This document shows positions 1 to 64,000 of a DNA stretch of 64,000 bases, piece after piece. A program made the translations under genes and the position numbers. Numbering within the stretch: the first letter of the stretch is position 1; the number at the start of each line of letters is the position of its first letter. Origin of the DNA: Xenococcaceae cyanobacterium MO_188.B32 (lineage in GTDB: Bacteria; Cyanobacteriota; Cyanobacteriia; Cyanobacteriales; Xenococcaceae). Under the pieces are notes generated by a model. That model had not been told where the DNA came from, searched no databases, and saw only the letters and a program-made list of their open reading frames with translations. The stretch lies in assembly GCA_030065635.1 (NCBI GenBank), contig JASJDJ010000004.1, forward strand, positions 1 through 64,000. Direction: 5' to 3'.

Positions 1-554
1 TCAGTAGTTTTTTTGTCTGGTAGCTTGTAGTATGTCATGAGGAGATTTGGCGATCGCATTCCTCAAGTGTCGCTCGCCGTTGTCAAATCTCGATCGCATT
101 GGTCAAGTCTCGATTTAGTCTAAAGTCCAGTTAGGAAGTAAAGCGCGAACCTAACTCAACAATTTCGTGTACACCTCAAGAGATTACTGGGGTAAATCGG
201 AACGTAAAACAAGCAAAAACAGAACAGGTGTCGTAATTATCCGAAAGTCTGCTATTAAACTCACCGTTCGCCCATTTTAAAATGAGGAGTGAAAAATTGC
301 TTACGAGATAAAAGGATTGTAGGGTTTTTTGATAAGCGCGATCGCCGGAGTGAAATTCTTTTTTCATGGCGATCGCCAGCCTAAATCAAGCCAATACATG
401 GCTACGCGGTTTTTAGTACACAACACATGCAAATCATTCTAGAAAAAGCATTTACCTGTACTAAAGTACATTTGCACGGGTAAAGTTCCGTTATGAATGG
501 ATTGAAACAGAAGCATACTCTAGTTGGAAAAATTTGACCCTTGAGATCGTGGGT
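1..554. other. Left-edge intergenic stretch, no gene
   Basis: I see no supportable gene here. The short reading frames have no family resemblance and overlap GCGATCGC-rich, repeat-like sequence. Features visible are several GATCGC motifs in the first 120 bases and near 340-375, and a small inverted repeat TGTACTAAAGTACA near 456-469. The right part leads into the left-end hairpin of the tnpB element. Confidence 0.5.
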
Positions 555-647
555 GCAAGCCCCGCCCTTTAGGGCGACTTCAAAACTTAACAAAATAGAT
601 ACAGAATCTTTAATTAGTATAGCTTTCAACTCTTGTAAAATAATTGC

Positions 648-1844
648 ATGAAAGCTAGGTACAACTATCGCATCTATCCTAAATCTCATCAAATCGAACC
701 TTTGGCTAAAGCTTTTGGGTGCGCCAGAGTAGTTTGGAACGATGCCTTGTGGTTGTACAAAAAAGCTTCGATAGAAGGGCTACCAATGCCCAAGGATGTA
801 GATAAGCTAGTAATCACTCAAGCCAAGAAAACTAAAGAGCGAGAGTGGTTGGCTGAAGTATCCAACATCGTTTTGCAGCAGTCTTTTAGAGATTTGCAGA
901 CAGCTTGGAATAATTACTTTTCCAGTCTCCAAGGAAAAAGGAAAGGAAAGCCTGTCGGCAGACCAAAGTTTAAGAAAAAGCAGTCTAGGCAAGCAATCAG
1001 ATTTAGAAAAGGTGGATTTAGCGTTCACTCTCAATCGGTTAAGCTAGCTAAAATTGGTCATATTCGAGTTGTTTTCTCTCGACCGCTACCAACTGAGCCA
1101 TCAAGTGTAACTATTATCAAAGATTGTGCTGGTAGATATTTCGCTTCTTTTGTTGTCGAAGTAGCTCAACCGATACCGCCACAGACAACAAACAGTGTCG
1201 GTATCGACTTGGGTTTAACTCACTTGGCTATCTTGAGTACTTCTGAAAAGATTGAGAATCCGAGGCTACACAAAAAGATGCTGCGGAAAATCAAAAAGGC
1301 TAACCGTAGATTGTCGAAGGCTAAGAAAGATTCTAACCGCAGAAAAAGGCGTAAGCTAAAACTGGCTAAACTTCATGCTAAGGTCAAAGACCAAAGAACA
1401 GATTTTCTTCATAAGTTAACTACAAGGCTGGTTCGTGAAAACCAAACGCTGGCAGTAGAAGACTTGAACGTGGCGGGTTTAATCAAAAACCGCAAATTAA
1501 GTCGCGCTATATCAGATGCTGGCTGGTCTAAATTTAAGACCATGCTGGCTGCTAAGTGCGATAAATATGGTCGAGATTTAACCATAGTAGATAGGTGGTT
1601 TGCTAGTTCTCAAATCTGCTCTAAGTGTGGGCAGTCTGGGGGAAAGAAAGAATTAGATGTTCGTGAATGGGAGTGCTTGTTTTGCAATACTATCCACGAC
1701 AGAGACGTTAATGCAGCCATCAACCTCAGAGACGCGAGTGGGCTATCCGAGTCTAAAAACGAGCGAGGGAGCAAGTGTAAGACTACAATAGTAGCAGTTT
1801 GTGATGAACCGTTAACCACCTACGAACAATTAGCTTTGTTCTAG
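648..1844 (+). CDS. tnpB: RNA-guided endonuclease TnpB (IS200/IS605 OrfB)
   Basis: TnpB is an RNA-guided DNA nuclease carried by IS200/IS605 elements and the ancestor of Cas12. At 398 residues this copy has normal length and looks complete. The RuvC triad is visible: D187 in GIDLGL, E271 in AVEDLNV and D353 in HDRDVNAAINL. The zinc ribbon between the last two has C324, C327, C343 and C346. The N-terminal half is basic and ends in a GRPKFKKK region typical of the RNA-binding wedge. The ATG at 648 opens with MKARYNYRIYP, a standard TnpB N-terminus. All catalytic residues are kept, so the protein may be active although no tnpA accompanies it. Confidence 0.93.
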   Translation: MKARYNYRIYPKSHQIEPLAKAFGCARVVWNDALWLYKKASIEGLPMPKDVDKLVITQAKKTKEREWLAEVSNIVLQQSFRDLQTAWNNYFSSLQGKRKGKPVGRPKFKKKQSRQAIRFRKGGFSVHSQSVKLAKIGHIRVVFSRPLPTEPSSVTIIKDCAGRYFASFVVEVAQPIPPQTTNSVGIDLGLTHLAILSTSEKIENPRLHKKMLRKIKKANRRLSKAKKDSNRRKRRKLKLAKLHAKVKDQRTDFLHKLTTRLVRENQTLAVEDLNVAGLIKNRKLSRAISDAGWSKFKTMLAAKCDKYGRDLTIVDRWFASSQICSKCGQSGGKKELDVREWECLFCNTIHDRDVNAAINLRDASGLSESKNERGSKCKTTIVAVCDEPLTTYEQLALF

Positions 1845-1879
1845 GAATCTTCGCCCTTCTAGGGCGGAGAGGATGTCAA
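1745..1879 (+). ncRNA. Predicted omega RNA (reRNA) overlapping tnpB 3' end
   Basis: In characterised IS200/IS605 elements the guide RNA of TnpB derives from the 3' part of tnpB through the right end, with the guide read from DNA just beyond that end. Here the last 100 bases of tnpB and the hairpin at 1852-1866 form the equivalent segment, so the guide would begin after about 1879. The placement is inferred from family knowledge. The sequence itself shows only the hairpin and its position. Confidence 0.35.
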
Positions 1880-2254
1880 AGAGTCTGTGGAGCGAGTTTT
1901 AAAAGATTTTGGCGAGCGCTATGTAATTAATTTTGCATAAGTTTTTACCTTTTCCCGGACCATACCCATCAAAAAAAAGCTTAAACGAGAAGTATTGCTA
2001 TTACGTCAGTTCGATGGACTTATTCCCAATTCAAAATTTGGGGGGAAAGGTGAAAGGGCAAAGGGAAAAGGAACGAAGAATTAGGCTTTTCCCCTTCCCC
2101 TTTTCCCCTTTCCCTATAGTTTTTCATCCTCCATACAACTCGTCGAACTCACGTTGCTATTGGTGGCAGTCATCAACCGCCTTGGGAATGAGTGAGCATC
2201 TACAAAGGCTAATAAGTAGGGCGATACGGGCGAACGGGGGAACGGGCGAATTCA
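1880..2254. other. Repeat-bearing intergenic stretch between two mobile elements
   Basis: No convincing gene. A purine-rich run near 2041-2075 is followed by a complementary C/T-rich run near 2090-2115 that could fold back on it. This resembles the GGGAAGATGGGGAAG-type low-complexity filler seen at 19.2, 24.9 and 25.8 kb. The end of a MITE-like repeat lies at 1982-1997. Before the IS at 2264 inserted, this DNA was the immediate downstream flank of the haemagglutinin-like gene now starting at 4073. Confidence 0.5.
1982..1997 (+). repeat. Isolated end of the CAATACTTCTCGTTTA MITE-like family
   Basis: TAAACGAGAAGTATTG is an exact match to the right inverted repeat of the element at 24865-24990. 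As in that copy, it is preceded by an A-run after a CC-rich patch. The matching left end is not visible within 130 bases, so this is a remnant or a diverged copy. Confidence 0.6.
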
Positions 2255-2263
2255 GAAGGTCAA
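2255..2263 (+). repeat. Target site duplication, left copy
   Basis: GAAGGTCAA lies directly outside the left inverted repeat and is repeated exactly at 4068-4076, outside the right one. A 9-bp perfect direct repeat at both outer borders is the signature of a single transposition event. Confidence 0.9.
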
Positions 2264-4067
2264 CAGCAATTCTCATTTTAAGATTTCATGACATTAAAAC
2301 GATGCCCCGAGAGGGTTTAATAACTCGCGAGTGACAACTTGCGCTTTAGCGGAAACAACGCTCCCGTCGTTGACTGCAGGAGAATTGGAAATTAGTTATC
2401 TGTAGAATGTAGAGAACTAAAAAACTCAAGAAACGAAGGGGGAATTAGATTAAAGTAAAAGGCGTTAACCTGCGCTTGGATGGCAACATGGGTCTAGCTA
2501 TAGGGATGCCTGAATTACTATCGATGCTGAGTGCCGAGTTAGATAACCTTCCCGATGAACGAAAACAGGGCAATAACACCAAATATACGGTTGAAGAAGC
2601 CATGAAAAGTGCCTTTTCGGTCTTTTTCATGCAATCTCCTTCTTTTTTAGACCATCAACGCTTGATGAAAAGTCACAAAGGTAGAGATAATGCCAATAGT
2701 CTGTTTGGCATCGAGAGCATCCCCTGTGATAATCAGATTCGCACTCTGCTCGACCCAGTTCCAGCTTCAACGGTATTTGGGGTCTTTCGTTCCGTATATG
2801 GCGGATTGTCAAAGACAGGAACCCTATCGTCGTATCGTTGCTTTCAAGGAGAATTCTTGCTGACCCTCGATGGAACTGAATATTTCTCGTCCAAAAAGAT
2901 TCATTGTAGTCACTGTTGCCATCGGACTCATAAAAATGGCAGTACCACCTATTTTCATGCCGCCGTTACGCCTGTGCTGGTAGCTCCTGGACGACCGCAG
3001 GTCATCGGCTTGGAGCCTGAATTCATAACGCCCCAAGATGGTCACGACTTGCCAAGATTGCGAAAATGCTGCTGCCAAGCGTTGGATTGCTGCCCATCCC
3101 CTCTCCCCACAAGACCCGCCCGTAACTTTACTGGGAGACGATCTTTACTGTAATCAACCCATCTGTGAGACGGTCTTGAAACATGGCTATCATTTTATCT
3201 TCGTCTGTAAGCAGACATCTCATCCAGAACTTTATGACTGGGTGGATTACCTGGAACGAGTCGGTGAGGTAAAAACTCTAACCCAGTTTGAGATTCGAGG
3301 ACGACAACGTTTGTCTTACCACTATCGCTTTGTGAATGGTATTCCCCTTAGAGCTACCCAACCAGCCCTGGACGTGAATTGGTGTGAGGTGACAGTGACA
3401 GATACTAGCAACCAGAAAACTTTATATCACAATGCCTTTGCCACTTGCCATCAGATTCATGACCAGAATGTGGCCGAGATCGTCACTGCTGGGCGAGCGC
3501 GGACCGAAAGGAGAAAATGAAGGCAATAATATCCTCAAAACCAAGGGCTACCATCTCGAACACAACTTTGGTCACGGGCAAAACCACCTGGCTGAACTTC
3601 TGTTCTGCCTTAATTTATTAGCTTATTTATTCCATACCACTCTGGATTTAATCCACATAACTTATCGTACCGTCCGCTCCATGTTGGTCACTCGCCAAAC
3701 CTTCTTCAATGACCTGAGAGCATTGACAAAATATTTATGGTTTGAGAGTTGGCAGACTTTGCTGGAGTTTATGCTGAGTGAGGGAAAAGCACCTGATGGA
3801 GTTAATTCTAGCTAAATTTCTTCTCGTTGAAGCAACTCGCGCTCGAATAGCTCTACAGAGTAATTCGTGATTGTTCCAGATATTACTCCGCTTTGTCATG
3901 GCTTATTTCTGAGATGCTCAGGGATGATGGCTGCTCATCTCCTTACTTTGGCTCACAACTTGATTAATTCGGCAATTTATTCGCGATGAGCCCTCGCAAA
4001 TAAATTCCTAATTCTTCTCTTTCATGCTGTATTTTTGTGGCTTACGGTTTCAAAATGAGAATTGCTG
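2264..4067 (+). mobile_element. Complete 1.8-kb DDE insertion sequence with perfect ends
   Basis: The element is bounded by 16-bp perfect terminal inverted repeats: CAGCAATTCTCATTTT at 2264-2279 and its complement at 4052-4067. Both are flanked by the 9-bp duplication GAAGGTCAA. One transposase gene (2476-3815) fills most of the interior and is frameshifted. The noncoding margins are long, about 210 bp left and 240 bp right. The IS lies immediately 3' of the minus-strand haemagglutinin-like gene; the stop codon of that gene falls inside the duplicated target, so insertion did not cut the coding sequence. I do not assign the IS family with confidence. Confidence 0.92.
2476..3815 (+). pseudogene. 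DDE transposase, two frameshifts
   Basis: Three overlapping frames join into one transposase of about 445 residues. Frame 1 runs to about 3045, frame 2 from about 3040 to about 3510 and frame 3 to 3815. Each junction behaves like a one-base insertion. Candidate catalytic acidic residues are D in LTLDGTEYF, D in LLGDDLYCN and E in GENEGNNILKTKGYHLE, in the order expected for an IS4-like DDE fold. The first frame begins at TTG 2476, with an ATG at 2488 as alternative. With perfect IS ends around it, the frameshifts are recent decay, sequencing errors or, less likely, programmed shifts. Confidence 0.8.
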
Positions 4068-4076
4068 GAAGGTCAA
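4068..4076 (+). repeat. Target site duplication, right copy
   Basis: GAAGGTCAA here matches 2255-2263 exactly. It includes the TGA stop codon (4073-4075, minus strand) of the haemagglutinin-like gene. Confidence 0.9.
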
Positions 4077-6202
4077 GACTTACCACAATTATTAGGACTA
4101 TGAGGGGTGCGCTGAACATTGTCGGTGGGATAGGGAGTTAAGATTATATCCCCATTTTCTAGAAAGATTATGCCCCGTGCTGGATAAATTTCACCTTGGG
4201 CAGTAATTAAAGGCTTAATTTGCTCCCGTTTGACTCTCTCTGGTTGTCCTGTACCTATAGGAATAGGTTTTCCTTCTAGGAAAATTGTGTCAGAACTAAG
4301 AGGTGCAGTTAGTTCGGGAGGTACGCCACCTTTACCAGTAATGTTAAAACTACTACCACCTGTTGCTCCTCGTCCAGAACAAGCACTTGTACCTAATGTT
4401 TGTAATTGGACAATTTCTGGGGCTTCAATGGCTTCCTGAAGTGAGCTTATATCTGGCGTGTTGATGACAATAGTTCCATCTAAGCCAAATTCAGAACTAG
4501 CATCGATATCGTTAGTTTCATTAGGAGGAGTTGAGCTTCTTTCTTCTAAGCCAAAGACTCCTTGTGCCGTAATATTGATATTGCCTCCTCTTCCTCGTTC
4601 GGCACTAGCGATGATATCGTTATTTTGATTGAGAGAAGCAATAATAAATTCAGCATCAATAGTGATGTTACCGCCGTTGGCATTTTCAAAAGCTTGGGCA
4701 GTAATGGTGCTCTCCTCACGCAAAGTTAATCGATCGGCAATTTGCAGCGTGATATTGCCACCTTCACCAAAGGCGGTTGTTGCTTCCAGAGTTCCTCGCT
4801 CTAGTTCGAGGGAGTTAGCCTCAACTTCTATATTGCCTCCACTACCTCTGGCACTGCTACTGACATTTACTCGAGCTCGATCGGTGACCGAAAGAGAATC
4901 AGTGGTGATATTGATATTGCCTCCATTGCCTTCTGCCTCACCCAAACTTCTGGCAAAGATTGCACTGCCAAATCCATTACTGCTTCCATCTACAGAAACG
5001 CTATTATTAGCATTAATGAGCACATTGCCACCATCACCCTGTCCTGCAGTTTCTGAACGTATCTCTGAACCACCACGAACAAAAACAGAAGTAGCATTGA
5101 TTTCTACTGTACCTGCATTCCCGCGTCCAAAAGTGGTGGTATTGACTGCAGCTTCATTATTCAAAGAAAGAGAATCTGCCGTAATGTTAACTTTACCTGG
5201 ATTACCTGATGCGGTTGCTGCTTGCAGAATTCCTCCATCTAGTTCGAGGGAGTTAGCCTCAACTTCTATATTGCCTCCACTACCTCTGGCACTGCTACTG
5301 ACATTTACTTGAGCTTGATTAGTGACTGAAAGAGAATCAGTGGTGATGTTGATATTGCCTCCACTGCCTTCTGCTTCACGAAAACTTCTGGCCAAAATCG
5401 CACTGCCATTTTCATCACTGCCTATGCCATCTACAGAAACGCTATTATTAGCATTAATCATGACATTGCCACCATTACCTTGTCCTGTAGTTTCTGAGCG
5501 GATCTCTGAACCACCACTAACAGCAACAGAAGTAGCCTCAATCGCAACAATCCCTGCATCTCCCCGTCCTAATGTGCTGGTATTGACTTCAGCTTCATTA
5601 TTCAAAGAAAGAGAATCTGCCGTAATTTTAATTTTACCTGCATTAACCATCCCTGACGAGAATGCTGCACTTCTGATTTGACTATCAATTCCATCAATAA
5701 CTATATTGGTGGCATCAATAGTTACATCGCCTGCATTTCCATTGCCACTGGTATCGGTAACTATTTGAGCGCGATCGGTTAAAGAAAGGTTAGTTGTAGC
5801 GAGCTCTACATTGCCTCCTGTACCTGTTGCTCCCTCCTTAAGAACTCTGGCAAAGATTCCACTGCCACTCATCAAAGAAATGCTCTCGGTGGCATTAATT
5901 ATTATGTTCCCTGCATCACCTTGTCCTTCGGGATTTATATCAGAAGTAAGTTCCGAACCATTAGACTTGTATGCAAATTTTCGGACAAGTCTATTGGTAG
6001 GCACAGAAAAATCTTGGAAACTATGAAATAAATTGCCTCCTGCCCTATCTCCATCATCGATCGTAAAGTTATTGCCATCACCAGTTACTGTGGTTGAGGT
6101 AGTCCCATCAGCCGTAACTTGTGCCATTGTAGGCATAGAAACAAATAAAGAACAGAAAAGTAAACAGCTCGAGCGAATCCAGGAAATAATTAGAGGTTTC
6201 AT
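4073..6202 (-). CDS. Filamentous haemagglutinin-like secreted beta-helix protein, internally deleted
   Basis: The ATG at 6202 opens with a signal peptide (IISWIRSSCLLFCSLFVSMPTMAQ), then TADGTTSTTVT and GDRAGGNLFHSFQDFSVPT, the start of the TPS/FHA secretion domain of cyanobacterial two-partner adhesins. After that the FHA core is gone: no NPxGI motif is seen and the sequence jumps to G-rich beta-helix repeats (units ending in GNGGNINITT or GDAGNIIIN). The C-terminus (CSGRG, then ARGIIFLENGDIILTPYP and a final NNCGKS) matches the normal end of the family. The open frame continues 5' into a tnpB fragment up to 6418, which I exclude. With its TPS domain deleted the protein is probably not secreted properly. 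No TpsB partner lies nearby. Confidence 0.7.
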   Translation of the reverse strand: MKPLIISWIRSSCLLFCSLFVSMPTMAQVTADGTTSTTVTGDGNNFTIDDGDRAGGNLFHSFQDFSVPTNRLVRKFAYKSNGSELTSDINPEGQGDAGNIIINATESISLMSGSGIFARVLKEGATGTGGNVELATTNLSLTDRAQIVTDTSGNGNAGDVTIDATNIVIDGIDSQIRSAAFSSGMVNAGKIKITADSLSLNNEAEVNTSTLGRGDAGIVAIEATSVAVSGGSEIRSETTGQGNGGNVMINANNSVSVDGIGSDENGSAILARSFREAEGSGGNINITTDSLSVTNQAQVNVSSSARGSGGNIEVEANSLELDGGILQAATASGNPGKVNITADSLSLNNEAAVNTTTFGRGNAGTVEINATSVFVRGGSEIRSETAGQGDGGNVLINANNSVSVDGSSNGFGSAIFARSLGEAEGNGGNINITTDSLSVTDRARVNVSSSARGSGGNIEVEANSLELERGTLEATTAFGEGGNITLQIADRLTLREESTITAQAFENANGGNITIDAEFIIASLNQNNDIIASAERGRGGNINITAQGVFGLEERSSTPPNETNDIDASSEFGLDGTIVINTPDISSLQEAIEAPEIVQLQTLGTSACSGRGATGGSSFNITGKGGVPPELTAPLSSDTIFLEGKPIPIGTGQPERVKREQIKPLITAQGEIYPARGIIFLENGDIILTPYPTDNVQRTPHSPNNCGKS

Positions 6203-6490
6203 ACAAGCTTTTTTCCAATTACTAGAACCTTTTTTCTTTCTGCTCATCTGCTTCTGTAGTGATTTCAACTTACCTTGGAGGGAGACAAAAAACTTTGGTC
6301 TAGCAATAAGCTTACCATTGCTTGCAGCTAAAAACTTTTCTAGTCCTAGATCTATTCCTAAAGGTTCACCATGAGGAAGAGGATTTGGAACATCTACACA
6401 AGACTTGAGAATTAACATCGCATACCAACCAGATACACGCCTAACTATTCTGACTTGCTTCAGTTCAAAGTAGGTTTGCGGACTACCCGC
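6203..6490 (-). pseudogene. tnpB internal fragment fused in frame to the haemagglutinin gene
   Basis: Reading the same frame as the haemagglutinin gene upstream of its ATG gives YFELKQVRIVRRVSGWYAM, then GEPLGIDLGLEKFLA and LKSLQKQMSRKKKGSSNWKK. This is the strand before RuvC-I, the RuvC-I aspartate motif and the following basic helix of an IS605 TnpB unlike the one at 648. Both tnpB ends are missing. The left border joins the signal-peptide gene directly and the right border joins the 3' end of the 6483 membrane-protein gene, so two deletions or recombinations are needed. Confidence 0.8.
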
Positions 6491-7124
6491 CCTTGCTATC
6501 AGTTTTTTTCTGTTTAAAATATTTAGATACTGAATAAAGCGACATGATTGAATGAGTGAAAGTTGGCAGCATGGCCGATATTCCCATAATCACGCCGAAA
6601 TATATATTCTTGAGGTTTTGAATGGCAGTTGGCTCTTTTACGGCTTGCACAAACCTTTGTTCATAGACATAACTTCGCTGTGCCAGAGATTCTGGAGTTT
6701 GCTGAACTAGACTGACTAGCCAACCAGAAAGAGAAAAGACCAGTAGAACCCACCAAGTAGCTATAATCGCAATAATTAAATCTACACTAAGATGAGCCAG
6801 ATAACTTTTAGTAGAAGTGGTTTTCAAAGCTTTTTTCGCAATGAAAATAGTCACAAAAAATGACAAACTATCAAATAAAGCACCTAGAAAACCTACGGGA
6901 AATTGGACTAAGAAATAGTGAACTTTGTCCTTAAGAAACTCATCAGGATAGGCTGTCAACAGGGCCCACCAGTAACAGGAAATATTTAAAATAACAAAAA
7001 AAAGCAATAATTTGGGAAAAAATTGTCTCAGTTGGCCTCTTTTAGCATCATAATAAGCAAGAAGCCATCCTAAAGATTGTTTCCAAATGGTAATGATTGT
7101 TTGTTGCTTGCTCTGTCTTTCCAT
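6483..7124 (-). CDS. Polytopic membrane protein of unknown function
   Basis: The 213-residue protein has a charged N-terminus (MERQSKQQ), then hydrophobic segments around residues 37-57, 75-100, 108-135 and 175-198. It looks like an inner-membrane protein with about four spans. I do not recognise the family. The C-terminal tail (KQKKTDSKGG) is encoded at the breakpoint with the tnpB fragment, so the last few residues may be foreign and the original C-terminus lost. About 145 bases separate its start from the stop of the next gene upstream. Confidence 0.6.
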   Translation of the reverse strand: MERQSKQQTIITIWKQSLGWLLAYYDAKRGQLRQFFPKLLLFFVILNISCYWWALLTAYPDEFLKDKVHYFLVQFPVGFLGALFDSLSFFVTIFIAKKALKTTSTKSYLAHLSVDLIIAIIATWWVLLVFSLSGWLVSLVQQTPESLAQRSYVYEQRFVQAVKEPTAIQNLKNIYFGVIMGISAMLPTFTHSIMSLYSVSKYFKQKKTDSKGG

Positions 7125-7269
7125 CGATGGCTAGTTTAATAATTGGGCACGGCCAAAGTAATCGCCTTAATTATAAGCTTTTGAAACTACTGAAAACTAA
7201 TTCTCAGACCGAGTTGAATTAATTGATGCCAAGACAAGCGATCGCCTATAATTTTTCATTTGTCTCCTC

Positions 7270-8388
7270 TCAAACGAACTGACTCATAAATTTACGATCG
7301 ATATAATCTTTGAGATACCATAGTAAAGGAGATTGCCAACCACAAGAACCCCAAGAAGCGATCGCGCTTTTATCTCCCGTACCAATTAAGGCTAAATATT
7401 TTTTTTGAGGAATATAGGGTTTTAAAGGTTGTCGTGTAATAATTCTGCGCCAATTTTCTAGCAGTGGTTTTCCTTGTCGTACAGCAAAAACTCCTGCTTT
7501 AGGGCGATCGTAATTAATCATAGTTGCAATATCACCAGCAGCGAAAATACCAGGGTGAGAGACAGATTGTAAAGTATCTTTGACTAAGATAAAGCCTTTA
7601 GTATCGGTAGCTAATCCTGATTTTTTAATCCAATCTGGTGCTTGAGCTTGAGTTACCCAAAAAGTATAATCGGTTTCTATAGTCAAACCAGACTCACACC
7701 TAATTTTATCTGGGAGAACTTCTGTAACTGTTTCTTGAAGATGAAGTTTAACTCCTCGCTGAAGCAAAATTTTTTCTAGACGTTGACTTACCCAATTATT
7801 ATGTTCGGCTAATAATTTATTACCCCGATGAATCAAATTAATTTGGCAATTATTAGCTGTTCCCATCTCTCTACCAAGACGATGGTGCATATTTAAAGCT
7901 AACTCTACTCCGCCAGCACCACCACCCACAATAGAAATTGCTAAAGATTTTTCTGGGTTATTTTTGGCTACTTCTAGCAATTTTGAGTAAGCAACAAGAA
8001 ACTGAGGTACCGGTTTAGCGGGAATAGCGTATTGTTTTGCTCCTGATACAGAAATTGTGGCTGGAGTACTGCCAATGTCGAGCGACAAATAGTCAAAAGA
8101 GATAGATGGATGACGATGGCAAATTACTCGATCTCGTTCTAAATCTAAACCAATTGCTCGATCGATACATAACTTTGCCCCTGCAAATTTAGCTAAAGAA
8201 GATAAATCGATATGAGTTTGCTCGTAGCTATAAAAACCTGCTACATAACCAGGTAACATCCCTGAATAAGGAGTTTGTTCTACATCGCTAATTAGGGTAA
8301 GACGTACTCCTGGTATAGGAGTGAGTCCCAATAACTTAAGAGCGATCGCATGACTATGACCACCACCTATTAAGACTAGATCGGGCAT
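7270..8388 (-). CDS. FAD/NAD(P)-dependent oxidoreductase, SelD-N-terminal-domain type (NDH-2-like)
   Basis: The N-terminus MPDLVLIGGGHSHAI is the GGGHSH variant of the FAD Rossmann loop found in proteins related to the domain preceding SelD (TIGR03169) and in NDH-2-like flavoproteins. A second dinucleotide fold follows at about residues 150-175 (SIVGGGAGGVELAL), and the FAD-closing motif GIFAAGDIA lies near residue 280. Many cyanobacteria fuse this domain to selenophosphate synthetase; here the protein ends at 372 residues with no SelD behind it. It probably oxidises NAD(P)H with an unknown acceptor at the membrane face. It shares strand with the TIGR03792 gene upstream, about 50 bases away. 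Confidence 0.82.
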   Translation of the reverse strand: MPDLVLIGGGHSHAIALKLLGLTPIPGVRLTLISDVEQTPYSGMLPGYVAGFYSYEQTHIDLSSLAKFAGAKLCIDRAIGLDLERDRVICHRHPSISFDYLSLDIGSTPATISVSGAKQYAIPAKPVPQFLVAYSKLLEVAKNNPEKSLAISIVGGGAGGVELALNMHHRLGREMGTANNCQINLIHRGNKLLAEHNNWVSQRLEKILLQRGVKLHLQETVTEVLPDKIRCESGLTIETDYTFWVTQAQAPDWIKKSGLATDTKGFILVKDTLQSVSHPGIFAAGDIATMINYDRPKAGVFAVRQGKPLLENWRRIITRQPLKPYIPQKKYLALIGTGDKSAIASWGSCGWQSPLLWYLKDYIDRKFMSQFV

Positions 8389-8438
8389 GAATAATTAAGT
8401 AATAAATAATAAGTAAATAAGTTACTGATATAGCGATC

Positions 8439-8771
8439 TTAAATCATTTGCGAATCACTACTTGCTTCACTAAACTTGCGTACCTGATATTCTTTGCCCC
8501 GAAGTAATTTATAGTTATTTTTGCCCATTTGTTGAGCGAACTCCTGTTCTGCTTGCACTAAAGTTTCTTGAGGAACAGATTTCCATTGTTCTCTTGTTTG
8601 CCAACGAATGACCAAAAATAATCGATCGACTTGGTTAGGAGCGAGCCATACCTCTTTACCTAAAAAGCCGGGATATTTTTCTAGGGTAGTAGTCCAAATC
8701 TCTCTATCTACTCGAATAAATTTTTCTCTAAACTCAGGTATTACTCTAAACTCCAGCCACTCGATAACCAT
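8439..8771 (-). CDS. TIGR03792 family protein (ABM-like dimeric ferredoxin-fold)
   Basis: The 110-residue protein begins MVIEWLEFRV and has the pattern FLGKEVWLAPNQ...FLVIRWQTREQWKSVP, matching TIGR03792, a cyanobacterial family of small proteins related to antibiotic-biosynthesis-monooxygenase folds. No catalytic role is established for the family. It is divergent from the M16 peptidase gene, whose ATG lies 77 bases away, and co-directional with the flavoprotein downstream. Confidence 0.8.
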   Translation of the reverse strand: MVIEWLEFRVIPEFREKFIRVDREIWTTTLEKYPGFLGKEVWLAPNQVDRLFLVIRWQTREQWKSVPQETLVQAEQEFAQQMGKNNYKLLRGKEYQVRKFSEASSDSQMI

Positions 8772-8847
8772 ATACTTTTTCTATGTTTAGTCAATACTAT
8801 TAAAGATTAAGATAGATAAAGTGATAATAGCAATACCATAAAAAACT

Positions 8848-10137
8848 ATGACATCGACTCTAGTAGAAGTACCAATAATTAATCAGCCTACTATACACAA
8901 GCTACCTCATGGCTTAACCATTATCGCCGAACAAATGCCAGTGGAAGCAGTAAATCTCAATGTCTGGCTTAACGTTGGTTCGACTAGAGAACAAGACAAA
9001 ATTAACGGTATGGCTCATTTTCTAGAGCATATGGTATTTAAAGGTACACCGAATCTAAAAATAGGAGAATTTGAGCATTTGATCGAACAAAGAGGGGCAG
9101 TTACTAACGCTGCCACGAGTCAAGATTACACTCACTATTACATTACTACTGCGCCGAAAGATTTTGCTGAATTAGCACCTCTACAACTAGATGTAGTGCT
9201 TAATCCCAGTTTGGAAGATGATGCTTTTGAAAGAGAAAAATTAGTTGTTCTAGAAGAAATTCGTCGCTCGGAAGATAATCCTCGTCGTCGTACCTTTGCC
9301 AAGGCGATGGAAACTTGTTTTAATAACTTACCCTATCGTCGTCCTGTACTCGGTCCCGGAGAAGTAATTGCTAACTTGCGCCCAGAACAAATGCGCGATT
9401 TTCATTATCATTGGTATCAGCCTACTTGCATCACAGCAGCAGCAGTAGGTAATTTACCTGTAGAAGAATTAGTTGAAATTGTTACCAAGGGATTTGAGGA
9501 ACACGTTGCCTATCATAACTACCATTCCCCCCTATCGACTGACTATTGTTTGATCTTTGAACCTCCTTTTACAGATATTGTCCGTAAAGAATATGTTGAT
9601 GAGTCTTTACAACAAGCAAGAATCGTCATGATGTGGCGGGTACCAGGGATGCAACATCTAGAAGAAACCTATGCTTTGGATATTTTGGCAGTAATTTTAG
9701 GACAGGGAAAAGTAGCGCGGTTATTCAGGGATTTGCGGGAAGAGAGGGGTTTAGTCAGCCAAATAGGTGTTAGTAACATGACTCAAACCCATCAAGGAGT
9801 ATTTTACATCTCCGCTCAGTTGCCCACAGAAAATATAGACATAGTAGAAAAGGCGATCGCCGAACATATTAACAGAATTCAAACCGAACCTATTGCCGAA
9901 AAAGATATCGAACGCATTCGTACTCAAGTAGCAAATCGGTTTATCTTTGCCAACGAAAGACCAAGCGATCGCGCTAACCTGTATGGTTATTATTATTCTC
10001 AACTGCAAGATTTAGCACCCGCTTTAAATTATCCCGCAAACATTAAAGCCATAGAAGCATCAGACTTACAAGCTGCTGCTCAAAAATATCTCAATCCTAA
10101 TGCTTATGGAATGGTCGTGATGAAACCTGCTTATTAG
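8848..10137 (+). CDS. M16 family zinc metallopeptidase (processing-peptidase-like)
   Basis: The inverted zinc motif HFLEH is at residues 57-61 with the third ligand in VVLEEIRRSEDNP near residue 136, the M16B pattern. The protein is 429 residues, one half-molecule of the two-domain pitrilysin fold, with the inactive M16_C domain (about residues 180-360) following. There is no signal peptide. Relatives degrade or process peptides, often as homodimers. The C-terminal YGMVVMKP is normal, so the gene is intact. Confidence 0.9.
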   Translation: MTSTLVEVPIINQPTIHKLPHGLTIIAEQMPVEAVNLNVWLNVGSTREQDKINGMAHFLEHMVFKGTPNLKIGEFEHLIEQRGAVTNAATSQDYTHYYITTAPKDFAELAPLQLDVVLNPSLEDDAFEREKLVVLEEIRRSEDNPRRRTFAKAMETCFNNLPYRRPVLGPGEVIANLRPEQMRDFHYHWYQPTCITAAAVGNLPVEELVEIVTKGFEEHVAYHNYHSPLSTDYCLIFEPPFTDIVRKEYVDESLQQARIVMMWRVPGMQHLEETYALDILAVILGQGKVARLFRDLREERGLVSQIGVSNMTQTHQGVFYISAQLPTENIDIVEKAIAEHINRIQTEPIAEKDIERIRTQVANRFIFANERPSDRANLYGYYYSQLQDLAPALNYPANIKAIEASDLQAAAQKYLNPNAYGMVVMKPAY

Positions 10138-10480
10138 GGCTAAAAAGGTAATGTTTACTACGACGGGGAAAAGTTCGCCATAGAAACTTGAATAAATACC
10201 AAGAAGCGATCGCCCAGAACCCAAAAAGCTCAAAAGTCTGGTATTCGTAGGGTTAACCTTTATGAGGAGACCAGAGAGATATGCGGACTAATAAGAGCCG
10301 AGTCCAAATTTTAGTAGAGTTCTACAGTTCATCTCTGGGACTACCGTTTCAACAACTCTTATTTTGAATATCCTCACAAGTTCTTCAAGTTATTTTTCTA
10401 ACCTGAAATTGCAAGAACTTCCTAAGCAATTTGATAAATCTGACTGAATCAGATTATTAGCAGCGATGGAGTAAAAAATC
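10138..10480 (+). other. Intergenic stretch with a possible structured RNA
   Basis: No gene. Between 10271 and 10338 there is a closing stem CCAGAGA (10271-10277) with TCTCTGG (10332-10338). It encloses two small hairpins: GGACT/AGTCC (10285-10289 with 10301-10305) and GTAG/CTAC (10314-10317 with 10322-10325). Together they would form a three-way junction upstream of the secreted-protein gene at 10481. This could be a leader element or chance pairing. Confidence 0.3.
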
Positions 10481-10972
10481 ATGAAAATTAAACTGGCGCG
10501 GAAAATTTTCGCCACAACTACGGTCTGTTTTATTTTATTATCGATCGCAGCTAGTCCTCTTGCTGCTGAAGAACCCCTGGACAATTCTGAATATATCTAT
10601 TGTTGTCAAGATAACCAGTTAGGCTGGGGTAGGCATCGCTATGGCAGAAGATACGATCTCAACAAGGTTGAAACTCTAGATGGAGAAGTAGTGAGCATAG
10701 ATGCCTATAGATCTCGAAGAGGAATCGCTCAGGGGGTACATCTTCTAGTCAATACAGGCAAAGAAACGGTAGAAGTACACTTAGGACCGTCTTGGTATTT
10801 AGAAGAACGAGATTTTGCCATTACACCAGAAGAGAAAATTACTATTACAGGTTCGAGAATTGATATTAACGGAGAACAAGCGATAATTGCCAGTCAAATT
10901 AAACAAGGTAATAAAACTCTCGTACTCAGAGATGAAAATGGTTTTCCTCTTTGGCGTGGCTGGAGAAGATAA
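10481..10972 (+). CDS. Secreted OB-fold-like protein of unknown function
   Basis: The 163-residue protein has a clear signal peptide (ARKIFATTTVCFILLSIAAS, cleavage likely after PLAA). The mature domain has alternating strands: VETLDGEVVSIDAY, VHLLVNTGKETVEVHLGPSWYL, EKITITGSRIDINGEQAIIASQI and KTLVLRDENGFPLW. This order resembles periplasmic OB-fold proteins. Function is unknown. It is 75 bases upstream of hoxE on the same strand, but the gap contains low-complexity and heptamer repeats, so co-transcription is uncertain. Confidence 0.7.
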   Translation: MKIKLARKIFATTTVCFILLSIAASPLAAEEPLDNSEYIYCCQDNQLGWGRHRYGRRYDLNKVETLDGEVVSIDAYRSRRGIAQGVHLLVNTGKETVEVHLGPSWYLEERDFAITPEEKITITGSRIDINGEQAIIASQIKQGNKTLVLRDENGFPLWRGWRR

Positions 10973-11023
10973 GAAAGATGAGGAAGATGGTGAAGATAAG
11001 GAAGGTAGGGAAGAAATAGCCAT

Positions 11024-11044
11024 TAACAACTAACAACTAACAAA
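11024..11044 (+). repeat. Heptamer tandem repeat upstream of hoxE
   Basis: Three copies of TAACAAC (the last is TAACAAA) end 3 bases before the hoxE ATG, where a ribosome binding site would normally be. This is the STRR type of heptanucleotide repeat known from cyanobacteria. A purine-rich GAAGATGAGGAAGATGG-like run precedes it at 10973-11013. Confidence 0.7.
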
Positions 11045-11047
11045 AAA

Positions 11048-11557
11048 ATGCCTATTGCTCAAAAAATTTCTACGGTACATCCCAGTGGTGATAAGCGGTT
11101 TCGGATGTTAGCAGCGACAATGAAACGCTATCAGTATGCTCCCGATGCCCTGATTGAGGTGCTTCACCAGGCGCAAGAATTGTTTGGATATTTAGAAGAA
11201 GATTTACTGCTTTATATTGCCCATAGCCTCAAGCTACCTCCCAGTCAGGTTTATGGTGTAGCTACTTTTTATCATTTTTTCTCTTTAAAACAAAAAGGAG
11301 CTCATACTTGCGTTGTCTGTATGGGTACGGCTTGCTATGTTAAAGGAGCAGCTAATTTACTGGCAACTTTAGAACAGCAGCATCAAATTAAAGCAGGAGA
11401 AACCACTTCTGACGGTCAATTATCTCTCGTAACCGCCCGATGCTTAGGTGCTTGCGGAATTGCTCCTGCGGTGGTATTCGATGGCAATGTCGAAGGTCAT
11501 CAAACCTCTGAATCCGTTATCCGTCGAGTTGAGGAATGTCTGTATCATGGATCTTGA
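11048..11557 (+). CDS. hoxE: HoxE, [2Fe-2S] diaphorase subunit of the bidirectional [NiFe] hydrogenase
   Basis: The 169-residue protein is homologous to the NuoE/24-kDa subunit. The four cluster cysteines are visible in [13 protein letters not shown] (C-x4-C) and [11 protein letters not shown] (C-x3-C), with the family helix [12 protein letters not shown] in front. HoxE joins HoxF and HoxU to pass electrons between NAD(P)H or ferredoxin and the HoxYH hydrogenase. Its stop overlaps the hoxF start by 11 bases (11547-11557), implying translational coupling. Confidence 0.95.
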
Positions 11558-13262
11558 AGAATTAAATGCGATCGCCTCTCGTGAACATCACAAACAACAA
11601 AAAACCTGTATTCGTTGCTGTACTGTCGGTGGATGTCTCTCAGCCAATGGATTAGCAGTAAAAGAGCAGCTAGAAAAAGCAGTAACCGAGGCGGGCTTAG
11701 GGAAAAAAGTAACAGTTGCTGGCGTTGGCTGTATGGGATTGTGTAGTCGAGGCCCATTAGTCAGAGTCGATCCCCAAGGAACTTTATACGATCGCGTAAC
11801 TCCCGATACCGCTTCTGAAATTGTGGCATCTGTAAATAATGATGCAGAGGCAATTCGCGAAGTGGAGGGGCTGTCTTTTGAGGAAACCTCAAAAGCTTGT
11901 ACGCCCCGTCCCCTAAAAATCTCCCCGTCTCAATATCAACCAAATAACCACCCTTTCTTTACCCAACAGTTAAAAATTGTTTTAGAAAATAGTGGCAAGA
12001 TCGATCCAGAAAAAATAGAAGAATATATTGCTGCGGATGGTTATCAAGGACTCGGCAAAGTTCTGCTAGAAATGACTCCAGAATCTGTAATAGAAACAAT
12101 TTCCCGCAGTGGTTTGAGAGGTAGAGGCGGTGCTGGATATCCTACGGGATTGAAATGGGCAACTGTAGCCAAGGCAAAAAGCGAACGCACCCTCGACAGT
12201 CGCTACAATGGGGGAAACCCCCACAACGCGCTGTCTCGCAAGTTTGTCATCTGTAATGCCGACGAAGGCGATCCCGGCGCGTTTATGGACCGTAGCGTCT
12301 TAGAAAGCGATCCCCATCGAGTCATAGAAGGAATGGCGATCGCTGCTTATGCAGTGGGAGCAACTCAAGGTTATATCTATGTGCGGGGAGAATATCCTCT
12401 CGCCATTAATCATTTACAAAAAGCGATTCGTCAGGCTAAGCGTTTGGGTTTATTGGGAAGTCAAATATTTGAGTCTCCTTTCGATTTCAAAATCGATCTG
12501 CGTATCGGTGCAGGAGCGTTTGTCTGTGGCGAAGAAACTGCTTTAATGGCATCAATTGAAGGAAAGCGTGGTATTCCTCGCCCTCGCCCTCCCTATCCTG
12601 CTGAATCTGGCTTGTGGGGTTGCCCTACCCTAATTAATAATGTGGAAACCTTTGCTAATGTTCCCACAATTATCCGTAAAGGTGCAGACTGGTTTGACCG
12701 TATCGGAACCGAAAAGAGTAAAGGAACTAAAGTTTTTTCTCTAGCAGGAAAAGTCTGCAATACAGGCTTAATTGAAGTACCAATGGGTACTACTTTACAG
12801 CAAATAGTCGAAGATATGGGCGGTGGTGTTCCCGATGGTGGTAAAGCTAAAGCCGTGCAAACAGGCGGTCCTTCGGGTGGATGTATCCCTGCTGCTGCTT
12901 TCGATACTTCTGTAGATTATGAATCTCTGACAGAACTAGGATCGATTATGGGTTCTGGTGGCGCGATCGTCATGGATGAAACGACCAATATGGTAGATGT
13001 CGCTCGTTTCTTTATGGAATTTTGTATGGATGAATCCTGCGGTAAATGTATTCCCTGTCGTGCTGGTACGGTTCAGCTTTATCAGTTATTAACCAAAATT
13101 AGAGAAGGCAATGCCTTTTTGACAGACTTAGAAAAGCTGGAAGAAATATGTGATATGGTTAAATACACTAGCTTGTGTGGGCTAGGACAATCGGCACCAA
13201 ACCCCGTTTTTAGCACTCTTCGCTATTTTCGCGATGAATATCTGGCATTGATTTCTGATTAA
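11547..13262 (+). CDS. hoxF: HoxF, FMN/NAD-binding diaphorase subunit with two in-frame palindromic inserts
   Basis: I chose ATG 11547 ([10 protein letters not shown]); the frame is open further upstream but that part overlaps hoxE. The order is an N-terminal thioredoxin-like [2Fe-2S] domain ([10 protein letters not shown], then GVGCMGLC), the NADH/FMN domain ([46 protein letters not shown]) and the [4Fe-4S] segment [13 protein letters not shown]...CGLGQ. At 571 residues it is nearly 40 longer than typical HoxF. The excess is a stretch around residues 107-120 in the interdomain linker and about 19 residues ([20 protein letters not shown]) between VAKAK and [10 protein letters not shown]. Both correspond to DNA palindromes. 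No frameshift or stop is present. No hoxU, hoxY or hoxH follows. Confidence 0.93.
11867..11907 (+). repeat. Palindromic repeat inside hoxF (copy A1)
   Basis: Outer arms GGGGC (11867-11871) and GCCCC (11903-11907) enclose a 9-bp inner stem, CTTTTGAGG (11875-11883) with CCTCAAAAG (11887-11895) and an AAA loop. The reverse complement of 40050-40090 matches nearly base for base, including GGGGCTGTCTTTTGAGG and TACGCCCCG. It encodes [13 protein letters not shown] in the HoxF linker. Confidence 0.85.
12194..12236 (+). repeat. Second, unrelated palindromic repeat inside hoxF
   Basis: An inner stem TGGGGG-AAA-CCCCCA (12209-12223) is flanked by GACAG (12195-12199) and CTGTC (12231-12235). The translated product is about 19 residues inserted just before the conserved [10 protein letters not shown] strand of the FMN site. 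GGGGGAAACCCCC-centred palindromes resemble dispersed intergenic repeats I know from cyanobacteria. No second copy is seen in this window. Confidence 0.75.
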
Positions 13263-13451
13263 AGTCTAAATTTCAGTAAACAGCAATTGGAGCGAATCCT
13301 CATCAGTTTACTGACTGAGATTTCTCCTGATTTGGTTACAATTGCTCAGGTAAAGTTACTCAAAAAGTTAAAAACGCTTTCAAGCAAACAAATATAGCAA
13401 GTTGAAGATGCGAGCCGAAAATGGTTAGGCTTAGATAATAATAAGGCTTGA
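13263..13451 (+). pseudogene. Possible coding remnant after hoxF
   Basis: Directly after the hoxF stop, in the same frame, the sequence reads FSKQQLERILISLLTEIS, PDLVTIAQVKLLKKLKTLS and SKQI, then an in-frame TAG (13398-13400), then QVEDASRKWLGLDNNKA and a final TGA. It has helix-rich coding character but no ATG, and I recognise no family. It may be the tail of a lost gene or a chance open frame. Confidence 0.3.
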
Positions 13452-13508
13452 AGTAGGCTAATAATCATTGAGTATGTCGATCGCGATAGTATTTATAATT
13501 AATTAACC

Positions 13509-15437
13509 ATGAGTATTCTTACACTACAAAAAATTAAAAAAGACTTTGGTATTAAAGAAATTCTCCGTGAAGCTACCTTTACCATTGAAGAAGAAGATAA
13601 AGTAGGTTTGATTGGGGTTAATGGCTCTGGTAAATCCACTTTACTAAAAATGATCGCGGGTATTGAGTCGATCGATAGTGGAGAAAGGCTAGTCAAGTCT
13701 GGTGCAAGAATTATTTATCTTCCTCAGCAGCCTAATTTAGATGAAGATAGCACGGTATTAAATCAAGTTTTCAATGACAGCACCGAAAGAATGCGGTTAG
13801 TGCGAGAATATGAGGAATTATCGCGCAAAATAGCAAACAATCCTCAAAATGCAGGGCAATTAACTCCAAAACTGACTGGCATCATGGAAAAGATGGATAC
13901 AACCGATGCTTGGGAATTAGAAACTAAGGCTAAGATTATTCTTAGTAAACTGGGAATTGAAGATTTTGACACTAAAGTGGGCAGTCTATCAGGAGGATAC
14001 CGTAAAAGAATCTCTTTGGCAACTGCCCTGCTAAATGAACCAGATTTACTTTTAATGGATGAGCCAACTAACCATTTAGATGCTGAGTCTGTAGAGTGGT
14101 TGCAAGATTATCTGAATAATTTTCGCGGTGCTATTTTATTAATTACTCACGATCGCTATTTTCTCGATAAAGTTACTAATCGTATTCTAGAAATAGACAG
14201 GGGCGATCTTTATACTTATTCAGGCAACTATTCTTATTACTTAGAAAAAAAAGCGGAACAAGAAGCCTCCGCAGCTAAAAGCGAACACAAACATCGGGGT
14301 ATATTACGGCGAGAATTAGAATGGCTAAAAAGAGGGCCAAAAGCTCGCAGTACCAAGCAAAGAGCCAGGATCGAGCGCATTCATGCCATGCAAGAGCAAG
14401 AATTTAAACAGGCTCAGGGCAAAGTAGAAATTGATACCCCAGGAAGACGAATCGGCAAGAAAGTAATCGAGTTAGAGAATGTATCTAAAGCTTACAACGA
14501 TCGCACTTTGATTAAAGATTTTACCTATAAATTTTCTCCCCGCGATCGCATTGGTATTATTGGCGGTAATGGTACGGGTAAGTCTACCCTCATGAATATT
14601 ATTACAGGACGCATTAAACCAGATGCGGGTACTGTTGATATCGGTAGTACTATTCACATCGGTTACTTCGATCAACATTCAGAAGATTTGCTAAATGCAC
14701 TTGATGACGATCGAAGAGTTATCGATTATATCAAAGATGTAGCAGCCTACGTGACTACAGCAGATGGTAGTCAAATTAGTGCATCGCAAATGCTGGAGAG
14801 ATTTTTATTTCCTCCTAACCAACAGTATGCACCTATCCACAAACTTTCTGGTGGTGAAAAACGTCGCTTGTTTTTATTGCAAGTATTAATGAGTGCGCCT
14901 AATGTTTTAATTTTAGACGAGCCGACTAACGATCTTGATGTACAAACTCTGTCGGTATTAGAAGATTACTTAGAAAACTTTAACGGGTGTGCGATCGCAG
15001 TTTCCCATGACCGCTATTTTCTCGATCGTACCGTAGATTTTATTTTTGCGATCGAACCTGATGGTAATATTCGTCAGTATCCTGGTAATTATTCAGTTTA
15101 TTTAGATTACAAAAAGGCTGAAGATAAAGAAAATAAAGAAAAAGAAGTTAAGCAGAAAGAGCCAGTAGTTAAAAATAAAACAACAACCAAAACTAAGTCT
15201 AATCATACTAACAAATCTCGTCGCTTATCTAACTACGAAAGAAGAGAATACGAGCAGTTAGAAGGTAAAATTGCCGAGATGGAAGTACAAAAAGAGGAAT
15301 TAGAAAAAACTCTTTATCACAATCCTCCCAGTGGTTTTACTCAAGTGCAAGAATTATCGGAACAATTAGCAGCTTTAAATGAAGAAATCGATCGGGCGAC
15401 TGAGAGATGGATGGAGTTGGCAGAAAGGGATTTTTAG
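13509..15437 (+). CDS. ABC-F family ATPase (Uup/EttA-like ribosome-associated protein)
   Basis: Two ABC ATPase domains lie in one 642-residue chain without membrane segments. Domain 1 has GVNGSGKST (near 37), signature LSGGYRKR (near 160) and LLMDEPTNHLD. Domain 2 has GGNGTGKST (near 353), LSGGEKRRL (near 445) and LILDEPTNDLD. The interdomain linker is basic (LEWLKRGPKARSTKQRARIERI), as expected for the P-site tRNA interaction motif. The C-terminal 90 residues are lysine/glutamate-rich and coiled-coil-like, as in Uup. ABC-F proteins act on the ribosome or DNA repair rather than transport. Monocistronic by context. Confidence 0.9.
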   Translation: MSILTLQKIKKDFGIKEILREATFTIEEEDKVGLIGVNGSGKSTLLKMIAGIESIDSGERLVKSGARIIYLPQQPNLDEDSTVLNQVFNDSTERMRLVREYEELSRKIANNPQNAGQLTPKLTGIMEKMDTTDAWELETKAKIILSKLGIEDFDTKVGSLSGGYRKRISLATALLNEPDLLLMDEPTNHLDAESVEWLQDYLNNFRGAILLITHDRYFLDKVTNRILEIDRGDLYTYSGNYSYYLEKKAEQEASAAKSEHKHRGILRRELEWLKRGPKARSTKQRARIERIHAMQEQEFKQAQGKVEIDTPGRRIGKKVIELENVSKAYNDRTLIKDFTYKFSPRDRIGIIGGNGTGKSTLMNIITGRIKPDAGTVDIGSTIHIGYFDQHSEDLLNALDDDRRVIDYIKDVAAYVTTADGSQISASQMLERFLFPPNQQYAPIHKLSGGEKRRLFLLQVLMSAPNVLILDEPTNDLDVQTLSVLEDYLENFNGCAIAVSHDRYFLDRTVDFIFAIEPDGNIRQYPGNYSVYLDYKKAEDKENKEKEVKQKEPVVKNKTTTKTKSNHTNKSRRLSNYERREYEQLEGKIAEMEVQKEELEKTLYHNPPSGFTQVQELSEQLAALNEEIDRATERWMELAERDF

Positions 15438-15504
15438 AAAAAATTACAAATATTAAAAGCAATTTTGTAAAATGTTTTAACACTCTCAATTGTTACTAAT
15501 ATTA

Positions 15505-17880
15505 TTAACTTGTAACTAATGGTGTAATAACATCCATTAATGCTTCTGGGCGACCTAAATGGAACCCTTGAGCATAGTCTACTTTTAAATCCTTAACAGT
15601 CTCTAAAATAGTCTGGTTTTCCACAAATTCAGCTACGGTTTTGAGACCGATTCCTTCCGCTATGTGATTAATTGCTTCTACCATCACTTTTGAAGCTTTA
15701 TTACTATTTAATTCTTTAATAAAAGAGCCATCAATTTTTAAATAATCTACAGGTAAATTATTTAAATAAGTTAAAGAAGACATTCCTTTGCCAAAGTCAT
15801 CCAGAGCAAAACTACAGCCGAGATTTTTCAGAGAGTTAATAAACTTGGCTACTTTATCCAAATTAGAGACAGCGATATTTTCGGTAATTTCAAAACATAA
15901 TAAGTTAGAAAGAAAATGGTAATCGCTCAGTTTTTGAGATAAAAACTCTAGAAAAGATTCGCTATTAAGAGACGCTCCAGAAAGATTAATAGAAAAACGA
16001 TAATTTTGCCAATAAGAGTAGTCACCACTAGCAGCAAGTTTATTTAGTAGATTATTAATAACCCAAGCATCGATATCAGGCATGAGACAATTACGTTCTG
16101 CTATATCTAAAAAGAGATGAGGGCTAATAACTCGATCGCCTTTATCTGTGAGACGTAATAAAATTTCAAAGTGTTTTTTTTGGTCATCTCTCTGGAGAGA
16201 TGTAATAGGTTGCGCATAGAGACTAAATAAATTTTCTTTGAGTGCTTGGCGAATGCGTTTAATCCAATAGATTTCCAAATCTTGCCGACTCTTGGAGTGA
16301 GAAATGGGATATTGGTAAACAGAAATACAGTCTCGACCACGTTCCTTTGCTTTATACAGAGCTAGATCGGCAGCCTTCATCAGTAAGCCGGAATTATCCT
16401 CTAAGTTAGGAATTGTACTAGCTACGCCGACACTGATAGTTACAACAGAATCTACTGAAGAATTACGATGAGGAATATTTAATTTTTTGACAGCAACTCT
16501 AATGTCTTCGGCAACTTTAATAGCACCAGATGGGGGAGTATGGGGTAGAATAACCACAAATTCTTCTCCTCCATAACGGGCTACAACATCGCTAGATCGT
16601 TTAACTACAGTAGATATGGCTTTAGCTACTTGTTGTAAACATTTATCTCCCTGTTGATGACCGTAGGTATCGTTGTAAATTTTAAAACAATCCACATCGC
16701 AAATAATTAATGATAAGGGAGAAGCAATACGTTGAAGCCTAAGCCATTCTAGATTGAGTTGTCGGTCAAAATAACCACGATTAAATACATTAGTTAAAGA
16801 ATCTACTAGAGCTAGCTGAGATAACTGTTTGTAGAGTAATCCTTGTTTGATGCCAATAGCTAACTGGGTTGTTAACCTTTGAAGTAAGTCAATCTCTTCT
16901 GCTTGCCATTGTCGAATAGAGTTACATTGGTCGGCAATTAACCAGCCCCATAAAGTATTATTAGTGGTGTGAGAATCTGTGGACTGACTTTTGTTAATTA
17001 AAATAGGTACGATTAATCTTGCTTGGGGATTGAATAAGGATGTTGCCTGGGAAAGAATTTCAGTTTCCAAAGACTCTAATTTTAAAGAGTCTATAAACTG
17101 TTGGGGAAATTTTAGGCAACAATTTTTCTGTTGTTCGACCTCCTGTAAATGCTGTTTTTCCCTATTTTCTATCTCTTTGAGGTCAATAGTCTTAGTATTT
17201 CCGTGGAGATAAAATTGATATTCTTCTAAATTGGAACAAAGATAATCTTGGGGTAGGGTTTTTGGCAGTTTAATGTCGATATTAGTAGCCGTAGAAATTG
17301 CTTCAATCGAAATACTTTTATCGCCCAAACGAGCTACCCAAACAAGGTCGCAATTTAATAAAGAACTAATCTCTTTAGTTGCAGTTTGGAGGATTAAGTT
17401 TAAGTTTAAAGATTTACGAATGCGATCGCTAATTTCAAATAACAATTTTTGTTGAGCAGCATCTCTGGCTAAACGTTTGCGTAAACTCTGAAGAGAAAGA
17501 TGGGTTTTAATTCGCGCCAATAATTCTTCTTGCTCTATTGGCTTTGTTATATAATCTACTGCACCTAACATAAAGCCTTGTAGCTTATTTGCTGTTTCTG
17601 TTAAGGCAGTCATAAAGATAATCGGAATATCTTTAGTATTGGCATTATTTTTTAATTGACTACAAGTTGCAAATCCATCAATTTCAGACATCATCACATC
17701 TAAAAGAATTAGCTCTGGATGAACAGACAAGGCAGTTTTTATAGCTTTTTTACCACTCTGAGCTACTAAAATTTTATAACCAGCATTAGTTAAATATTCA
17801 AATAAAAGCTGTAAATTATTAGGAGTATCATCAACAATTAAAATTGTTTTATTTGATAGAGAATTGACGGATTCAATCAT
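15505..17880 (-). CDS. Response regulator with GAF, GGDEF and EAL domains (c-di-GMP enzyme)
   Basis: Domains in order: receiver at residues 12-130 with phosphoacceptor D61 (LILLDVMM); GAF-like at about 140-345; GGDEF at about 355-520 with RYGGEEF at 435-441; EAL at about 535-785. The EAL motif reads EILLR at 572, with INLSG, EITE, DDFG, LKID, VAEFVE and YAQGFHLG all present, so metal and catalytic residues appear intact. GGEEF is compatible with active cyclase, making this a potential bifunctional enzyme tuned by phosphorylation and the GAF domain. A coding-free gap of 345 bases separates it from the big kinase upstream on the same strand. Confidence 0.92.
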   Translation of the reverse strand: MIESVNSLSNKTILIVDDTPNNLQLLFEYLTNAGYKILVAQSGKKAIKTALSVHPELILLDVMMSEIDGFATCSQLKNNANTKDIPIIFMTALTETANKLQGFMLGAVDYITKPIEQEELLARIKTHLSLQSLRKRLARDAAQQKLLFEISDRIRKSLNLNLILQTATKEISSLLNCDLVWVARLGDKSISIEAISTATNIDIKLPKTLPQDYLCSNLEEYQFYLHGNTKTIDLKEIENREKQHLQEVEQQKNCCLKFPQQFIDSLKLESLETEILSQATSLFNPQARLIVPILINKSQSTDSHTTNNTLWGWLIADQCNSIRQWQAEEIDLLQRLTTQLAIGIKQGLLYKQLSQLALVDSLTNVFNRGYFDRQLNLEWLRLQRIASPLSLIICDVDCFKIYNDTYGHQQGDKCLQQVAKAISTVVKRSSDVVARYGGEEFVVILPHTPPSGAIKVAEDIRVAVKKLNIPHRNSSVDSVVTISVGVASTIPNLEDNSGLLMKAADLALYKAKERGRDCISVYQYPISHSKSRQDLEIYWIKRIRQALKENLFSLYAQPITSLQRDDQKKHFEILLRLTDKGDRVISPHLFLDIAERNCLMPDIDAWVINNLLNKLAASGDYSYWQNYRFSINLSGASLNSESFLEFLSQKLSDYHFLSNLLCFEITENIAVSNLDKVAKFINSLKNLGCSFALDDFGKGMSSLTYLNNLPVDYLKIDGSFIKELNSNKASKVMVEAINHIAEGIGLKTVAEFVENQTILETVKDLKVDYAQGFHLGRPEALMDVITPLVTS

Positions 17881-18225
17881 ATTAAAAATAATATGCCTTT
17901 GAAATTATATACATACATTTTTAACCAAGTTTGCGTTATTTAGTAATCGGGTAAAATACTTAAAGTTATTATTAGTTATAAGTTAAAACGCTTAAGTTAA
18001 AATACTTGCCAGATTGATAAAAATAACCGACTATAGCAATATCAACAAAAGTTAGGACATCTCAAGAGAAAGTAGCAATTAGCCATTAGCCATTAGCCAG
18101 CTCGCGAATCAATTAATTCACGTCTTAATATAAATACGTACTGCTATCTCATTAAAAAGACTGAAACAAGTAAGTTAAAAAAATAATAACAACCAATTGA
18201 TAATTTACTCGGTGATATCTTTTAA
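17881..18225. other. AT-rich intergenic stretch with heptamer repeats
   Basis: No gene. Three tandem copies of ATTAGCC lie at 18078-18098. The rest is AT-rich and holds nothing else I can identify. The 3' end of the giant kinase and the promoter of the GGDEF/EAL gene both fall here. Confidence 0.6.
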
Positions 18226-21200
18226 TTAATTAATAAAACTCTTGATGAAAATTTCTAATTGATGCTGTTGAAAATTAGCAGCACGCCGTCGAACCTCTCG
18301 AGCAAAAGGAATATATTGAGAATTTGATGCTTCGAGAAAGTTAATTTGTTGTTCGAGAGCTTTTATATCTCCGATATCGGCTAAGTCTAATAATTTGATT
18401 AACTCTTCTTGAGAAGGAGCGAGGATGAGAGTGGATAATTGCTCTGGTTCTGTGGTAGTTTCATCTAGTTGCCAATCTAGCTGCAAATGGTAGTCTAACA
18501 ATTCTAGTAGTTGTTCTAAGTCTACTGGTTTAGGTAAAAAACCATGATAATTAATTGCTGATGATTCTTTAATAAACTGGCTGTTAGCGGAGATCATAAC
18601 AATTACTGTATCCCGCAGATCTTGCTGTTGTTCGATCTTGGCAATCATTTCTGCGCCATCCATTACGGGCATAACTAAATCTACTAAAATAGCATCGGGT
18701 TGAAAGGTTTTGGCGGTTGCCAAACCATCTTCGCCATTGTTGGCTTCTGCTACGATAAAGCCCAAGGGTTCGAGATAATTCCTTAATAAGGCTCGATTGT
18801 TATCATTATCATCGACTACTAGAATTTTACGGGGTATGCTCAAGCGTTGAAGGGGTTGAGAACTAGACTCGGATGATTGAGGTAAAAGAACTTCATCTAC
18901 TTCTAACAATTCTAGAGCGAACCAAAACTTACTCCCTTGGGATACCTGGCTTTCTACTTGGATTTGACCACCCATGAGTTGAACAATATTGTAGCTAATA
19001 GTCAATCCTAAACCAGTTCCTTCCTGGTTTCCTGCATTACCATTTAGCTGCCCAAAGGGAGCAAAAATATCGGCGAATTTATCGGCAGGAATGCCTATGC
19101 CCGTATCTTCAACTTGAAAGCGAATTTTGGTGACTGGGGATTGGGAAATTTCTCCCCCATCTTCCCTAACTTCCCCATCCCCCTTGTCTTCCCTACCTAC
19201 CCCATCTCCTTTGTCTAGAGCAAAATCTTCCACATTGCTCACCTTAAAAGTAACACTGCCAGTTTCGGTAAATTTCACGGCATTACTCAACAAATTTAAT
19301 AAAACCTGTCTCAGTCGAGTTTCATCGGCACAGACACATACAGGCACGGCAGGTGAGATTTGTAGAGAGAATTCTAAACCTTTTTGTCGAGCGCGGAGAC
19401 TGAAAATGGTCGATATGTCATTGAGAAATTGAATAAGATGAAATTTTCGCGGTTCTAATTGCAGTTTTTGGGCTGTTATTTTTGAAAGGTCGAGAATATC
19501 GTTAATTAGAGTTAGTAGATGTTGACCGGATTGGTGGATGATATCCAAGGAATGAAGTTGTTGTTTAGAGATCTGAGGGTCTTTTTGTAAGATTCTACTA
19601 AAACCCAAAACACTGTTTAAGGGTGTGCGTAATTCATGACTCATGTGAGCGATAAAAGCATCTTTAGCTTGGTTAGCTTGTTTGAGTTCGGTTCTACTTT
19701 CTTCGAGAGCGATTTCGGTTTGTTTGCGATCGCTGATATCTTCGATTACAGAGATAAAATATTCTGGTTCTCCTAAATTGTTTTTAACGAGGGAAGCTGT
19801 CAGATTAATCCACACTATCGAACCATTACGATGAATGTAGCGTTTTTCCATCGAGTAGGTAGAAATTTCTCCTGCCAACATTTGTCTGACGTATTCTAAA
19901 TCGGCGCTTAAATCGTCGGGATGGGTAATTTCTTGAAATGTTAGCTCGAGCAAACGATCGCTCTCATAACCAACGATATTGCACAGACGTTGATTCACTT
20001 TAATAAATCTACCTTCTGGGGATACATGGGCAACCCCTACTGCTGCCTGTTCAAAAGTGCTGCGGAAGCGTTGTTCGCTTTTTTGCAGGGCTGCTTGATT
20101 CTGCCAAGTAGCAATAGCATGACCGATATCCCTTGCCATGAGTTCGATAATTTCTCGATCGTGCGACTCTAATTCTCGTTCTCGGGAAATAGGATCGGCG
20201 AAGTTTAAAGTACCGAAGACCTCACCATTGACTAAAATTTCAGCACAATAAGTATCTTCAAAGTCAGCGTCAAATGCCTGAACAAAATTTAAAGAAGAAT
20301 GTATTGCCAAAACAGTACGATTATTGTCAATAGTTTTGACGATCGTACCCGTATCGAGATTAAACATTTGACATCCTGTTTTGATGTAGTCGTCAAATAA
20401 ATCTTCGAGCCGTTCGTAATTATTAGTAGCTAGACGGTGTAGTTGTCTGAGGCGAACGCTAAGATCGGCTAAGGTATGGGTACGCTCGGTAACTCGCTGT
20501 TCGAGTTTGGCATTAGTTTGCAGGATTTGCTGTCGGGCTTGTTTAATTTCGGTAATATCCCGACAAACACAAATTAAATCCCCTTTAGGCGTAAAAGTGA
20601 GAGTTAATTCTTCATCAAAAGTATGACCGTCGCGATGTTTGGCTCTAGTTTCTCCCTGCCAGCGTCCCCGTTCCCTTAAGATGGGAAATACTTCTCGTTC
20701 TAATCGAGCTATTTCTTCAGGTTCGTAGAGAACTCGCCAAGATTGACCGATTAACTCTTCGGGTTGGCTATAGCCAAAAATATCCAGGTGAGCTTGATTG
20801 AGATAAATAAACTTATCGTCATTGAGAATGGCAATACCATCACTTGCAGTTTCGATCGCTGCCAATTGACGGTTTTGTAATTCTTGAGCCAGTTTTTGCT
20901 CGGTAAGATCGTGGGCGGTGGAATAAATCAGTTCTTGATGGGAAGTTGCCATCCACTTAAACCAACGATACGAACCATCTTTACAGCGATAGCGATTTTC
21001 AAATCCGATAGTATCATGACCTTCTATCAGCCCTTGAACTTCTTGGAGGGTAGCTTCTACATCGTCAGGATGGACAAAATCGATAAATGGTCGATCTAGC
21101 AATTCTTCGGTACTGTAGCCTAAAATTCTGGTAAAACTGGGATTAATTCGTCGAAAATAGCCATCAAAGCTAGACAAACTTAACATTTCCAGAGATAGCT

Positions 21201-23850
21201 GGAAAAAGTTATTTATTTCGGTTTCTTTGTTTTTTAGTTCTGTTAAAGTATTTTCTAGTTGCAGTTGAACTACCTTTATCTCATTAATTTTGACAAAACT
21301 AACAACAATCCCCTCATTTTGTTGGTCTTCAGTTTGATAAGGGTGGATTCGCATTAAGAGATAAGAGTCATCTTCTTTCTGCTTGACTTCTAATTCAATA
21401 GATTGGGGATTTTCTAGTACGCCTTCTAGTAATTCTAATAACTGGGGACATTCTATCTTCAGGCTAAGCTCTTTTAACGGGCGATCTAAATCTGTATAGC
21501 GTAGAGAAATTACTTCGGTAGCAGCAGGGGTAAACTTACGGATTTTTAATTGTTCGTCTAAAAAGATAACGCCAATATCGGTACTTTTGAGTAAATTATC
21601 AATATCGTTATTAAGTTGGGTCAGTTCTTGAATTTTAGACTGATATTCAACGTTAACTGTGTGCAGTTCTTCATTGACTGAATGCAGTTCTTCGTTGGTG
21701 CTTTGTAGTTCTTCATTAAAAGCGGTTAATTCTTCATTGGATACTTGTTGTTCTTCGTTAATAGTTTCTAATTTTTCGATTAATGCCTGGAGATTTTCGC
21801 GGGTATGCTGTAACTCATGCTCTAACTCTAAAATACGCCGTTGAGCTTCATTGTTAACTTGAAACTGTTCTGCTTGAGAAGCGTCTGGGGATAGGGCAAC
21901 TGCTTTTTGCTCGAAGAAACAGGCTTCATGTTGATGAATTTGGACCAAATAAAAGTACCCACTTTCACGACCGGCTTGGGGAGGAATAACTTTGAGACTA
22001 ATAAGACATTGACTACCTGCTTGCTCTAGCTTAATGTCGGTATAAATAATTGATTTCTGTTCTTTTTTAGCTCTATGCAAGGCAGTATTTAGAGGTAGCT
22101 TTAAAGGCAACACTACCATTTGGGTGACTTCGGTCACTATTTCCCCGTGGAGAGGTTTAAATATTTTGCTTGAGTCTCCATAAACATGAAGCAAAGTATT
22201 ATATTGACTCACCAGCAAAATAACCGAGTTATCTTCTTTTAAAATGCGTTTGAGACTATGTTCTTGAATTGATTGAGTCTTTGTTTTTAAAGGAAGTGGG
22301 GACTTAACAGAACGGAATGAGGAGTTAGCGTTAGTTCTGGGGACGTTTTTGAGGGGGAAGGGTAATCTAATATCTCGTCGCTTTTGGTAAATTTTCCATT
22401 TTTTATCTACGGGGTTAAATTCAGATTCAAATACCCCCACAGATTCAGCTTCTCCGAGAAATAATATTCCCTTTGCCACTAAAGAGTAATGGAAATTACG
22501 GATTACCTGCTGTGGCAAATCTGATTGCATATAAATTAGGACATTACGACAGCTAATTAAGTGGATACGGTTAAAACCTATATCTTTAGATAGATCGTGG
22601 GGCGAGAAAATTAGCATTTCTCGTAATTTCCGAATTACCTGATAGTGATTATCTTTGGGGATAAAATATTTTTGCAGGCGTTCGGGAGTGATGTGGTTAA
22701 CAATAGATTGGGGATAAATTCCCGTCGAGGCTTTTTCTAAGGCGGTGCGATCGATATCGGTAGCAAAAATTTTAACGGTCAGGGGTTTATCTAAATCTTC
22801 TAAGGCTTCACGCACCAAAATAGCTAAAGAATAAGCTTCTTCTCCTGTAGAACAAGCCGTTACCCAAAATCTTAATTCTTCGTTGGGTTTAGTCTGTTCG
22901 ATTAGAATTGGCAAGATATTATTTTCTAGACTTTCCCAGGCTGCTGGATCTCGGAAAAAATGAGTGAAGTTAATTAATAAATCCGCACAAAGAATTTTTC
23001 TTTCTTCGCTGGAGTTACGTAGAAACTCGATATAACTAGTAACATTGTCAAAATTATTAATCAAACGGCGACGATGAATCCTTCTTGACATGGTACTGGT
23101 TTTGTAGTGAGAAAAATCGATATTTTCTGTTTCCAGTAAAAAATTAGCAATTGTTTTGAGGCTAGAGTAGGTGAGTAAGCTGTTTTCGCCAGACTCTACC
23201 TCTAACAAATCTGGAGCTGAGACAACACAATGATAGACTAGTTGAGCTAGTTCTAAGGGTGGAAGAATTTGATTGACTACTCCTGTGGCGATCGCACTAC
23301 GGGGCATTCCATCGAAATCTGCTGTTTTGGGGTCTTGAACTAAAGCTATTCCCCCTGCTTCGTTAATAGCTCTCAAACCATGAGTTCCATCGCTTCCCGA
23401 ACCAGATAAAATTATCCCAATTGCCTTTTCTCCGTAGTTTTTTGCTAGAGAAGTAAAGAAAAGATCGATGGTAAAATTGAGTTCGTGTTTGTCATTTTTG
23501 TCTTTTTTGCGTTCTTCTAGTCTTAGTAAATTGGCTTCTAAGGTCAAATTTTTACCTGGAGGAATTAAATACACCGAATTAGACTGCAACTCCATGCCTT
23601 CGTTGACTTGATAAACCTCCATGTCCGTATGTCGCTGGAGTAATTCTTTCATCAAGCTCTTGAAATCTGGCGAAAGGTGCTGAACTACCACAAAAGCAGC
23701 TCCGCTATCGGCAGGTAAATGATCAAATAATTCTTCTAAAGCACTCAGTCCTCCAGCCGACGCACCAATACCGACCACAAATAAGTTATTATCTGTTTCT
23801 GTAGAGTTTGGAAGACGATCTTGGGAGTCATGTTCTTGACGCTCGGACAT
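18226..23850 (-). CDS. CheB-CheR-PAS-GAF hybrid histidine kinase
   Basis: This 1874-residue sensor has a CheB methylesterase domain at about 20-205 (S31 in GASAGG, H58 in VVQHLS, D154 in SGSDGTHG) and a CheR methyltransferase at about 230-490 ([27 protein letters not shown]). A coiled coil at about 665-750 ([18 protein letters not shown]) follows. Then come PAS domains at about 755-860, 885-990, 1000-1100 and 1265-1380 with a GAF-like region near 1140-1250. HisKA has H1405 in SHELRTP, the HATPase spans about 1500-1645 (N box [10 protein letters not shown]1 EDTGIGI, G2 GTGLGL), and a receiver has D1724. CheB-CheR-PAS kinases control non-chemotactic outputs in many bacteria. A G/D/E-rich insert at 1543-1574 splits the N and G1 boxes. 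Confidence 0.92.
19129..19224 (-). repeat. Low-complexity in-frame insert in the kinase ATPase domain
   Basis: The plus strand here is a run of CCCCCATCTTCCC-like units, the same composition as the interiors of the MITE-like elements at 24.9 and 25.8 kb. It encodes about 32 residues rich in G, D, E and K between [10 protein letters not shown] and [10 protein letters not shown], at a surface loop between beta strands. Length is a multiple of three and no stop arises. Confidence 0.65.
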
Positions 23851-23905
23851 CTATCTTTTCAGCGTTAGGGGTAAATCTGGTCAGTTTTATTCCCCAGTAT
23901 AAATA

Positions 23906-24730
23906 GTGTTAAATAAAGTGCCAATTAAAAATAATAATGAGTTTGAGCGAGCTAAATATGAACAAGCTTTGAGGCAATTAATCGATCGCTCGCAGTTATC
24001 TCTGACTCCCTTACATATATTGCCCATAATTCCTTCTACCAATCAGTACTTATGGTCATTAATCGAGCAAAAACAACCATTACCTTTAGCTGCGAGCGCG
24101 CTACAACAAACAGCAGGAAGGGGTCAATGGGGTAAAACATGGCAGTCTTCCCTGGGGGGATTATATCTTTCTGTCGGGATGGAAACCAATCTCAGTAGTG
24201 ACTGCTACCCTCATTTAATTATGGCTACTGCTTGGGGCATAGCAACTGTACTAAGACAATATCATGTGCCAGTTTTACTCAAATGGTCTAACGATCTAAT
24301 TCTCTTAGGGAAAAAACTAGGGGGAATTAAAATAGAAACCCGCACTCAGCAACAATATTTAACTCATGCGGTGGTTGGTGTCGGTATCAATTGGGCGAAT
24401 ACCGTTCCCGATCTAGGTATTAATTTGCATTCTTATTATCAAACCCAAACCCAAACAGAACCACAAATCACCTGTTTAGAACAGTTAACCGCGATTACTA
24501 TCTACGGCGTGTTATCTAGTTATCAACATTATTTAGCTGTAGGCATAGAACAACTGAGAGATGATTATCTTCACTTACTCTCTAACCTGGGACAACAAAT
24601 AACTATCGAAGGATGTCCGGGTATAGTAAGCGGTGTAACCACCAAAGGTGAATTAAAAGTACGTTTGCGATCGCCTGGTGCAACTACAGAAATTTGTTTT
24701 GCACCCGGACAAATTAGTTTGGGCTACTAG
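23906..24730 (+). CDS. birA: Biotin--[acetyl-CoA-carboxylase] ligase
   Basis: This enzyme attaches biotin to the biotin carboxyl carrier protein of acetyl-CoA carboxylase via biotinyl-AMP. Diagnostic motifs are PSTNQYLW, the GRGQWGKTW biotinyl-AMP loop and LKWSNDLIL...KLGGIKIET, followed by the C-terminal SH3-like domain (IEGCPGIVSGVTTKGELKV). There is no N-terminal DNA-binding domain, so it is the non-repressor type usual in cyanobacteria. The start is GTG at 23906; no ATG is available near the N-terminus. It is divergent from the big kinase, 55 bases away. Confidence 0.9.
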   Translation: MLNKVPIKNNNEFERAKYEQALRQLIDRSQLSLTPLHILPIIPSTNQYLWSLIEQKQPLPLAASALQQTAGRGQWGKTWQSSLGGLYLSVGMETNLSSDCYPHLIMATAWGIATVLRQYHVPVLLKWSNDLILLGKKLGGIKIETRTQQQYLTHAVVGVGINWANTVPDLGINLHSYYQTQTQTEPQITCLEQLTAITIYGVLSSYQHYLAVGIEQLRDDYLHLLSNLGQQITIEGCPGIVSGVTTKGELKVRLRSPGATTEICFAPGQISLGY

Positions 24731-24864
24731 GCACGTGATTTTTAGATTGCTACGATCGAGAGTGGCGTAAATTAGTTTGAGAACCGATACTACTATCAAT
24801 CTCCGCGTCTCCGTCTAATCATTTGTAGCCAACTTAAATCGATATGGTATTACCCCTTCTCTCC

Positions 24865-24990
24865 CAATACTTCTCGTTTAGTGGAGATAGGGAAGATAAG
24901 GGAGATAAGGGAAGCGGGCTATCTTCCCCATCTTCCCCAACTTCCCCATCCTCCTCATCCTGACCAAAAATCCTTAAACGAGAAGTATTG
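24865..24990. repeat. MITE-like element, complete copy (126 bp)
   Basis: Perfect 16-bp inverted ends: CAATACTTCTCGTTTA at 24865-24880 and its complement at 24975-24990. The interior is a purine-rich GGGAAGATAAGGGAG run followed by a pyrimidine-rich CTTCCCCATCTTCCCC run that can fold back into a long stem. There is no coding capacity. A close copy lies at 25732-25837 on the other side of the GST gene. No obvious target duplication is visible. Confidence 0.85.
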
Positions 24991-25005
24991 AGACAGGTCT
25001 ACTCA

Positions 25006-25611
25006 TTATGCTGGTACTTGCATCCCTTTCTCAACAGCAGGGCGTTTGCTCATGGTTTCTACCCATTGTTTGAGATGGGGATGTTCGTCTAAAGTTAGTT
25101 CCATAAACTCATAGGCAGCTACCCAAGGAAAAGTAGCAATATCGGCAATGGAATAGTCACCGCATATATATTCTCCTTGAGCCAGTTGCTTGTCTAATAC
25201 ACCATATAATCTCAAAGTTTCTTTACGATAACGCTCGATCGCATAGGGAAATTTTTCGGGTGCATAACGATTAAAGTGATTGTATTGACCAAACATAGGG
25301 CCTACATTTGCCATCTGAAACATGAGCCACTCTATCACCTGAAAATATGCTTTTTCTTCGGTGGGTAACAGTTTTCCTGTTTTTTTTGCCAAATAGATAA
25401 GAATAGCACCAGACTCAAACACTGTTATATCTTTATCGCGATCGATAATGGCAGGAATTTTACTATTAGGATTAATGGCAATGTATTCTGGGGTAAATTG
25501 TTCGCCCTTAGTAATATCTACTTTGTGGACACTGTAATCAAGTTCCACTTCTTCCAGCATAATGGAAATTTTGCGACCATTAGGAGTTGTAAAAGTATAG
25601 AGATCGATCAT
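25006..25611 (-). CDS. Glutathione S-transferase family protein
   Basis: The 201-residue protein has the N-terminal thioredoxin fold starting MIDLYTFTTPNGRKISIMLEEV, then the cis-proline NPNSKIPAIID and VFESGAILIYLA (the glutathione gamma-Glu site ESG/ESGAI). An all-helical C-terminal domain has YSIADIATFPWV. It is closest in feel to the YghU/YfcG group, which has disulfide-reductase activity in enterobacteria. Substrate unknown. It sits between two copies of the same MITE-like repeat. Confidence 0.87.
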   Translation of the reverse strand: MIDLYTFTTPNGRKISIMLEEVELDYSVHKVDITKGEQFTPEYIAINPNSKIPAIIDRDKDITVFESGAILIYLAKKTGKLLPTEEKAYFQVIEWLMFQMANVGPMFGQYNHFNRYAPEKFPYAIERYRKETLRLYGVLDKQLAQGEYICGDYSIADIATFPWVAAYEFMELTLDEHPHLKQWVETMSKRPAVEKGMQVPA

Positions 25612-25706
25612 GACTAAGAAGTTTTATATTCCCAGTTTATTTTTAACACTAAAATTCGTTCATAAAAGGGCTAATTGAGCAAAAGCTTTAACTTAATGTG
25701 AGAGAA

Positions 25707-25729
25707 GTCCCCCGACTTGTCGGAGGGAC
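25707..25729. repeat. Palindrome adjoining the second MITE-like copy
   Basis: GTCCC-CCGAC pairs with GTCGG-A-GGGAC around a TT centre, a nearly perfect 10-bp stem with one bulged base. It ends 2 bases before the MITE-like element, so two short dispersed repeats sit side by side. Confidence 0.6.
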
Positions 25730-25731
25730 GG

Positions 25732-25837
25732 CAATACTTCTCGTTTAGTGGAGATAGGGAAGATAAGGGAGATAAGGGAGGCGGGCTATCTTCCCCATCT
25801 TCCCCATCCTCCTTATCCTGCCCAAAAATCCTTAAAT
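25732..25837. repeat. MITE-like element, second copy with eroded right end
   Basis: The left inverted repeat CAATACTTCTCGTTTA (25732-25747) and the interior are nearly identical to 24865-24990, lacking about one CTTCCCCAA-type unit. The right side keeps CCAAAAATCCTTAAA but then diverges (TAATCCTAATAC instead of CGAGAAGTATTG). The rest of the 25612-26032 gap is AT-rich with no gene seen. Confidence 0.8.
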
Positions 25838-26032
25838 AATCCTAATACTTTATCGGGAGAAGATGTTTTACTTGGATTTATTTTAGACTTAAGTGATATT
25901 TTTTAATTGCCCATTTTCTCTAGTGCTTTGCAAGTCTATAGTCTATTTTGTTCCCGTACAGAGAAACTTGATTCCTGTCCTCAAAAAAAATTCCCCTCTA
26001 TAATAAATTTACAAAGGCTTAGGAATTAATTG

Positions 26033-26908
26033 ATGTTTTTAGTTACTGGTGCAACAGGTTCTTTAGGACGCAGAATTGTAGAACAACTAAGAAAGCAAGA
26101 TATGCCTGTGAGGGCTTTTGTTCGTCTGACTTCTAATTATGACAATTTAGAAGATAGAGGCGCAGAGATTTTTATTGGCGATTTGCGCGAAGAACGAGAT
26201 ATCATCAAAGCTTGCCAAGGGGTAAAATATATTATCAGCAGTCATGGTTCGGGCAGTGATGCTCAAGCCTTAGACTATCGAGCTAATATCGAACTGATCG
26301 ATCGCGCCAAAGAAGATCGAGTCGAGCATTTTGTCTTTATTTCTGTCTTAGGAGTCGATCGCGCCTATCAAGATTCTCCTACTTTTAAAGCCAAACGCGA
26401 AGTAGAAAAATATCTAATTAAAAGTGGCTTAAACTATACTATTCTGCGTCCTTCTGGCTTTGCCAACAATCTAATACCTTTAGCTGAAAGATTCCGCGAT
26501 ACTGGTCTCTATTTACTTATTGGTGATGCTCAAAATCGTTCCTCGATAGTTAGTACAGATGACCTGGCTACAATGGCGATCGCTTCAGTCAGTACTGAGG
26601 CAGCTAAAAACCAAGTCTTTGCTGTGGGAGGACCGAATATTCTCAAGCGAGAAGACATTCCCCGCATATTTTCCCGTCTATTTAAACGAGAACCAATTAT
26701 TATTAATCCTCCTTTAATGGTATTTGACGGCGTGCGATCGACCCTGGGATTATTCAATCCTCAATTGCAAAAATCTCTAGGTACTTTGCGTACTCTACTG
26801 GCCAACGAGTTTTTCTGTACTCCAGAAGAAATTGCTCGACTCGAATCAACTTTTAACCTTAAAATGGAACCCCTAGAAAGTTTTTTACAACGCTATTTAG
26901 CTAGTTAA
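26033..26908 (+). CDS. NmrA/Ycf39-like atypical short-chain dehydrogenase
   Basis: The 291-residue protein opens MFLVTGATGSLGRRIVEQL, the NAD(P)-binding TGATGxLG loop of NmrA-like SDRs. It also has VRAFVR, a VFISVLGVDRA strand and YTILRPSGFANNL in place of a canonical YxxxK site. Relatives include Ycf39, which aids photosystem II assembly, and general redox sensors; which applies is not decidable here. ATG 26033 is preferred over TTG 26030 because AGGAATT sits 7-12 bases upstream. Its last bases overlap the convergent DUF2808 gene by 4. Confidence 0.85.
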   Translation: MFLVTGATGSLGRRIVEQLRKQDMPVRAFVRLTSNYDNLEDRGAEIFIGDLREERDIIKACQGVKYIISSHGSGSDAQALDYRANIELIDRAKEDRVEHFVFISVLGVDRAYQDSPTFKAKREVEKYLIKSGLNYTILRPSGFANNLIPLAERFRDTGLYLLIGDAQNRSSIVSTDDLATMAIASVSTEAAKNQVFAVGGPNILKREDIPRIFSRLFKREPIIINPPLMVFDGVRSTLGLFNPQLQKSLGTLRTLLANEFFCTPEEIARLESTFNLKMEPLESFLQRYLAS

Positions 26909-27456
26909 TTGCGAAGGAAGTGCAATCGACCAGAACCTAAATATAAACCAGGGCTATTTTCTCCTTCAGGGAAAGCGGTAACCCCAAATAGATAAACTCC
27001 ACCACGAGGATTTCTGCTGGTTTTAAGGGAAACTGTCACGGTATTTCCTGGCTGAACTGGTTCGTCAAATACGACAGTTACTTCATTGGAGCCATTAATT
27101 TGACTGCCACCAATATTGGCAAGAGGAAGATTTGTTCCACCAGCAAAACTATCTCCCATAAAAGCTTTACTTTTACTTACTTTAAAGTCGATCTTGTCCG
27201 CATTTTCCTTCGGCGAGATAGTAACTGCTTTAAGAGCTTCGCCTGCATCTTCAGGTACTTCGATAGTAAAATGATAAGTAGAAGGACTATTAGCAGTACC
27301 TCTACTAGCAGCAGTACGAATTAAACGAGGTGCTCTTACAAAAGTAGTACGTCCATAGCCGATATCAACAGCATTAGCAGACAAAAAAGCAGTAGGTATT
27401 AGTATTCCTAAAGCCAAAGAACCAGCAACAAATAAATTATTTTTACGAAAAGACAT
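26905..27456 (-). CDS. DUF2808 secreted protein
   Basis: The 183-residue protein has a signal peptide (FVAGSLALGILIPTAFLSANA) followed by the DUF2808 pattern: YHFTIEVPEDAGEALKAVTI, DKIDFKVSKSKAFMGD, VTVVFDEPVQPGNTVTVSLK and VYLFGVTAFPEG near the C-terminus. DUF2808 is widespread in cyanobacteria and of unknown function; its strand-rich makeup suggests a periplasmic beta-sandwich. It converges on and overlaps the NmrA-like gene. Confidence 0.88.
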   Translation of the reverse strand: MSFRKNNLFVAGSLALGILIPTAFLSANAVDIGYGRTTFVRAPRLIRTAASRGTANSPSTYHFTIEVPEDAGEALKAVTISPKENADKIDFKVSKSKAFMGDSFAGGTNLPLANIGGSQINGSNEVTVVFDEPVQPGNTVTVSLKTSRNPRGGVYLFGVTAFPEGENSPGLYLGSGRLHFLRN

Positions 27457-27718
27457 CTTTTCCCCTCCCTCCTGCTTGCTACTATATTTTCTCTACAAGC
27501 AAATAGTGATTTGTTTGGGTTTGAATTTTGTGTGTAGATGTAAATAGATAAGTTATCTCTCTTTATTCGTGGGTCTTAATAACTTGTTCGGACTTTCGTC
27601 ACTCCTCTCACAGTCTGAATACTTAGGAATGAGAACTCAATAACTTACAGATTAGGTAGGGTTTTATTAGCATTAGCATTTAAATTTTGGATTTTATTAA
27701 ACCCTCATTCCTTAGCTG

Positions 27719-27740
27719 AGATAAGAGATATCTTTTATCT
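27719..27740. promoter_or_regulatory. Operator-like palindrome upstream of the DUF2808 gene
   Basis: A 22-bp near-perfect palindrome has arms AGATAA and TTATCT around a central AGATATCT, with one mismatched pair. It lies in the 440-base gap between the DUF2808 start and the apc terminator. The rest of the gap is AT-rich without a gene. Confidence 0.35.
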
Positions 27741-27841
27741 GCTTTTATTCTAGCTATAAATAAAAGTAGTTGGGTTAATTTTTATTGATAAATTGATAAG
27801 AACAACATTAGAGATAATTCTAATTTAACCTTTATTGATAC

Positions 27842-27862
27842 AAAAAGAGGTCGTTTCCGACC
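27842..27862 (-). terminator. Rho-independent terminator of the apc operon
   Basis: On the minus strand GGTCG-GAAA-CGACC is followed by TCTTTTTG. The stem (27849-27853 with 27858-27862) and U tract lie about 35 bases beyond the apcC stop. Confidence 0.85.
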
Positions 27863-27897
27863 CCCTAACAAGCAAACTTACCAACTTTTCTCTAATT

Positions 27898-28101
27898 TTA
27901 CAGTAGTCCAGTGTTTGTACCTTGCTTACCAGTAGCCAATTCCACTTTGACAATTTTGCCACCCATTTTCATAATTCTTTGTTGTTCCCGAAACCAGTTG
28001 TCATAAGGAACAAGTTTAGTAAAATAAGTGTTCTGTAATTCTCTTTGAGTACGAATTCTGGTTTGACTGGGTACGCAAGCGGTAACTTTGAACATTCTCA
28101 T
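27898..28101 (-). CDS. apcC: ApcC, phycobilisome small core linker
   Basis: The 67-residue CpcD-type linker begins MRMFKVTACVPSQTRIRTQREL and keeps the Y-F-TKLVPYDNWFREQQRI segment. ApcC caps the allophycocyanin trimers at cylinder ends of the phycobilisome core. It is the last gene of the apcA-apcB-apcC order, 296 bases after apcB, with a terminator following. Confidence 0.96.
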   Translation of the reverse strand: MRMFKVTACVPSQTRIRTQRELQNTYFTKLVPYDNWFREQQRIMKMGGKIVKVELATGKQGTNTGLL

Positions 28102-28397
28102 AAGTTGATTTCTCCTAACTTAGTTATAAAAAAAATTTTGGTTCGATTGAGAGCTATTTAAACTCTAGTTTTTAGCAAAGTTTTTTTAAAATTTACTTTT
28201 TTCTACCATCATGAAGCGTTAGGTAACTGCCAAGATAACAAAGGTCGGGAGTCGGGAGTCAATACTAGATCGTCAAAACTCATCTTTTACTTCGCGCTCG
28301 TAAGATCAAGCCTTAAAGGAACTAGCACTCACTCTAGACTTCCCGCACCTATACGTTTGTCATCTATTACAAACTCGATTTAACTTATAACTTAAAG
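28102..28397. other. apcB-apcC spacer
   Basis: No gene. A doubled heptamer GTCGGGA lies near 28244-28257. The remainder is AT-rich leader for apcC with no terminator I can recognise. Confidence 0.5.
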
Positions 28398-28883
28398 TTA
28401 GCTCAAGCCAGAACAAATGTAGTCGAAGTAAACACCCATTTCTTTACCAGCATCAGCACCAGTCAAGCTAGCAGTAACTTCTTTCATAGCTTGAATAGCT
28501 TGAACAGTAGAAGAAACAGGAACACCTAAAGAATTATAGGTTTCTTTCAAACCGTTGAGTACGCGCTCGTCTAAAATAGAAGGATCTCCAGCTAACATAG
28601 CATAAGTAGCATAGCGGAGATAATAGTCAAGGTCGCGGATACAAGCAGCATAACGACGAGTGGTGTACATATTACCACCAGGACGAGTTACATCAGAGTA
28701 GAGTAAGGATTTAGCTACAGCTTCCTTAACAATACTTGCTGCATTAGCACTAATCACACTAGCTGCGCGAACTCTTAGTTCACCAGTTTGAAAATAGTTT
28801 TTGAGCTTGCCCATGGCAGCACCATCTAGGTACTTACCTTGGACATCAGCAGAATTAATAACAGAGGTAATTGCGTCTTGCAT
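28398..28883 (-). CDS. apcB: ApcB, allophycocyanin beta subunit
   Basis: 161 residues, the family's usual length. The phycocyanobilin attachment cysteine is C81 in [16 protein letters not shown], and N71 in RPGGNMYTT is the conserved asparagine that is gamma-methylated in phycobiliprotein beta chains. The globin-like helices are complete and the C-terminus is FDYICSGLS. It lies 108 bases after apcA in the same operon and pairs with ApcA to form the core trimers. Confidence 0.97.
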
Positions 28884-28991
28884 AGTTTCGTTTCCTTATC
28901 TTACCTAGTCTTAAATGCCTTAACACCGACAAGTCAGTCTAGTCTTTTTTTTTAGAAGCTTTAGATTGCCGTAGAGAACAGTTTAGCTGTT

Positions 28992-29477
28992 CTATTGCAT
29001 TGCTCCGATGACATAGTCGAAGTAAGAAGCAGCTTCCGATGTATCTTCAGCAGACATCATGGAAGTAGCAACATCCTTCATTTCTTTTACACTTTGAGCA
29101 ACTGCACCAATGTCAGTTCCCAAAGATTTGTACATTTCGCGTACTCCTACTAAACCGATTTCTTCGATAGGAGTTACATCCCCCGCAACAACACCATAGG
29201 TGATTAAGCGTAGATAGTAGTCCATATCGCGTAGGCAAGTAGCAGTCATTTCTTCACCGTATGCATTACCGCCGGGAGAAACAACATCAGGACGCTTTTG
29301 GAAGAGTTGATCGCCTGCTTGTTTGACAATGCGCTCGCGGGATTCTGTTAAAGTTTGAGCAATGCGCAAACGGCTTTCGCCAGAAGTAACAAAGGCTTTG
29401 ATTCTTTGCAATTCGCCAGGACTCAAATAACGAGCTTCGGCATCAGCATTCACGATCGATTTCGTGACGATACTCAT
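28992..29477 (-). CDS. apcA: ApcA, allophycocyanin alpha subunit
   Basis: 161 residues starting [20 protein letters not shown]. The bilin cysteine is C81 in [16 protein letters not shown]. Together with ApcB it forms the (alpha-beta)3 trimers of the phycobilisome core. The start is preceded by an AGGAGGAATCC-like purine-rich site on the minus strand, a strong Shine-Dalgarno sequence suited to very high expression. Confidence 0.97.
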
Positions 29478-30135
29478 GGATGGATTCCTCCCAAAAAAAA
29501 TGAAACCAGATTTGCGTGAGTTACCTTTTCTTGATTTTTAATCTTAAATTATTCAAGTAAGGTTTCCAGCTACCCTTGCTTTACAACCTAATCCTTTATT
29601 GCCAAAGCAATCAAGGCTTAAATTAAAAACATCACGGGCTACATTGTGTGGATACTTTCTAGCTTAAGGCTAGATTAGAATTCACTAGAGTTTTTGCTGG
29701 CAAACTCTATAGAGTAGATTACTCTTTTTTGACCCTTGATTTTCACCGTTTAGCTAAAAAATAGTATTACAGTTAGTTAAACCAAGAGGTTAAAGGTGGT
29801 CGCTGATTTAACAAACCTTTACATCAAATCAATATTTAGATTAAAACCGCGAGTTGTTGATTTTATTTTCGTCAATGTGTTGTTTAGTTGGACAAACCCA
29901 TCTATCTAACACAGAAAATTGGATAATACAGCAACCTGACCCAATCATTTTGCGACATTAAGTTCACTTACGCTGTTTTTTCTTAATAGAATGTAACATT
30001 TATCTGAGAAACAAGTTGATTACTTGCAAAAAAAGTTAACCTAAGTAACAGCATCAGAAAACAAGTAGACGAGAGGATAGCCAAAAAGAACAAACTTTCT
30101 TTTGACGAAGAAACTCAAGTCTACTTAATCTCGTA
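29478..30135 (-). promoter_or_regulatory. Long apcA 5' leader and promoter region
   Basis: About 700 bases without a gene separate apcE from apcA. Two hairpins are visible: TCTAGC/GCTAGA (29658-29663 with 29669-29674) and AGAGTTT/AAACTCT (29687-29693 with 29702-29708). With the terminator-like stem after apcE, this fits an independent strong promoter for apcABC with a structured leader, as in other cyanobacteria. I cannot assign -10/-35 boxes with confidence. Confidence 0.5.
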
Positions 30136-30172
30136 CAAAATAGACAGGGATTTTACCCTAATTTTTCCCTGT
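30135..30172 (-). terminator. Terminator-like hairpin after apcE
   Basis: On the minus strand the stem ACAGGGA/TCCCTGT (30166-30172 with 30144-30150) encloses a 15-base loop and is followed by CTATTTTGT. It lies just after the apcE stop and would reduce read-through into apcA. Confidence 0.6.
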
Positions 30173-30185
30173 TTGTCTGCCCTAG

Positions 30186-33140
<2,955 letters not shown>

Positions 33141-33356
33141 TTAAGAATCGCGATCGATATTATTTTGATATTTCTCTCTTAGTTCTTCCTTAGAGGTAGT
33201 TTGTTGTAACCAAATTAGATAAATAATTAATATTTTAATCTTTAAAGAAAGCGCGATCGTATTTACTTTTTGATTATTTATTACCCATTGCCAAAACTTG
33301 GTAAGTAAGATTTTTAACAGAGGAGAAACAACAAACCAAATCCAGTTAATTGGCAT
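33141..33356 (-). CDS. Small hydrophobic protein, doubtful
   Basis: A 71-residue frame (MPINWIWFVVSPLLKILL) has hydrophobic segments at about 5-20 and 35-50 and a charged tail (KEELREKYQNN). An AAAAGGC stretch lies about 10 bases upstream of the ATG. There is no family match I know. It could be a small membrane protein or a chance frame in an 820-base gap that otherwise holds no gene; the remainder, 33357-33712, shows nothing. Confidence 0.35.
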   Translation of the reverse strand: MPINWIWFVVSPLLKILLTKFWQWVINNQKVNTIALSLKIKILIIYLIWLQQTTSKEELREKYQNNIDRDS

Positions 33357-33712
33357 AGCTTTAAGCCTTTTGTGCTTGCTAGAGGTGAACTATATTTAGT
33401 TTCACAACTGGACTTGAGAGATTACGCTCAAACTTAGGCTGAGTTTAGCTAACAAAGGCTGACAAAAGCTGACATAGTAGATTTCTTGCCAAAGTCCTAA
33501 TTAATTAGTTGAGAAAGACAGGGCTCTTCTAGACTAGCTCTGATAACTTATTAGCTAATAATGCCTCAAACTCTTATCTAGGTCAGTTCTTCTAACCCTA
33601 AAAAACTTGATTTTTATTAAAAGTGCATTTTTATAATCTTGTAAACCATACAATACAAGAGTTTCAAGGGTTATTTTTTATTATTTTGTCATAACTACTC
33701 TAGAAGAGCCAC

Positions 33713-34084
33713 TTAACATTTATATATTTCCAACTCAGGAACACCAAAATTAACCAACAAACACTCTTCTAACTCACTCGCTTTGAGATGGTTTAAACAT
33801 TTCTTCTTATGTTTTTCCGTCAATTCATCAACAGCTACAACTTCAACTATAATTTTTTCTGCCACCAAAATATCAGCATAAAAATCTCCAACAATAATCC
33901 CTTCGTAATAAACATTGATTGGATACTGGGGTTCAACATTTAATCCTTTTTTGCTTAACTCATAAATTAAGGCTCTTTCATAAACTTTATCTTCAAAACC
34001 ACAATCCAAAACTTGAATTACTGTATATGCACATTCAATAATATAGTCAATAATATTATTAAGTCTTGATTTCTCTATATTCAT
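33713..34084 (-). CDS. GxxExxY family protein (PD-(D/E)XK-like) with altered active site
   Basis: The 123-residue protein fits TIGR04256. The name motif is changed to GFEDKVYE at 29-36. The nuclease-like core VGDFYADILV (D71) is followed by IIVEVVAV at 79-86, where family members have E-x-K. Here E81 is kept but the lysine position is V83, so nuclease chemistry is unlikely. The C-terminal HKKKCLNHLKASE...LLVNFGVPELEIYK is standard. The family's function is unknown. Heptamer repeats (GATAACT type, about 34090-34123) separate it from the ABC permease. Confidence 0.82.
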   Translation of the reverse strand: MNIEKSRLNNIIDYIIECAYTVIQVLDCGFEDKVYERALIYELSKKGLNVEPQYPINVYYEGIIVGDFYADILVAEKIIVEVVAVDELTEKHKKKCLNHLKASELEECLLVNFGVPELEIYKC

Positions 34085-34126
34085 TGCCTAATAACTGATA
34101 ACTGATAACTGTTGACTGATAACTAA

Positions 34127-34915
34127 TTAAGCTCCCATCCCTGAATAATGTTTCAAACCTTTTCTCCATAGTAAACGGTTCAAAATAAAAAAGAGAATTG
34201 ACCAGCCTAAAATAATAAAACTACTACGAACAAAATTAGTAGGAAGTCCAATTAAAAGGACAGCAGGTAAATGAATTAGATAGGGAAAAGGAGTCCATTC
34301 AAGAATTGCTCTCATATTAGTTGGGAAAACTTCTAAGGGAGCAATCATCCCTGAAAAAAAGAGATAAAATAAGTACCAAAATTGTTGAATTGCACTAGCC
34401 CTTTCTGTCCAAAAAGCAAGCATGGCAAAAGTATATTGAATCAAAAACCGCAAAATAAATGCCATGACAACTGCCCCGATAGACAGCAAAATATCTTGCC
34501 AACTTGGTAGCCAAATAGCATCAGGATAAAGTAGAAAAAATAAACCGCTAAATAAAATTACTAGGGGTATACGAGTCATTTTTTCGGCTAAATGTTGGGC
34601 GACATGATGCCAAACAGGATCTAGAGGTTGCAAAAGTCGAAAAGATAGTTTTCCTTCGACAACTTCTCTTTCAAATTCCCAAATTACCCAAATACTCGTA
34701 AATTGTCTAACTAAAAATACACTAAAAAAATAGCGGGCAAAATCAGCAGAATTTAAGCCAAAGTCACTATTTTGAGATGCCTTTATCCATACACCCATGA
34801 GAATAATGGGTAAAGAACCTGATAATGCCCATAAAAATATTTCTGCTCGATATTCGAGCATATGAGCATAGTATGCCACTAGTAAAGCTGTTGCTTTTTT
34901 ATATAGCCATTTCAT
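34127..34915 (-). CDS. ABC-2 type transporter permease (DUF990-like)
   Basis: The 262-residue integral membrane protein has six hydrophobic segments, at about 24-42, 60-75, 115-132, 145-170, 178-198 and 228-248. The cytoplasmic segment FEREVVEGKLSFRLLQPLDP is characteristic of ABC2_membrane_6/DUF990 exporter permeases. No ATPase partner is adjacent, so the cognate subunit must be encoded elsewhere. Substrate unknown. Flanking intergenic DNA has GATAACT/AGTTATC heptamers on both sides. Confidence 0.83.
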   Translation of the reverse strand: MKWLYKKATALLVAYYAHMLEYRAEIFLWALSGSLPIILMGVWIKASQNSDFGLNSADFARYFFSVFLVRQFTSIWVIWEFEREVVEGKLSFRLLQPLDPVWHHVAQHLAEKMTRIPLVILFSGLFFLLYPDAIWLPSWQDILLSIGAVVMAFILRFLIQYTFAMLAFWTERASAIQQFWYLFYLFFSGMIAPLEVFPTNMRAILEWTPFPYLIHLPAVLLIGLPTNFVRSSFIILGWSILFFILNRLLWRKGLKHYSGMGA

Positions 34916-35040
34916 GTTTACAGTTATCAGTTATCAGCTATCAATGAAGAAATTATCAACAATATAGCAATCGAAGCATAATTCAGGACAAATGATTAAA
35001 CTCTTTCTACTTCATCAATTAGTGACAAAACACAACCGAT

Positions 35041-35082
35041 ACTCTCTCTGCTCTCTCTGCGCTCTCTGCGCCCTCTGCGGTT
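35041..35082. repeat. CTCTCTGCG-type tandem low-complexity repeat
   Basis: Four or five imperfect units of about ten bases (CTCTCTCTG, CGCTCTCTG, CGCCCTCTG, CGG) lie in tandem in the 276-base gap before the TIGR03492 gene. This motif recurs between genes in many cyanobacterial genomes. Confidence 0.6.
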
Positions 35083-35191
35083 TAATCAAAAGATAGTCAA
35101 TTTCACGTCCTAACCTTTAATTCGATTGCTATATATAGAATTTAGGATAATCATTTTCACTGTAAAATTTATTTATGCAAGAAGTTTATTG

Positions 35192-36433
35192 CTAGTTTTT
35201 ACTAATTTTAGACAGTATTTCTGCTAAATTTTGAGCGATACGTGAAGCAGCACCACTATTGCCCATGCGCTGCTGACCATTCACAGCAATACGCTGCATT
35301 TGTTCGGGATTATTTAGTATAGCTTTAATTTGATTGCCTACTTGCTCTGGGTTTTCAACTAAAATAACCGAATAGCCTAACAAACGAGTTTGAGCTTCGG
35401 CAAAAGCATAAGTAAATTGGGGGCCTTTTCCTGGCATGGTAATTACAGGTTTGCCTAACCCTACAAATTGTTCTGTAGCTGTTCCTGCCATAGCGATCGC
35501 GATATCTGCTCTACTTAAACATTCTTGATAAGCATTTTGTGTCAGCAGTAGGGTAGCATTTTGTTTTGTAAAACTAACAGCTCGATCGTCTTGTATATAG
35601 TTAGTTACTTCAATTCTCTGTTGCCACGATCGAGTGAGTAAATATCGTACAAAAGGATCGAGTTTTAAACCAGGCGCGATCGCAGCTAAAAATAAGAGAG
35701 GACGGTTGGTAAAATTAGCAATAACTCCTTTAGTTGCTTCAATTATCTGTTGCCAATTCTGTTCTGCTTCAGGTATTCGCGAACCAGGAAGAAGCAAGAT
35801 AGATAAAGTGTTTTTTTCTGGTATAGTTATGTTAGTTTGGCACATCCCGTCCATCATTGGGTTGCCCAAGTTAAAGGCTTTAATTGAATACTGTTGTAAA
35901 ACCTCCGTTGTAAGTTTATCTCTAGGGAAAACCACGTGACAGCGAGGACGACTCATCAACCAACGGTCTAAAGGATGATAAACAGAACCAGACTGACGTT
36001 CCAACCAAGAAGTTTGCTTCAACCAGCCATCTCGATCGCGTAAATAATATTCGGATCTAGCCGTACCCACAAAGGCATAATTAGCACCACTAAGCCAAGC
36101 AAACAACAAAGGAACAACATCTCCTACCGCTAGGATAAAACCGCCATCTTTACCCCATTGCCGAACAACTTGTAATTGCTTAATTGTCAGTTGAACTAAA
36201 CCACCCCGTACATCTCGCCATAGCTGGTTGCTATCCATATAAATAAAACCACCAGAAGGCATTTGCTTTACTTCGCCAATGAGAGGAATATTTTTTTGCT
36301 GATAGGCAACTCCCCGACCGACTATCGGTAAAGCAGATATTTTTAGATCGTCGCGATCGACTATTAATTGCTCCAGGATACGAACGGCAATAATATCTTC
36401 TCCATGACCGTTGCTCAGGACTAGCAATTTCAT
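35192..36433 (-). CDS. Lipid-A-disaccharide-synthase-related protein (TIGR03492)
   Basis: The 413-residue GT-B glycosyltransferase-like protein opens MKLLVLSNGHGEDIIAVRIL, with LPIVGRGVAYQQ, ILAVGDVVPLLFAW and AFVGTARSEYY in the N-terminal half. IAMAGTATEQFVGLGKPVITMPGKGPQFTYAFAEAQ forms the donor site in the C-terminal half. This pattern belongs to the cyanobacterial/plastid family TIGR03492, related to LpxB but without proven activity. It stands alone in an operon sense. Confidence 0.87.
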   Translation of the reverse strand: MKLLVLSNGHGEDIIAVRILEQLIVDRDDLKISALPIVGRGVAYQQKNIPLIGEVKQMPSGGFIYMDSNQLWRDVRGGLVQLTIKQLQVVRQWGKDGGFILAVGDVVPLLFAWLSGANYAFVGTARSEYYLRDRDGWLKQTSWLERQSGSVYHPLDRWLMSRPRCHVVFPRDKLTTEVLQQYSIKAFNLGNPMMDGMCQTNITIPEKNTLSILLLPGSRIPEAEQNWQQIIEATKGVIANFTNRPLLFLAAIAPGLKLDPFVRYLLTRSWQQRIEVTNYIQDDRAVSFTKQNATLLLTQNAYQECLSRADIAIAMAGTATEQFVGLGKPVITMPGKGPQFTYAFAEAQTRLLGYSVILVENPEQVGNQIKAILNNPEQMQRIAVNGQQRMGNSGAASRIAQNLAEILSKISKN

Positions 36434-36945
36434 CAGTTAATAAGTAAAGAACTGACGTATTGTAACTTTTTACTCGCTCGTTTACGCAAAAAAACTAGGA
36501 TATTGGCAACTACCAATACCCTAATTAAGTCCAAAACTTAGGGATTATTAGGTTTCACAGTTCATTTAAACATTGAGAAGCTTGGATAATTAAGCTTGCC
36601 CCTTTGTTTTCTCTAGGAAATATGTCAACCTAATCTATGTCCGTAAATATACTAAACCTATTCTACGTTAATTTACTTAAAAAAACTATAACTTTATAAC
36701 TTTTTACGTGTTAACACGTATTCTTTGGCAAAAATTTCCATCATATTCACCAAAACTAGTAGTGTTGTCGCTGACGTATGTAGAGAGAAAAGACGTATGT
36801 AGAGAGAAAAGTCGTCGCGCTAACATTAAATAATGGCTACCAACTTAAGACGGGACATTCAATCAGTTATCGGTTTCTAAACTAAACTGTTCCGTTTTAT
36901 TTAAAGCTTAAATAACTAACCTCAATCGATAAATAATAAATATCT
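36434..36945. other. 512-base divergent intergenic region with palindrome and tandem repeat
   Basis: No gene. It contains a perfect 16-bp palindrome, TACGTGTTAACACGTA (36705-36720), and a tandem 19-bp duplication, GACGTATGTAGAGAGAAAA (36773-36791 and 36792-36810). Promoters for the TIGR03492 gene (minus) and the radical SAM gene (plus) must both lie here, so the palindrome is a candidate shared operator. Confidence 0.5.
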
Positions 36946-38583
36946 GTGACTGTATTTGCTCAAGAACGTCTTCTGTTTACTCCTGCGTCTGTAGATTCTG
37001 ATGCTATACCTACTATTTTTGCTTTTCCCAATGAATATAGTGTCGGTATTACTAGCTTGGGTTATCAAATTGTTTGGGCAACTCTAGCGATGCGTTCTGA
37101 TGTAGATGTCAGTCGTCTATTTACCGATATTGCGGAATCTTTACCCTTATCTCCCGAACTTGTAGGTTTTTCTGTCTCTTGGGAACTCGATTATATTAAT
37201 ATTTTTAATTTATTAGAGTCTTTAGATATTCCTCTTTATTCCCAAGATCGTCAAGATCATCATCCTCTCATTTTTGGTGGGGGTTCAGTGTTAACAGCTA
37301 ATCCCGAACCTTTGGCTGAATTTTTTGACGTTATTTTATTGGGGGATGGAGAAAACTTACTAGATAGTTTTATCGATGCTTATCAGCAAGTAAGAACAAG
37401 TAACCGCCAAACTAAATTACACCATCTTGCTCGAGTTCCAGGTATTTATATTCCTAGTTTATATAAGGTAACTTATCACAGTTGTGATGGCGCGATCGCC
37501 TCGATCGAGCCTATCGATACAGATATACCATCTCAGGTGCAAAAACAAATCTATCGAGGTAATACTCTTTCTGCTTCCACAGTAGTTACTGCCAAAGCTG
37601 CTTGGGAGAATATCTATATGGTAGAGGTAGTACGCAGTTGTCCGGAAATGTGCCGTTTTTGTTTGGCTAGCTATCTTACTTTACCTTTTCGCACTGCTTC
37701 TGTTGAAGGTTCTCTTATTCCCGCTATCGAAAGAGGATTAACCGTTACTAACCGTTTAGGCTTATTAGGTGCATCAGTTACTCAACATCCAGAATTTGAA
37801 ACTTTATTAGACTATCTTACTCAACCCAAATATGACGATGTTCGTCTTAGTATCGCTTCCGTGCGGACTAACACCGTTACCGAAAAACTAGCCCGAACTT
37901 TAGCAAACAGAGATACTCGTTCGATTACTATTGCGATCGAAAGTGGCTCACCAAGACTACGACAAATTATTAATAAAAAACTGAGTAATGAAGAAATTAT
38001 TCAAGCAGCGATTAATGCTAAGGCAGGAGGACTAAAAGCGATAAAATTCTACGGGATGGTAGGCATTCCTGGAGAAGAAGCCGAAGATATAGAACAAACT
38101 ATCGACATGATGCAGGCAATTAAAAAAGCTGCTAGTGGTTTGCGTATAACTTTGGGTTGCAGTACTTTTGTGCCTAAATCTCATACTCCTTTCCAATGGT
38201 TTGGTGTCAATGCTGAAGCCAATAAAAAACTCAAATATTTAGCTAAAAAACTGCGATCGCAAGGCATAGATTTCCGTCCTGAAAGTTATAATTGGTCAGT
38301 GATTCAAGCTTTGATATCTAGGGGCGATCGACGCTTGGCAAAGTTATTAGAATTGACTAGAGAATATGGAGATTCTGTTGGTAGTTATAAACGAGCCTTC
38401 AAACAACTAAAAGGACAAATTCCTCCTTTAGATTTTTATGTTCACGATAATTGGAAAACCGATCGAATACTACCTTGGAATCATCTTACTACCGCCTTAC
38501 CAACCAGTACTTTAATTAAACACTTGGACGATGCTGTCAGTTATTTTCCTCATGAAAATAAACAACTAATAACTAATAACTAA
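36946..38583 (+). CDS. B12-binding-type radical SAM protein
   Basis: The 545-residue protein has an N-terminal Rossmann-like region (GFSVSWELDYINIFNLL, FGGGSVLTANPEPLAEFFDVILLGDGE). The radical SAM cluster motif is C232-x3-C236-x2-C239 in CPEMCRFCLASYLTLPFR. Further motifs are SIAIESGSPRLRQIINK and FYGMVGIPGEE, and the C-terminus is TIGR03960-like (CSTFVPKSHTPFQWFG, SYNWSVIQALISRGDRR). This layout resembles tRNA/rRNA methylthio- or methyl-type enzymes and the amino half of the TIGR03960/TIGR03936 pair; the exact substrate is unknown. The start is GTG 36946. Confidence 0.88.
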   Translation: MTVFAQERLLFTPASVDSDAIPTIFAFPNEYSVGITSLGYQIVWATLAMRSDVDVSRLFTDIAESLPLSPELVGFSVSWELDYINIFNLLESLDIPLYSQDRQDHHPLIFGGGSVLTANPEPLAEFFDVILLGDGENLLDSFIDAYQQVRTSNRQTKLHHLARVPGIYIPSLYKVTYHSCDGAIASIEPIDTDIPSQVQKQIYRGNTLSASTVVTAKAAWENIYMVEVVRSCPEMCRFCLASYLTLPFRTASVEGSLIPAIERGLTVTNRLGLLGASVTQHPEFETLLDYLTQPKYDDVRLSIASVRTNTVTEKLARTLANRDTRSITIAIESGSPRLRQIINKKLSNEEIIQAAINAKAGGLKAIKFYGMVGIPGEEAEDIEQTIDMMQAIKKAASGLRITLGCSTFVPKSHTPFQWFGVNAEANKKLKYLAKKLRSQGIDFRPESYNWSVIQALISRGDRRLAKLLELTREYGDSVGSYKRAFKQLKGQIPPLDFYVHDNWKTDRILPWNHLTTALPTSTLIKHLDDAVSYFPHENKQLITNN

Positions 38584-38613
38584 TCTAAGTCAACTTATTA
38601 ACACGATAATTAA

Positions 38614-38658
38614 ACCGCCGACCCGCCTGGAGTTTGACTCCAGGCGGAACGTGGCGGT
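38614..38658. repeat. Nested palindrome after the radical SAM gene
   Basis: An 11-bp perfect stem, CCGCCTGGAGT (38623-38633) with ACTCCAGGCGG (38637-38647) and a TTG loop, sits inside a second pair, ACCGCC (38614-38619) with GGCGGT (38653-38658). It is much more GC-rich than its surroundings. It could end radical SAM transcription, but without an immediate U tract a dispersed repeat is equally likely. Confidence 0.6.
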
Positions 38659-38803
38659 GCATTCCGCACTTTTTATATCAATGTTTGAAATACAGTTCTA
38701 CGTTACCTCTGTGCTGCCATGTACCTAATAGGTTAATGTGCGATCGCTCATGCTATGATTTTAAATTTCATCGTCAAGTGGTGCAAAAGTTGAAATTTTA
38801 GCT

Positions 38804-39127
38804 ATGAACCAACTCACAAGACTAGCTGGTATGTTGATGCTCGTTTCGAGTGTGACCCATGTGTTACAGCTTAAGGTATATCCCCTCGAACATCATGTTA
38901 TTGGTGCTGCTGCATTCGGAATTATTTATTTTTTCATCGGTCTTTTCCTATTGCGCCATAATCGTTTAGCTTTCTGGATGGGGTCGATCGTACCTAGTAT
39001 CGGTGGAGTATTGGGAGTGTACCGCTTCATATTTTTGCATCCCAATCCATTCACTGTTTTTCATGTGCTAATCGATCTAGTAGTAGTTCCTATCTGTATC
39101 TATAATCTCAAAAAAAGCAGAGTTTAG
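38804..39127 (+). CDS. Small polytopic membrane protein
   Basis: The 107-residue protein has four hydrophobic segments at about 6-22, 32-50, 57-72 and 84-100 and ends in YNLKKSRV. I do not recognise a family with confidence; its compact four-helix design resembles DUF4345-like proteins. The following DNA encodes a DUF4345-like fragment in another frame. Confidence 0.55.
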   Translation: MNQLTRLAGMLMLVSSVTHVLQLKVYPLEHHVIGAAAFGIIYFFIGLFLLRHNRLAFWMGSIVPSIGGVLGVYRFIFLHPNPFTVFHVLIDLVVVPICIYNLKKSRV

Positions 39128-39134
39128 GTCACAT

Positions 39135-39340
39135 AAAAGAGAAGAAATAAACGCTCGCCCGACAAATTTCTTAGGATTGGGAATTGCTTGCTTGTGGCTA
39201 CAATCTCCTATTGCTTTTACTACTGTAGGTATTGCTTCAATTATTGCCTCGATTGCTCGCCTACTTTCTCTTTTTATCGATCGCAGTTTTTCCATCAAAA
39301 ATGTTGGTGGTGTCTTTACCGAAGCAATCTTATACCAAAT
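39135..39340 (+). pseudogene. Fragment of a DUF4345-like membrane protein
   Basis: One frame without a start reads ARPTNFLGLGIACLWLQ, then FTTVGIASIIASIARLLSLF, IDRSFSIKNVGGVFTEAI. This is the GR-LS-ID and family-terminal pattern of DUF4345 proteins. Only the C-terminal half is present, and CTGCCTTCTGCCCTCTGCC-type filler follows at about 39393-39425. Confidence 0.4.
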
Positions 39341-39666
39341 CCGATTACCAAAGTATACTTTTCGACTGAGAGTATTAATTGAGCTCAAAAGCTTCTGCCT
39401 CCTGCCTTCTGCCCTCTGCCTTGACCTTGCTTTTAAGTATCGTATCTAAACAGGATTTGGTATTAGGAGCGATGCTGTTGTTAGGGAGCAATTTAAGCTA
39501 GAAAATAAGTGCATTAGAATTATTCTGAATGCACTCGGATGGATGATTCGGGTAAAGTCGATCGACTGTTTAATGATCGGAGAAAGAACAAACTGAATGT
39601 AAATAAACTTGAGAGCAAGCATGATAATCCGCACTACTCATCTCGGTATCATTCTGGAGTAAGATA

Positions 39667-40310
39667 TGATTTTTAGCTTTCCCGACGGGAAGCCCCAGAT
39701 CATATCGCTAGGGGCGGTTGATGTGGGACGGGGCGTTGCTATCGGGCGCAATGCGATTACGCCCACAGCCCCTCATGAAAGTCGGGGTAATGTTTATCGG
39801 TCATAGCTTGACATTTTTGACGCACAATTTTCATATAGCAAAGGTTTCAAGCGTTGTATAATGATTTCAAAACGGGGAAAGCCCGTAGTAAAAAAAACAG
39901 TGCCGTGACTCTGCGGTGATGACGGGTAAGTCTCCCTGAACAGCTACCAGACTGCCAAACCAACCCCGTAAACGAGAAAAGTAAATTTTCTGGATTAAAA
40001 AACGAGCGCATTGTACCGCTGGGTCGGCGGGAACGGAAACTGCCTGGGCGGGGCGTATAAACTTTTGAGGAAACCTCAAAAGACAGCCCCTTGCAATCAG
40101 AGCGTCGGGGGTATGGGATAACTTGAGGACACGGTTTTTGAGGGAACCTCAAAAACGTGAGATGTCCGTGTTGTTTCATATCTAGATGGTGGGTCAAAAA
40201 CCAGTAATGGAAGTAACCAGGAAAGCACTATCGTGAGGTAGTGAAGCCCAAACTGTACCGCGAAGCGGTCAGTGTGGGAGAGGTCACTAGGAAGAAGCAT
40301 GACCAAAAAC
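39667..40310. repeat. GC-rich block of palindromic repeats and an IS605-like right end
   Basis: This stretch is clearly richer in G+C than its neighbours and has no sustained reading frame. It contains GGGCG/CGCCC pairing near 39739-39759 and a copy of the hoxF palindrome at 40050-40090. A second TTTTTGAGG hairpin lies at 40134-40156 (GTTTTTGAGG-GAA-CCTCAAAAAC) and CACTA/TAGTG at 40226-40243. A long hairpin at 40247-40278 has CCCAAACTG/CAGTGTGGG outside and ACCGC-GAA-GCGGT inside, followed by GAGAGGTCAC, like IS200/IS605 right ends in cyanobacteria. It is either a decayed IS605-type element with its RNA region or a cluster of short dispersed repeats. Confidence 0.5.
40050..40090 (-). repeat. 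Palindromic repeat, intergenic copy of the hoxF insert (A2)
   Basis: Outer GGGGC/GCCCC and inner CTTTTGAGG-AAA-CCTCAAAAG (40062-40082) match hoxF 11867-11907 in inverted orientation. Identical blocks are GGGGCTGTCTTTTGAGG and CCTCAAAAG; differences are the loop orientation and a few bases beside TACGCCCCG. Confidence 0.85.
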
Positions 40311-40324
40311 TAAAAACTTAAAAC

Positions 40325-41539
40325 TTAAAACTTGATAATAACTCGTTCATAAAGTCGAGCAAGACTCGACCAAGTGTATTCTTGTTCGATCATTTCTCTG
40401 CCATTACGAGATAATTTGTTTCTCAATTCTGCATTGTTAAAGAGACGACTAATTGCTTCTACATACTCGTCTACCGTATTAGCCCTTAAAGCCCGTAAAG
40501 GAACTCGATCGCTATCTACTTCAATTCCTTCTAAACCGCGATCGCTTCCTACTACAGGACAACCTGCTGCCATGTATTCTAACGTTTTTATTTTCATACC
40601 AAAACCCGTCCTCAAGGGGGCAACGGCGACAGTAGCCTGATGTAAATATTCGGCAATAGAAGGGACTCTTCCTGTTACCTCAATAGCGGAATTTTTGTCT
40701 TTTAAAGCTAATACTTCTGGTGCGGGTTTAGAACCAACTAAAGTTAGACTGGCATCAGTAAATTGTTGTTGTAGCTGGGGAAATACTTCTGTAGCAAAAA
40801 AGCAAGCTGCATCGATATTGACAAAATAGTCTAAACCTCCCACAAAGACGATTTTGTATCCATTAGGGTCTTGTTGACGATAGGGAAACGTATCTAAATC
40901 TACTCCATTAGGAATTACAGTAATTTTTGCTTGAGGGTTAAAAACTTTTATTTGTTGTTCATCTTCATTGGTAGTAACTACAACCTGAGAAAATTTACGG
41001 GTTAATTTTTGTTCGTAACGACGTAATAAAGGAAGATAAAAGCGATCGCGTAATTCGTTATCGGATGTTCTCGTTTCTAATTGGTTTTTACAAGTACGGT
41101 AAATAGAGCTATGAATATCAATTATGGTGCGTACTTTATTGCACCATTCTGGTCTAATATAAATTTCATTAACACTATGTTCGCAAGTAATGGCATCAAA
41201 TTTATTAGCTGCAACTGCTCGATCCACCCATTGTTGAATTGCTGGAGAATAAAGATAAATAACATTAGGGGGTATTCCTTCTAGCCAAAATTTACTAAAA
41301 CGTTTAATTTTAGCAATAAGTCCGCTTTCAATTGCTGTTGGACGAGGAAAGATAACTAATTCATCTACACATTGTCTCAAACTTTCTATATCTTCTTCGG
41401 TTACATCTGTAGCTTTTTGAGTAGCTAGCGTAACCTGATGGCGTCGAGCGATAGGCTGTAATAAATTAAAAGTTCGATTATGAGTCCCTCCCTTAGTTGG
41501 TGGATAAGGAAAAGTCGAGGAGAGCATCAAAATTTTCAT
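40325..41539 (-). CDS. GT4-type glycosyltransferase
   Basis: The 404-residue GT-B enzyme starts MKILMLSSTFPYPPTKGGTH (acceptor-side glycine loop). It has VTTNEDEQQI and VIPNGVDLDTFPY, where the second fold starts, and IVFVGGLDYFVNIDAACFF. The donor-site signature is FGMKIKTLEYMAAGCPVVGSDRGLEGIEV. The order resembles the sugar transferases associated with PEP-CTERM/EpsH-type exopolysaccharide loci. There are no polysaccharide genes beside it. Intact, and preceded by AAAACTT heptamers on its 3' side (about 40307-40335). Confidence 0.9.
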   Translation of the reverse strand: MKILMLSSTFPYPPTKGGTHNRTFNLLQPIARRHQVTLATQKATDVTEEDIESLRQCVDELVIFPRPTAIESGLIAKIKRFSKFWLEGIPPNVIYLYSPAIQQWVDRAVAANKFDAITCEHSVNEIYIRPEWCNKVRTIIDIHSSIYRTCKNQLETRTSDNELRDRFYLPLLRRYEQKLTRKFSQVVVTTNEDEQQIKVFNPQAKITVIPNGVDLDTFPYRQQDPNGYKIVFVGGLDYFVNIDAACFFATEVFPQLQQQFTDASLTLVGSKPAPEVLALKDKNSAIEVTGRVPSIAEYLHQATVAVAPLRTGFGMKIKTLEYMAAGCPVVGSDRGLEGIEVDSDRVPLRALRANTVDEYVEAISRLFNNAELRNKLSRNGREMIEQEYTWSSLARLYERVIIKF

Positions 41540-41703
41540 AAAAAAATTTAGTCGAATGGAATTTTTATTAGTCTATTTTAGCTTTGACTTGATGTTGTCC
41601 TTGTTATCAATCTTCATGAAATAAAGTCAACTTTTAATAATGAAAATAAAAAATAATTTTATTTTTTGTAGGGCTATAGGTTCGGCTATTTTTTTGCTTC
41701 TAA

Positions 41704-41718
41704 AATGATAACTATCAT
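41704..41718. promoter_or_regulatory. Fur-family-like operator palindrome
   Basis: ATGATA-AC-TATCAT (41705-41718) with A/T flanks resembles Fur/Zur-type boxes. It lies about 20 bases upstream of the small membrane protein ATG at 41738, overlapping where RNA polymerase or the ribosome would act. Similarity only. Confidence 0.35.
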
Positions 41719-41737
41719 AATAAATGAGGTACGAATT

Positions 41738-41890
41738 ATGAAAGATATGATTTGGCATCCCGAAGAAGGCGATAAAAAAGTTAATGAGTATTTAGAACGT
41801 ACTAATCACGCGCCTTATGGAGTAATTGCCACAGTAGCGGTAGTGGCTTTTTGTGTCTTTACATTAGCTATTCTATTAGGTACTTTTTAA
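41738..41890 (+). CDS. 50-residue single-span membrane protein
   Basis: ATG 41738 has a GAGGT Shine-Dalgarno sequence 8-12 bases upstream, better supported than the upstream ATG at 41705 in the operator. The product MKDMIWHPEEGDKKVNEYL has an acidic/charged N-terminus and one C-terminal transmembrane helix (YGVIATVAVVAFCVFTLAI). I know no function. The operator-like palindrome in front and good ribosome site argue that it is expressed. Confidence 0.6.
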   Translation: MKDMIWHPEEGDKKVNEYLERTNHAPYGVIATVAVVAFCVFTLAILLGTF

Positions 41891-42025
41891 TAAACTATCA
41901 CTGTAATTAAAACGAAATTTTCGGGTGAAAACGTTATTATTTGCCTGTCGATCTTAAATTAATGTTACTTTTAATTGCGGGAATTATGTCAATGCGGTAA
42001 TTCCCTCTGAGGGCTGATATTCGCT

Positions 42026-43081
42026 TCAGCCTTTTTTTTGACGGGAGGAAACGCCGAGGTTTCCTCGGTGGGCGGAAACGCCGAACTTGGTTCGGCTTGT
42101 TCCACGTCCACCCGAAGGGCTTGTTCCACTCCCGTGTTGACGATTACAATAGGAAACCAAGCTACAAAATAAACTAATTCCTACTAAATATTTAATTGGA
42201 TTAGGAATAAAAGGGTTAGGAGAGAAAAAACCTTCGATCGCTCCTGCAATCACCAGCATTGGTACAATACCAAAGAGTAACTGGGCAGCTTTAACCCCAT
42301 TTAGTCTAAGGGCATAAAGACGGCGATACTTACCGGGAAATACTATTGCTTTGCCAATTAATAACCCTGCACCACCAGCCAAGAAAATCGCGGGTAACTC
42401 TAAAGCGCCATGAGGAAAAACAAACGCCCAAAAGGGATAGGCTAAATTATTTTGACCGACTAAGGTAGCAATAACACCAACAGATAAACCATTAAATGCC
42501 ATGATAAACATAGTATAAATCCCTGCGGTAATACCTCCTGCGACCGCAGCAAAAGAAACTAACAAATTGTTGATGGTAATGCCACTAGAGGCTAGAGGTT
42601 CAATCCCTACAATAGAACCCATCCATAATTCTCCTTCATCTCGCACTTTATGAATTAAAGAAGGAGGCACTGTAATAGAAATAAAAACAGGGTCTTGCCA
42701 AGCGTACCACCATCCTATGATACCTGCCAGCCAGAAAATACCCGTGGCGATCGCAATATAAATCCAATTTTCTCGGACAAGTTGAGGAAATCTCCAGAGA
42801 TAAAACTCTTTTACGGCTTGCCATTCTTGACGATGATGACCTTGATAGATTTGGTTATAACTACGAGAAGTCAATTTTTGTAAGTCTTGAGTCAGAGTAA
42901 CGCCCACTTTATTTGTTCTGGCTCTAGCTAAGTCCGCAGACACAGAACGATACAAACTAGCTAAGTCTTTTATTTCGAGCGCAGATAAAGATTTAATCCC
43001 TTTTTTTTCTGCTTTTTGGAGGAGATTATCTAATCGTTTCCAGTTGGGTTCTTGTGTAGCAATCCAACGTTGAACATTCAT
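42026..43081 (-). CDS. SpoIIM-like stage II sporulation protein M family membrane protein with repeat-encoded tail
   Basis: The 351-residue protein has a soluble N-terminal helix bundle (WKRLDNLLQKAEKKG...LASLYRSVSADLARAR). Membrane spans at about 107-130, 180-205, 210-230, 240-265 and 275-320 carry the SpoIIM-domain pattern FPHGALELPAIFLAGGAG. SpoIIM-like proteins accompany MoxR/DUF58 genes in many phyla, probably as a membrane assembly; the DUF58, MoxR, DUF4350, DUF4129 and RDD genes are within 10 kb here. The last 35 residues (GSGTSPSGGRGTS...GVSSRQKKG) are coded by a palindromic repeat cluster and are not family sequence. Confidence 0.85.
   Translation of the reverse strand: MNVQRWIATQEPNWKRLDNLLQKAEKKGIKSLSALEIKDLASLYRSVSADLARARTNKVGVTLTQDLQKLTSRSYNQIYQGHHRQEWQAVKEFYLWRFPQLVRENWIYIAIATGIFWLAGIIGWWYAWQDPVFISITVPPSLIHKVRDEGELWMGSIVGIEPLASSGITINNLLVSFAAVAGGITAGIYTMFIMAFNGLSVGVIATLVGQNNLAYPFWAFVFPHGALELPAIFLAGGAGLLIGKAIVFPGKYRRLYALRLNGVKAAQLLFGIVPMLVIAGAIEGFFSPNPFIPNPIKYLVGISLFCSLVSYCNRQHGSGTSPSGGRGTSRTKFGVSAHRGNLGVSSRQKKG
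42041..42135. repeat. 95-bp palindromic repeat cluster overlapping the SpoIIM-like 3' end
   Basis: Outer arms ACGGGAG (42041-42047) and CTCCCGT (42129-42135) enclose two perfect hairpins, CCGAGG-TTT-CCTCGG (42054-42068) and GCCGAAC-TTG-GTTCGGC (42080-42096), plus CCC-GAA-GGG near 42111. GGAAACGCCGA occurs twice and CTTGTTCCAC twice, so the cluster is built of repeated modules. Confidence 0.85.
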
Positions 43082-43421
43082 TAATTTTTTTAATTAGTAG
43101 AGTTTATTAGTAATAGTCAATTTTACGATCGAATTAGGGAATTATATTATATATAGTAATCCTATTTTAATTGCGAAATAAACGCGGTAGAAAATAATTC
43201 AGGAGCAAGACAGTGCCTTGTCCCTACGAGAATCTAATTTTAACAAGATTTTAGATTTTGGAAAGCATAGACATATTCTATATTTTTTTGAATTAGTATA
43301 TAAAAACTTTTATTCATTGCATTTTACAAGTGTAGCATTCCAGTTTATTTTTATTATTCATTACTCCGATTGCCTCTAATTATTAAGCACGATCTAATTA
43401 TATAATTTGGATAATTAAACA
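43082..43421. other. AT-rich intergenic stretch
   Basis: No gene. A CAAGACAGTGCCTTGTCCCTAC segment near 43207-43229 with inner CAAG/CTTG pairing looks like half of a dispersed repeat. The rest is AT-rich promoter DNA for the two divergent membrane-protein genes. Confidence 0.4.
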
Positions 43422-44261
43422 ATGAAATCTTTAACTGTTGGCAATGTTGTTAGTGTAGGTTTGCGTATTTATCGCGACCATTTTACAGACTATTTTCGAT
43501 TAGCATTCATTGGCTATTTATGGATATTAGTTCCTATTTATGGCTGGGCTAAACTAGCTGCAACTATGGGATTAATTTCTCGCTTGGCATTTGGAGAAAT
43601 TACCGAAAATTCAGAATCTATTAGAGATGCCCAACGTTATATCAAACCAAGAATATGGAAATTTTTGAGCGCAGGAATTTTAGTAGCATTAATATTTATT
43701 GGGGCTTGGATTGCTGTTTTATTAGGAATTTTTATTTTTTCTCTTATTGCTGGATTGATAATTACATTTTTGAGCAATATTGCAGTTGAAAATACCATGT
43801 TATTAATAATTATTAGTATTGTTGCGGGATTAATTACTGTAATTGGTTTTATTTTAATTGCGATCGGTATAATTTGGCTATTTTCTCGTCTCTTCATAGT
43901 CGAATTACCTCTAGGAATAGAAGAAAATATTAATGCGACAGAAGCCATTAGCCGAAGTTGGGAACTAACTAAAGATTCTGTTTTTCGTATTCAATTAATT
44001 GTATTTATTGCTTTTTTAATTAGTTTACCGATTACCGCAGTAATTCAGATAGCTAGTTTAATTTTGCAAGGGATATTGGGAAGTATTTATCCTACTGATT
44101 CTGGGATTTTTGCATTTTTATATGCTATGGCTATTTTTGCTATTAGTCTTGGTAGTTATGCTCTGATGTCTCCTTTTTGGCAATGCATAAAAGCTGTTAT
44201 TTATTACGATCTGAGGGTACGTCGTGAGGGTTTTGGTATGGAAATACGGGATAAAAATTAG
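43422..44261 (+). CDS. Polytopic membrane protein, GDPD-membrane-domain-like
   Basis: The 279-residue protein opens MKSLTVGNVVSVGLRIYRDHFTDYFRLAF and then has about six hydrophobic spans (25-48, 83-112, 120-155, 190-215, 220-260). EAISRSWELTKDSVFRIQLIVF is the repeated cytoplasmic motif of DUF975/GDPD-anchor-type membrane proteins. These often lie beside SpoIIM, RDD and DUF4129 genes as here. Function unknown; a part in the same membrane assembly is inferred. Confidence 0.7.
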   Translation: MKSLTVGNVVSVGLRIYRDHFTDYFRLAFIGYLWILVPIYGWAKLAATMGLISRLAFGEITENSESIRDAQRYIKPRIWKFLSAGILVALIFIGAWIAVLLGIFIFSLIAGLIITFLSNIAVENTMLLIIISIVAGLITVIGFILIAIGIIWLFSRLFIVELPLGIEENINATEAISRSWELTKDSVFRIQLIVFIAFLISLPITAVIQIASLILQGILGSIYPTDSGIFAFLYAMAIFAISLGSYALMSPFWQCIKAVIYYDLRVRREGFGMEIRDKN

Positions 44262-44294
44262 ATTATCTACCCAAAGTAAGGTGAGCATTGCCCA

Positions 44295-45602
44295 CTATAG
44301 TAAATTACGAGCTTTCATCTGTAAATATCGATCGACTAATTGTTCGCTAATTTGGTTAGCCGGTGCATCTAAAACTAATACTCCTTTTTGTTTTAATTTG
44401 GCAAAAGCAACTTGACGTTGCGCTAATAAGTCCAGGGCTATTGCGCGAGAATAGGTTTCTGTGGTATTGTTAGTGCTATTGTGGGAAAGTGTGTCGATTA
44501 CGGGGTCACGGAGAGTAACGCAGAAAGGAAGATAGCGCGGAGTAAGTCTAATCATCGCCTTTAATAACTCCATCGAAGCAGTGGCATCGACTAGATCTGT
44601 AATAACTACAACTAAAGCGCGACGGGTTTGTTTGGTGACAACTTTGGTAATAGCACTGAGATAATCTGGCTCTAGCAATACTGGCTGTAGGGGTGTAAGA
44701 CTTTCTATTAATTTAGTAAGGTGATGGTTGCCTCTTTCTGGTGGTATCAAAGTATTTATATCACGGTCGAATACGGCAACACCAACTTTATCCCCTCGAC
44801 TTAACCCTGCTAAAGCTAGAGAAAGAGTGGCATTAAGTCCCCAATCAAATCTTTTTAAACCCTGAACTCTAGCAGTCATTAACCGTCCGCGATCGAGTAA
44901 GATAAATAGAGTTTGTTCTTGTTCTGGTTCTAACACCCTAACTACAGGACGACTCCGACGAGCAGTAGCTTTCCAATCAATTAGTCTGATATCATCTCCC
45001 GTGCGGTATTCTCGCAACTCTGCAAATTCTGTCCCATTACCAAGTCTTCTCGCCTGGCGCATCGAGCCAGTATTTTCTAAACTCAGACGAATAGAGAGCG
45101 ATCGCAAACTAATTAAATCTGGATAAATAGAAACTTTTTCTCTAGCAGGTATTTCCCAGTCCCGCCAAGCTAAACCCCAATTACCTAGCTGACGTACTTG
45201 AATATCTCCCCATTCGTATTCTCCTCGGCTATCGGGATTAATGGTGTAAGTTAATTTTTCTGTCGTGTTGGGAGGTAATGTAGCTTGTAAAGTGTCTGTA
45301 GAAACAGAAAACTGTGGAGGATAAAAATCTTTAATTTTTACAGATGCTTTATTGTTAAAAGATTTGATTACCAGCCTAATTAAATTATCTCTACCGACAG
45401 AAAGTTTATCTAAGGGATATCTTTTTACTTCTACCGCATTGGTTTTAATTTGCGATACATCAGCCAGAGTCAAACCTAAGAGAAGGAGATTATAAAGACG
45501 TAGGAAATTAAAGCTAACTTCTCGATCGACTAAAGCAGCTAATAAAAAAGAATTTATACTTCCGACTAGGAGAAGAAAATAACAACGTTTAGAAGGAATC
45601 AT
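44295..45602 (-). CDS. DUF58 domain protein (VWA-like MoxR partner)
   Basis: The 435-residue protein has two N-terminal membrane segments (about 6-45), a strand-rich region, and the DUF58 signature GNGTEFAELREYRTGDDIRLIDWKATARRSRPVVR near residues 193-225. A VWA-like fold follows (LFILLDRGRLM, VAVFDRDINTLIPP, RALVVVITDLVD). DUF58 proteins pair with MoxR AAA ATPases; the moxR gene lies 3.3 kb upstream on the same strand, split off by accessory genes. It is convergent with the preceding membrane-protein gene. Confidence 0.9.
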   Translation of the reverse strand: MIPSKRCYFLLLVGSINSFLLAALVDREVSFNFLRLYNLLLLGLTLADVSQIKTNAVEVKRYPLDKLSVGRDNLIRLVIKSFNNKASVKIKDFYPPQFSVSTDTLQATLPPNTTEKLTYTINPDSRGEYEWGDIQVRQLGNWGLAWRDWEIPAREKVSIYPDLISLRSLSIRLSLENTGSMRQARRLGNGTEFAELREYRTGDDIRLIDWKATARRSRPVVRVLEPEQEQTLFILLDRGRLMTARVQGLKRFDWGLNATLSLALAGLSRGDKVGVAVFDRDINTLIPPERGNHHLTKLIESLTPLQPVLLEPDYLSAITKVVTKQTRRALVVVITDLVDATASMELLKAMIRLTPRYLPFCVTLRDPVIDTLSHNSTNNTTETYSRAIALDLLAQRQVAFAKLKQKGVLVLDAPANQISEQLVDRYLQMKARNLL

Positions 45603-45969
45603 AGTTGATAGTGGTTTTAATTTTATAGGCTATTAAGTAAATATCTATTTCTCTAGTTGTTCTATCGATCGCGTTGCCCTACCCAATATTCGTTATTTTG
45701 ACAATCAACAAACGATCGTAGTTAATCACATAAATGCTACATAAGAATCACCATCCAAGTAGCTTATATCTCTGGCGACTGCGAATTTGTTAGGCAAGAA
45801 TAGCTTACTTATCTTTTGATTGAACCAATGATTTCTTTTCGTTTAAGAATATGAATTATGTTTTAATTTTTCTTATCCTAATTCAAAATATCAAATTATA
45901 CGATCGGTTTGACAATGCAATTGCATTACTTATGGACTAAAATTAAACTAGTTCCTAAAAAAACTATCT
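45603..45969. other. AT-rich intergenic stretch upstream of the toxin-antitoxin pair
   Basis: No gene or clear repeat. It holds one GATCGCG motif near 45665 and GCAATTGCA near 45917-45925. It must contain promoters for the DUF58 gene (minus) and the antitoxin (plus). Confidence 0.4.
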
Positions 45970-46296
45970 ATTACTAAAATACTTCAAGCTGAATCTACTC
46001 TTACGGACAGATATCAAACCACAGTCCCAGAGGTAGTACGTAAAGCTTTAGGTTTGAGCAAACGGGATAAAATTTGTTACATCATTCATACCGATGGAAC
46101 AGTGACTATCGATCGTAGTGAAGAGTCTGAAGACGATCCCATTTTAAGTAAATTTCTTAGTTTTCTGGCTCAAGATATGGAGAAAAATCCGCAATATCTC
46201 CAACCCATTAGCAGAGAAACTTTACAGCGTGTTCGATCTTTGGTTGGTGATGTAGATATAGATCTGGATGCACCATTATCTGATGAGGATGAATAA
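45970..46296 (+). CDS. PrlF/SohA-family antitoxin with an apparent ATT start
   Basis: The coding frame reads ITKILQAESTLTDRYQTTVPEVVRKALGL, the SpoVT-AbrB-type swapped-hairpin domain of PrlF antitoxins. It continues SKRDKICYIIHTDGTVTIDR and an acidic tail for toxin binding. Homology places the start at codon 45970, which is ATT, not ATG; the next candidate, TTG 46054, would delete the DNA-binding domain. Either ATT is used or the start codon has mutated. The stop lies 2 bases before the toxin start, so the pair is coupled. Confidence 0.75.
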   Translation: MTKILQAESTLTDRYQTTVPEVVRKALGLSKRDKICYIIHTDGTVTIDRSEESEDDPILSKFLSFLAQDMEKNPQYLQPISRETLQRVRSLVGDVDIDLDAPLSDEDE

Positions 46297-46298
46297 GT

Positions 46299-46670
46299 TT
46301 GTCTAAGAATCAGCCATTAGTTATTAATGGATGGCGCATTTTTGCACATCCGCTGTTTATTAGTCAGCTAGAAGAATTGTTACTTAAAGTCGAGAATTTA
46401 CGCCAGAAATACCCTCAAGAATATAGGCAAAAGAATGTATCCAAACGTTTAGCAGCTATAAATAAACTTGCTTTTGAGATTATTCCTCAAGACCCCACTC
46501 GCAAGGAATATCGTCAAGGTAATACTCTTGGTAATGAATATAAACATTGGTTTAGAGCCAAATTTTTTCAGCAGTATCGATTGTTCTTTCGTTATCACCA
46601 AAAAAGTAAAATTATTGTCTATGCCTGGGTTAACGATGAAAAGTCTAAAAGCAATGTAAACAAGAACTAG
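46299..46670 (+). CDS. yhaV: YhaV-family ribonuclease toxin, C-terminus frameshifted
   Basis: YhaV toxins are RelE-fold ribonucleases countered by PrlF. The product has NGWRIFAHPLFISQLEELL, FEIIPQDPTRKEYRQGNTLG and YKHWFRAKFFQQYRLFFRY, then KIIVYAWVNDE, matching YhaV almost throughout. After WVNDE the family continues with RAYG-type sequence, but here it reads KSKSNVNKN and stops. An indel near 46645-46655 therefore seems to remove about the last ten or more residues. The start is TTG 46299. The toxin may be weakened, consistent with the weak antitoxin start. Confidence 0.82.
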   Translation: MSKNQPLVINGWRIFAHPLFISQLEELLLKVENLRQKYPQEYRQKNVSKRLAAINKLAFEIIPQDPTRKEYRQGNTLGNEYKHWFRAKFFQQYRLFFRYHQKSKIIVYAWVNDEKSKSNVNKN

Positions 46671-46775
46671 ATTGGACTAATTACAGATTTATTAACTTTA
46701 ATGAGATTAATAAAGCGATCGCGATTTTTCAATTAATTTCTCATCTCAATTATTCCCTTTGGTAAAATCAAGAAA

Positions 46776-47861
46776 ATGCTCAGGCAATTTAAAGGCAAGT
46801 TTTTACTCAAATCTGAATCATTATTAGAAGAATTTATCTGGCTAAATCTTAACAAACTCCTAAAGATCAATCCCTTAAAAAGACAATATATTGTCAACAA
46901 TAAAAATAGAACAGATATTTTGGGTATAACTAAAGAGGGAAGTTTAGCAATTATAGAGTTGAAAAAAAAGGGTGATAAAGGAAGTATCGATCAACTAATA
47001 AGATATAAAAAGAACTTACTTAAATACTCTTCTCAGTCTTCTATGTTATCTGAGGTTGATTTTAAACGAGATTTTGTTTTGATAGCAATTGCTGGTCACT
47101 TCTCTCCACAAGTAAAAGAGTATGCTAGTAATAAACTACCAGAAGTTTTGCTATTAACCTATGAAATACAAAAAGCTCAAAATGATGAATATTCATTAAT
47201 ACTTAGAAAACACAATGATAAAATTTACTCCAGAGTTAAAATTGATATTATAGAAGATTCGTTATTTGATTCTTTACCTTCCTTTTTACAGGGATATTTA
47301 ATAGATACCCCTCAACATCGCACTCCCATAGTCTCAATCATCAAACAAATACTATCTTTTAGTTCTGATATTAAATTTGAAACTTCTAGTAACTATAATT
47401 CAAATGGTGATATTGAAAAAAGCTTATTATTTGCTAAATATAATAAAAAAGGGGGAATAATCAATAATAAAGTTTGTGCGGAGTTTTCTTATTACTATAA
47501 TTCAAAAAACAAGAAAGATAGATTAACACTACGTTTGTATTTACCAACAGTCGAATTAAGTATTAGAGGTATTAAAAGACATAAATTAATAGATAGTATT
47601 ACAATTATCACCGATGACTTTGTTAGTGTTAATCAACTAATAGATAACAATACGGTAATCAGCAAAGCCCGACAAGTATCTCTAAGATATCCTCTTAAAA
47701 CTGCTGAAATAGATGAAATATATTCTAGCTTTGAAGATTACTATATTAATTATCGTAAATATATGAAATCTAGACAATCATTAAGACCTATCAATCGCTC
47801 GGATTTTACTTTAGTTAAAAAAGTCGTACAAATGACATTAGAAGATTGGTCAGTAAGATAA
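46776..47861 (+). CDS. NucS-like PD-(D/E)XK nuclease-domain protein
   Basis: The 361-residue protein has an N-terminal nuclease core: LLEEFIWLNLNKLL, then NRTDILGI (D47), LAIIELKKKGDKG (E61, K63) and DQLIRY (Q73). This D...ExK...Q order is that of the NucS/EndoMS (DUF91-like) family. The C-terminal two-thirds (about 125-361) are lysine- and asparagine-rich and unknown to me. It is more AT-rich than its neighbours, suggesting later arrival. It follows the PrlF-YhaV pair on the same strand with a 105-base gap, so an accessory or defence role is possible. Confidence 0.65.
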   Translation: MLRQFKGKFLLKSESLLEEFIWLNLNKLLKINPLKRQYIVNNKNRTDILGITKEGSLAIIELKKKGDKGSIDQLIRYKKNLLKYSSQSSMLSEVDFKRDFVLIAIAGHFSPQVKEYASNKLPEVLLLTYEIQKAQNDEYSLILRKHNDKIYSRVKIDIIEDSLFDSLPSFLQGYLIDTPQHRTPIVSIIKQILSFSSDIKFETSSNYNSNGDIEKSLLFAKYNKKGGIINNKVCAEFSYYYNSKNKKDRLTLRLYLPTVELSIRGIKRHKLIDSITIITDDFVSVNQLIDNNTVISKARQVSLRYPLKTAEIDEIYSSFEDYYINYRKYMKSRQSLRPINRSDFTLVKKVVQMTLEDWSVR

Positions 47862-47980
47862 ATATCTGATTCTATTGTTCAACAATTTAAAAATTATATT
47901 CAATAACTTTGTGTAGCATGAGTTGAATTAAACTTGCTGTTGAGATATTCAAAAATATCAAAAATAAATTAATAATAAAT

Positions 47981-48793
47981 TTAAAAGTTGATTCCAGAAG
48001 CACGATAAATCGTGATTGAGGCTGCACCATTAGCAAGATAAGGAATATTATTAAACCAGTCTAATCCAGCATCAAGTCGTTTAGCATTTTTTCCTAACTT
48101 ATCGATCATTTGAGGTAGTGTTGGTGCCAACCAAGAGTCAATATAGTCAATAAACTTTTTTAATTGCTGATTGTTTAGACTAGAGGAATAATGAAAGGCG
48201 ATCGGCTTATTCTTTACTTGTTTAAAGCCAGCAGTATTAAGTAATGTTCCCAAAGATTGTCCTATATAAGGATTACCTTGAGATTGCAACATCAATTCGC
48301 ATAAATAATTTTGTAGATAACGATAGTCATGAGATTCTGGTGAAACTAAAATAGTACGATAGTCAGTTTCTGTTAAAGTAATTGTCCCTCCTGGCTTTAA
48401 AACTCTTTTTGCTTCGTGTAAAACCTGTTGTGGATTACTTAAATGTTCGATAAACCAAATAGCATAAATGCGATCGAAATGGTTATCTTGCCAAGGTAAT
48501 TTACTAGCATCGCCTACTTGTAAATCGACATTGTTTAAACCCAAGTTATTTAAATATTGATTAGCAAAATTTATCTGCTTATCTTGTAAATCTATTCCTG
48601 CTAGTTGCAAACCAGGAAAAGCTCTACCTAATATTCCTAAAACGGCACCAACGCCACAACCAATTTCCAACAAACTTTCCCCAGGTAAATAATTAATCTC
48701 TCTAAGAATTAATTCTTCGCGCCAATACTCTGCTTGCTGAATTAGACGCAATTGTTCTTCATCCGAATAACCGTGAATATAATCTAATGTCAT
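47981..48793 (-). CDS. Class I SAM-dependent methyltransferase
   Basis: The 270-residue protein has the SAM-binding motif I LLEIGCGVGAVLG (about 41-53), an acidic loop LAGIDLQDKQI, motif QVGDASKLPWQDNHFDRIYAIWFIEHL and post-motif RVLKPGGTITLTETD. Substrate cannot be told; general similarity is to UbiE/type-11 enzymes. It lies between the MoxR gene and the accessory genes on the minus strand. Confidence 0.88.
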   Translation of the reverse strand: MTLDYIHGYSDEEQLRLIQQAEYWREELILREINYLPGESLLEIGCGVGAVLGILGRAFPGLQLAGIDLQDKQINFANQYLNNLGLNNVDLQVGDASKLPWQDNHFDRIYAIWFIEHLSNPQQVLHEAKRVLKPGGTITLTETDYRTILVSPESHDYRYLQNYLCELMLQSQGNPYIGQSLGTLLNTAGFKQVKNKPIAFHYSSSLNNQQLKKFIDYIDSWLAPTLPQMIDKLGKNAKRLDAGLDWFNNIPYLANGAASITIYRASGINF

Positions 48794-48841
48794 TTATCTA
48801 AAATTAAACTAATAAAAAGAACAACTATTTTTTTAAAATTT

Positions 48842-48890
48842 ATCACTTATCACTTATTACTTATTACTTATTACTTATTACTTATTACTT
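48842..48890. repeat. Heptamer tandem repeat (7 units)
   Basis: Two ATCACTT units followed by five ATTACTT units lie without interruption just 3' of the MoxR gene. This is a classic cyanobacterial STRR heptanucleotide array. Confidence 0.9.
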
Positions 48891-48896
48891 AACTAA

Positions 48897-49844
48897 TCAT
48901 CTCGGTACAGAAATCTGTTTCAATATAGACTCAATTACGAAATCCACTCGTACATTATCCAACTGTGCTTCTGGTTTTAAAATAAGACGGTGACGCAATA
49001 AAGGTGCAGCTACTTCTTTAACGTCATCGGGAATTACATAATTCCTTCCTCCCAAACAAGCATTAGCTTTAGCAGCTTGTAACCAAGCAAGAGTCGCTCG
49101 AGGAGAGGCACCCAAAACCAAATCTGGATGTTGACGGGTACGTTCTACTAAATTAAGTAAATAGTCAAGAATATTTTCTTGTACTTCTACATTTTGTACT
49201 TGTTGACGCAAAGTAAGAATATCTTCTACTGTAGCGATCGATTGAATCTTATCTAAATCGACTTTTCTAGCTTTAAATCCTGCTTGGACATTTTGGAGTA
49301 TTTCTTTTTCTGCTTCTTTATGGGGATAATCAATTAAAAGTTTAAATAAAAAGCGATCGAGTTGCGCTTCTGGAAGAGGATAAGTACCTTCAAATTCTAA
49401 AGAATTTTGTGTGGCTACTACCCAAAATAGAGGTGATAAAGCAATAGTATCTCCATCTAAAGTTACTTGTTGTTCTTCCATTGCTTCGAGTAAGGCAGCC
49501 TGAGTTTTAGGAGGAGTACGATTTATTTCATCTGCTAACAGAATTTCAGTAAAAATCGGTCCTTTTTTAAGAATAAAATCACGACTATTAAGATCGAAAA
49601 TATTTGTGCCTAAAATATCTGAAGGAAGGATATCGGGAGTTAGCTGAATACGACGAAAATCAGCAGTAATAAGTCGGGATAAAACCTTAACAAGTAAAGT
49701 TTTTCCCGTTCCTGGTACTCCTTCAATAATTACATGACCACTACTAAGTAAAGCCACTAATAATTGTTTAACTATATGAGATTGCCCGATAATTATTTTA
49801 TCGATCGCTTCACTAAGAGAATTAAGCATGGATAAATTAGACAT
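48897..49844 (-). CDS. MoxR-family AAA+ ATPase
   Basis: The 315-residue chaperone-like ATPase has Walker A GVPGTGKT (near 40), Walker B EILLADEINRTPPKTQAALLEAMEE, sensor 1 VVATQN and the arginine region LPEAQLDRFLFKLL, with the C-terminal lid ending in ESILKQISVPR. MoxR proteins work with DUF58/VWA partners in assembling or activating membrane or secreted complexes. It follows DUF4129 and DUF4350 on the same strand with an 85-base gap. Confidence 0.93.
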   Translation of the reverse strand: MSNLSMLNSLSEAIDKIIIGQSHIVKQLLVALLSSGHVIIEGVPGTGKTLLVKVLSRLITADFRRIQLTPDILPSDILGTNIFDLNSRDFILKKGPIFTEILLADEINRTPPKTQAALLEAMEEQQVTLDGDTIALSPLFWVVATQNSLEFEGTYPLPEAQLDRFLFKLLIDYPHKEAEKEILQNVQAGFKARKVDLDKIQSIATVEDILTLRQQVQNVEVQENILDYLLNLVERTRQHPDLVLGASPRATLAWLQAAKANACLGGRNYVIPDDVKEVAAPLLRHRLILKPEAQLDNVRVDFVIESILKQISVPR

Positions 49845-49929
49845 TAGATACCCGATAAATATTAGATTTCCAGATTATATTTAGTTGTATTCACCATTTT
49901 TCATATAAAAGTAAAACACCGATCGCTGT

Positions 49930-51048
49930 TTACTGATAACTGATAACTGATAATACTTCTTGCCACTTTTGTACCCAATTAGCTAGTTCTCGATCGCTAA
50001 GATGACGCTTACTTTTTGATACCTGTAATAATTGTCTTAGCTTAGTTGGTGAATTTCCTGTTTGCTGCGTCCATGCTGTAATTAGAGTGTCTTCATCAAC
50101 TAAATTTTGCCCTAAACCGAGTTTTTTTTGTAGTTTTAATTGCTCATCTTTAACAATAGTTGTAACCACAAAATCAGTACAATTTGCTTTAGTCAATACT
50201 CCTGATAGAGCTTCTATATATGCCATACTATTATCTACCACAGCGTTATTAATAATAACAGGTTGACCAAAACGACGAAACGCAACTATAACCGCCACCA
50301 CAATTATAATTAGGAGTTGAATAAATAAAGGAAATAAGGGGGTTTGTGCTAAATAAGTAAGTAAATCTTCTTTTTGTTCTTGGGCAATTGTTCCTTTATC
50401 TTTATAACCATGAATGTATTCATCTACCCAAATTTGTTTATTTTCACTAACTAATTCAGCCAATAATTCATAATTATCAGTCGAGTCTTGATAAGCATTA
50501 GCTGCTAAGTGAGGAGTCGTTGCATAAATTACTTTCCCTTTACCAATTTTTTCTTCCCAAACAACTGCACCAAATCGATCTCCTAAAAGAATTTTATCTG
50601 GAGTTGTTTTTCTCCGAGTAGTAGCAATTTTAATTTGTCGATCGCCTTGAGATAATACACTATTAAAAGGTGCTGCTGTTGCTGGTTGGTATATACCAAT
50701 TCTCGCTAAAATATTACCTTTTTTAAGCCAGTCTTTTTCTGAAAGGGTAAGTTGAGAAGAAATCAATTTACTTTGTTTGAAGTGTAACTTACTATAAATT
50801 TGGATATAAGTTACAGGTTCGGTAGCTTGCCTGTCGATTAACTTACTAAAAGGTTTCTGCCAACGCTGTAATGGTGTCCTTCTCGATGACATATACTCGT
50901 ACCAAGCACCATATCCATCAGCATAGCGTCCATAAGTCGAACCGCTATTGAGTTTATTATTATTAGGTGCAGCCACCAGAGTAATAGTAATTATTACCGC
51001 GAGCGCAATTATTACCAATAGCCATAATTTTCGTTGACTAATATTCAT
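49930..51048 (-). CDS. DUF4350 domain membrane protein
   Basis: The 372-residue protein has an N-terminal transmembrane anchor (LLVIIALAVIITITLVA), an extracytoplasmic DUF4350 domain starting STYGRYADGYGAWYEYM, a second span near 240-258 (FIQLLIIIVVAVIVAFRRFG) and a cytoplasmic C-terminal helical tail. Its ATG overlaps the DUF4129 stop by 4 bases (ATGA), so the two are translationally coupled. Heptamers of the ACTGATA kind run over its 3' end at about 49932-49957. Confidence 0.87.
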   Translation of the reverse strand: MNISQRKLWLLVIIALAVIITITLVAAPNNNKLNSGSTYGRYADGYGAWYEYMSSRRTPLQRWQKPFSKLIDRQATEPVTYIQIYSKLHFKQSKLISSQLTLSEKDWLKKGNILARIGIYQPATAAPFNSVLSQGDRQIKIATTRRKTTPDKILLGDRFGAVVWEEKIGKGKVIYATTPHLAANAYQDSTDNYELLAELVSENKQIWVDEYIHGYKDKGTIAQEQKEDLLTYLAQTPLFPLFIQLLIIIVVAVIVAFRRFGQPVIINNAVVDNSMAYIEALSGVLTKANCTDFVVTTIVKDEQLKLQKKLGLGQNLVDEDTLITAWTQQTGNSPTKLRQLLQVSKSKRHLSDRELANWVQKWQEVLSVISYQ

Positions 51049-51650
51049 GTAGTCTCAATTTCCCGATAGGCTTGTAAACATTGCTCAAATAGAGACTTAG
51101 ATGCTTCTGCACTACTAAAGCACAATCTTTGATGAATCGACAACAATAACTCGTAAGGTTGAAGCTGAGGTAATTGTAAATTTTGCAGCGATCGCCTATA
51201 TTCTTCATCAGTACGACTAGATTGCCGAGCGATTATTTCGCGATCGTTTAGTAAGTGCAACATGGCTTGGTATAAACAAAAGATACCCTGACGATAATCT
51301 CCTTGCTGGCTATATTCTTGCGCTCGAGCTACCCATTCTGCTACAGATAATTTAGTTGTTGATTTCGTCGTTATAGTTGATTCGATCGGGCGTTTTTGCT
51401 TTTGCCACCTTCTTAAATAAATTCGCACTAACAGCCAAATCTGCCAACTAATCCAAACTAGCAAGATAGCAATAATCGACCATAAAAGAAACTTAACAAT
51501 TTGCCACAACAACTCCGACTTTAAAAAAGACAACTCGGGAACATCCAATTCCAGTTGAGAAAATTTAAATTCTATATATTCACTGATTCTTTGTCTTAAT
51601 AAATCTATTCTCCAACCGAAACCATCTTGTTTGAATGCGCCTACGGACAT
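51045..51650 (-). CDS. DUF4129 domain membrane protein
   Basis: The 201-residue protein has one transmembrane span (about 45-75) followed by the DUF4129 segment: VAEWVARAQEYSQQGDYRQGIFCLYQAMLHLLNDR, ARQSSRTDEEYRRSL. DUF4129 is a frequent partner of DUF4350, MoxR and DUF58 and resembles a transglutaminase-associated C-terminal domain. It is first in the minus-strand operon DUF4129-DUF4350-MoxR, divergent from the RDD gene 120 bases away. Confidence 0.86.
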   Translation of the reverse strand: MSVGAFKQDGFGWRIDLLRQRISEYIEFKFSQLELDVPELSFLKSELLWQIVKFLLWSIIAILLVWISWQIWLLVRIYLRRWQKQKRPIESTITTKSTTKLSVAEWVARAQEYSQQGDYRQGIFCLYQAMLHLLNDREIIARQSSRTDEEYRRSLQNLQLPQLQPYELLLSIHQRLCFSSAEASKSLFEQCLQAYREIETT

Positions 51651-51769
51651 AAGCTTAAATTGAGCGACAAAAACTTAAATTTAGATCGTAACACTAAAAA
51701 ATACAGGTAACTATAATTTTTGTGACTTAAGTTATACTCACCCACACTTGTTTTAACTAAGATAAAAAA

Positions 51770-52582
51770 ATGACACGATCTTATAATTTATTTACTATGA
51801 ATCTTTTTAATAAAATTAAATTACAAACTCCTGAAAGTGTCGAATTAGAATTTACTTTAGCAGGAATTGGTAATCGAGCTTACGCTCTTATAATCGATTA
51901 TATTATTTTAGGATTTACATTATTTTTATCTTTAGTAATTACTATTTTTTTGACTTATCAAATTGATTCCGTTCTTGGCGATCTTCAAGGCAAAGCTTTA
52001 CAATGGTTGTGGGCGATCGAAGCTTTAATTGCTTTCGTTATCTATGTCGGTTATTTTGTTATTTTTGAAACTATTTGGCAAGGACAAACTCCTGGTAAAA
52101 AACGCATAAAAATCAGAGTTATTCGTGAAAATGGTAAACCAGTAAGACTTACTCAATCAGTATTAAGAGCTTTATTAAGACCAGTAGACGATATTTTTTT
52201 TATTGGTGTTTTTTTTATTGCATTTGCCAAAAAAGAACAACGTATCGGCGATTTAGTGGCAGGAACAGTAGTTATTCAAGACGAACAAACCATCAAATCG
52301 GCTAATTTTCCTATCTCAGATGAAGCAAAATATTTAGCAGTTCAACTCAGAATAGAAACAGAAATAAATAACTTATTACCAGAAGACTTTGCTACCATTC
52401 GCGATTATTTACAACGCCGTAAGATGATGATCCTCAAATATCAACACCAATTAAGTCGTAAATTAGCCGATCGAGTTAAAGAAATTATCGGTTTAGAAAA
52501 CATACCAGATAATTATAGTCATAATCAATTCCTCGAAGCTATTTATTTAGCCTATCAACAAACTTTGTATAGTGAAAAATAG
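51770..52582 (+). CDS. RDD family membrane protein
   Basis: The 270-residue protein has the RDD domain: TLAGIGNRAYALIIDYIILGFTLF, a second span near 80-100 and the third-helix region TPGKKRIKIRVI followed by VLRALLRPVDD. The C-terminal 85 residues are helical and charged (LPEDFATIRDYLQRRKMMIL). ATG 51797 (MNLFNKIKLQTPESVEL) matches the usual family start better than 51770, but neither has a strong ribosome site. RDD genes commonly join the MoxR/DUF58/SpoIIM set. Confidence 0.87.
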   Translation: MTRSYNLFTMNLFNKIKLQTPESVELEFTLAGIGNRAYALIIDYIILGFTLFLSLVITIFLTYQIDSVLGDLQGKALQWLWAIEALIAFVIYVGYFVIFETIWQGQTPGKKRIKIRVIRENGKPVRLTQSVLRALLRPVDDIFFIGVFFIAFAKKEQRIGDLVAGTVVIQDEQTIKSANFPISDEAKYLAVQLRIETEINNLLPEDFATIRDYLQRRKMMILKYQHQLSRKLADRVKEIIGLENIPDNYSHNQFLEAIYLAYQQTLYSEK

Positions 52583-52688
52583 GTTATTTTTTCCTTCCGC
52601 TATTTTTTTATGTTAAGAGTTAGGGATAAGCGACAGAGGTAGAGTCCAAAACGATGAACTTTCTTTTCCATATTTTTGTCAAGTTGTA

Positions 52689-55400
52689 TTAGTTGGCAGA
52701 TACCCTAGTAGAGTCATTCAACATATTTTTTTCTCCATAACTCAAAAGTCGATCGAGAGTGTCTAGGCGGTTTTCCCAGACTCGAACCTGATAGGGATTA
52801 ATAGTCGTGTCTTGCTCTATCCACTGAGGAAATTGACGACGAAAAGACGACAGAGATAGCCTGGCTGACAGAAAATTGCTCATTGAAGGTTCATCTGCTA
52901 ATTCTTGCAAAGCCAAAGCTAAATCATCTGCTTGTTGCCCCCATCTTTTAAGGGTTTTCTCCTCCATTAAAAGTCGATCGTTGTTGAGAAGAAAATTCCA
53001 CTCTTTTTGTAAATTTTGATAGCGCAGTGCCGTTGTCTGGAAAGGTTGACGGTAGGGTAAAGGCTCTTGGCGATCGAAGTCTGATTTTCCTTGCGTTTGG
53101 CTAAAAATCTTCTCTAAATTAGAATTAAAATTCTCCGCAGCAAAAAGAGCATAGCCTTCTGTGGGCATTCCTCTGATTAGTTGCATCTGATCTAATGCCA
53201 TAATGTCGGGTAGATTTAGCAGTCGAATACCCGGTAAGAGCAATACCGTTCCTCGCTCTGACTCATCTAGTAAAGGACGAGTAAGTTTTTGGAGATGTTC
53301 TGTATCCAAAGCATAGGTCATAGGAACGAGCATATCGATCCATTCTTGTCTGACCCATTCTTCCCAATGTTGTTGAATTTTAGTAAGACGTTCCTGTCTT
53401 TCCATGGGGAATACTGCTGTGGATAAAATAAGTTCTGGACGTTGTTGCTTTAAATTTTGAGAAACAGAAGCGACAAAGTTATCTATTTGTCTGATGCGAA
53501 ATCCCGTCCACTGAGACCATAAAGGACTATAAGGTGTTAAAGTAATGGGGTCTACTCCTGTCATTTGCTTAAATTGCTGACGAGAAGCAATACCGTAACC
53601 GTAGGTTTTACTACCGTTAGGATTTTGAAAAGGATAGCGAATGTAATCTAGATGGATACCATCAACCTCGTAACGAGTAGCAATTTCTTCTAGAAGTAAA
53701 GATAAATAACGCTTGACTCCTGGGTTACTAGGGTCGAGAAAGACTTTACCAGAATTATAATGAAACTTATTACCTTCGCGATCGCTGATTGCCCAATCAG
53801 GATAGCGAGAAAGTACGGGTCCTAAATAGTCTTTAGGTTGGTTGAGAATAATATTGTGTCTTTGATTGGCTACAGCAAATGTCCACACCCAGGCGTGTAA
53901 TTCCATATTCCTGGCATGAGCGAGTTTTACTGCTGCTTTTAAAGGGTCCCAACCGCGTACTAAAGGGTTTTGTTGAGGAGCTATTCTACTAGGATAAATT
54001 GTATAACCAGCATTAACAGTTTCAAAAAAAACTGTATTAATTCCCGCATTGGCAAGGCGATCGAAAATTTTAACTAAATCTGACTCCGATCTTGCTTTAA
54101 CAATAGTACCGCGATCGAGCCAAACAGCTCGAACTTCGGGGTGAGCTAAGGGACGGTCTGTAGGATAGTTATCCCAGAGGGTTCTTTTAGCTTTGAGCCA
54201 TTGGTTTTTAGCTTGAGTGTAGTTTCTATTCCGACTCAGTTGTAAAAACTTTTTTAGGCTGTTTCTTGCCTCCTCTAGTGCTTGGTGAGCATTTTTATAC
54301 TTCGATCTAGAGCTACTCACAAGCTGCTTATCTGAAACAGATTTGTTGCTTTGTACTTGTTCACTTAAATGCTGCTCTACTAATTCCTTTGTCGACAAGT
54401 TAATTTCACTTTCATTAGCATCCGCCGTCAGTAACGTACTTTCAAAACGAGCAATTAAACCATTTAATTCCTGGCTCATCTTGGCTATTTCGCTAGCCGT
54501 AAGAGTAGTTTGACGAGGAAAATTAAAGCGAGATTGTGGGGCGGGTAGAGGAGAGTTGTTCGGCTGCCAGTTAGGGATAATCGGTCTAGACTCATTGAGA
54601 GGAGGTACAATCTGAGAACGGCAAACATTCGGTTTACGATTAGCTATGGGAGTAAATTTGCCATAAGTGCTAATTCCATAACGATTGAGAGCAGCCTGTA
54701 ACCAAGCAGCATCTAAAGAGATAGGCGCAACGGCATTATAGCCCCAACGCCAACCCAAAAAGGTAGAATTATTCGTGACAACTGCTGCTGCCAAGTTTTC
54801 CTCTGCTATCCAGAGTGCAGCAGTTTGACCTCTACCATTAACAGGAATAATAACTCCTCCAGTCAAAGTATCGGAAAGCTGAGGTCTTCCCAACCACTCT
54901 ACTGGTGTGTTGTTAGATAGTTCGAGAGTAGTAGGAGAAGACAAAGGAAATCCCCAATAAGCACCAAAAAGCGTTTGCAACCGAGAACGAACTTGAGGCT
55001 GGGACATATTACCTGTTGGCCCAGTGACTATTACTCGACCCCCTCTATCCATCCATCGCTCTATAGCCGTTGCTTGCGCTCCTGTGAGAATTTCTATGTT
55101 GGGCAAGAATAAGACACTTATATTACCGAAATCTAGTTCTTCTTGCCAGTTAGAAGCGTCCACTATACAGTAGTCTATTCCTACTTGTTGTATACGACTA
55201 GTAATTTCTGACCATTGTCTCAGATTTTCTTGGCTTTTTACTACACCTAAAGTTTCTCCTACTGCAATCTTCGGAGCTAGAACAATAGTAACAGGCAATA
55301 AACAAGAAGAGACGTAGAATAGTATTCTGTTTTTCATCTTGCTGAATCGAGCTAGCTTTGAACCAATCTGTTGCCAATAAGTTGCATTCCTCAACACCAA
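52689..55400 (-). CDS. GH10-like (DUF187/GHL10) glycoside hydrolase, secreted
   Basis: The 903-residue protein has a membrane/signal segment at about 24-46 (ILFYVSSCLLPVTIVLAPKIA). A GATase-like N-terminal region follows (about 50-250; VLFLPNIEILTG, GGRVIVTGPTG), then a coiled middle (about 300-415). The catalytic TIM barrel is at about 425-720: EVRAVWLDRG, INTVFFETVNAGYTIYPS, ELHAWVWTFAV and DGIHLDYIRYPF. GHL10 proteins are thought to act on peptidoglycan or exopolysaccharide glycans. M at residue 22 (MKNRIL) is an alternative start giving a cleaner signal peptide. Confidence 0.85.
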   Translation of the reverse strand: MVLRNATYWQQIGSKLARFSKMKNRILFYVSSCLLPVTIVLAPKIAVGETLGVVKSQENLRQWSEITSRIQQVGIDYCIVDASNWQEELDFGNISVLFLPNIEILTGAQATAIERWMDRGGRVIVTGPTGNMSQPQVRSRLQTLFGAYWGFPLSSPTTLELSNNTPVEWLGRPQLSDTLTGGVIIPVNGRGQTAALWIAEENLAAAVVTNNSTFLGWRWGYNAVAPISLDAAWLQAALNRYGISTYGKFTPIANRKPNVCRSQIVPPLNESRPIIPNWQPNNSPLPAPQSRFNFPRQTTLTASEIAKMSQELNGLIARFESTLLTADANESEINLSTKELVEQHLSEQVQSNKSVSDKQLVSSSRSKYKNAHQALEEARNSLKKFLQLSRNRNYTQAKNQWLKAKRTLWDNYPTDRPLAHPEVRAVWLDRGTIVKARSESDLVKIFDRLANAGINTVFFETVNAGYTIYPSRIAPQQNPLVRGWDPLKAAVKLAHARNMELHAWVWTFAVANQRHNIILNQPKDYLGPVLSRYPDWAISDREGNKFHYNSGKVFLDPSNPGVKRYLSLLLEEIATRYEVDGIHLDYIRYPFQNPNGSKTYGYGIASRQQFKQMTGVDPITLTPYSPLWSQWTGFRIRQIDNFVASVSQNLKQQRPELILSTAVFPMERQERLTKIQQHWEEWVRQEWIDMLVPMTYALDTEHLQKLTRPLLDESERGTVLLLPGIRLLNLPDIMALDQMQLIRGMPTEGYALFAAENFNSNLEKIFSQTQGKSDFDRQEPLPYRQPFQTTALRYQNLQKEWNFLLNNDRLLMEEKTLKRWGQQADDLALALQELADEPSMSNFLSARLSLSSFRRQFPQWIEQDTTINPYQVRVWENRLDTLDRLLSYGEKNMLNDSTRVSAN

Positions 55401-55661
55401 TTTCTCCTTATGCCTTATTGTTCTTTTATTGCTTATTTGTTAAGTGATATAAACTACAACTAACTATTATAAACTTGTCCCTTAAAACTCGTCTCAGTAA
55501 GATCTTCGATCGCTATATTTGAAGAATTATTTAATCAGAAATAACCCTGTTAGCAAAGACAATATCATAAATTAAACCGAGCAGTCAAAGCTATGGCTCA
55601 AGTAGGTCTTGGGAAAACAAACTTACTAAATCCCAGTTCCTACTGAACTAAGAAGGAGCTA

Positions 55662-58600
55662 TTATTCACTTTCTTCATCGATAATTGCATCTCGGTCTAA
55701 CAGTAATAAGTTACGCAATTGATTAGTATCCAATTCTGTTAGCCATTGTTCTCCTGCATCTACTGTTTGTTCGGCAAGTTCTTTTTTACTTTCAAGAATA
55801 GTATTAATTTTTTCTTCTAATGTACCCGTACAGACGAATTTATGGACTTGTACGTTGCGTTTTTGTCCGATGCGAAAAGCGCGATCCGTTGCTTGATTTT
55901 CTACGGCAGGATTCCACCAGCGATCGACATGAAAAACATGATTTGCTCTAGTTAAATTTAAACCAGTACCTCCAGCTTTTAATGAGAGAACAAAAATTTG
56001 TGGCCCGTTAGGCTCGTTTTGAAAGCGATCGATCATTTCTTGCCTTTGTTGACGGCGAGTTGCACCATAGAGAAAGAGAACATCACTATTAAATTTTTGT
56101 CGTAAATAAGGTTGAAGTAATTTACCCCATTCGGAAAATTGGGTAAAAATAAGAGCGCGATCGCCTTCAGCAATTACCTCTTCTAGCATTTCTTCTAACC
56201 GTAAGAGTTTACCCGAACGATAAGCAAAGTTATGATTATTTACTGGTGTTTTTTTAGTGTTTCCTTTAATTAATTCAGGATGATTGCATAATTGTTTTAG
56301 TCTCAATAATAAGGTGAGAATTAACCCCCTACGTTTAATTCCTTCTGAGTCTTCTATCTCTTGTAAAGAGTTATCTGCTAATTGTTGATAGAGTTCTGCT
56401 TGTTCTGCTGAAAGTCCGCAGAAGACATTCATTTCTTGTTTTTCTGGTAAGTCTTGAATGATATCTTTATCTGTTTTGAGACGGCGAAGAATAAAAGGCT
56501 GCACTAAAGAACGGAGAGTTTGGAGAGAATCCCTGTCACCATATTTTTCAATAGGCACGGCAAATCTTTTCTGAAAAAATGCTCTCGTACCCAAAAAGCC
56601 AGGATTGAGAAAATCAAGAATTGACCATAGTTCGGACAAACGATTTTCTACGGGAGTTCCTGTTAAAGCAATTCTAAATCCTGCGGGTAACTTACGCACG
56701 GCTTGAGACTGTTTTGCTGTCGGATTTTTAATATTTTGTGCTTCATCTAGAACTACTCCTTCCCAGTCTACTGCTTCTAGGGTTTTTAAATCGCGATCGA
56801 CTAAAGAATAACTAGTAATTACTAACTGTTTGTCTTTTACTTTTCTAGCAAAAGTTTTACCTTTGCTTCGTTTATCTCCGTGATGAATTAAAGTTTTGAG
56901 AGTGGGGGCAAATTTGTGTACTTCTCTTTCCCAATTACTAATTACAGAAGTCGGACAAACTAGTAAGGTTGGTTTAGTTAAACTGTCTTGTTGCCTGAGA
57001 TTAAGTAACATGGCAATTAGCTGCACGGTTTTTCCTAATCCCATATCGTCGGCAAGACAGGCACCCAAACCCCATTTTTCTAAAAAAGCTAACCAACCAA
57101 CTCCCCGTGCTTGATAAGGACGTAATTCACCTCTAAAACCTTTAATATCTTCTATTGGTTGAACCGACTTATTATCAGTTAAATTATTAATTAATTCTTG
57201 TAGAATACCAGTAGCTTGAAAACTGACTACGGGTAATTTAGCTAAAACATTAGTATTTCCTGTAGATAAACGTAAGGCATCTTCTACGGATAAATTCATC
57301 TGTTCGTTGGATTTATCTAATACTGCTTGAGCTGCTTTAACATCCGCAGGCTGCAAAACTAACCACTGTCCATCTACTTCAACTATAGGCGATTTTTGAG
57401 CTAATAATTGTTTAAATTCTCGGTTAGATATAGTAGAGTCACCAACAGCAATTTCTAATTTATATTGGAGTAAACTTTGTAAATTTAAGCGTTCTTTTTT
57501 CTTTTGTTGAACTTCAGCAGTTATTTTAATTCCTAACCTTTGTTCTCCTTCTCCTACTGATAAACCAGGAGGAAATTTTACCCCCAAACCATTATCTTGT
57601 AGTTGCCAAGCGATCGAGCGAATAAATTCATAAACTTGAATGGGATTGAGTTGACATTCTCTTGGTTGAGCTTCCTGTAAACTAGTGGCGATAGGATTGT
57701 AGATACGAGTTGCTAATCCTAACCCTTTTAATAAAGTTTCTTGGGGTTGAGTAATTGTCCTACCTCGATAGCTTAATTGTTCGCTAGGATGTTGCCAAAT
57801 AGTTGCTGCATCGATAATAAATTCTGGAGCGTCTAAAGCCTGAAGATAATATTTTAATTGCCAATCACTTTGTTCTTTATTTTTAGCCGATTTAGGTGGT
57901 GGTTGCAATAAAAAACAAGCTCGATATTGATTTTGTCCTAAATTACTATTCTGTCGATCGACTAAATATTCTCGAACTGGTAAAGTCCAATTATAGAGAG
58001 CATTTTTTAACCTTTCACTATTTTTAGGCTCAGTCTTTAATAGAGAATCAGATTCGGTAAGAGAACACAACCACGGTTGAATGGTTACAGCTTTAGTACT
58101 ACTAGAATTATCATCCAGCCAAGTACGTATTTGAGCATCAATAATTGTACTCAAAAATTGTAATAATAATTCTGGCGATCGAAGTGATTTTTGTTGATAA
58201 GCCAAACAAGCAGGAGGCATTAATTGACTAAACTTTGCTAAGCGAGTCAAGTCTACTTGACTATCTAATAATGGTTGCCAAATTCCATAGGCTTGTCCAT
58301 CCGCTTTTAAACTAATTCCCGGTAAGAATTTTTTTCTAGCAATTAAATCTAAACTCCAACGATATACATGAGTCCAAAAAATTAATTCCGTTCCTAAAGA
58401 ATTACTCGAATTTTGTGGTGAATTAAGAGGTAAACTTGCTAAAAACTTTACTGCTTCTGTAGCGTTAAGATAAAAACCCGTAACCTGCCAGGGAAAAAAC
58501 TCAACAGTATCTATTTGTTCTTCAGTTAATTTTTCTGAATATATTGGTTGTAATGGTTTTCTTTTTCCTTCTTTACGACTGGGTATATTAATAGTTTGTT

Positions 58601-58832
58601 CGACCCATCTTTCTTGAGTGTTAATTTCTCGAGCGAAAAAGTTATCCCAGGTTAAATCGTAACTTGCCAATAAAGAAATAAATTCTTCTTGAGATAAGCA
58701 AAAAGGATGAATAGATAATTCTTCAGAATTAGTCTTAGACTCTACCGTAACTAAAGAACGCCAACTTTCACCCCAAATAAACAAGCGATCGCTATCCGAT
58801 TGTAATATCCAACTACCATGAATAATTGACAT
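55662..58832 (-). CDS. SNF2-family helicase (HepA-like)
   Basis: The 1056-residue DNA-dependent ATPase has a long N-terminal region of bacterial SNF2 type (about 1-540) and DUF3670-like text (LSLEDALRL...). The SNF2 core has Walker A DDMGLGKTVQ (near 594), VVLDEAQNIKNP (near 694) and LTGTPVENRLSELWSI. The C-terminal helicase half has IFTQFSEWGKLLQ and FHVDRWWNPAVENQATDRAFRIGQ. All motifs are intact. In cyanobacteria a similar gene (hepA-like helicase) is common; role in transcription or repair not settled. Single gene by spacing. Confidence 0.93.
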   Translation of the reverse strand: MSIIHGSWILQSDSDRLFIWGESWRSLVTVESKTNSEELSIHPFCLSQEEFISLLASYDLTWDNFFAREINTQERWVEQTINIPSRKEGKRKPLQPIYSEKLTEEQIDTVEFFPWQVTGFYLNATEAVKFLASLPLNSPQNSSNSLGTELIFWTHVYRWSLDLIARKKFLPGISLKADGQAYGIWQPLLDSQVDLTRLAKFSQLMPPACLAYQQKSLRSPELLLQFLSTIIDAQIRTWLDDNSSSTKAVTIQPWLCSLTESDSLLKTEPKNSERLKNALYNWTLPVREYLVDRQNSNLGQNQYRACFLLQPPPKSAKNKEQSDWQLKYYLQALDAPEFIIDAATIWQHPSEQLSYRGRTITQPQETLLKGLGLATRIYNPIATSLQEAQPRECQLNPIQVYEFIRSIAWQLQDNGLGVKFPPGLSVGEGEQRLGIKITAEVQQKKKERLNLQSLLQYKLEIAVGDSTISNREFKQLLAQKSPIVEVDGQWLVLQPADVKAAQAVLDKSNEQMNLSVEDALRLSTGNTNVLAKLPVVSFQATGILQELINNLTDNKSVQPIEDIKGFRGELRPYQARGVGWLAFLEKWGLGACLADDMGLGKTVQLIAMLLNLRQQDSLTKPTLLVCPTSVISNWEREVHKFAPTLKTLIHHGDKRSKGKTFARKVKDKQLVITSYSLVDRDLKTLEAVDWEGVVLDEAQNIKNPTAKQSQAVRKLPAGFRIALTGTPVENRLSELWSILDFLNPGFLGTRAFFQKRFAVPIEKYGDRDSLQTLRSLVQPFILRRLKTDKDIIQDLPEKQEMNVFCGLSAEQAELYQQLADNSLQEIEDSEGIKRRGLILTLLLRLKQLCNHPELIKGNTKKTPVNNHNFAYRSGKLLRLEEMLEEVIAEGDRALIFTQFSEWGKLLQPYLRQKFNSDVLFLYGATRRQQRQEMIDRFQNEPNGPQIFVLSLKAGGTGLNLTRANHVFHVDRWWNPAVENQATDRAFRIGQKRNVQVHKFVCTGTLEEKINTILESKKELAEQTVDAGEQWLTELDTNQLRNLLLLDRDAIIDEESE

Positions 58833-58965
58833 TAGCTATTTATTATGTATGATTTTTTTTGATATATTTTGTTATTAAAATATAAAATGTTGATGCGATT
58901 AAGATGACTTATGTTGTCTTTGTTCGAGTTCAACTTACTGCTAATCAAGTCAATAGTATAACAAA

Positions 58966-60126
58966 TTGATATTATCTAGAGCGATTAAAAAAATAATTTC
59001 CGTAACGATCGCGCTGGCGTTACTCTGCTCGATCGCGGGTTGTGGCACTCCTCGCCCAGTCAAAGCAGAAGATAGAATATTTTTAGATTTATCGTTAGAA
59101 TTTTTAGGCAAATACGAATTACCCGCAACAGTCTTCAAAGATACTCCTGTGGGCGGATTGTCTGCTCTTACCTACGATAAACAAAAAGACCGCTTTTATG
59201 TTCTGTCAGACGATCGCAGTCGGTTAGCACCTGCTCGTTTTTATACCATAGATTTAGATATAGGACAAACTGACACGGGCGAAACTGGCATCAATAATCT
59301 CACTATCGAAGATGTTACCTTTCTTACTGACGAACAAGGTAATACCTACCCTGCGGGAAGTATCGATCCAGAAGGAATAGCTCTTTCTCCTAGAAAAACT
59401 CTGTTTATCTCTAGTGAAGGAGATCCCAGCCAAAATATCGCTCCTTTTATCGGGGAATTTGACTTAAAAACTGGGCAAAAAAAGTTAAATGTACCTATTC
59501 CCAAGCGTTATCTTACTGATGTTACCGATGAACCTCAAGGAATACGCAATAACCTTGCTTTTGAATCTTTGACTATCAATCCTACTGGTTTAGCCGAGTT
59601 AGATCCTTTTCGTTTGTTTACCGCTACCGAATCTGCCTTGACACAAGACGAGCTGACTGAAGCAGAAGCGAAAGCGAGAATTCGTTTAATGCACTATGGA
59701 ATTAACCCTTTCGGTAGTCCCATTTTAGTAGCAGAACATCTTTATTTACTCGCTCCTGCCTCGGTCGAAACTATTTCTAATGGCTTAACCGAACTTCTAG
59801 CACTCAAAGAAGAAGGTAATTTTCTCAGTTTAGAAAGAACTTTTGGTTTTACTGGTGTGGGAGCAAAAATATTTCAAGTAGTCGTAGGTAATGCTACCGA
59901 TACCTCTAATATATCTAGCCTGAAAGAGAATATCGATCGAGTTCGACCCCTCAAGAAAAAGCTATTACTAGATTTAAAAGAATTAGGAATTTATCTAGAT
60001 AACTTAGAAGGAATGACTTTTGGTCCTCAGTTACCCGATGGTAGCAGGAGTTTAATCCTGGTGAGTGATAATAACTTTAATGAGGAACAACTTACCCAGT
60101 TTCTTTTATTTCGGCTGTCGAAGTAA
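58966..60126 (+). CDS. Phytase-like esterase-domain lipoprotein
   Basis: The 386-residue protein has a lipoprotein signal peptide ending in the lipobox SIAGC, then an esterase-like-activity-of-phytase domain: GGLSALTYDKQKDRFYVLSDDRS, SIDPEGIALSPRKTLFISSEGD, LAFESLTINPTGL, YLDNLEGMTFGPQLPDGSRSLILVSDNNF. The repeated D/E-rich blades are those of a beta-propeller. Likely attached to the outer or periplasmic membrane. The start is TTG 58966; no ATG occurs before the signal peptide. Confidence 0.86.
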   Translation: MILSRAIKKIISVTIALALLCSIAGCGTPRPVKAEDRIFLDLSLEFLGKYELPATVFKDTPVGGLSALTYDKQKDRFYVLSDDRSRLAPARFYTIDLDIGQTDTGETGINNLTIEDVTFLTDEQGNTYPAGSIDPEGIALSPRKTLFISSEGDPSQNIAPFIGEFDLKTGQKKLNVPIPKRYLTDVTDEPQGIRNNLAFESLTINPTGLAELDPFRLFTATESALTQDELTEAEAKARIRLMHYGINPFGSPILVAEHLYLLAPASVETISNGLTELLALKEEGNFLSLERTFGFTGVGAKIFQVVVGNATDTSNISSLKENIDRVRPLKKKLLLDLKELGIYLDNLEGMTFGPQLPDGSRSLILVSDNNFNEEQLTQFLLFRLSK

Positions 60127-60156
60127 TGACCCAAAGAACCAGTTGTTTTAGTTAAG

Positions 60157-60528
60157 TTATGAGGCTTGACGTAAGTTATACTGTTCCCGATTAAATTGTT
60201 TTTGTTCTTCGCTTAATAAATTGTAGTTGCCAAGAGGAGGACGCATATCCCACTGAACTTGCGCCAAGAAGAGTAGATTCGTGGTCATCACCAAGCCTGT
60301 TAGTAAAAATTGCCAGCTGATAAAGTAAGGGAGAGCGACCAGTCCTAAAAGGTGAATCGTGGCAGCAATTAACAAGGCCCGAGAACGTAATCCTAATCCT
60401 GTAACTAGATAGCCAACGGCACTCAAACCCAGCCAGAGATGGCATAAATACATGAGGATTTGTCCTAGGCTGTCGAAATCCGAATTTTTGGGGGTCAAAA
60501 TATTTCCCGAGAAAAACGTTCCTGACAC
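60157..60528 (-). CDS. Small four-helix membrane protein
   Basis: The 123-residue frame has hydrophobic stretches at about 22-45, 48-67, 68-80 and 80-92, and ends with a soluble tail (EEQKQFNREQYNLRQAS). I recognise no family. It is convergent with the phytase-like gene, with a 30-base gap. The overlapping alternative frame at 60191-60571 lacks this order and is rejected. Confidence 0.6.
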   Translation of the reverse strand: MSGTFFSGNILTPKNSDFDSLGQILMYLCHLWLGLSAVGYLVTGLGLRSRALLIAATIHLLGLVALPYFISWQFLLTGLVMTTNLLFLAQVQWDMRPPLGNYNLLSEEQKQFNREQYNLRQAS

Positions 60529-60842
60529 TCTGCGTCAGAAAAGACAGAAACTCAATAAAAACCATCAACAAAAGGTTCCAAAAACCGGGGAATTTATCGG
60601 GGCAATACCCGCATTTCTCACAAATTAAGTTGAAAGACTATTTTTAATCTTGAAAGTTGAAGTTTTTTTCTAGCAATAGAAATTTGAGATACTGGCGATA
60701 AATAATGAGGCTAAATTCTCAGAAAATTCAAGTAAAATAACTAGAAAATTAGTCGAGAAGAAAAATTCTCCATGACAAAATAGATGTCAATTTATTAACA
60801 GCCATTTAAGGAACTATTTAATTATTTTTGAGACAATTAAAA
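60529..60842. other. AT-rich stretch bordering the transposase remnants
   Basis: I see no gene, repeat or clear signal. It marks the change from ordinary genes to the mobile-element debris at the right edge. Confidence 0.5.
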
Positions 60843-61025
60843 TTATCCAGAATCGGTCAGAGCTTGAATACGTTGATAGGCGATCGCTAAGATATCTTGA
60901 TATGGGCAAGCAGTAGCAATAGCGATTAAAATTCTTCTGATGCTAACCGTTATTCTTGCCCCTAATTTCAGAAGAGAAAGACGAATTGTGACTACGGTAG
61001 CTTTAGCAAATGTGACTTCCACCAT
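60843..61025 (-). pseudogene. C-terminal remnant of an IS4-like DDE transposase
   Basis: The minus-strand frame reads VVTIRLSLLKLGARITVSIRRI, then LIAIATACPYQDILAIAYQRIQAL, the terminal segment of cyanobacterial IS4/IS701-like transposases. A related ending (VSARRILVELAAHCPF) is found in the remnant near 63.1 kb. Everything upstream is lost. The segment CCACCATAAAATCAGCAAAAAGG at its 5' border reappears in diverged form near 61246-61275, showing that a duplicated piece lies beyond. Confidence 0.65.
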
Positions 61026-61428
61026 AAAATCAGCAAAAAGGACAAGATATGCTTGACAAAAAAGTTAGTTGCACCACTCTTTCATCATCAAAGTCGTCAC
61101 AGAATTAAGCGATCGCAATTGGTAAAATCTTTCTAGTCTTTCTAGGATAAGAGTTTTCCGGTTACTACCTAGGAAACATCTGTGCTCAATCTCTAGAACC
61201 GGTTCCTATGTATTACGAAGCGTTACACATTCGGGTTAATTCCACCATAAAATGACCAAAAGTACAAGAAGAGGACAAGAAGAGTTCGTTCTCTTTTGAT
61301 AATAGAGAACTAAAATCAGCTGATACACCTAGTTTTTAGCCTTAGGGGATATCGGCTCTTTACCGCATTCCATAAACCTTCTAAAAACGTTTGTGCTCTA
61401 GTGAAGGTATGTTAGGGGATTTCGTCGG
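61026..61428. other. Noncoding debris between transposase remnants
   Basis: No gene. One GCGATCGC site lies near 61109 and a partial repeat of 61017-61046 near 61241-61275. A GTTTTCCGGT...ACCGGTT pairing is visible around 61152-61203. Confidence 0.4.
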
Positions 61429-61429
61429 C

Positions 61430-62816
61430 TAACTACTGACCACGATTAAGTTTTCGCGAAGAGTCACAAAACCTGGTCGGTTGTGTTTAGCATGCTCTCG
61501 TTGAACAACCAGAAAAAACAAAGTCAGACAGCTTGTTTCATTGGGAAAAGCCCCGATTTCATAACTACTTGCGCCGAAACTCTTCAAACAGACGTTCCAA
61601 CAAGTTAGAGGTCCGAATCCTCTGATGTAACGGGAGGGCAAATTCGTAAAAGGTAAATGTCTGGTCAATCTCCCTTTGAAAGGTTTGAACCGCCTTGGGT
61701 TCGAGAGATTTCCACTTCTCGACAAAAACCGACAATCGTTGCCCTTGCTTCCTCTCGAGAGGAAGCTTTGTAGATGTCATAGGCATCGTTTTGGATTTGA
61801 GAGCGACGCTGTCGCCTAGCTTGGGGCTCCGTCAACTTTTGCCCCATCTCATCCTGTTGAGGCAATTGTTGATAGCTCAGATAGTCCTTGATTCGGCGTA
61901 CTTTATGAGTCATACATCTTTGCTGCGCCCGCCCTGGGCAAGTGTTTGGCCATGGCCGCCGGCAACCCCGATGTCCCATCACGCTCCAATCAGTTTAACC
62001 AGCTCGGGGTTGAGTCCGCGTTCAATTAAGTTTTCAAAGAAGCTCAGCCAAGCGGATATGTCCTCCATCGAAGCCATTTCATAATGCAGTAGATGGTAGC
62101 TGCCATCAGGCCAGACCGCCATAGCGGCCAGAATCACTCGCTCTTGAGCCTGGTGTACTTGGCGTCGATGTCCGGCGCGGTCAAGTTTGAACTCATCTTC
62201 TGGATAAAGGACATCCACCCAGACCCCATCAACAATTAAAATTGGCGGGGTGTGAAGCAGCTGGGAGTGCCGGTGAACGTTCATTCGCTGTTGGGCTTGT
62301 AAGGTAATCCGATTGATGGCACTAACTGATAACACACTACCGAGCAGAGGGTACAAGGCTTCTTGGAGATCTCGCAATGATAATCCCATCACATACAAAC
62401 ACAGACCTTCAATCTAGTAAGCTATTGAGTCCTCGTTGATACCGTTGCAGAATTTGCCATTCTCGCTCTTGATTGCCACTGCGCAGTTTCGGCACTCGTA
62501 AATCGACAATTCGACCATACTGGCTATCGAGGATGCGAGGAAAATAGCCGGAACGCCTCGGCATGGGTTTAGGGCAGCTGGCTCTTGAGGACTCTAGCTC
62601 TTCTACCAGCGCGGCTTCGATGGTAGCTTTGGTGACCAGTAACACTTCCTGCTGTAAGGAGGTTTCTAACTGTGCGGTCAGTTCGGGCTGAAAGCTTTGG
62701 GATTTGACCCGCAGGATTTGTTGTTCACGTTCGGCAATCTTCATCGGTGAAAACCTCAATTGATTCATTCTTCTGGCAGAAGACATCCGGAATGGGATTT
62801 TGTTAGCGTACACCAT
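61430..62816 (-). pseudogene. IS256 (Mutator) family transposase, several frameshifts
   Basis: Five overlapping minus-strand frames make one IS256-type transposase. They are an N-terminal part (REQQILRVKSQSFQPEL, YFPRILDSQYGRIVDLRVPKLR), the D region (GLSLRDLQEALYPLLG, ILIVDGVWVDVLYPED), the middle (LVKLI...CMTHKVRRIKDYLS) and the C-terminal motif RTSNLLERLFEEFRRK followed by IGAFPNETSCLTL. Breaks occur near 62410, 61980, 61750 and 61590. Candidate IS ends are AAGTTTTCGC (61448-61457) and its complement GCGAAAACTT (62868-62877), a 1.43-kb span normal for IS256; the last frame runs slightly past the left end. No matching target duplication is visible. Confidence 0.85.
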
Positions 62817-62835
62817 CCGCTAACAAAATCCCATT
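62791..62835. repeat. 18-bp perfect hairpin at the IS256 transposase 5' end
   Basis: AATGGGATTTTGTTAGCG (62791-62808) pairs with its exact complement at 62818-62835 across a 9-base loop. It sits in the leader of the transposase frame, before the more likely start at 62768 (MNQLRFSPMKIAERE). Such stems can block read-through transcription or hide the ribosome site. Confidence 0.8.
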
Positions 62836-63325
62836 TTATCAAATATCTCTCTATACGCTCATCTGTGGCGAAAACTTCGTGACACTAACCATTATTCATG
62901 AAGAAAAAAACAAAACACAAAAAATCAGAAAATAACATCAAGCTCGATTTTTAAGGAAATGGATTAAAAGAAAGTAAGTAATTTGGCGGATAAAGTCGTC
63001 AAAAACTAGCTAAAAAAGGGAAAAAAGACGCAAATAATGTTATCTAGATACACCAATCCTATGAGAGATAGATGTTAGTCAAAAATTAATTGTTGACCGT
63101 GACGTTAATCGTTGTGCCATCAAAAGGATGTCATCAGTAAAAGGACAATGAGCAGCTAATTCCACGAGAATTCGTCTGGCAGAAACACTCACGGGAGCAG
63201 CAATTTTAATGAAAAGAAAGGATTAGCCAACGATAAACACCGAGTAAAGTTTTTTGACCAAAACGGTGAAGACGCTCAACGATGCTTAACAGTTTTGAAA
63301 AAGCCTTCAATTTGCCATCTACGCC

Positions 63326-63396
63326 GGGATGGCGACCTTATTGATTAATTCTACTTAACTCAAGCTGGATAACTGCTTTTGGAGGTCGCCATTCCC
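63326..63396. repeat. 71-bp insert with inverted ends inside the transposase remnant
   Basis: Ends GGGATGGCGACCT (63326-63338) and AGGTCGCCATTCCC (63383-63396) are inverted repeats differing by one base. Removing the segment rejoins the transposase motif ARWG with RRWQIEGFFK in one frame, so it is an insertion with a known empty site. Confidence 0.75.
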
Positions 63397-63453
63397 GCCC
63401 CACCGAGCGATAGTTTTACCTTTCATTGGAAAGCGTGGAAATAACAAAACGTT

Positions 63454-63590
63454 GAACTCTGTCTTGGTGCGCGTTCCCTTGCGCGTTGACCGCGCGCGGG
63501 GGTGGAAGGGGGGTTTTTAATAATTTTAAGTTCTGTGCTTGCAGTCGATTCATTTGTTTCTAAAACCCCCCTCCCCGCGCACCGCTTTTT
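63454..63590. repeat. GC-rich palindromic insert inside the transposase remnant
   Basis: Arms GCGCGGGGG...GGGGGGTTTT (about 63494-63517) and AAAACCCCCC...CCGCGC (63562-63580) form an imperfect inverted repeat around an AT-rich loop. It separates WLKRDGK from RFVIST of the transposase, which are normally a few residues apart. Exact borders are approximate. Confidence 0.65.
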
Positions 63591-64000
63591 CCGTCTCGTT
63601 TTAACCAGACCCATGATAAAAAGACAGGAATATCTAAGTCATTCAAATAAACTTGTTGCCCACGAGTTTTAATTTCGGAGACGAAACCGTCCATCTTGAA
63701 GAGTTCTAGTGTTGGGAATGCCGACAATCGCGTGATGTTTAAAGGAATCTCCTCGAATCTTGTTAATTAATTTAGTGGTCCCAAAAGCAGTATCACCTAA
63801 AACATAAATCTGAAAAGCTCTCAGCAAAATTTTCGGTAAATTGTTTAATAATTTCTGTGCAAGTTGCGATGGCGAAGGAGTCCCCTTACCCCGATAAACT
63901 CGTGCATCTCCAAGGGAATCTCCAATTTCCTAGGACTAAATACATAACCACAATATGTAATCCTTTCTTATGGTGATAGACCCGAACTAAGTCGGCTAGA

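Follow-up and report, generated by a model that had tools for sequence, protein, structure and literature searches.

The GC-rich block at positions 39667-40310 of the window (the whole 64,000-nt stretch of DNA that was analyzed) is probably a nonautonomous IS200/IS605-type element without tnpB, in which the guide scaffold has been retained and a module termed X replaces the ORF, and which would act as a solo guide RNA with TnpA and TnpB provided in trans. Judged by its sequence, the block is a tnpB-less guide-RNA element, tnpB having been either lost or never carried, and it looks like a multicopy structured element of structurally intact appearance rather than random foreign DNA. Its parts, all read on the forward (+) strand, follow in the order of left-end hairpin, promoter-like block containing TATAAT, a module of the type X2, TnpB omegaRNA scaffold, and right-end hairpin ending in GTCAC.

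Composition and Extent of the Block

The GC content of 39667-40310 is 0.488 as compared with 0.384 for the whole window, a value reached by only 1.1% of 644-nt windows, and the unusual, GC-rich composition reported in the first-pass annotation is thereby borne out. The same holds for its reading of the block as devoid of a reading frame: the longest mechanical ORF has 116 aa, and the five ORFs of the block that were tested against Pfam gave no match above cut-off, on which result a coding element is rejected at the sequence level.

When the block is compared by BLAST with the genome from which it comes (G000, 6.39 Mb), multiple copies are found of the promoter-like piece (39794-39870), of hairpins 1 and 2, and of the hairpin at the right end. 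In the loci L003, L010, L011, and L030 the promoter-like piece is accompanied by the right end at a distance of approximately 390-460 nt, by which the element unit is defined. Comparison with these siblings sets its span at about 39677 to 40287, i.e. 611 nt, or 525 nt after subtraction of two 43-nt hairpins, so that the block as annotated is real but the unit within it is somewhat shorter. Repetition as a unit, which the annotation had proposed to examine by BLASTN, applies to the outer parts, the inner module being X1 in most siblings. Of the annotation's GC-rich block of foreign-looking composition the hairpins stand, and in place of a repeat nest there is a multicopy structured element. A further dispersed repeat lies nearby at 39327-39467; it has inverted ends (TATACCAAATCC ... 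GGATTTGGTATTA), is matched dozens of times in 11 relatives, and looks like a MITE.

The Omega RNA Scaffold and Its Separation from tnpB

The right half of the block is, by sequence and covariation, a recognizable structured TnpB omegaRNA scaffold (40013-40248) with two palindromes inside. The scaffold covariance model R2, the training set of which does not contain the window sequence, matches the 64-kb window once, at 40013-40248, with 57.8 bits and an E-value of 1.5e-12; this is the covariance search that the annotation had called for, and it agrees with the proposal that the block is the RNA part of a tnpB-type IS200/IS605 element without tnpB. In the tnpB-bearing loci L055, L051, L058, L159, L160, and L163 the scaffold overlaps or follows the 3' end of the tnpB ORF and from there extends as far as into the right end; the scaffold is thus homologous to the RNA overlapping the tnpB 3' end, and for other families annotated TnpB genes were matched.

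An alignment of 29 scaffolds, seven of them labeled as tnpB-bearing, displays compensatory changes in 21 of the 30 predicted pairs. Conserved secondary structure is also evident from covariation when the 21 tnpB-less scaffolds are taken alone, with 95.8% of the cells paired and double changes in 21/30 pairs; none of 500 shuffles scored as high, and sliding of the partner lowered the pairing to 31-45%. The alignments A1, A2, A4, and A5 omitted the window itself as well as copies whose palindromic inserts would misalign. As judged by inspection, the predicted scaffold helices are retained in the block's own copy; hairpin 1 falls where the scaffold is unpaired, and the apical loop of the variable stem accommodates hairpin 2. 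The label "decayed", which had been attached to the element, does not fit with these retained helices, nor with the X2 core described below. The stem that precedes CTAG is longer in the tnpB-less scaffolds than in the seven tnpB-bearing ones (alignment A4), though only slightly longer in L094.

R2 has 45 matches in the block's own genome (E ≤ 0.01), and a census was made of the best 30 of these, with short upstream sequence (480-649 nt) for L229, L233, and L240. In nine of these a TnpB ORF overlaps the scaffold and in 21, including the block, there is none, so that solo scaffolds exceed tnpB-bearing ones among these 30 best of the 45 matches. No TnpB ORF is present within 1.45 kb upstream of the block's scaffold; no tnpB was thus found in cis, and the block is not a tnpB locus of the standard kind. 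Thirteen of the 21 tnpB-less scaffolds among the best 30 carry X1 as detected by a simple pattern, the block carries X2, and L212, which is the same locus as L146, carries an X1 that the pattern missed owing to an insert. X patterns are absent from all nine tnpB-bearing scaffolds of the same 30. L034 and L036 have tnpB directly behind a related promoter-like block, from which it follows that X stands in the position of the ORF.

RNA Modules in the Place of tnpB

The promoter-like block (39795-39862), which ends in TATAAT (39857-39862), is multicopy and shared with the tnpB elements L034 and L036. It is followed by X2 (39866-40012; core 39899-39978), a noncoding 5' domain in tnpB's place that is conserved in four genomes: 77 of the 80 core columns are identical across four elements from four genomes, as opposed to 21 of 68 columns in the promoter region and 23 of 46 in the right end of the same four elements. 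Such conservation is the pattern that selection on X2 would give. X2 is joined to the same scaffold type in L116 (G004), L117 (G014), and L118 (G011), and was found in only 4 of the 27 genomes of the family; beyond it, a search of 386 genomes gave a single 33-nt match (E 7e-4) that was taken as chance. The four copies are insufficient in number and in variation for a structure test by covariation, and single-sequence folding is unremarkable (z-scores of -1.27 and -1.93). The X1 covariance model R1 does not detect X2, and relatedness of the two modules is therefore not demonstrated. The module of L011 is a further variant, multicopy in G004 and G014. A shortened X2 copy occurs in L157 (G004:C224), where it lies with a TATAAT just 5' of a small ORF that reads like what we take to be PetM.

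X1, the commoner module, is present in most siblings, where it replaces the tnpB ORF, and covariation strongly supports its being a structured RNA family. An alignment of 27 sequences from several families contains 23 pairs in four helices with 94.5% of the cells paired and double changes in 18 pairs; since the structure was chosen from the same 27 sequences, the percentage leans toward it and the double changes are the stronger point. The covariation score of 0.499 compares with 0.188 for shuffles, none of 500 of which was as high, and slid versions paired at 29-43%. In a set of 386 cyanobacterial genomes drawn from across the phylum, R1 detects X1 in 52, belonging to 29 of 143 genera, often in many copies per genome, and one X1 genome listed only as "same class" has at least 10 copies. 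Searches of both modules against Rfam gave no match at gathering or permissive thresholds.

In other families X1 is followed by different scaffolds, with ends in GTCAC or GTCAA, and the scaffold regions that follow it match DNA annotated as TnpB genes on named plasmids. Elements composed of X1 and scaffold are located within unannotated DNA on plasmids of Dolichospermum, where a related X1 element is found in the cultured D. flos-aquae CCAP 1403/13F, and of Gloeocapsopsis; in Sphaerospermopsis such an element is overlapped on the opposite strand by a predicted "transposase" ORF without a Pfam match. These plasmid matches concern X1 elements of other families; the X1 element of the block's own genome matched no plasmid, and no phage matched an X1 element. 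A TnpB HMM built from 14 proteins of the own genome, which a very divergent TnpB could escape, found no TnpB within approximately 1.5 kb of the 30 X1 loci fetched, some of them shortened by contig ends, and only one in 38 further element loci, on the opposite strand of the L117 locus.

In five of 27 loci (L098, L162, L170, L176, and L177) the X1 core is preceded, at a distance of approximately 85-90 nt, by a small, divergently oriented ribbon-helix-helix-like ORF, the 27 being what was left of 31 loci tested after four in which the core pattern was not found were dropped; a similar ORF was noted at L108 and L109. All Pfam matches of these ORFs are below cut-off, and it is possible from their position that they represent a candidate regulator inside the element.

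Termini, Flanks, and Mobility

The left end (39677-39787) consists of an outer stem, CCCGAC/GTCGGG, followed by GAAGCCCC, an imperfect inner hairpin, and a nested palindrome, and is preceded by TTTTTAG (39670-39676), presumably both the left cleavage site of TnpA and the target-adjacent motif of TnpB; TTAG is found at the equivalent place in most of the siblings listed and in the tnpB-bearing L055. The right end (40242-40287) comprises GAAGCCC, the hairpin at 40247-40278, and GTCAC, and recurs up to GTCAC in the genomic copies, such that the IS200/IS605-like character ascribed in the annotation to this hairpin and the following GAGAGGTCAC is upheld. GAAGCC followed by a hairpin is found at both ends of the element, which places a short guide-like motif, GAAG, before each subterminal hairpin. 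By analogy with TnpB biology, the approximately 20 nt of the right flank (40288-40307) would form the guide segment.

The left-end type of the block is present in siblings and also in L065, where a gene for a Y1 transposase directly adjoins it; the ends are thus common to autonomous-type elements of the same genome, L065 with tnpA and L055 with tnpB. The most direct view of an insertion is provided by the 440-nt sibling L011, which interrupts a class II aldolase gene in antisense orientation. Its removal in silico restores a 256-aa ORF that aligns by tblastx, gap-free over 269 positions and with 55% identity, to the uninterrupted gene in a different genome; the left boundary of L011 follows TTAG, the right one follows GTCAC, and a target duplication is absent. 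An empty site for the block's own locus was not found among the relatives, in which the left side is not syntenic. The anatomy of the ends and of the insertion is that of IS200/IS605, as seen in sequence, and the block was presumably mobilized by TnpA in trans.

Palindromic Guests

The first-pass annotation described two TTTTGAGG hairpins, and both are present, at 40063-40081 and 40136-40154, although the palindromic inserts number three in total. Insert 1 (TTTTGAGGAAACCTCAAAA) occupies 40050-40092 and insert 2 (TTTTTGAGGGAACCTCAAAAA) 40126-40168; in the sibling G014:C46 exactly these two stretches, of 43 nt each, are missing, while in L003 the hairpin-1 unit is absent to within 2 nt and the region of hairpin 2 is represented by 6 nt. 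The arms of the class of insert 2 are also found in L005 and L009. The third insert (39727-39778; class GACGGGGC...GCCCCTCATGA) lies inside the left end, and its outer arms recur in L015, L027, and L055. By this comparison, the two 43-nt hairpins are independent mobile palindromes, constant in their outer arms and variable in the inner hairpin, and are guests of the element.

As had been noticed, hairpin 1 has a relative in hoxF, a class 1 palindrome at 11866-11911 (L028) in reverse orientation. The idea that it is a by-product of elements such as this one is countered by the precise absence from a sibling of both hairpins, which are thus separate insertions. The hoxF reading frame stays open through the palindrome, which is therefore probably translated. 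At least four classes of such small mobile palindromes can be distinguished. Their outer arms are conserved, whereas the inner hairpin varies while remaining perfectly paired, and one palindrome may be nested in another, as in the left end of L055, where a class-3 palindrome sits inside a class-1 unit; members also occur in L010, L030, L055, L090, L092, L148, and L005.

Proposed Mechanism and Alternative Explanations

In the proposed model, the promoter-like block would drive the synthesis of an RNA of approximately 420 nt or more, comprising X2, the scaffold, and then a guide from the right flank. An element without tnpB must, on this reasoning, produce its own guide RNA and borrow TnpB, and TnpB from tnpB-bearing relatives would bind the solo RNA in trans. 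Once TnpA has moved the element, TnpB would cut the empty donor site (TTTTAG plus guide), following which repair from a sister copy would restore the element. The X module might serve in RNA stabilization or processing, or in competition for TnpB, the tnpB mRNA no longer being the source of the RNA. The model fits with the promoter-like block, the covarying right-end scaffold, the TTTTAG flank, and the nine tnpB-bearing scaffolds of the own genome. It has to be noted that the three palindromes nested in the block could impair it.

It is unlikely, though worth weighing, that the block is instead a passive MITE or PATE, reduced to ends that TnpA moves in trans, with the scaffold and X persisting as inert remnants of a former tnpB element. 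The block does have IS605-type ends and no tnpB, and PMC7290912 describes IS605 derivatives of the ends-only kind in which the final portion of tnpB is preserved together with the right end. Inert leftovers are, however, not expected to show covariation of the scaffold within the tnpB-less set alone, covariation of X1 across families, and an X2 core whose conservation far exceeds that of either promoter block or right end. A rather small probability is also given to a model in which the solo RNA binds TnpB in trans for titration or regulation and not for guiding, with X blocking cleavage or repressing tnpB-bearing rivals. The confinement of X to tnpB-less scaffolds in the 30 examined (the best of 45) and the lack of a detected TnpB near the 30 X1 loci agree with it, as does the inhibition of cleavage by part of the TnpB mRNA that PMC10278001 describes for one studied TnpB. 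A mere decoy would not need the right-end junction, right flank, and TTAG flank of a guide-bearing element, all of which are kept, but mobility alone would likewise preserve the ends; the sequence features fit decoy or regulatory action nearly as well as they fit the trans-guide role.

That the 5' module is a self-splicing intron, as in IStrons, appears very improbable. The combination of IS605-type ends and structured 5' RNA does resemble IStrons (PMC4227781), but a permissive-threshold search of the window and of the elements at 18 loci against Rfam gave no intron match, although a group I intron was detected elsewhere in L027. Moreover, L011 is antisense in its gene, where splicing gives no help, and the conserved TATAAT is internal to the element; with no group I intron core found, the IStron was rejected as a candidate. 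The intron in L027 (2776-3026, minus strand; RF00028, 60.7 bits) is a group I catalytic intron outside the element.

Relation to Known Systems

A guide RNA located away from its nuclease gene, as here, is known from trans-acting IscB omegaRNAs and from ORF-less HEARO RNAs. The scaffold of the block differs from these in being of the TnpB type and at the right end, and an IscB/HEARO omegaRNA was rejected as a candidate, the block having no Rfam match at the gathering score or at E ≤ 5, with the HEARO model presumably included in Rfam.

TnpB makes its omegaRNA from its own mRNA and cuts beside a target-adjacent motif (PMC10278001, PMC10097598). The block shares with the omegaRNA (reRNA) of ISDra2-type IS200/IS605 elements (PMC8612924, PMC10097598, PMC10278001) the right-end scaffold, the presumed guide in the right flank, the T-rich left-flank motif, and the homology to the tnpB 3' end; it differs in the lack of tnpB in cis, its own promoter-like block, the extra conserved 5' module, and the longer variable scaffold stem. 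The nearest described system in the literature searched is a PATE-like relic in Halanaerobium (PMC7290912). Like the PATE and ends-only IS605 derivatives of that paper, the block is nonautonomous, has IS605 ends, and is presumably moved by TnpA in trans; unlike them, it keeps a full covarying guide scaffold and a conserved module, in many copies and genera. With IStrons (PMC4227781) it has in common IS605-type ends with an RNA domain, but no group I intron was detected, a sibling is inserted antisense in a gene, and there is an internal promoter-like block. The palindromes resemble the very small mobile repeats of SDR type of cyanobacteria (Elhai 2008, as cited in PMC4390886) in being small and precisely inserted into other sequences, and appear to differ from them in their 43-nt units with fixed outer arms and variable inner hairpin. 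The open-access PMC literature yielded no account of cyanobacterial tnpB-less omegaRNA elements with such a module, nor of its phylum-wide spread or of the excess of solo scaffolds, which is weak evidence as few subscription papers are covered there.

Implications

It may tentatively be suggested, at somewhat short of even confidence, that protein-free transposons with a solo guide RNA make up a class spread across the cyanobacterial phylum, a dedicated conserved RNA module (X1, X2, and variants), which is used with unrelated TnpB scaffolds, having taken the place of tnpB. The cis omegaRNA would thereby have become a trans guide or a regulator of TnpB, with parasitic guides outnumbering the nuclease genes that they exploit. 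X1 would add a structured RNA family that is absent from Rfam, and the whole would amount to a nested parasite system, the element living on the nuclease and the palindrome on the element. TnpB is the ancestor-type nuclease of Cas12, and it can be asked how its guide RNA separated from its gene. Here, guide scaffolds with a promoter-like block of their own and an extra conserved module are separate from tnpB in many copies and, provided that they are functional, would be natural trans-acting TnpB guides, a step toward the Cas12 arrangement.
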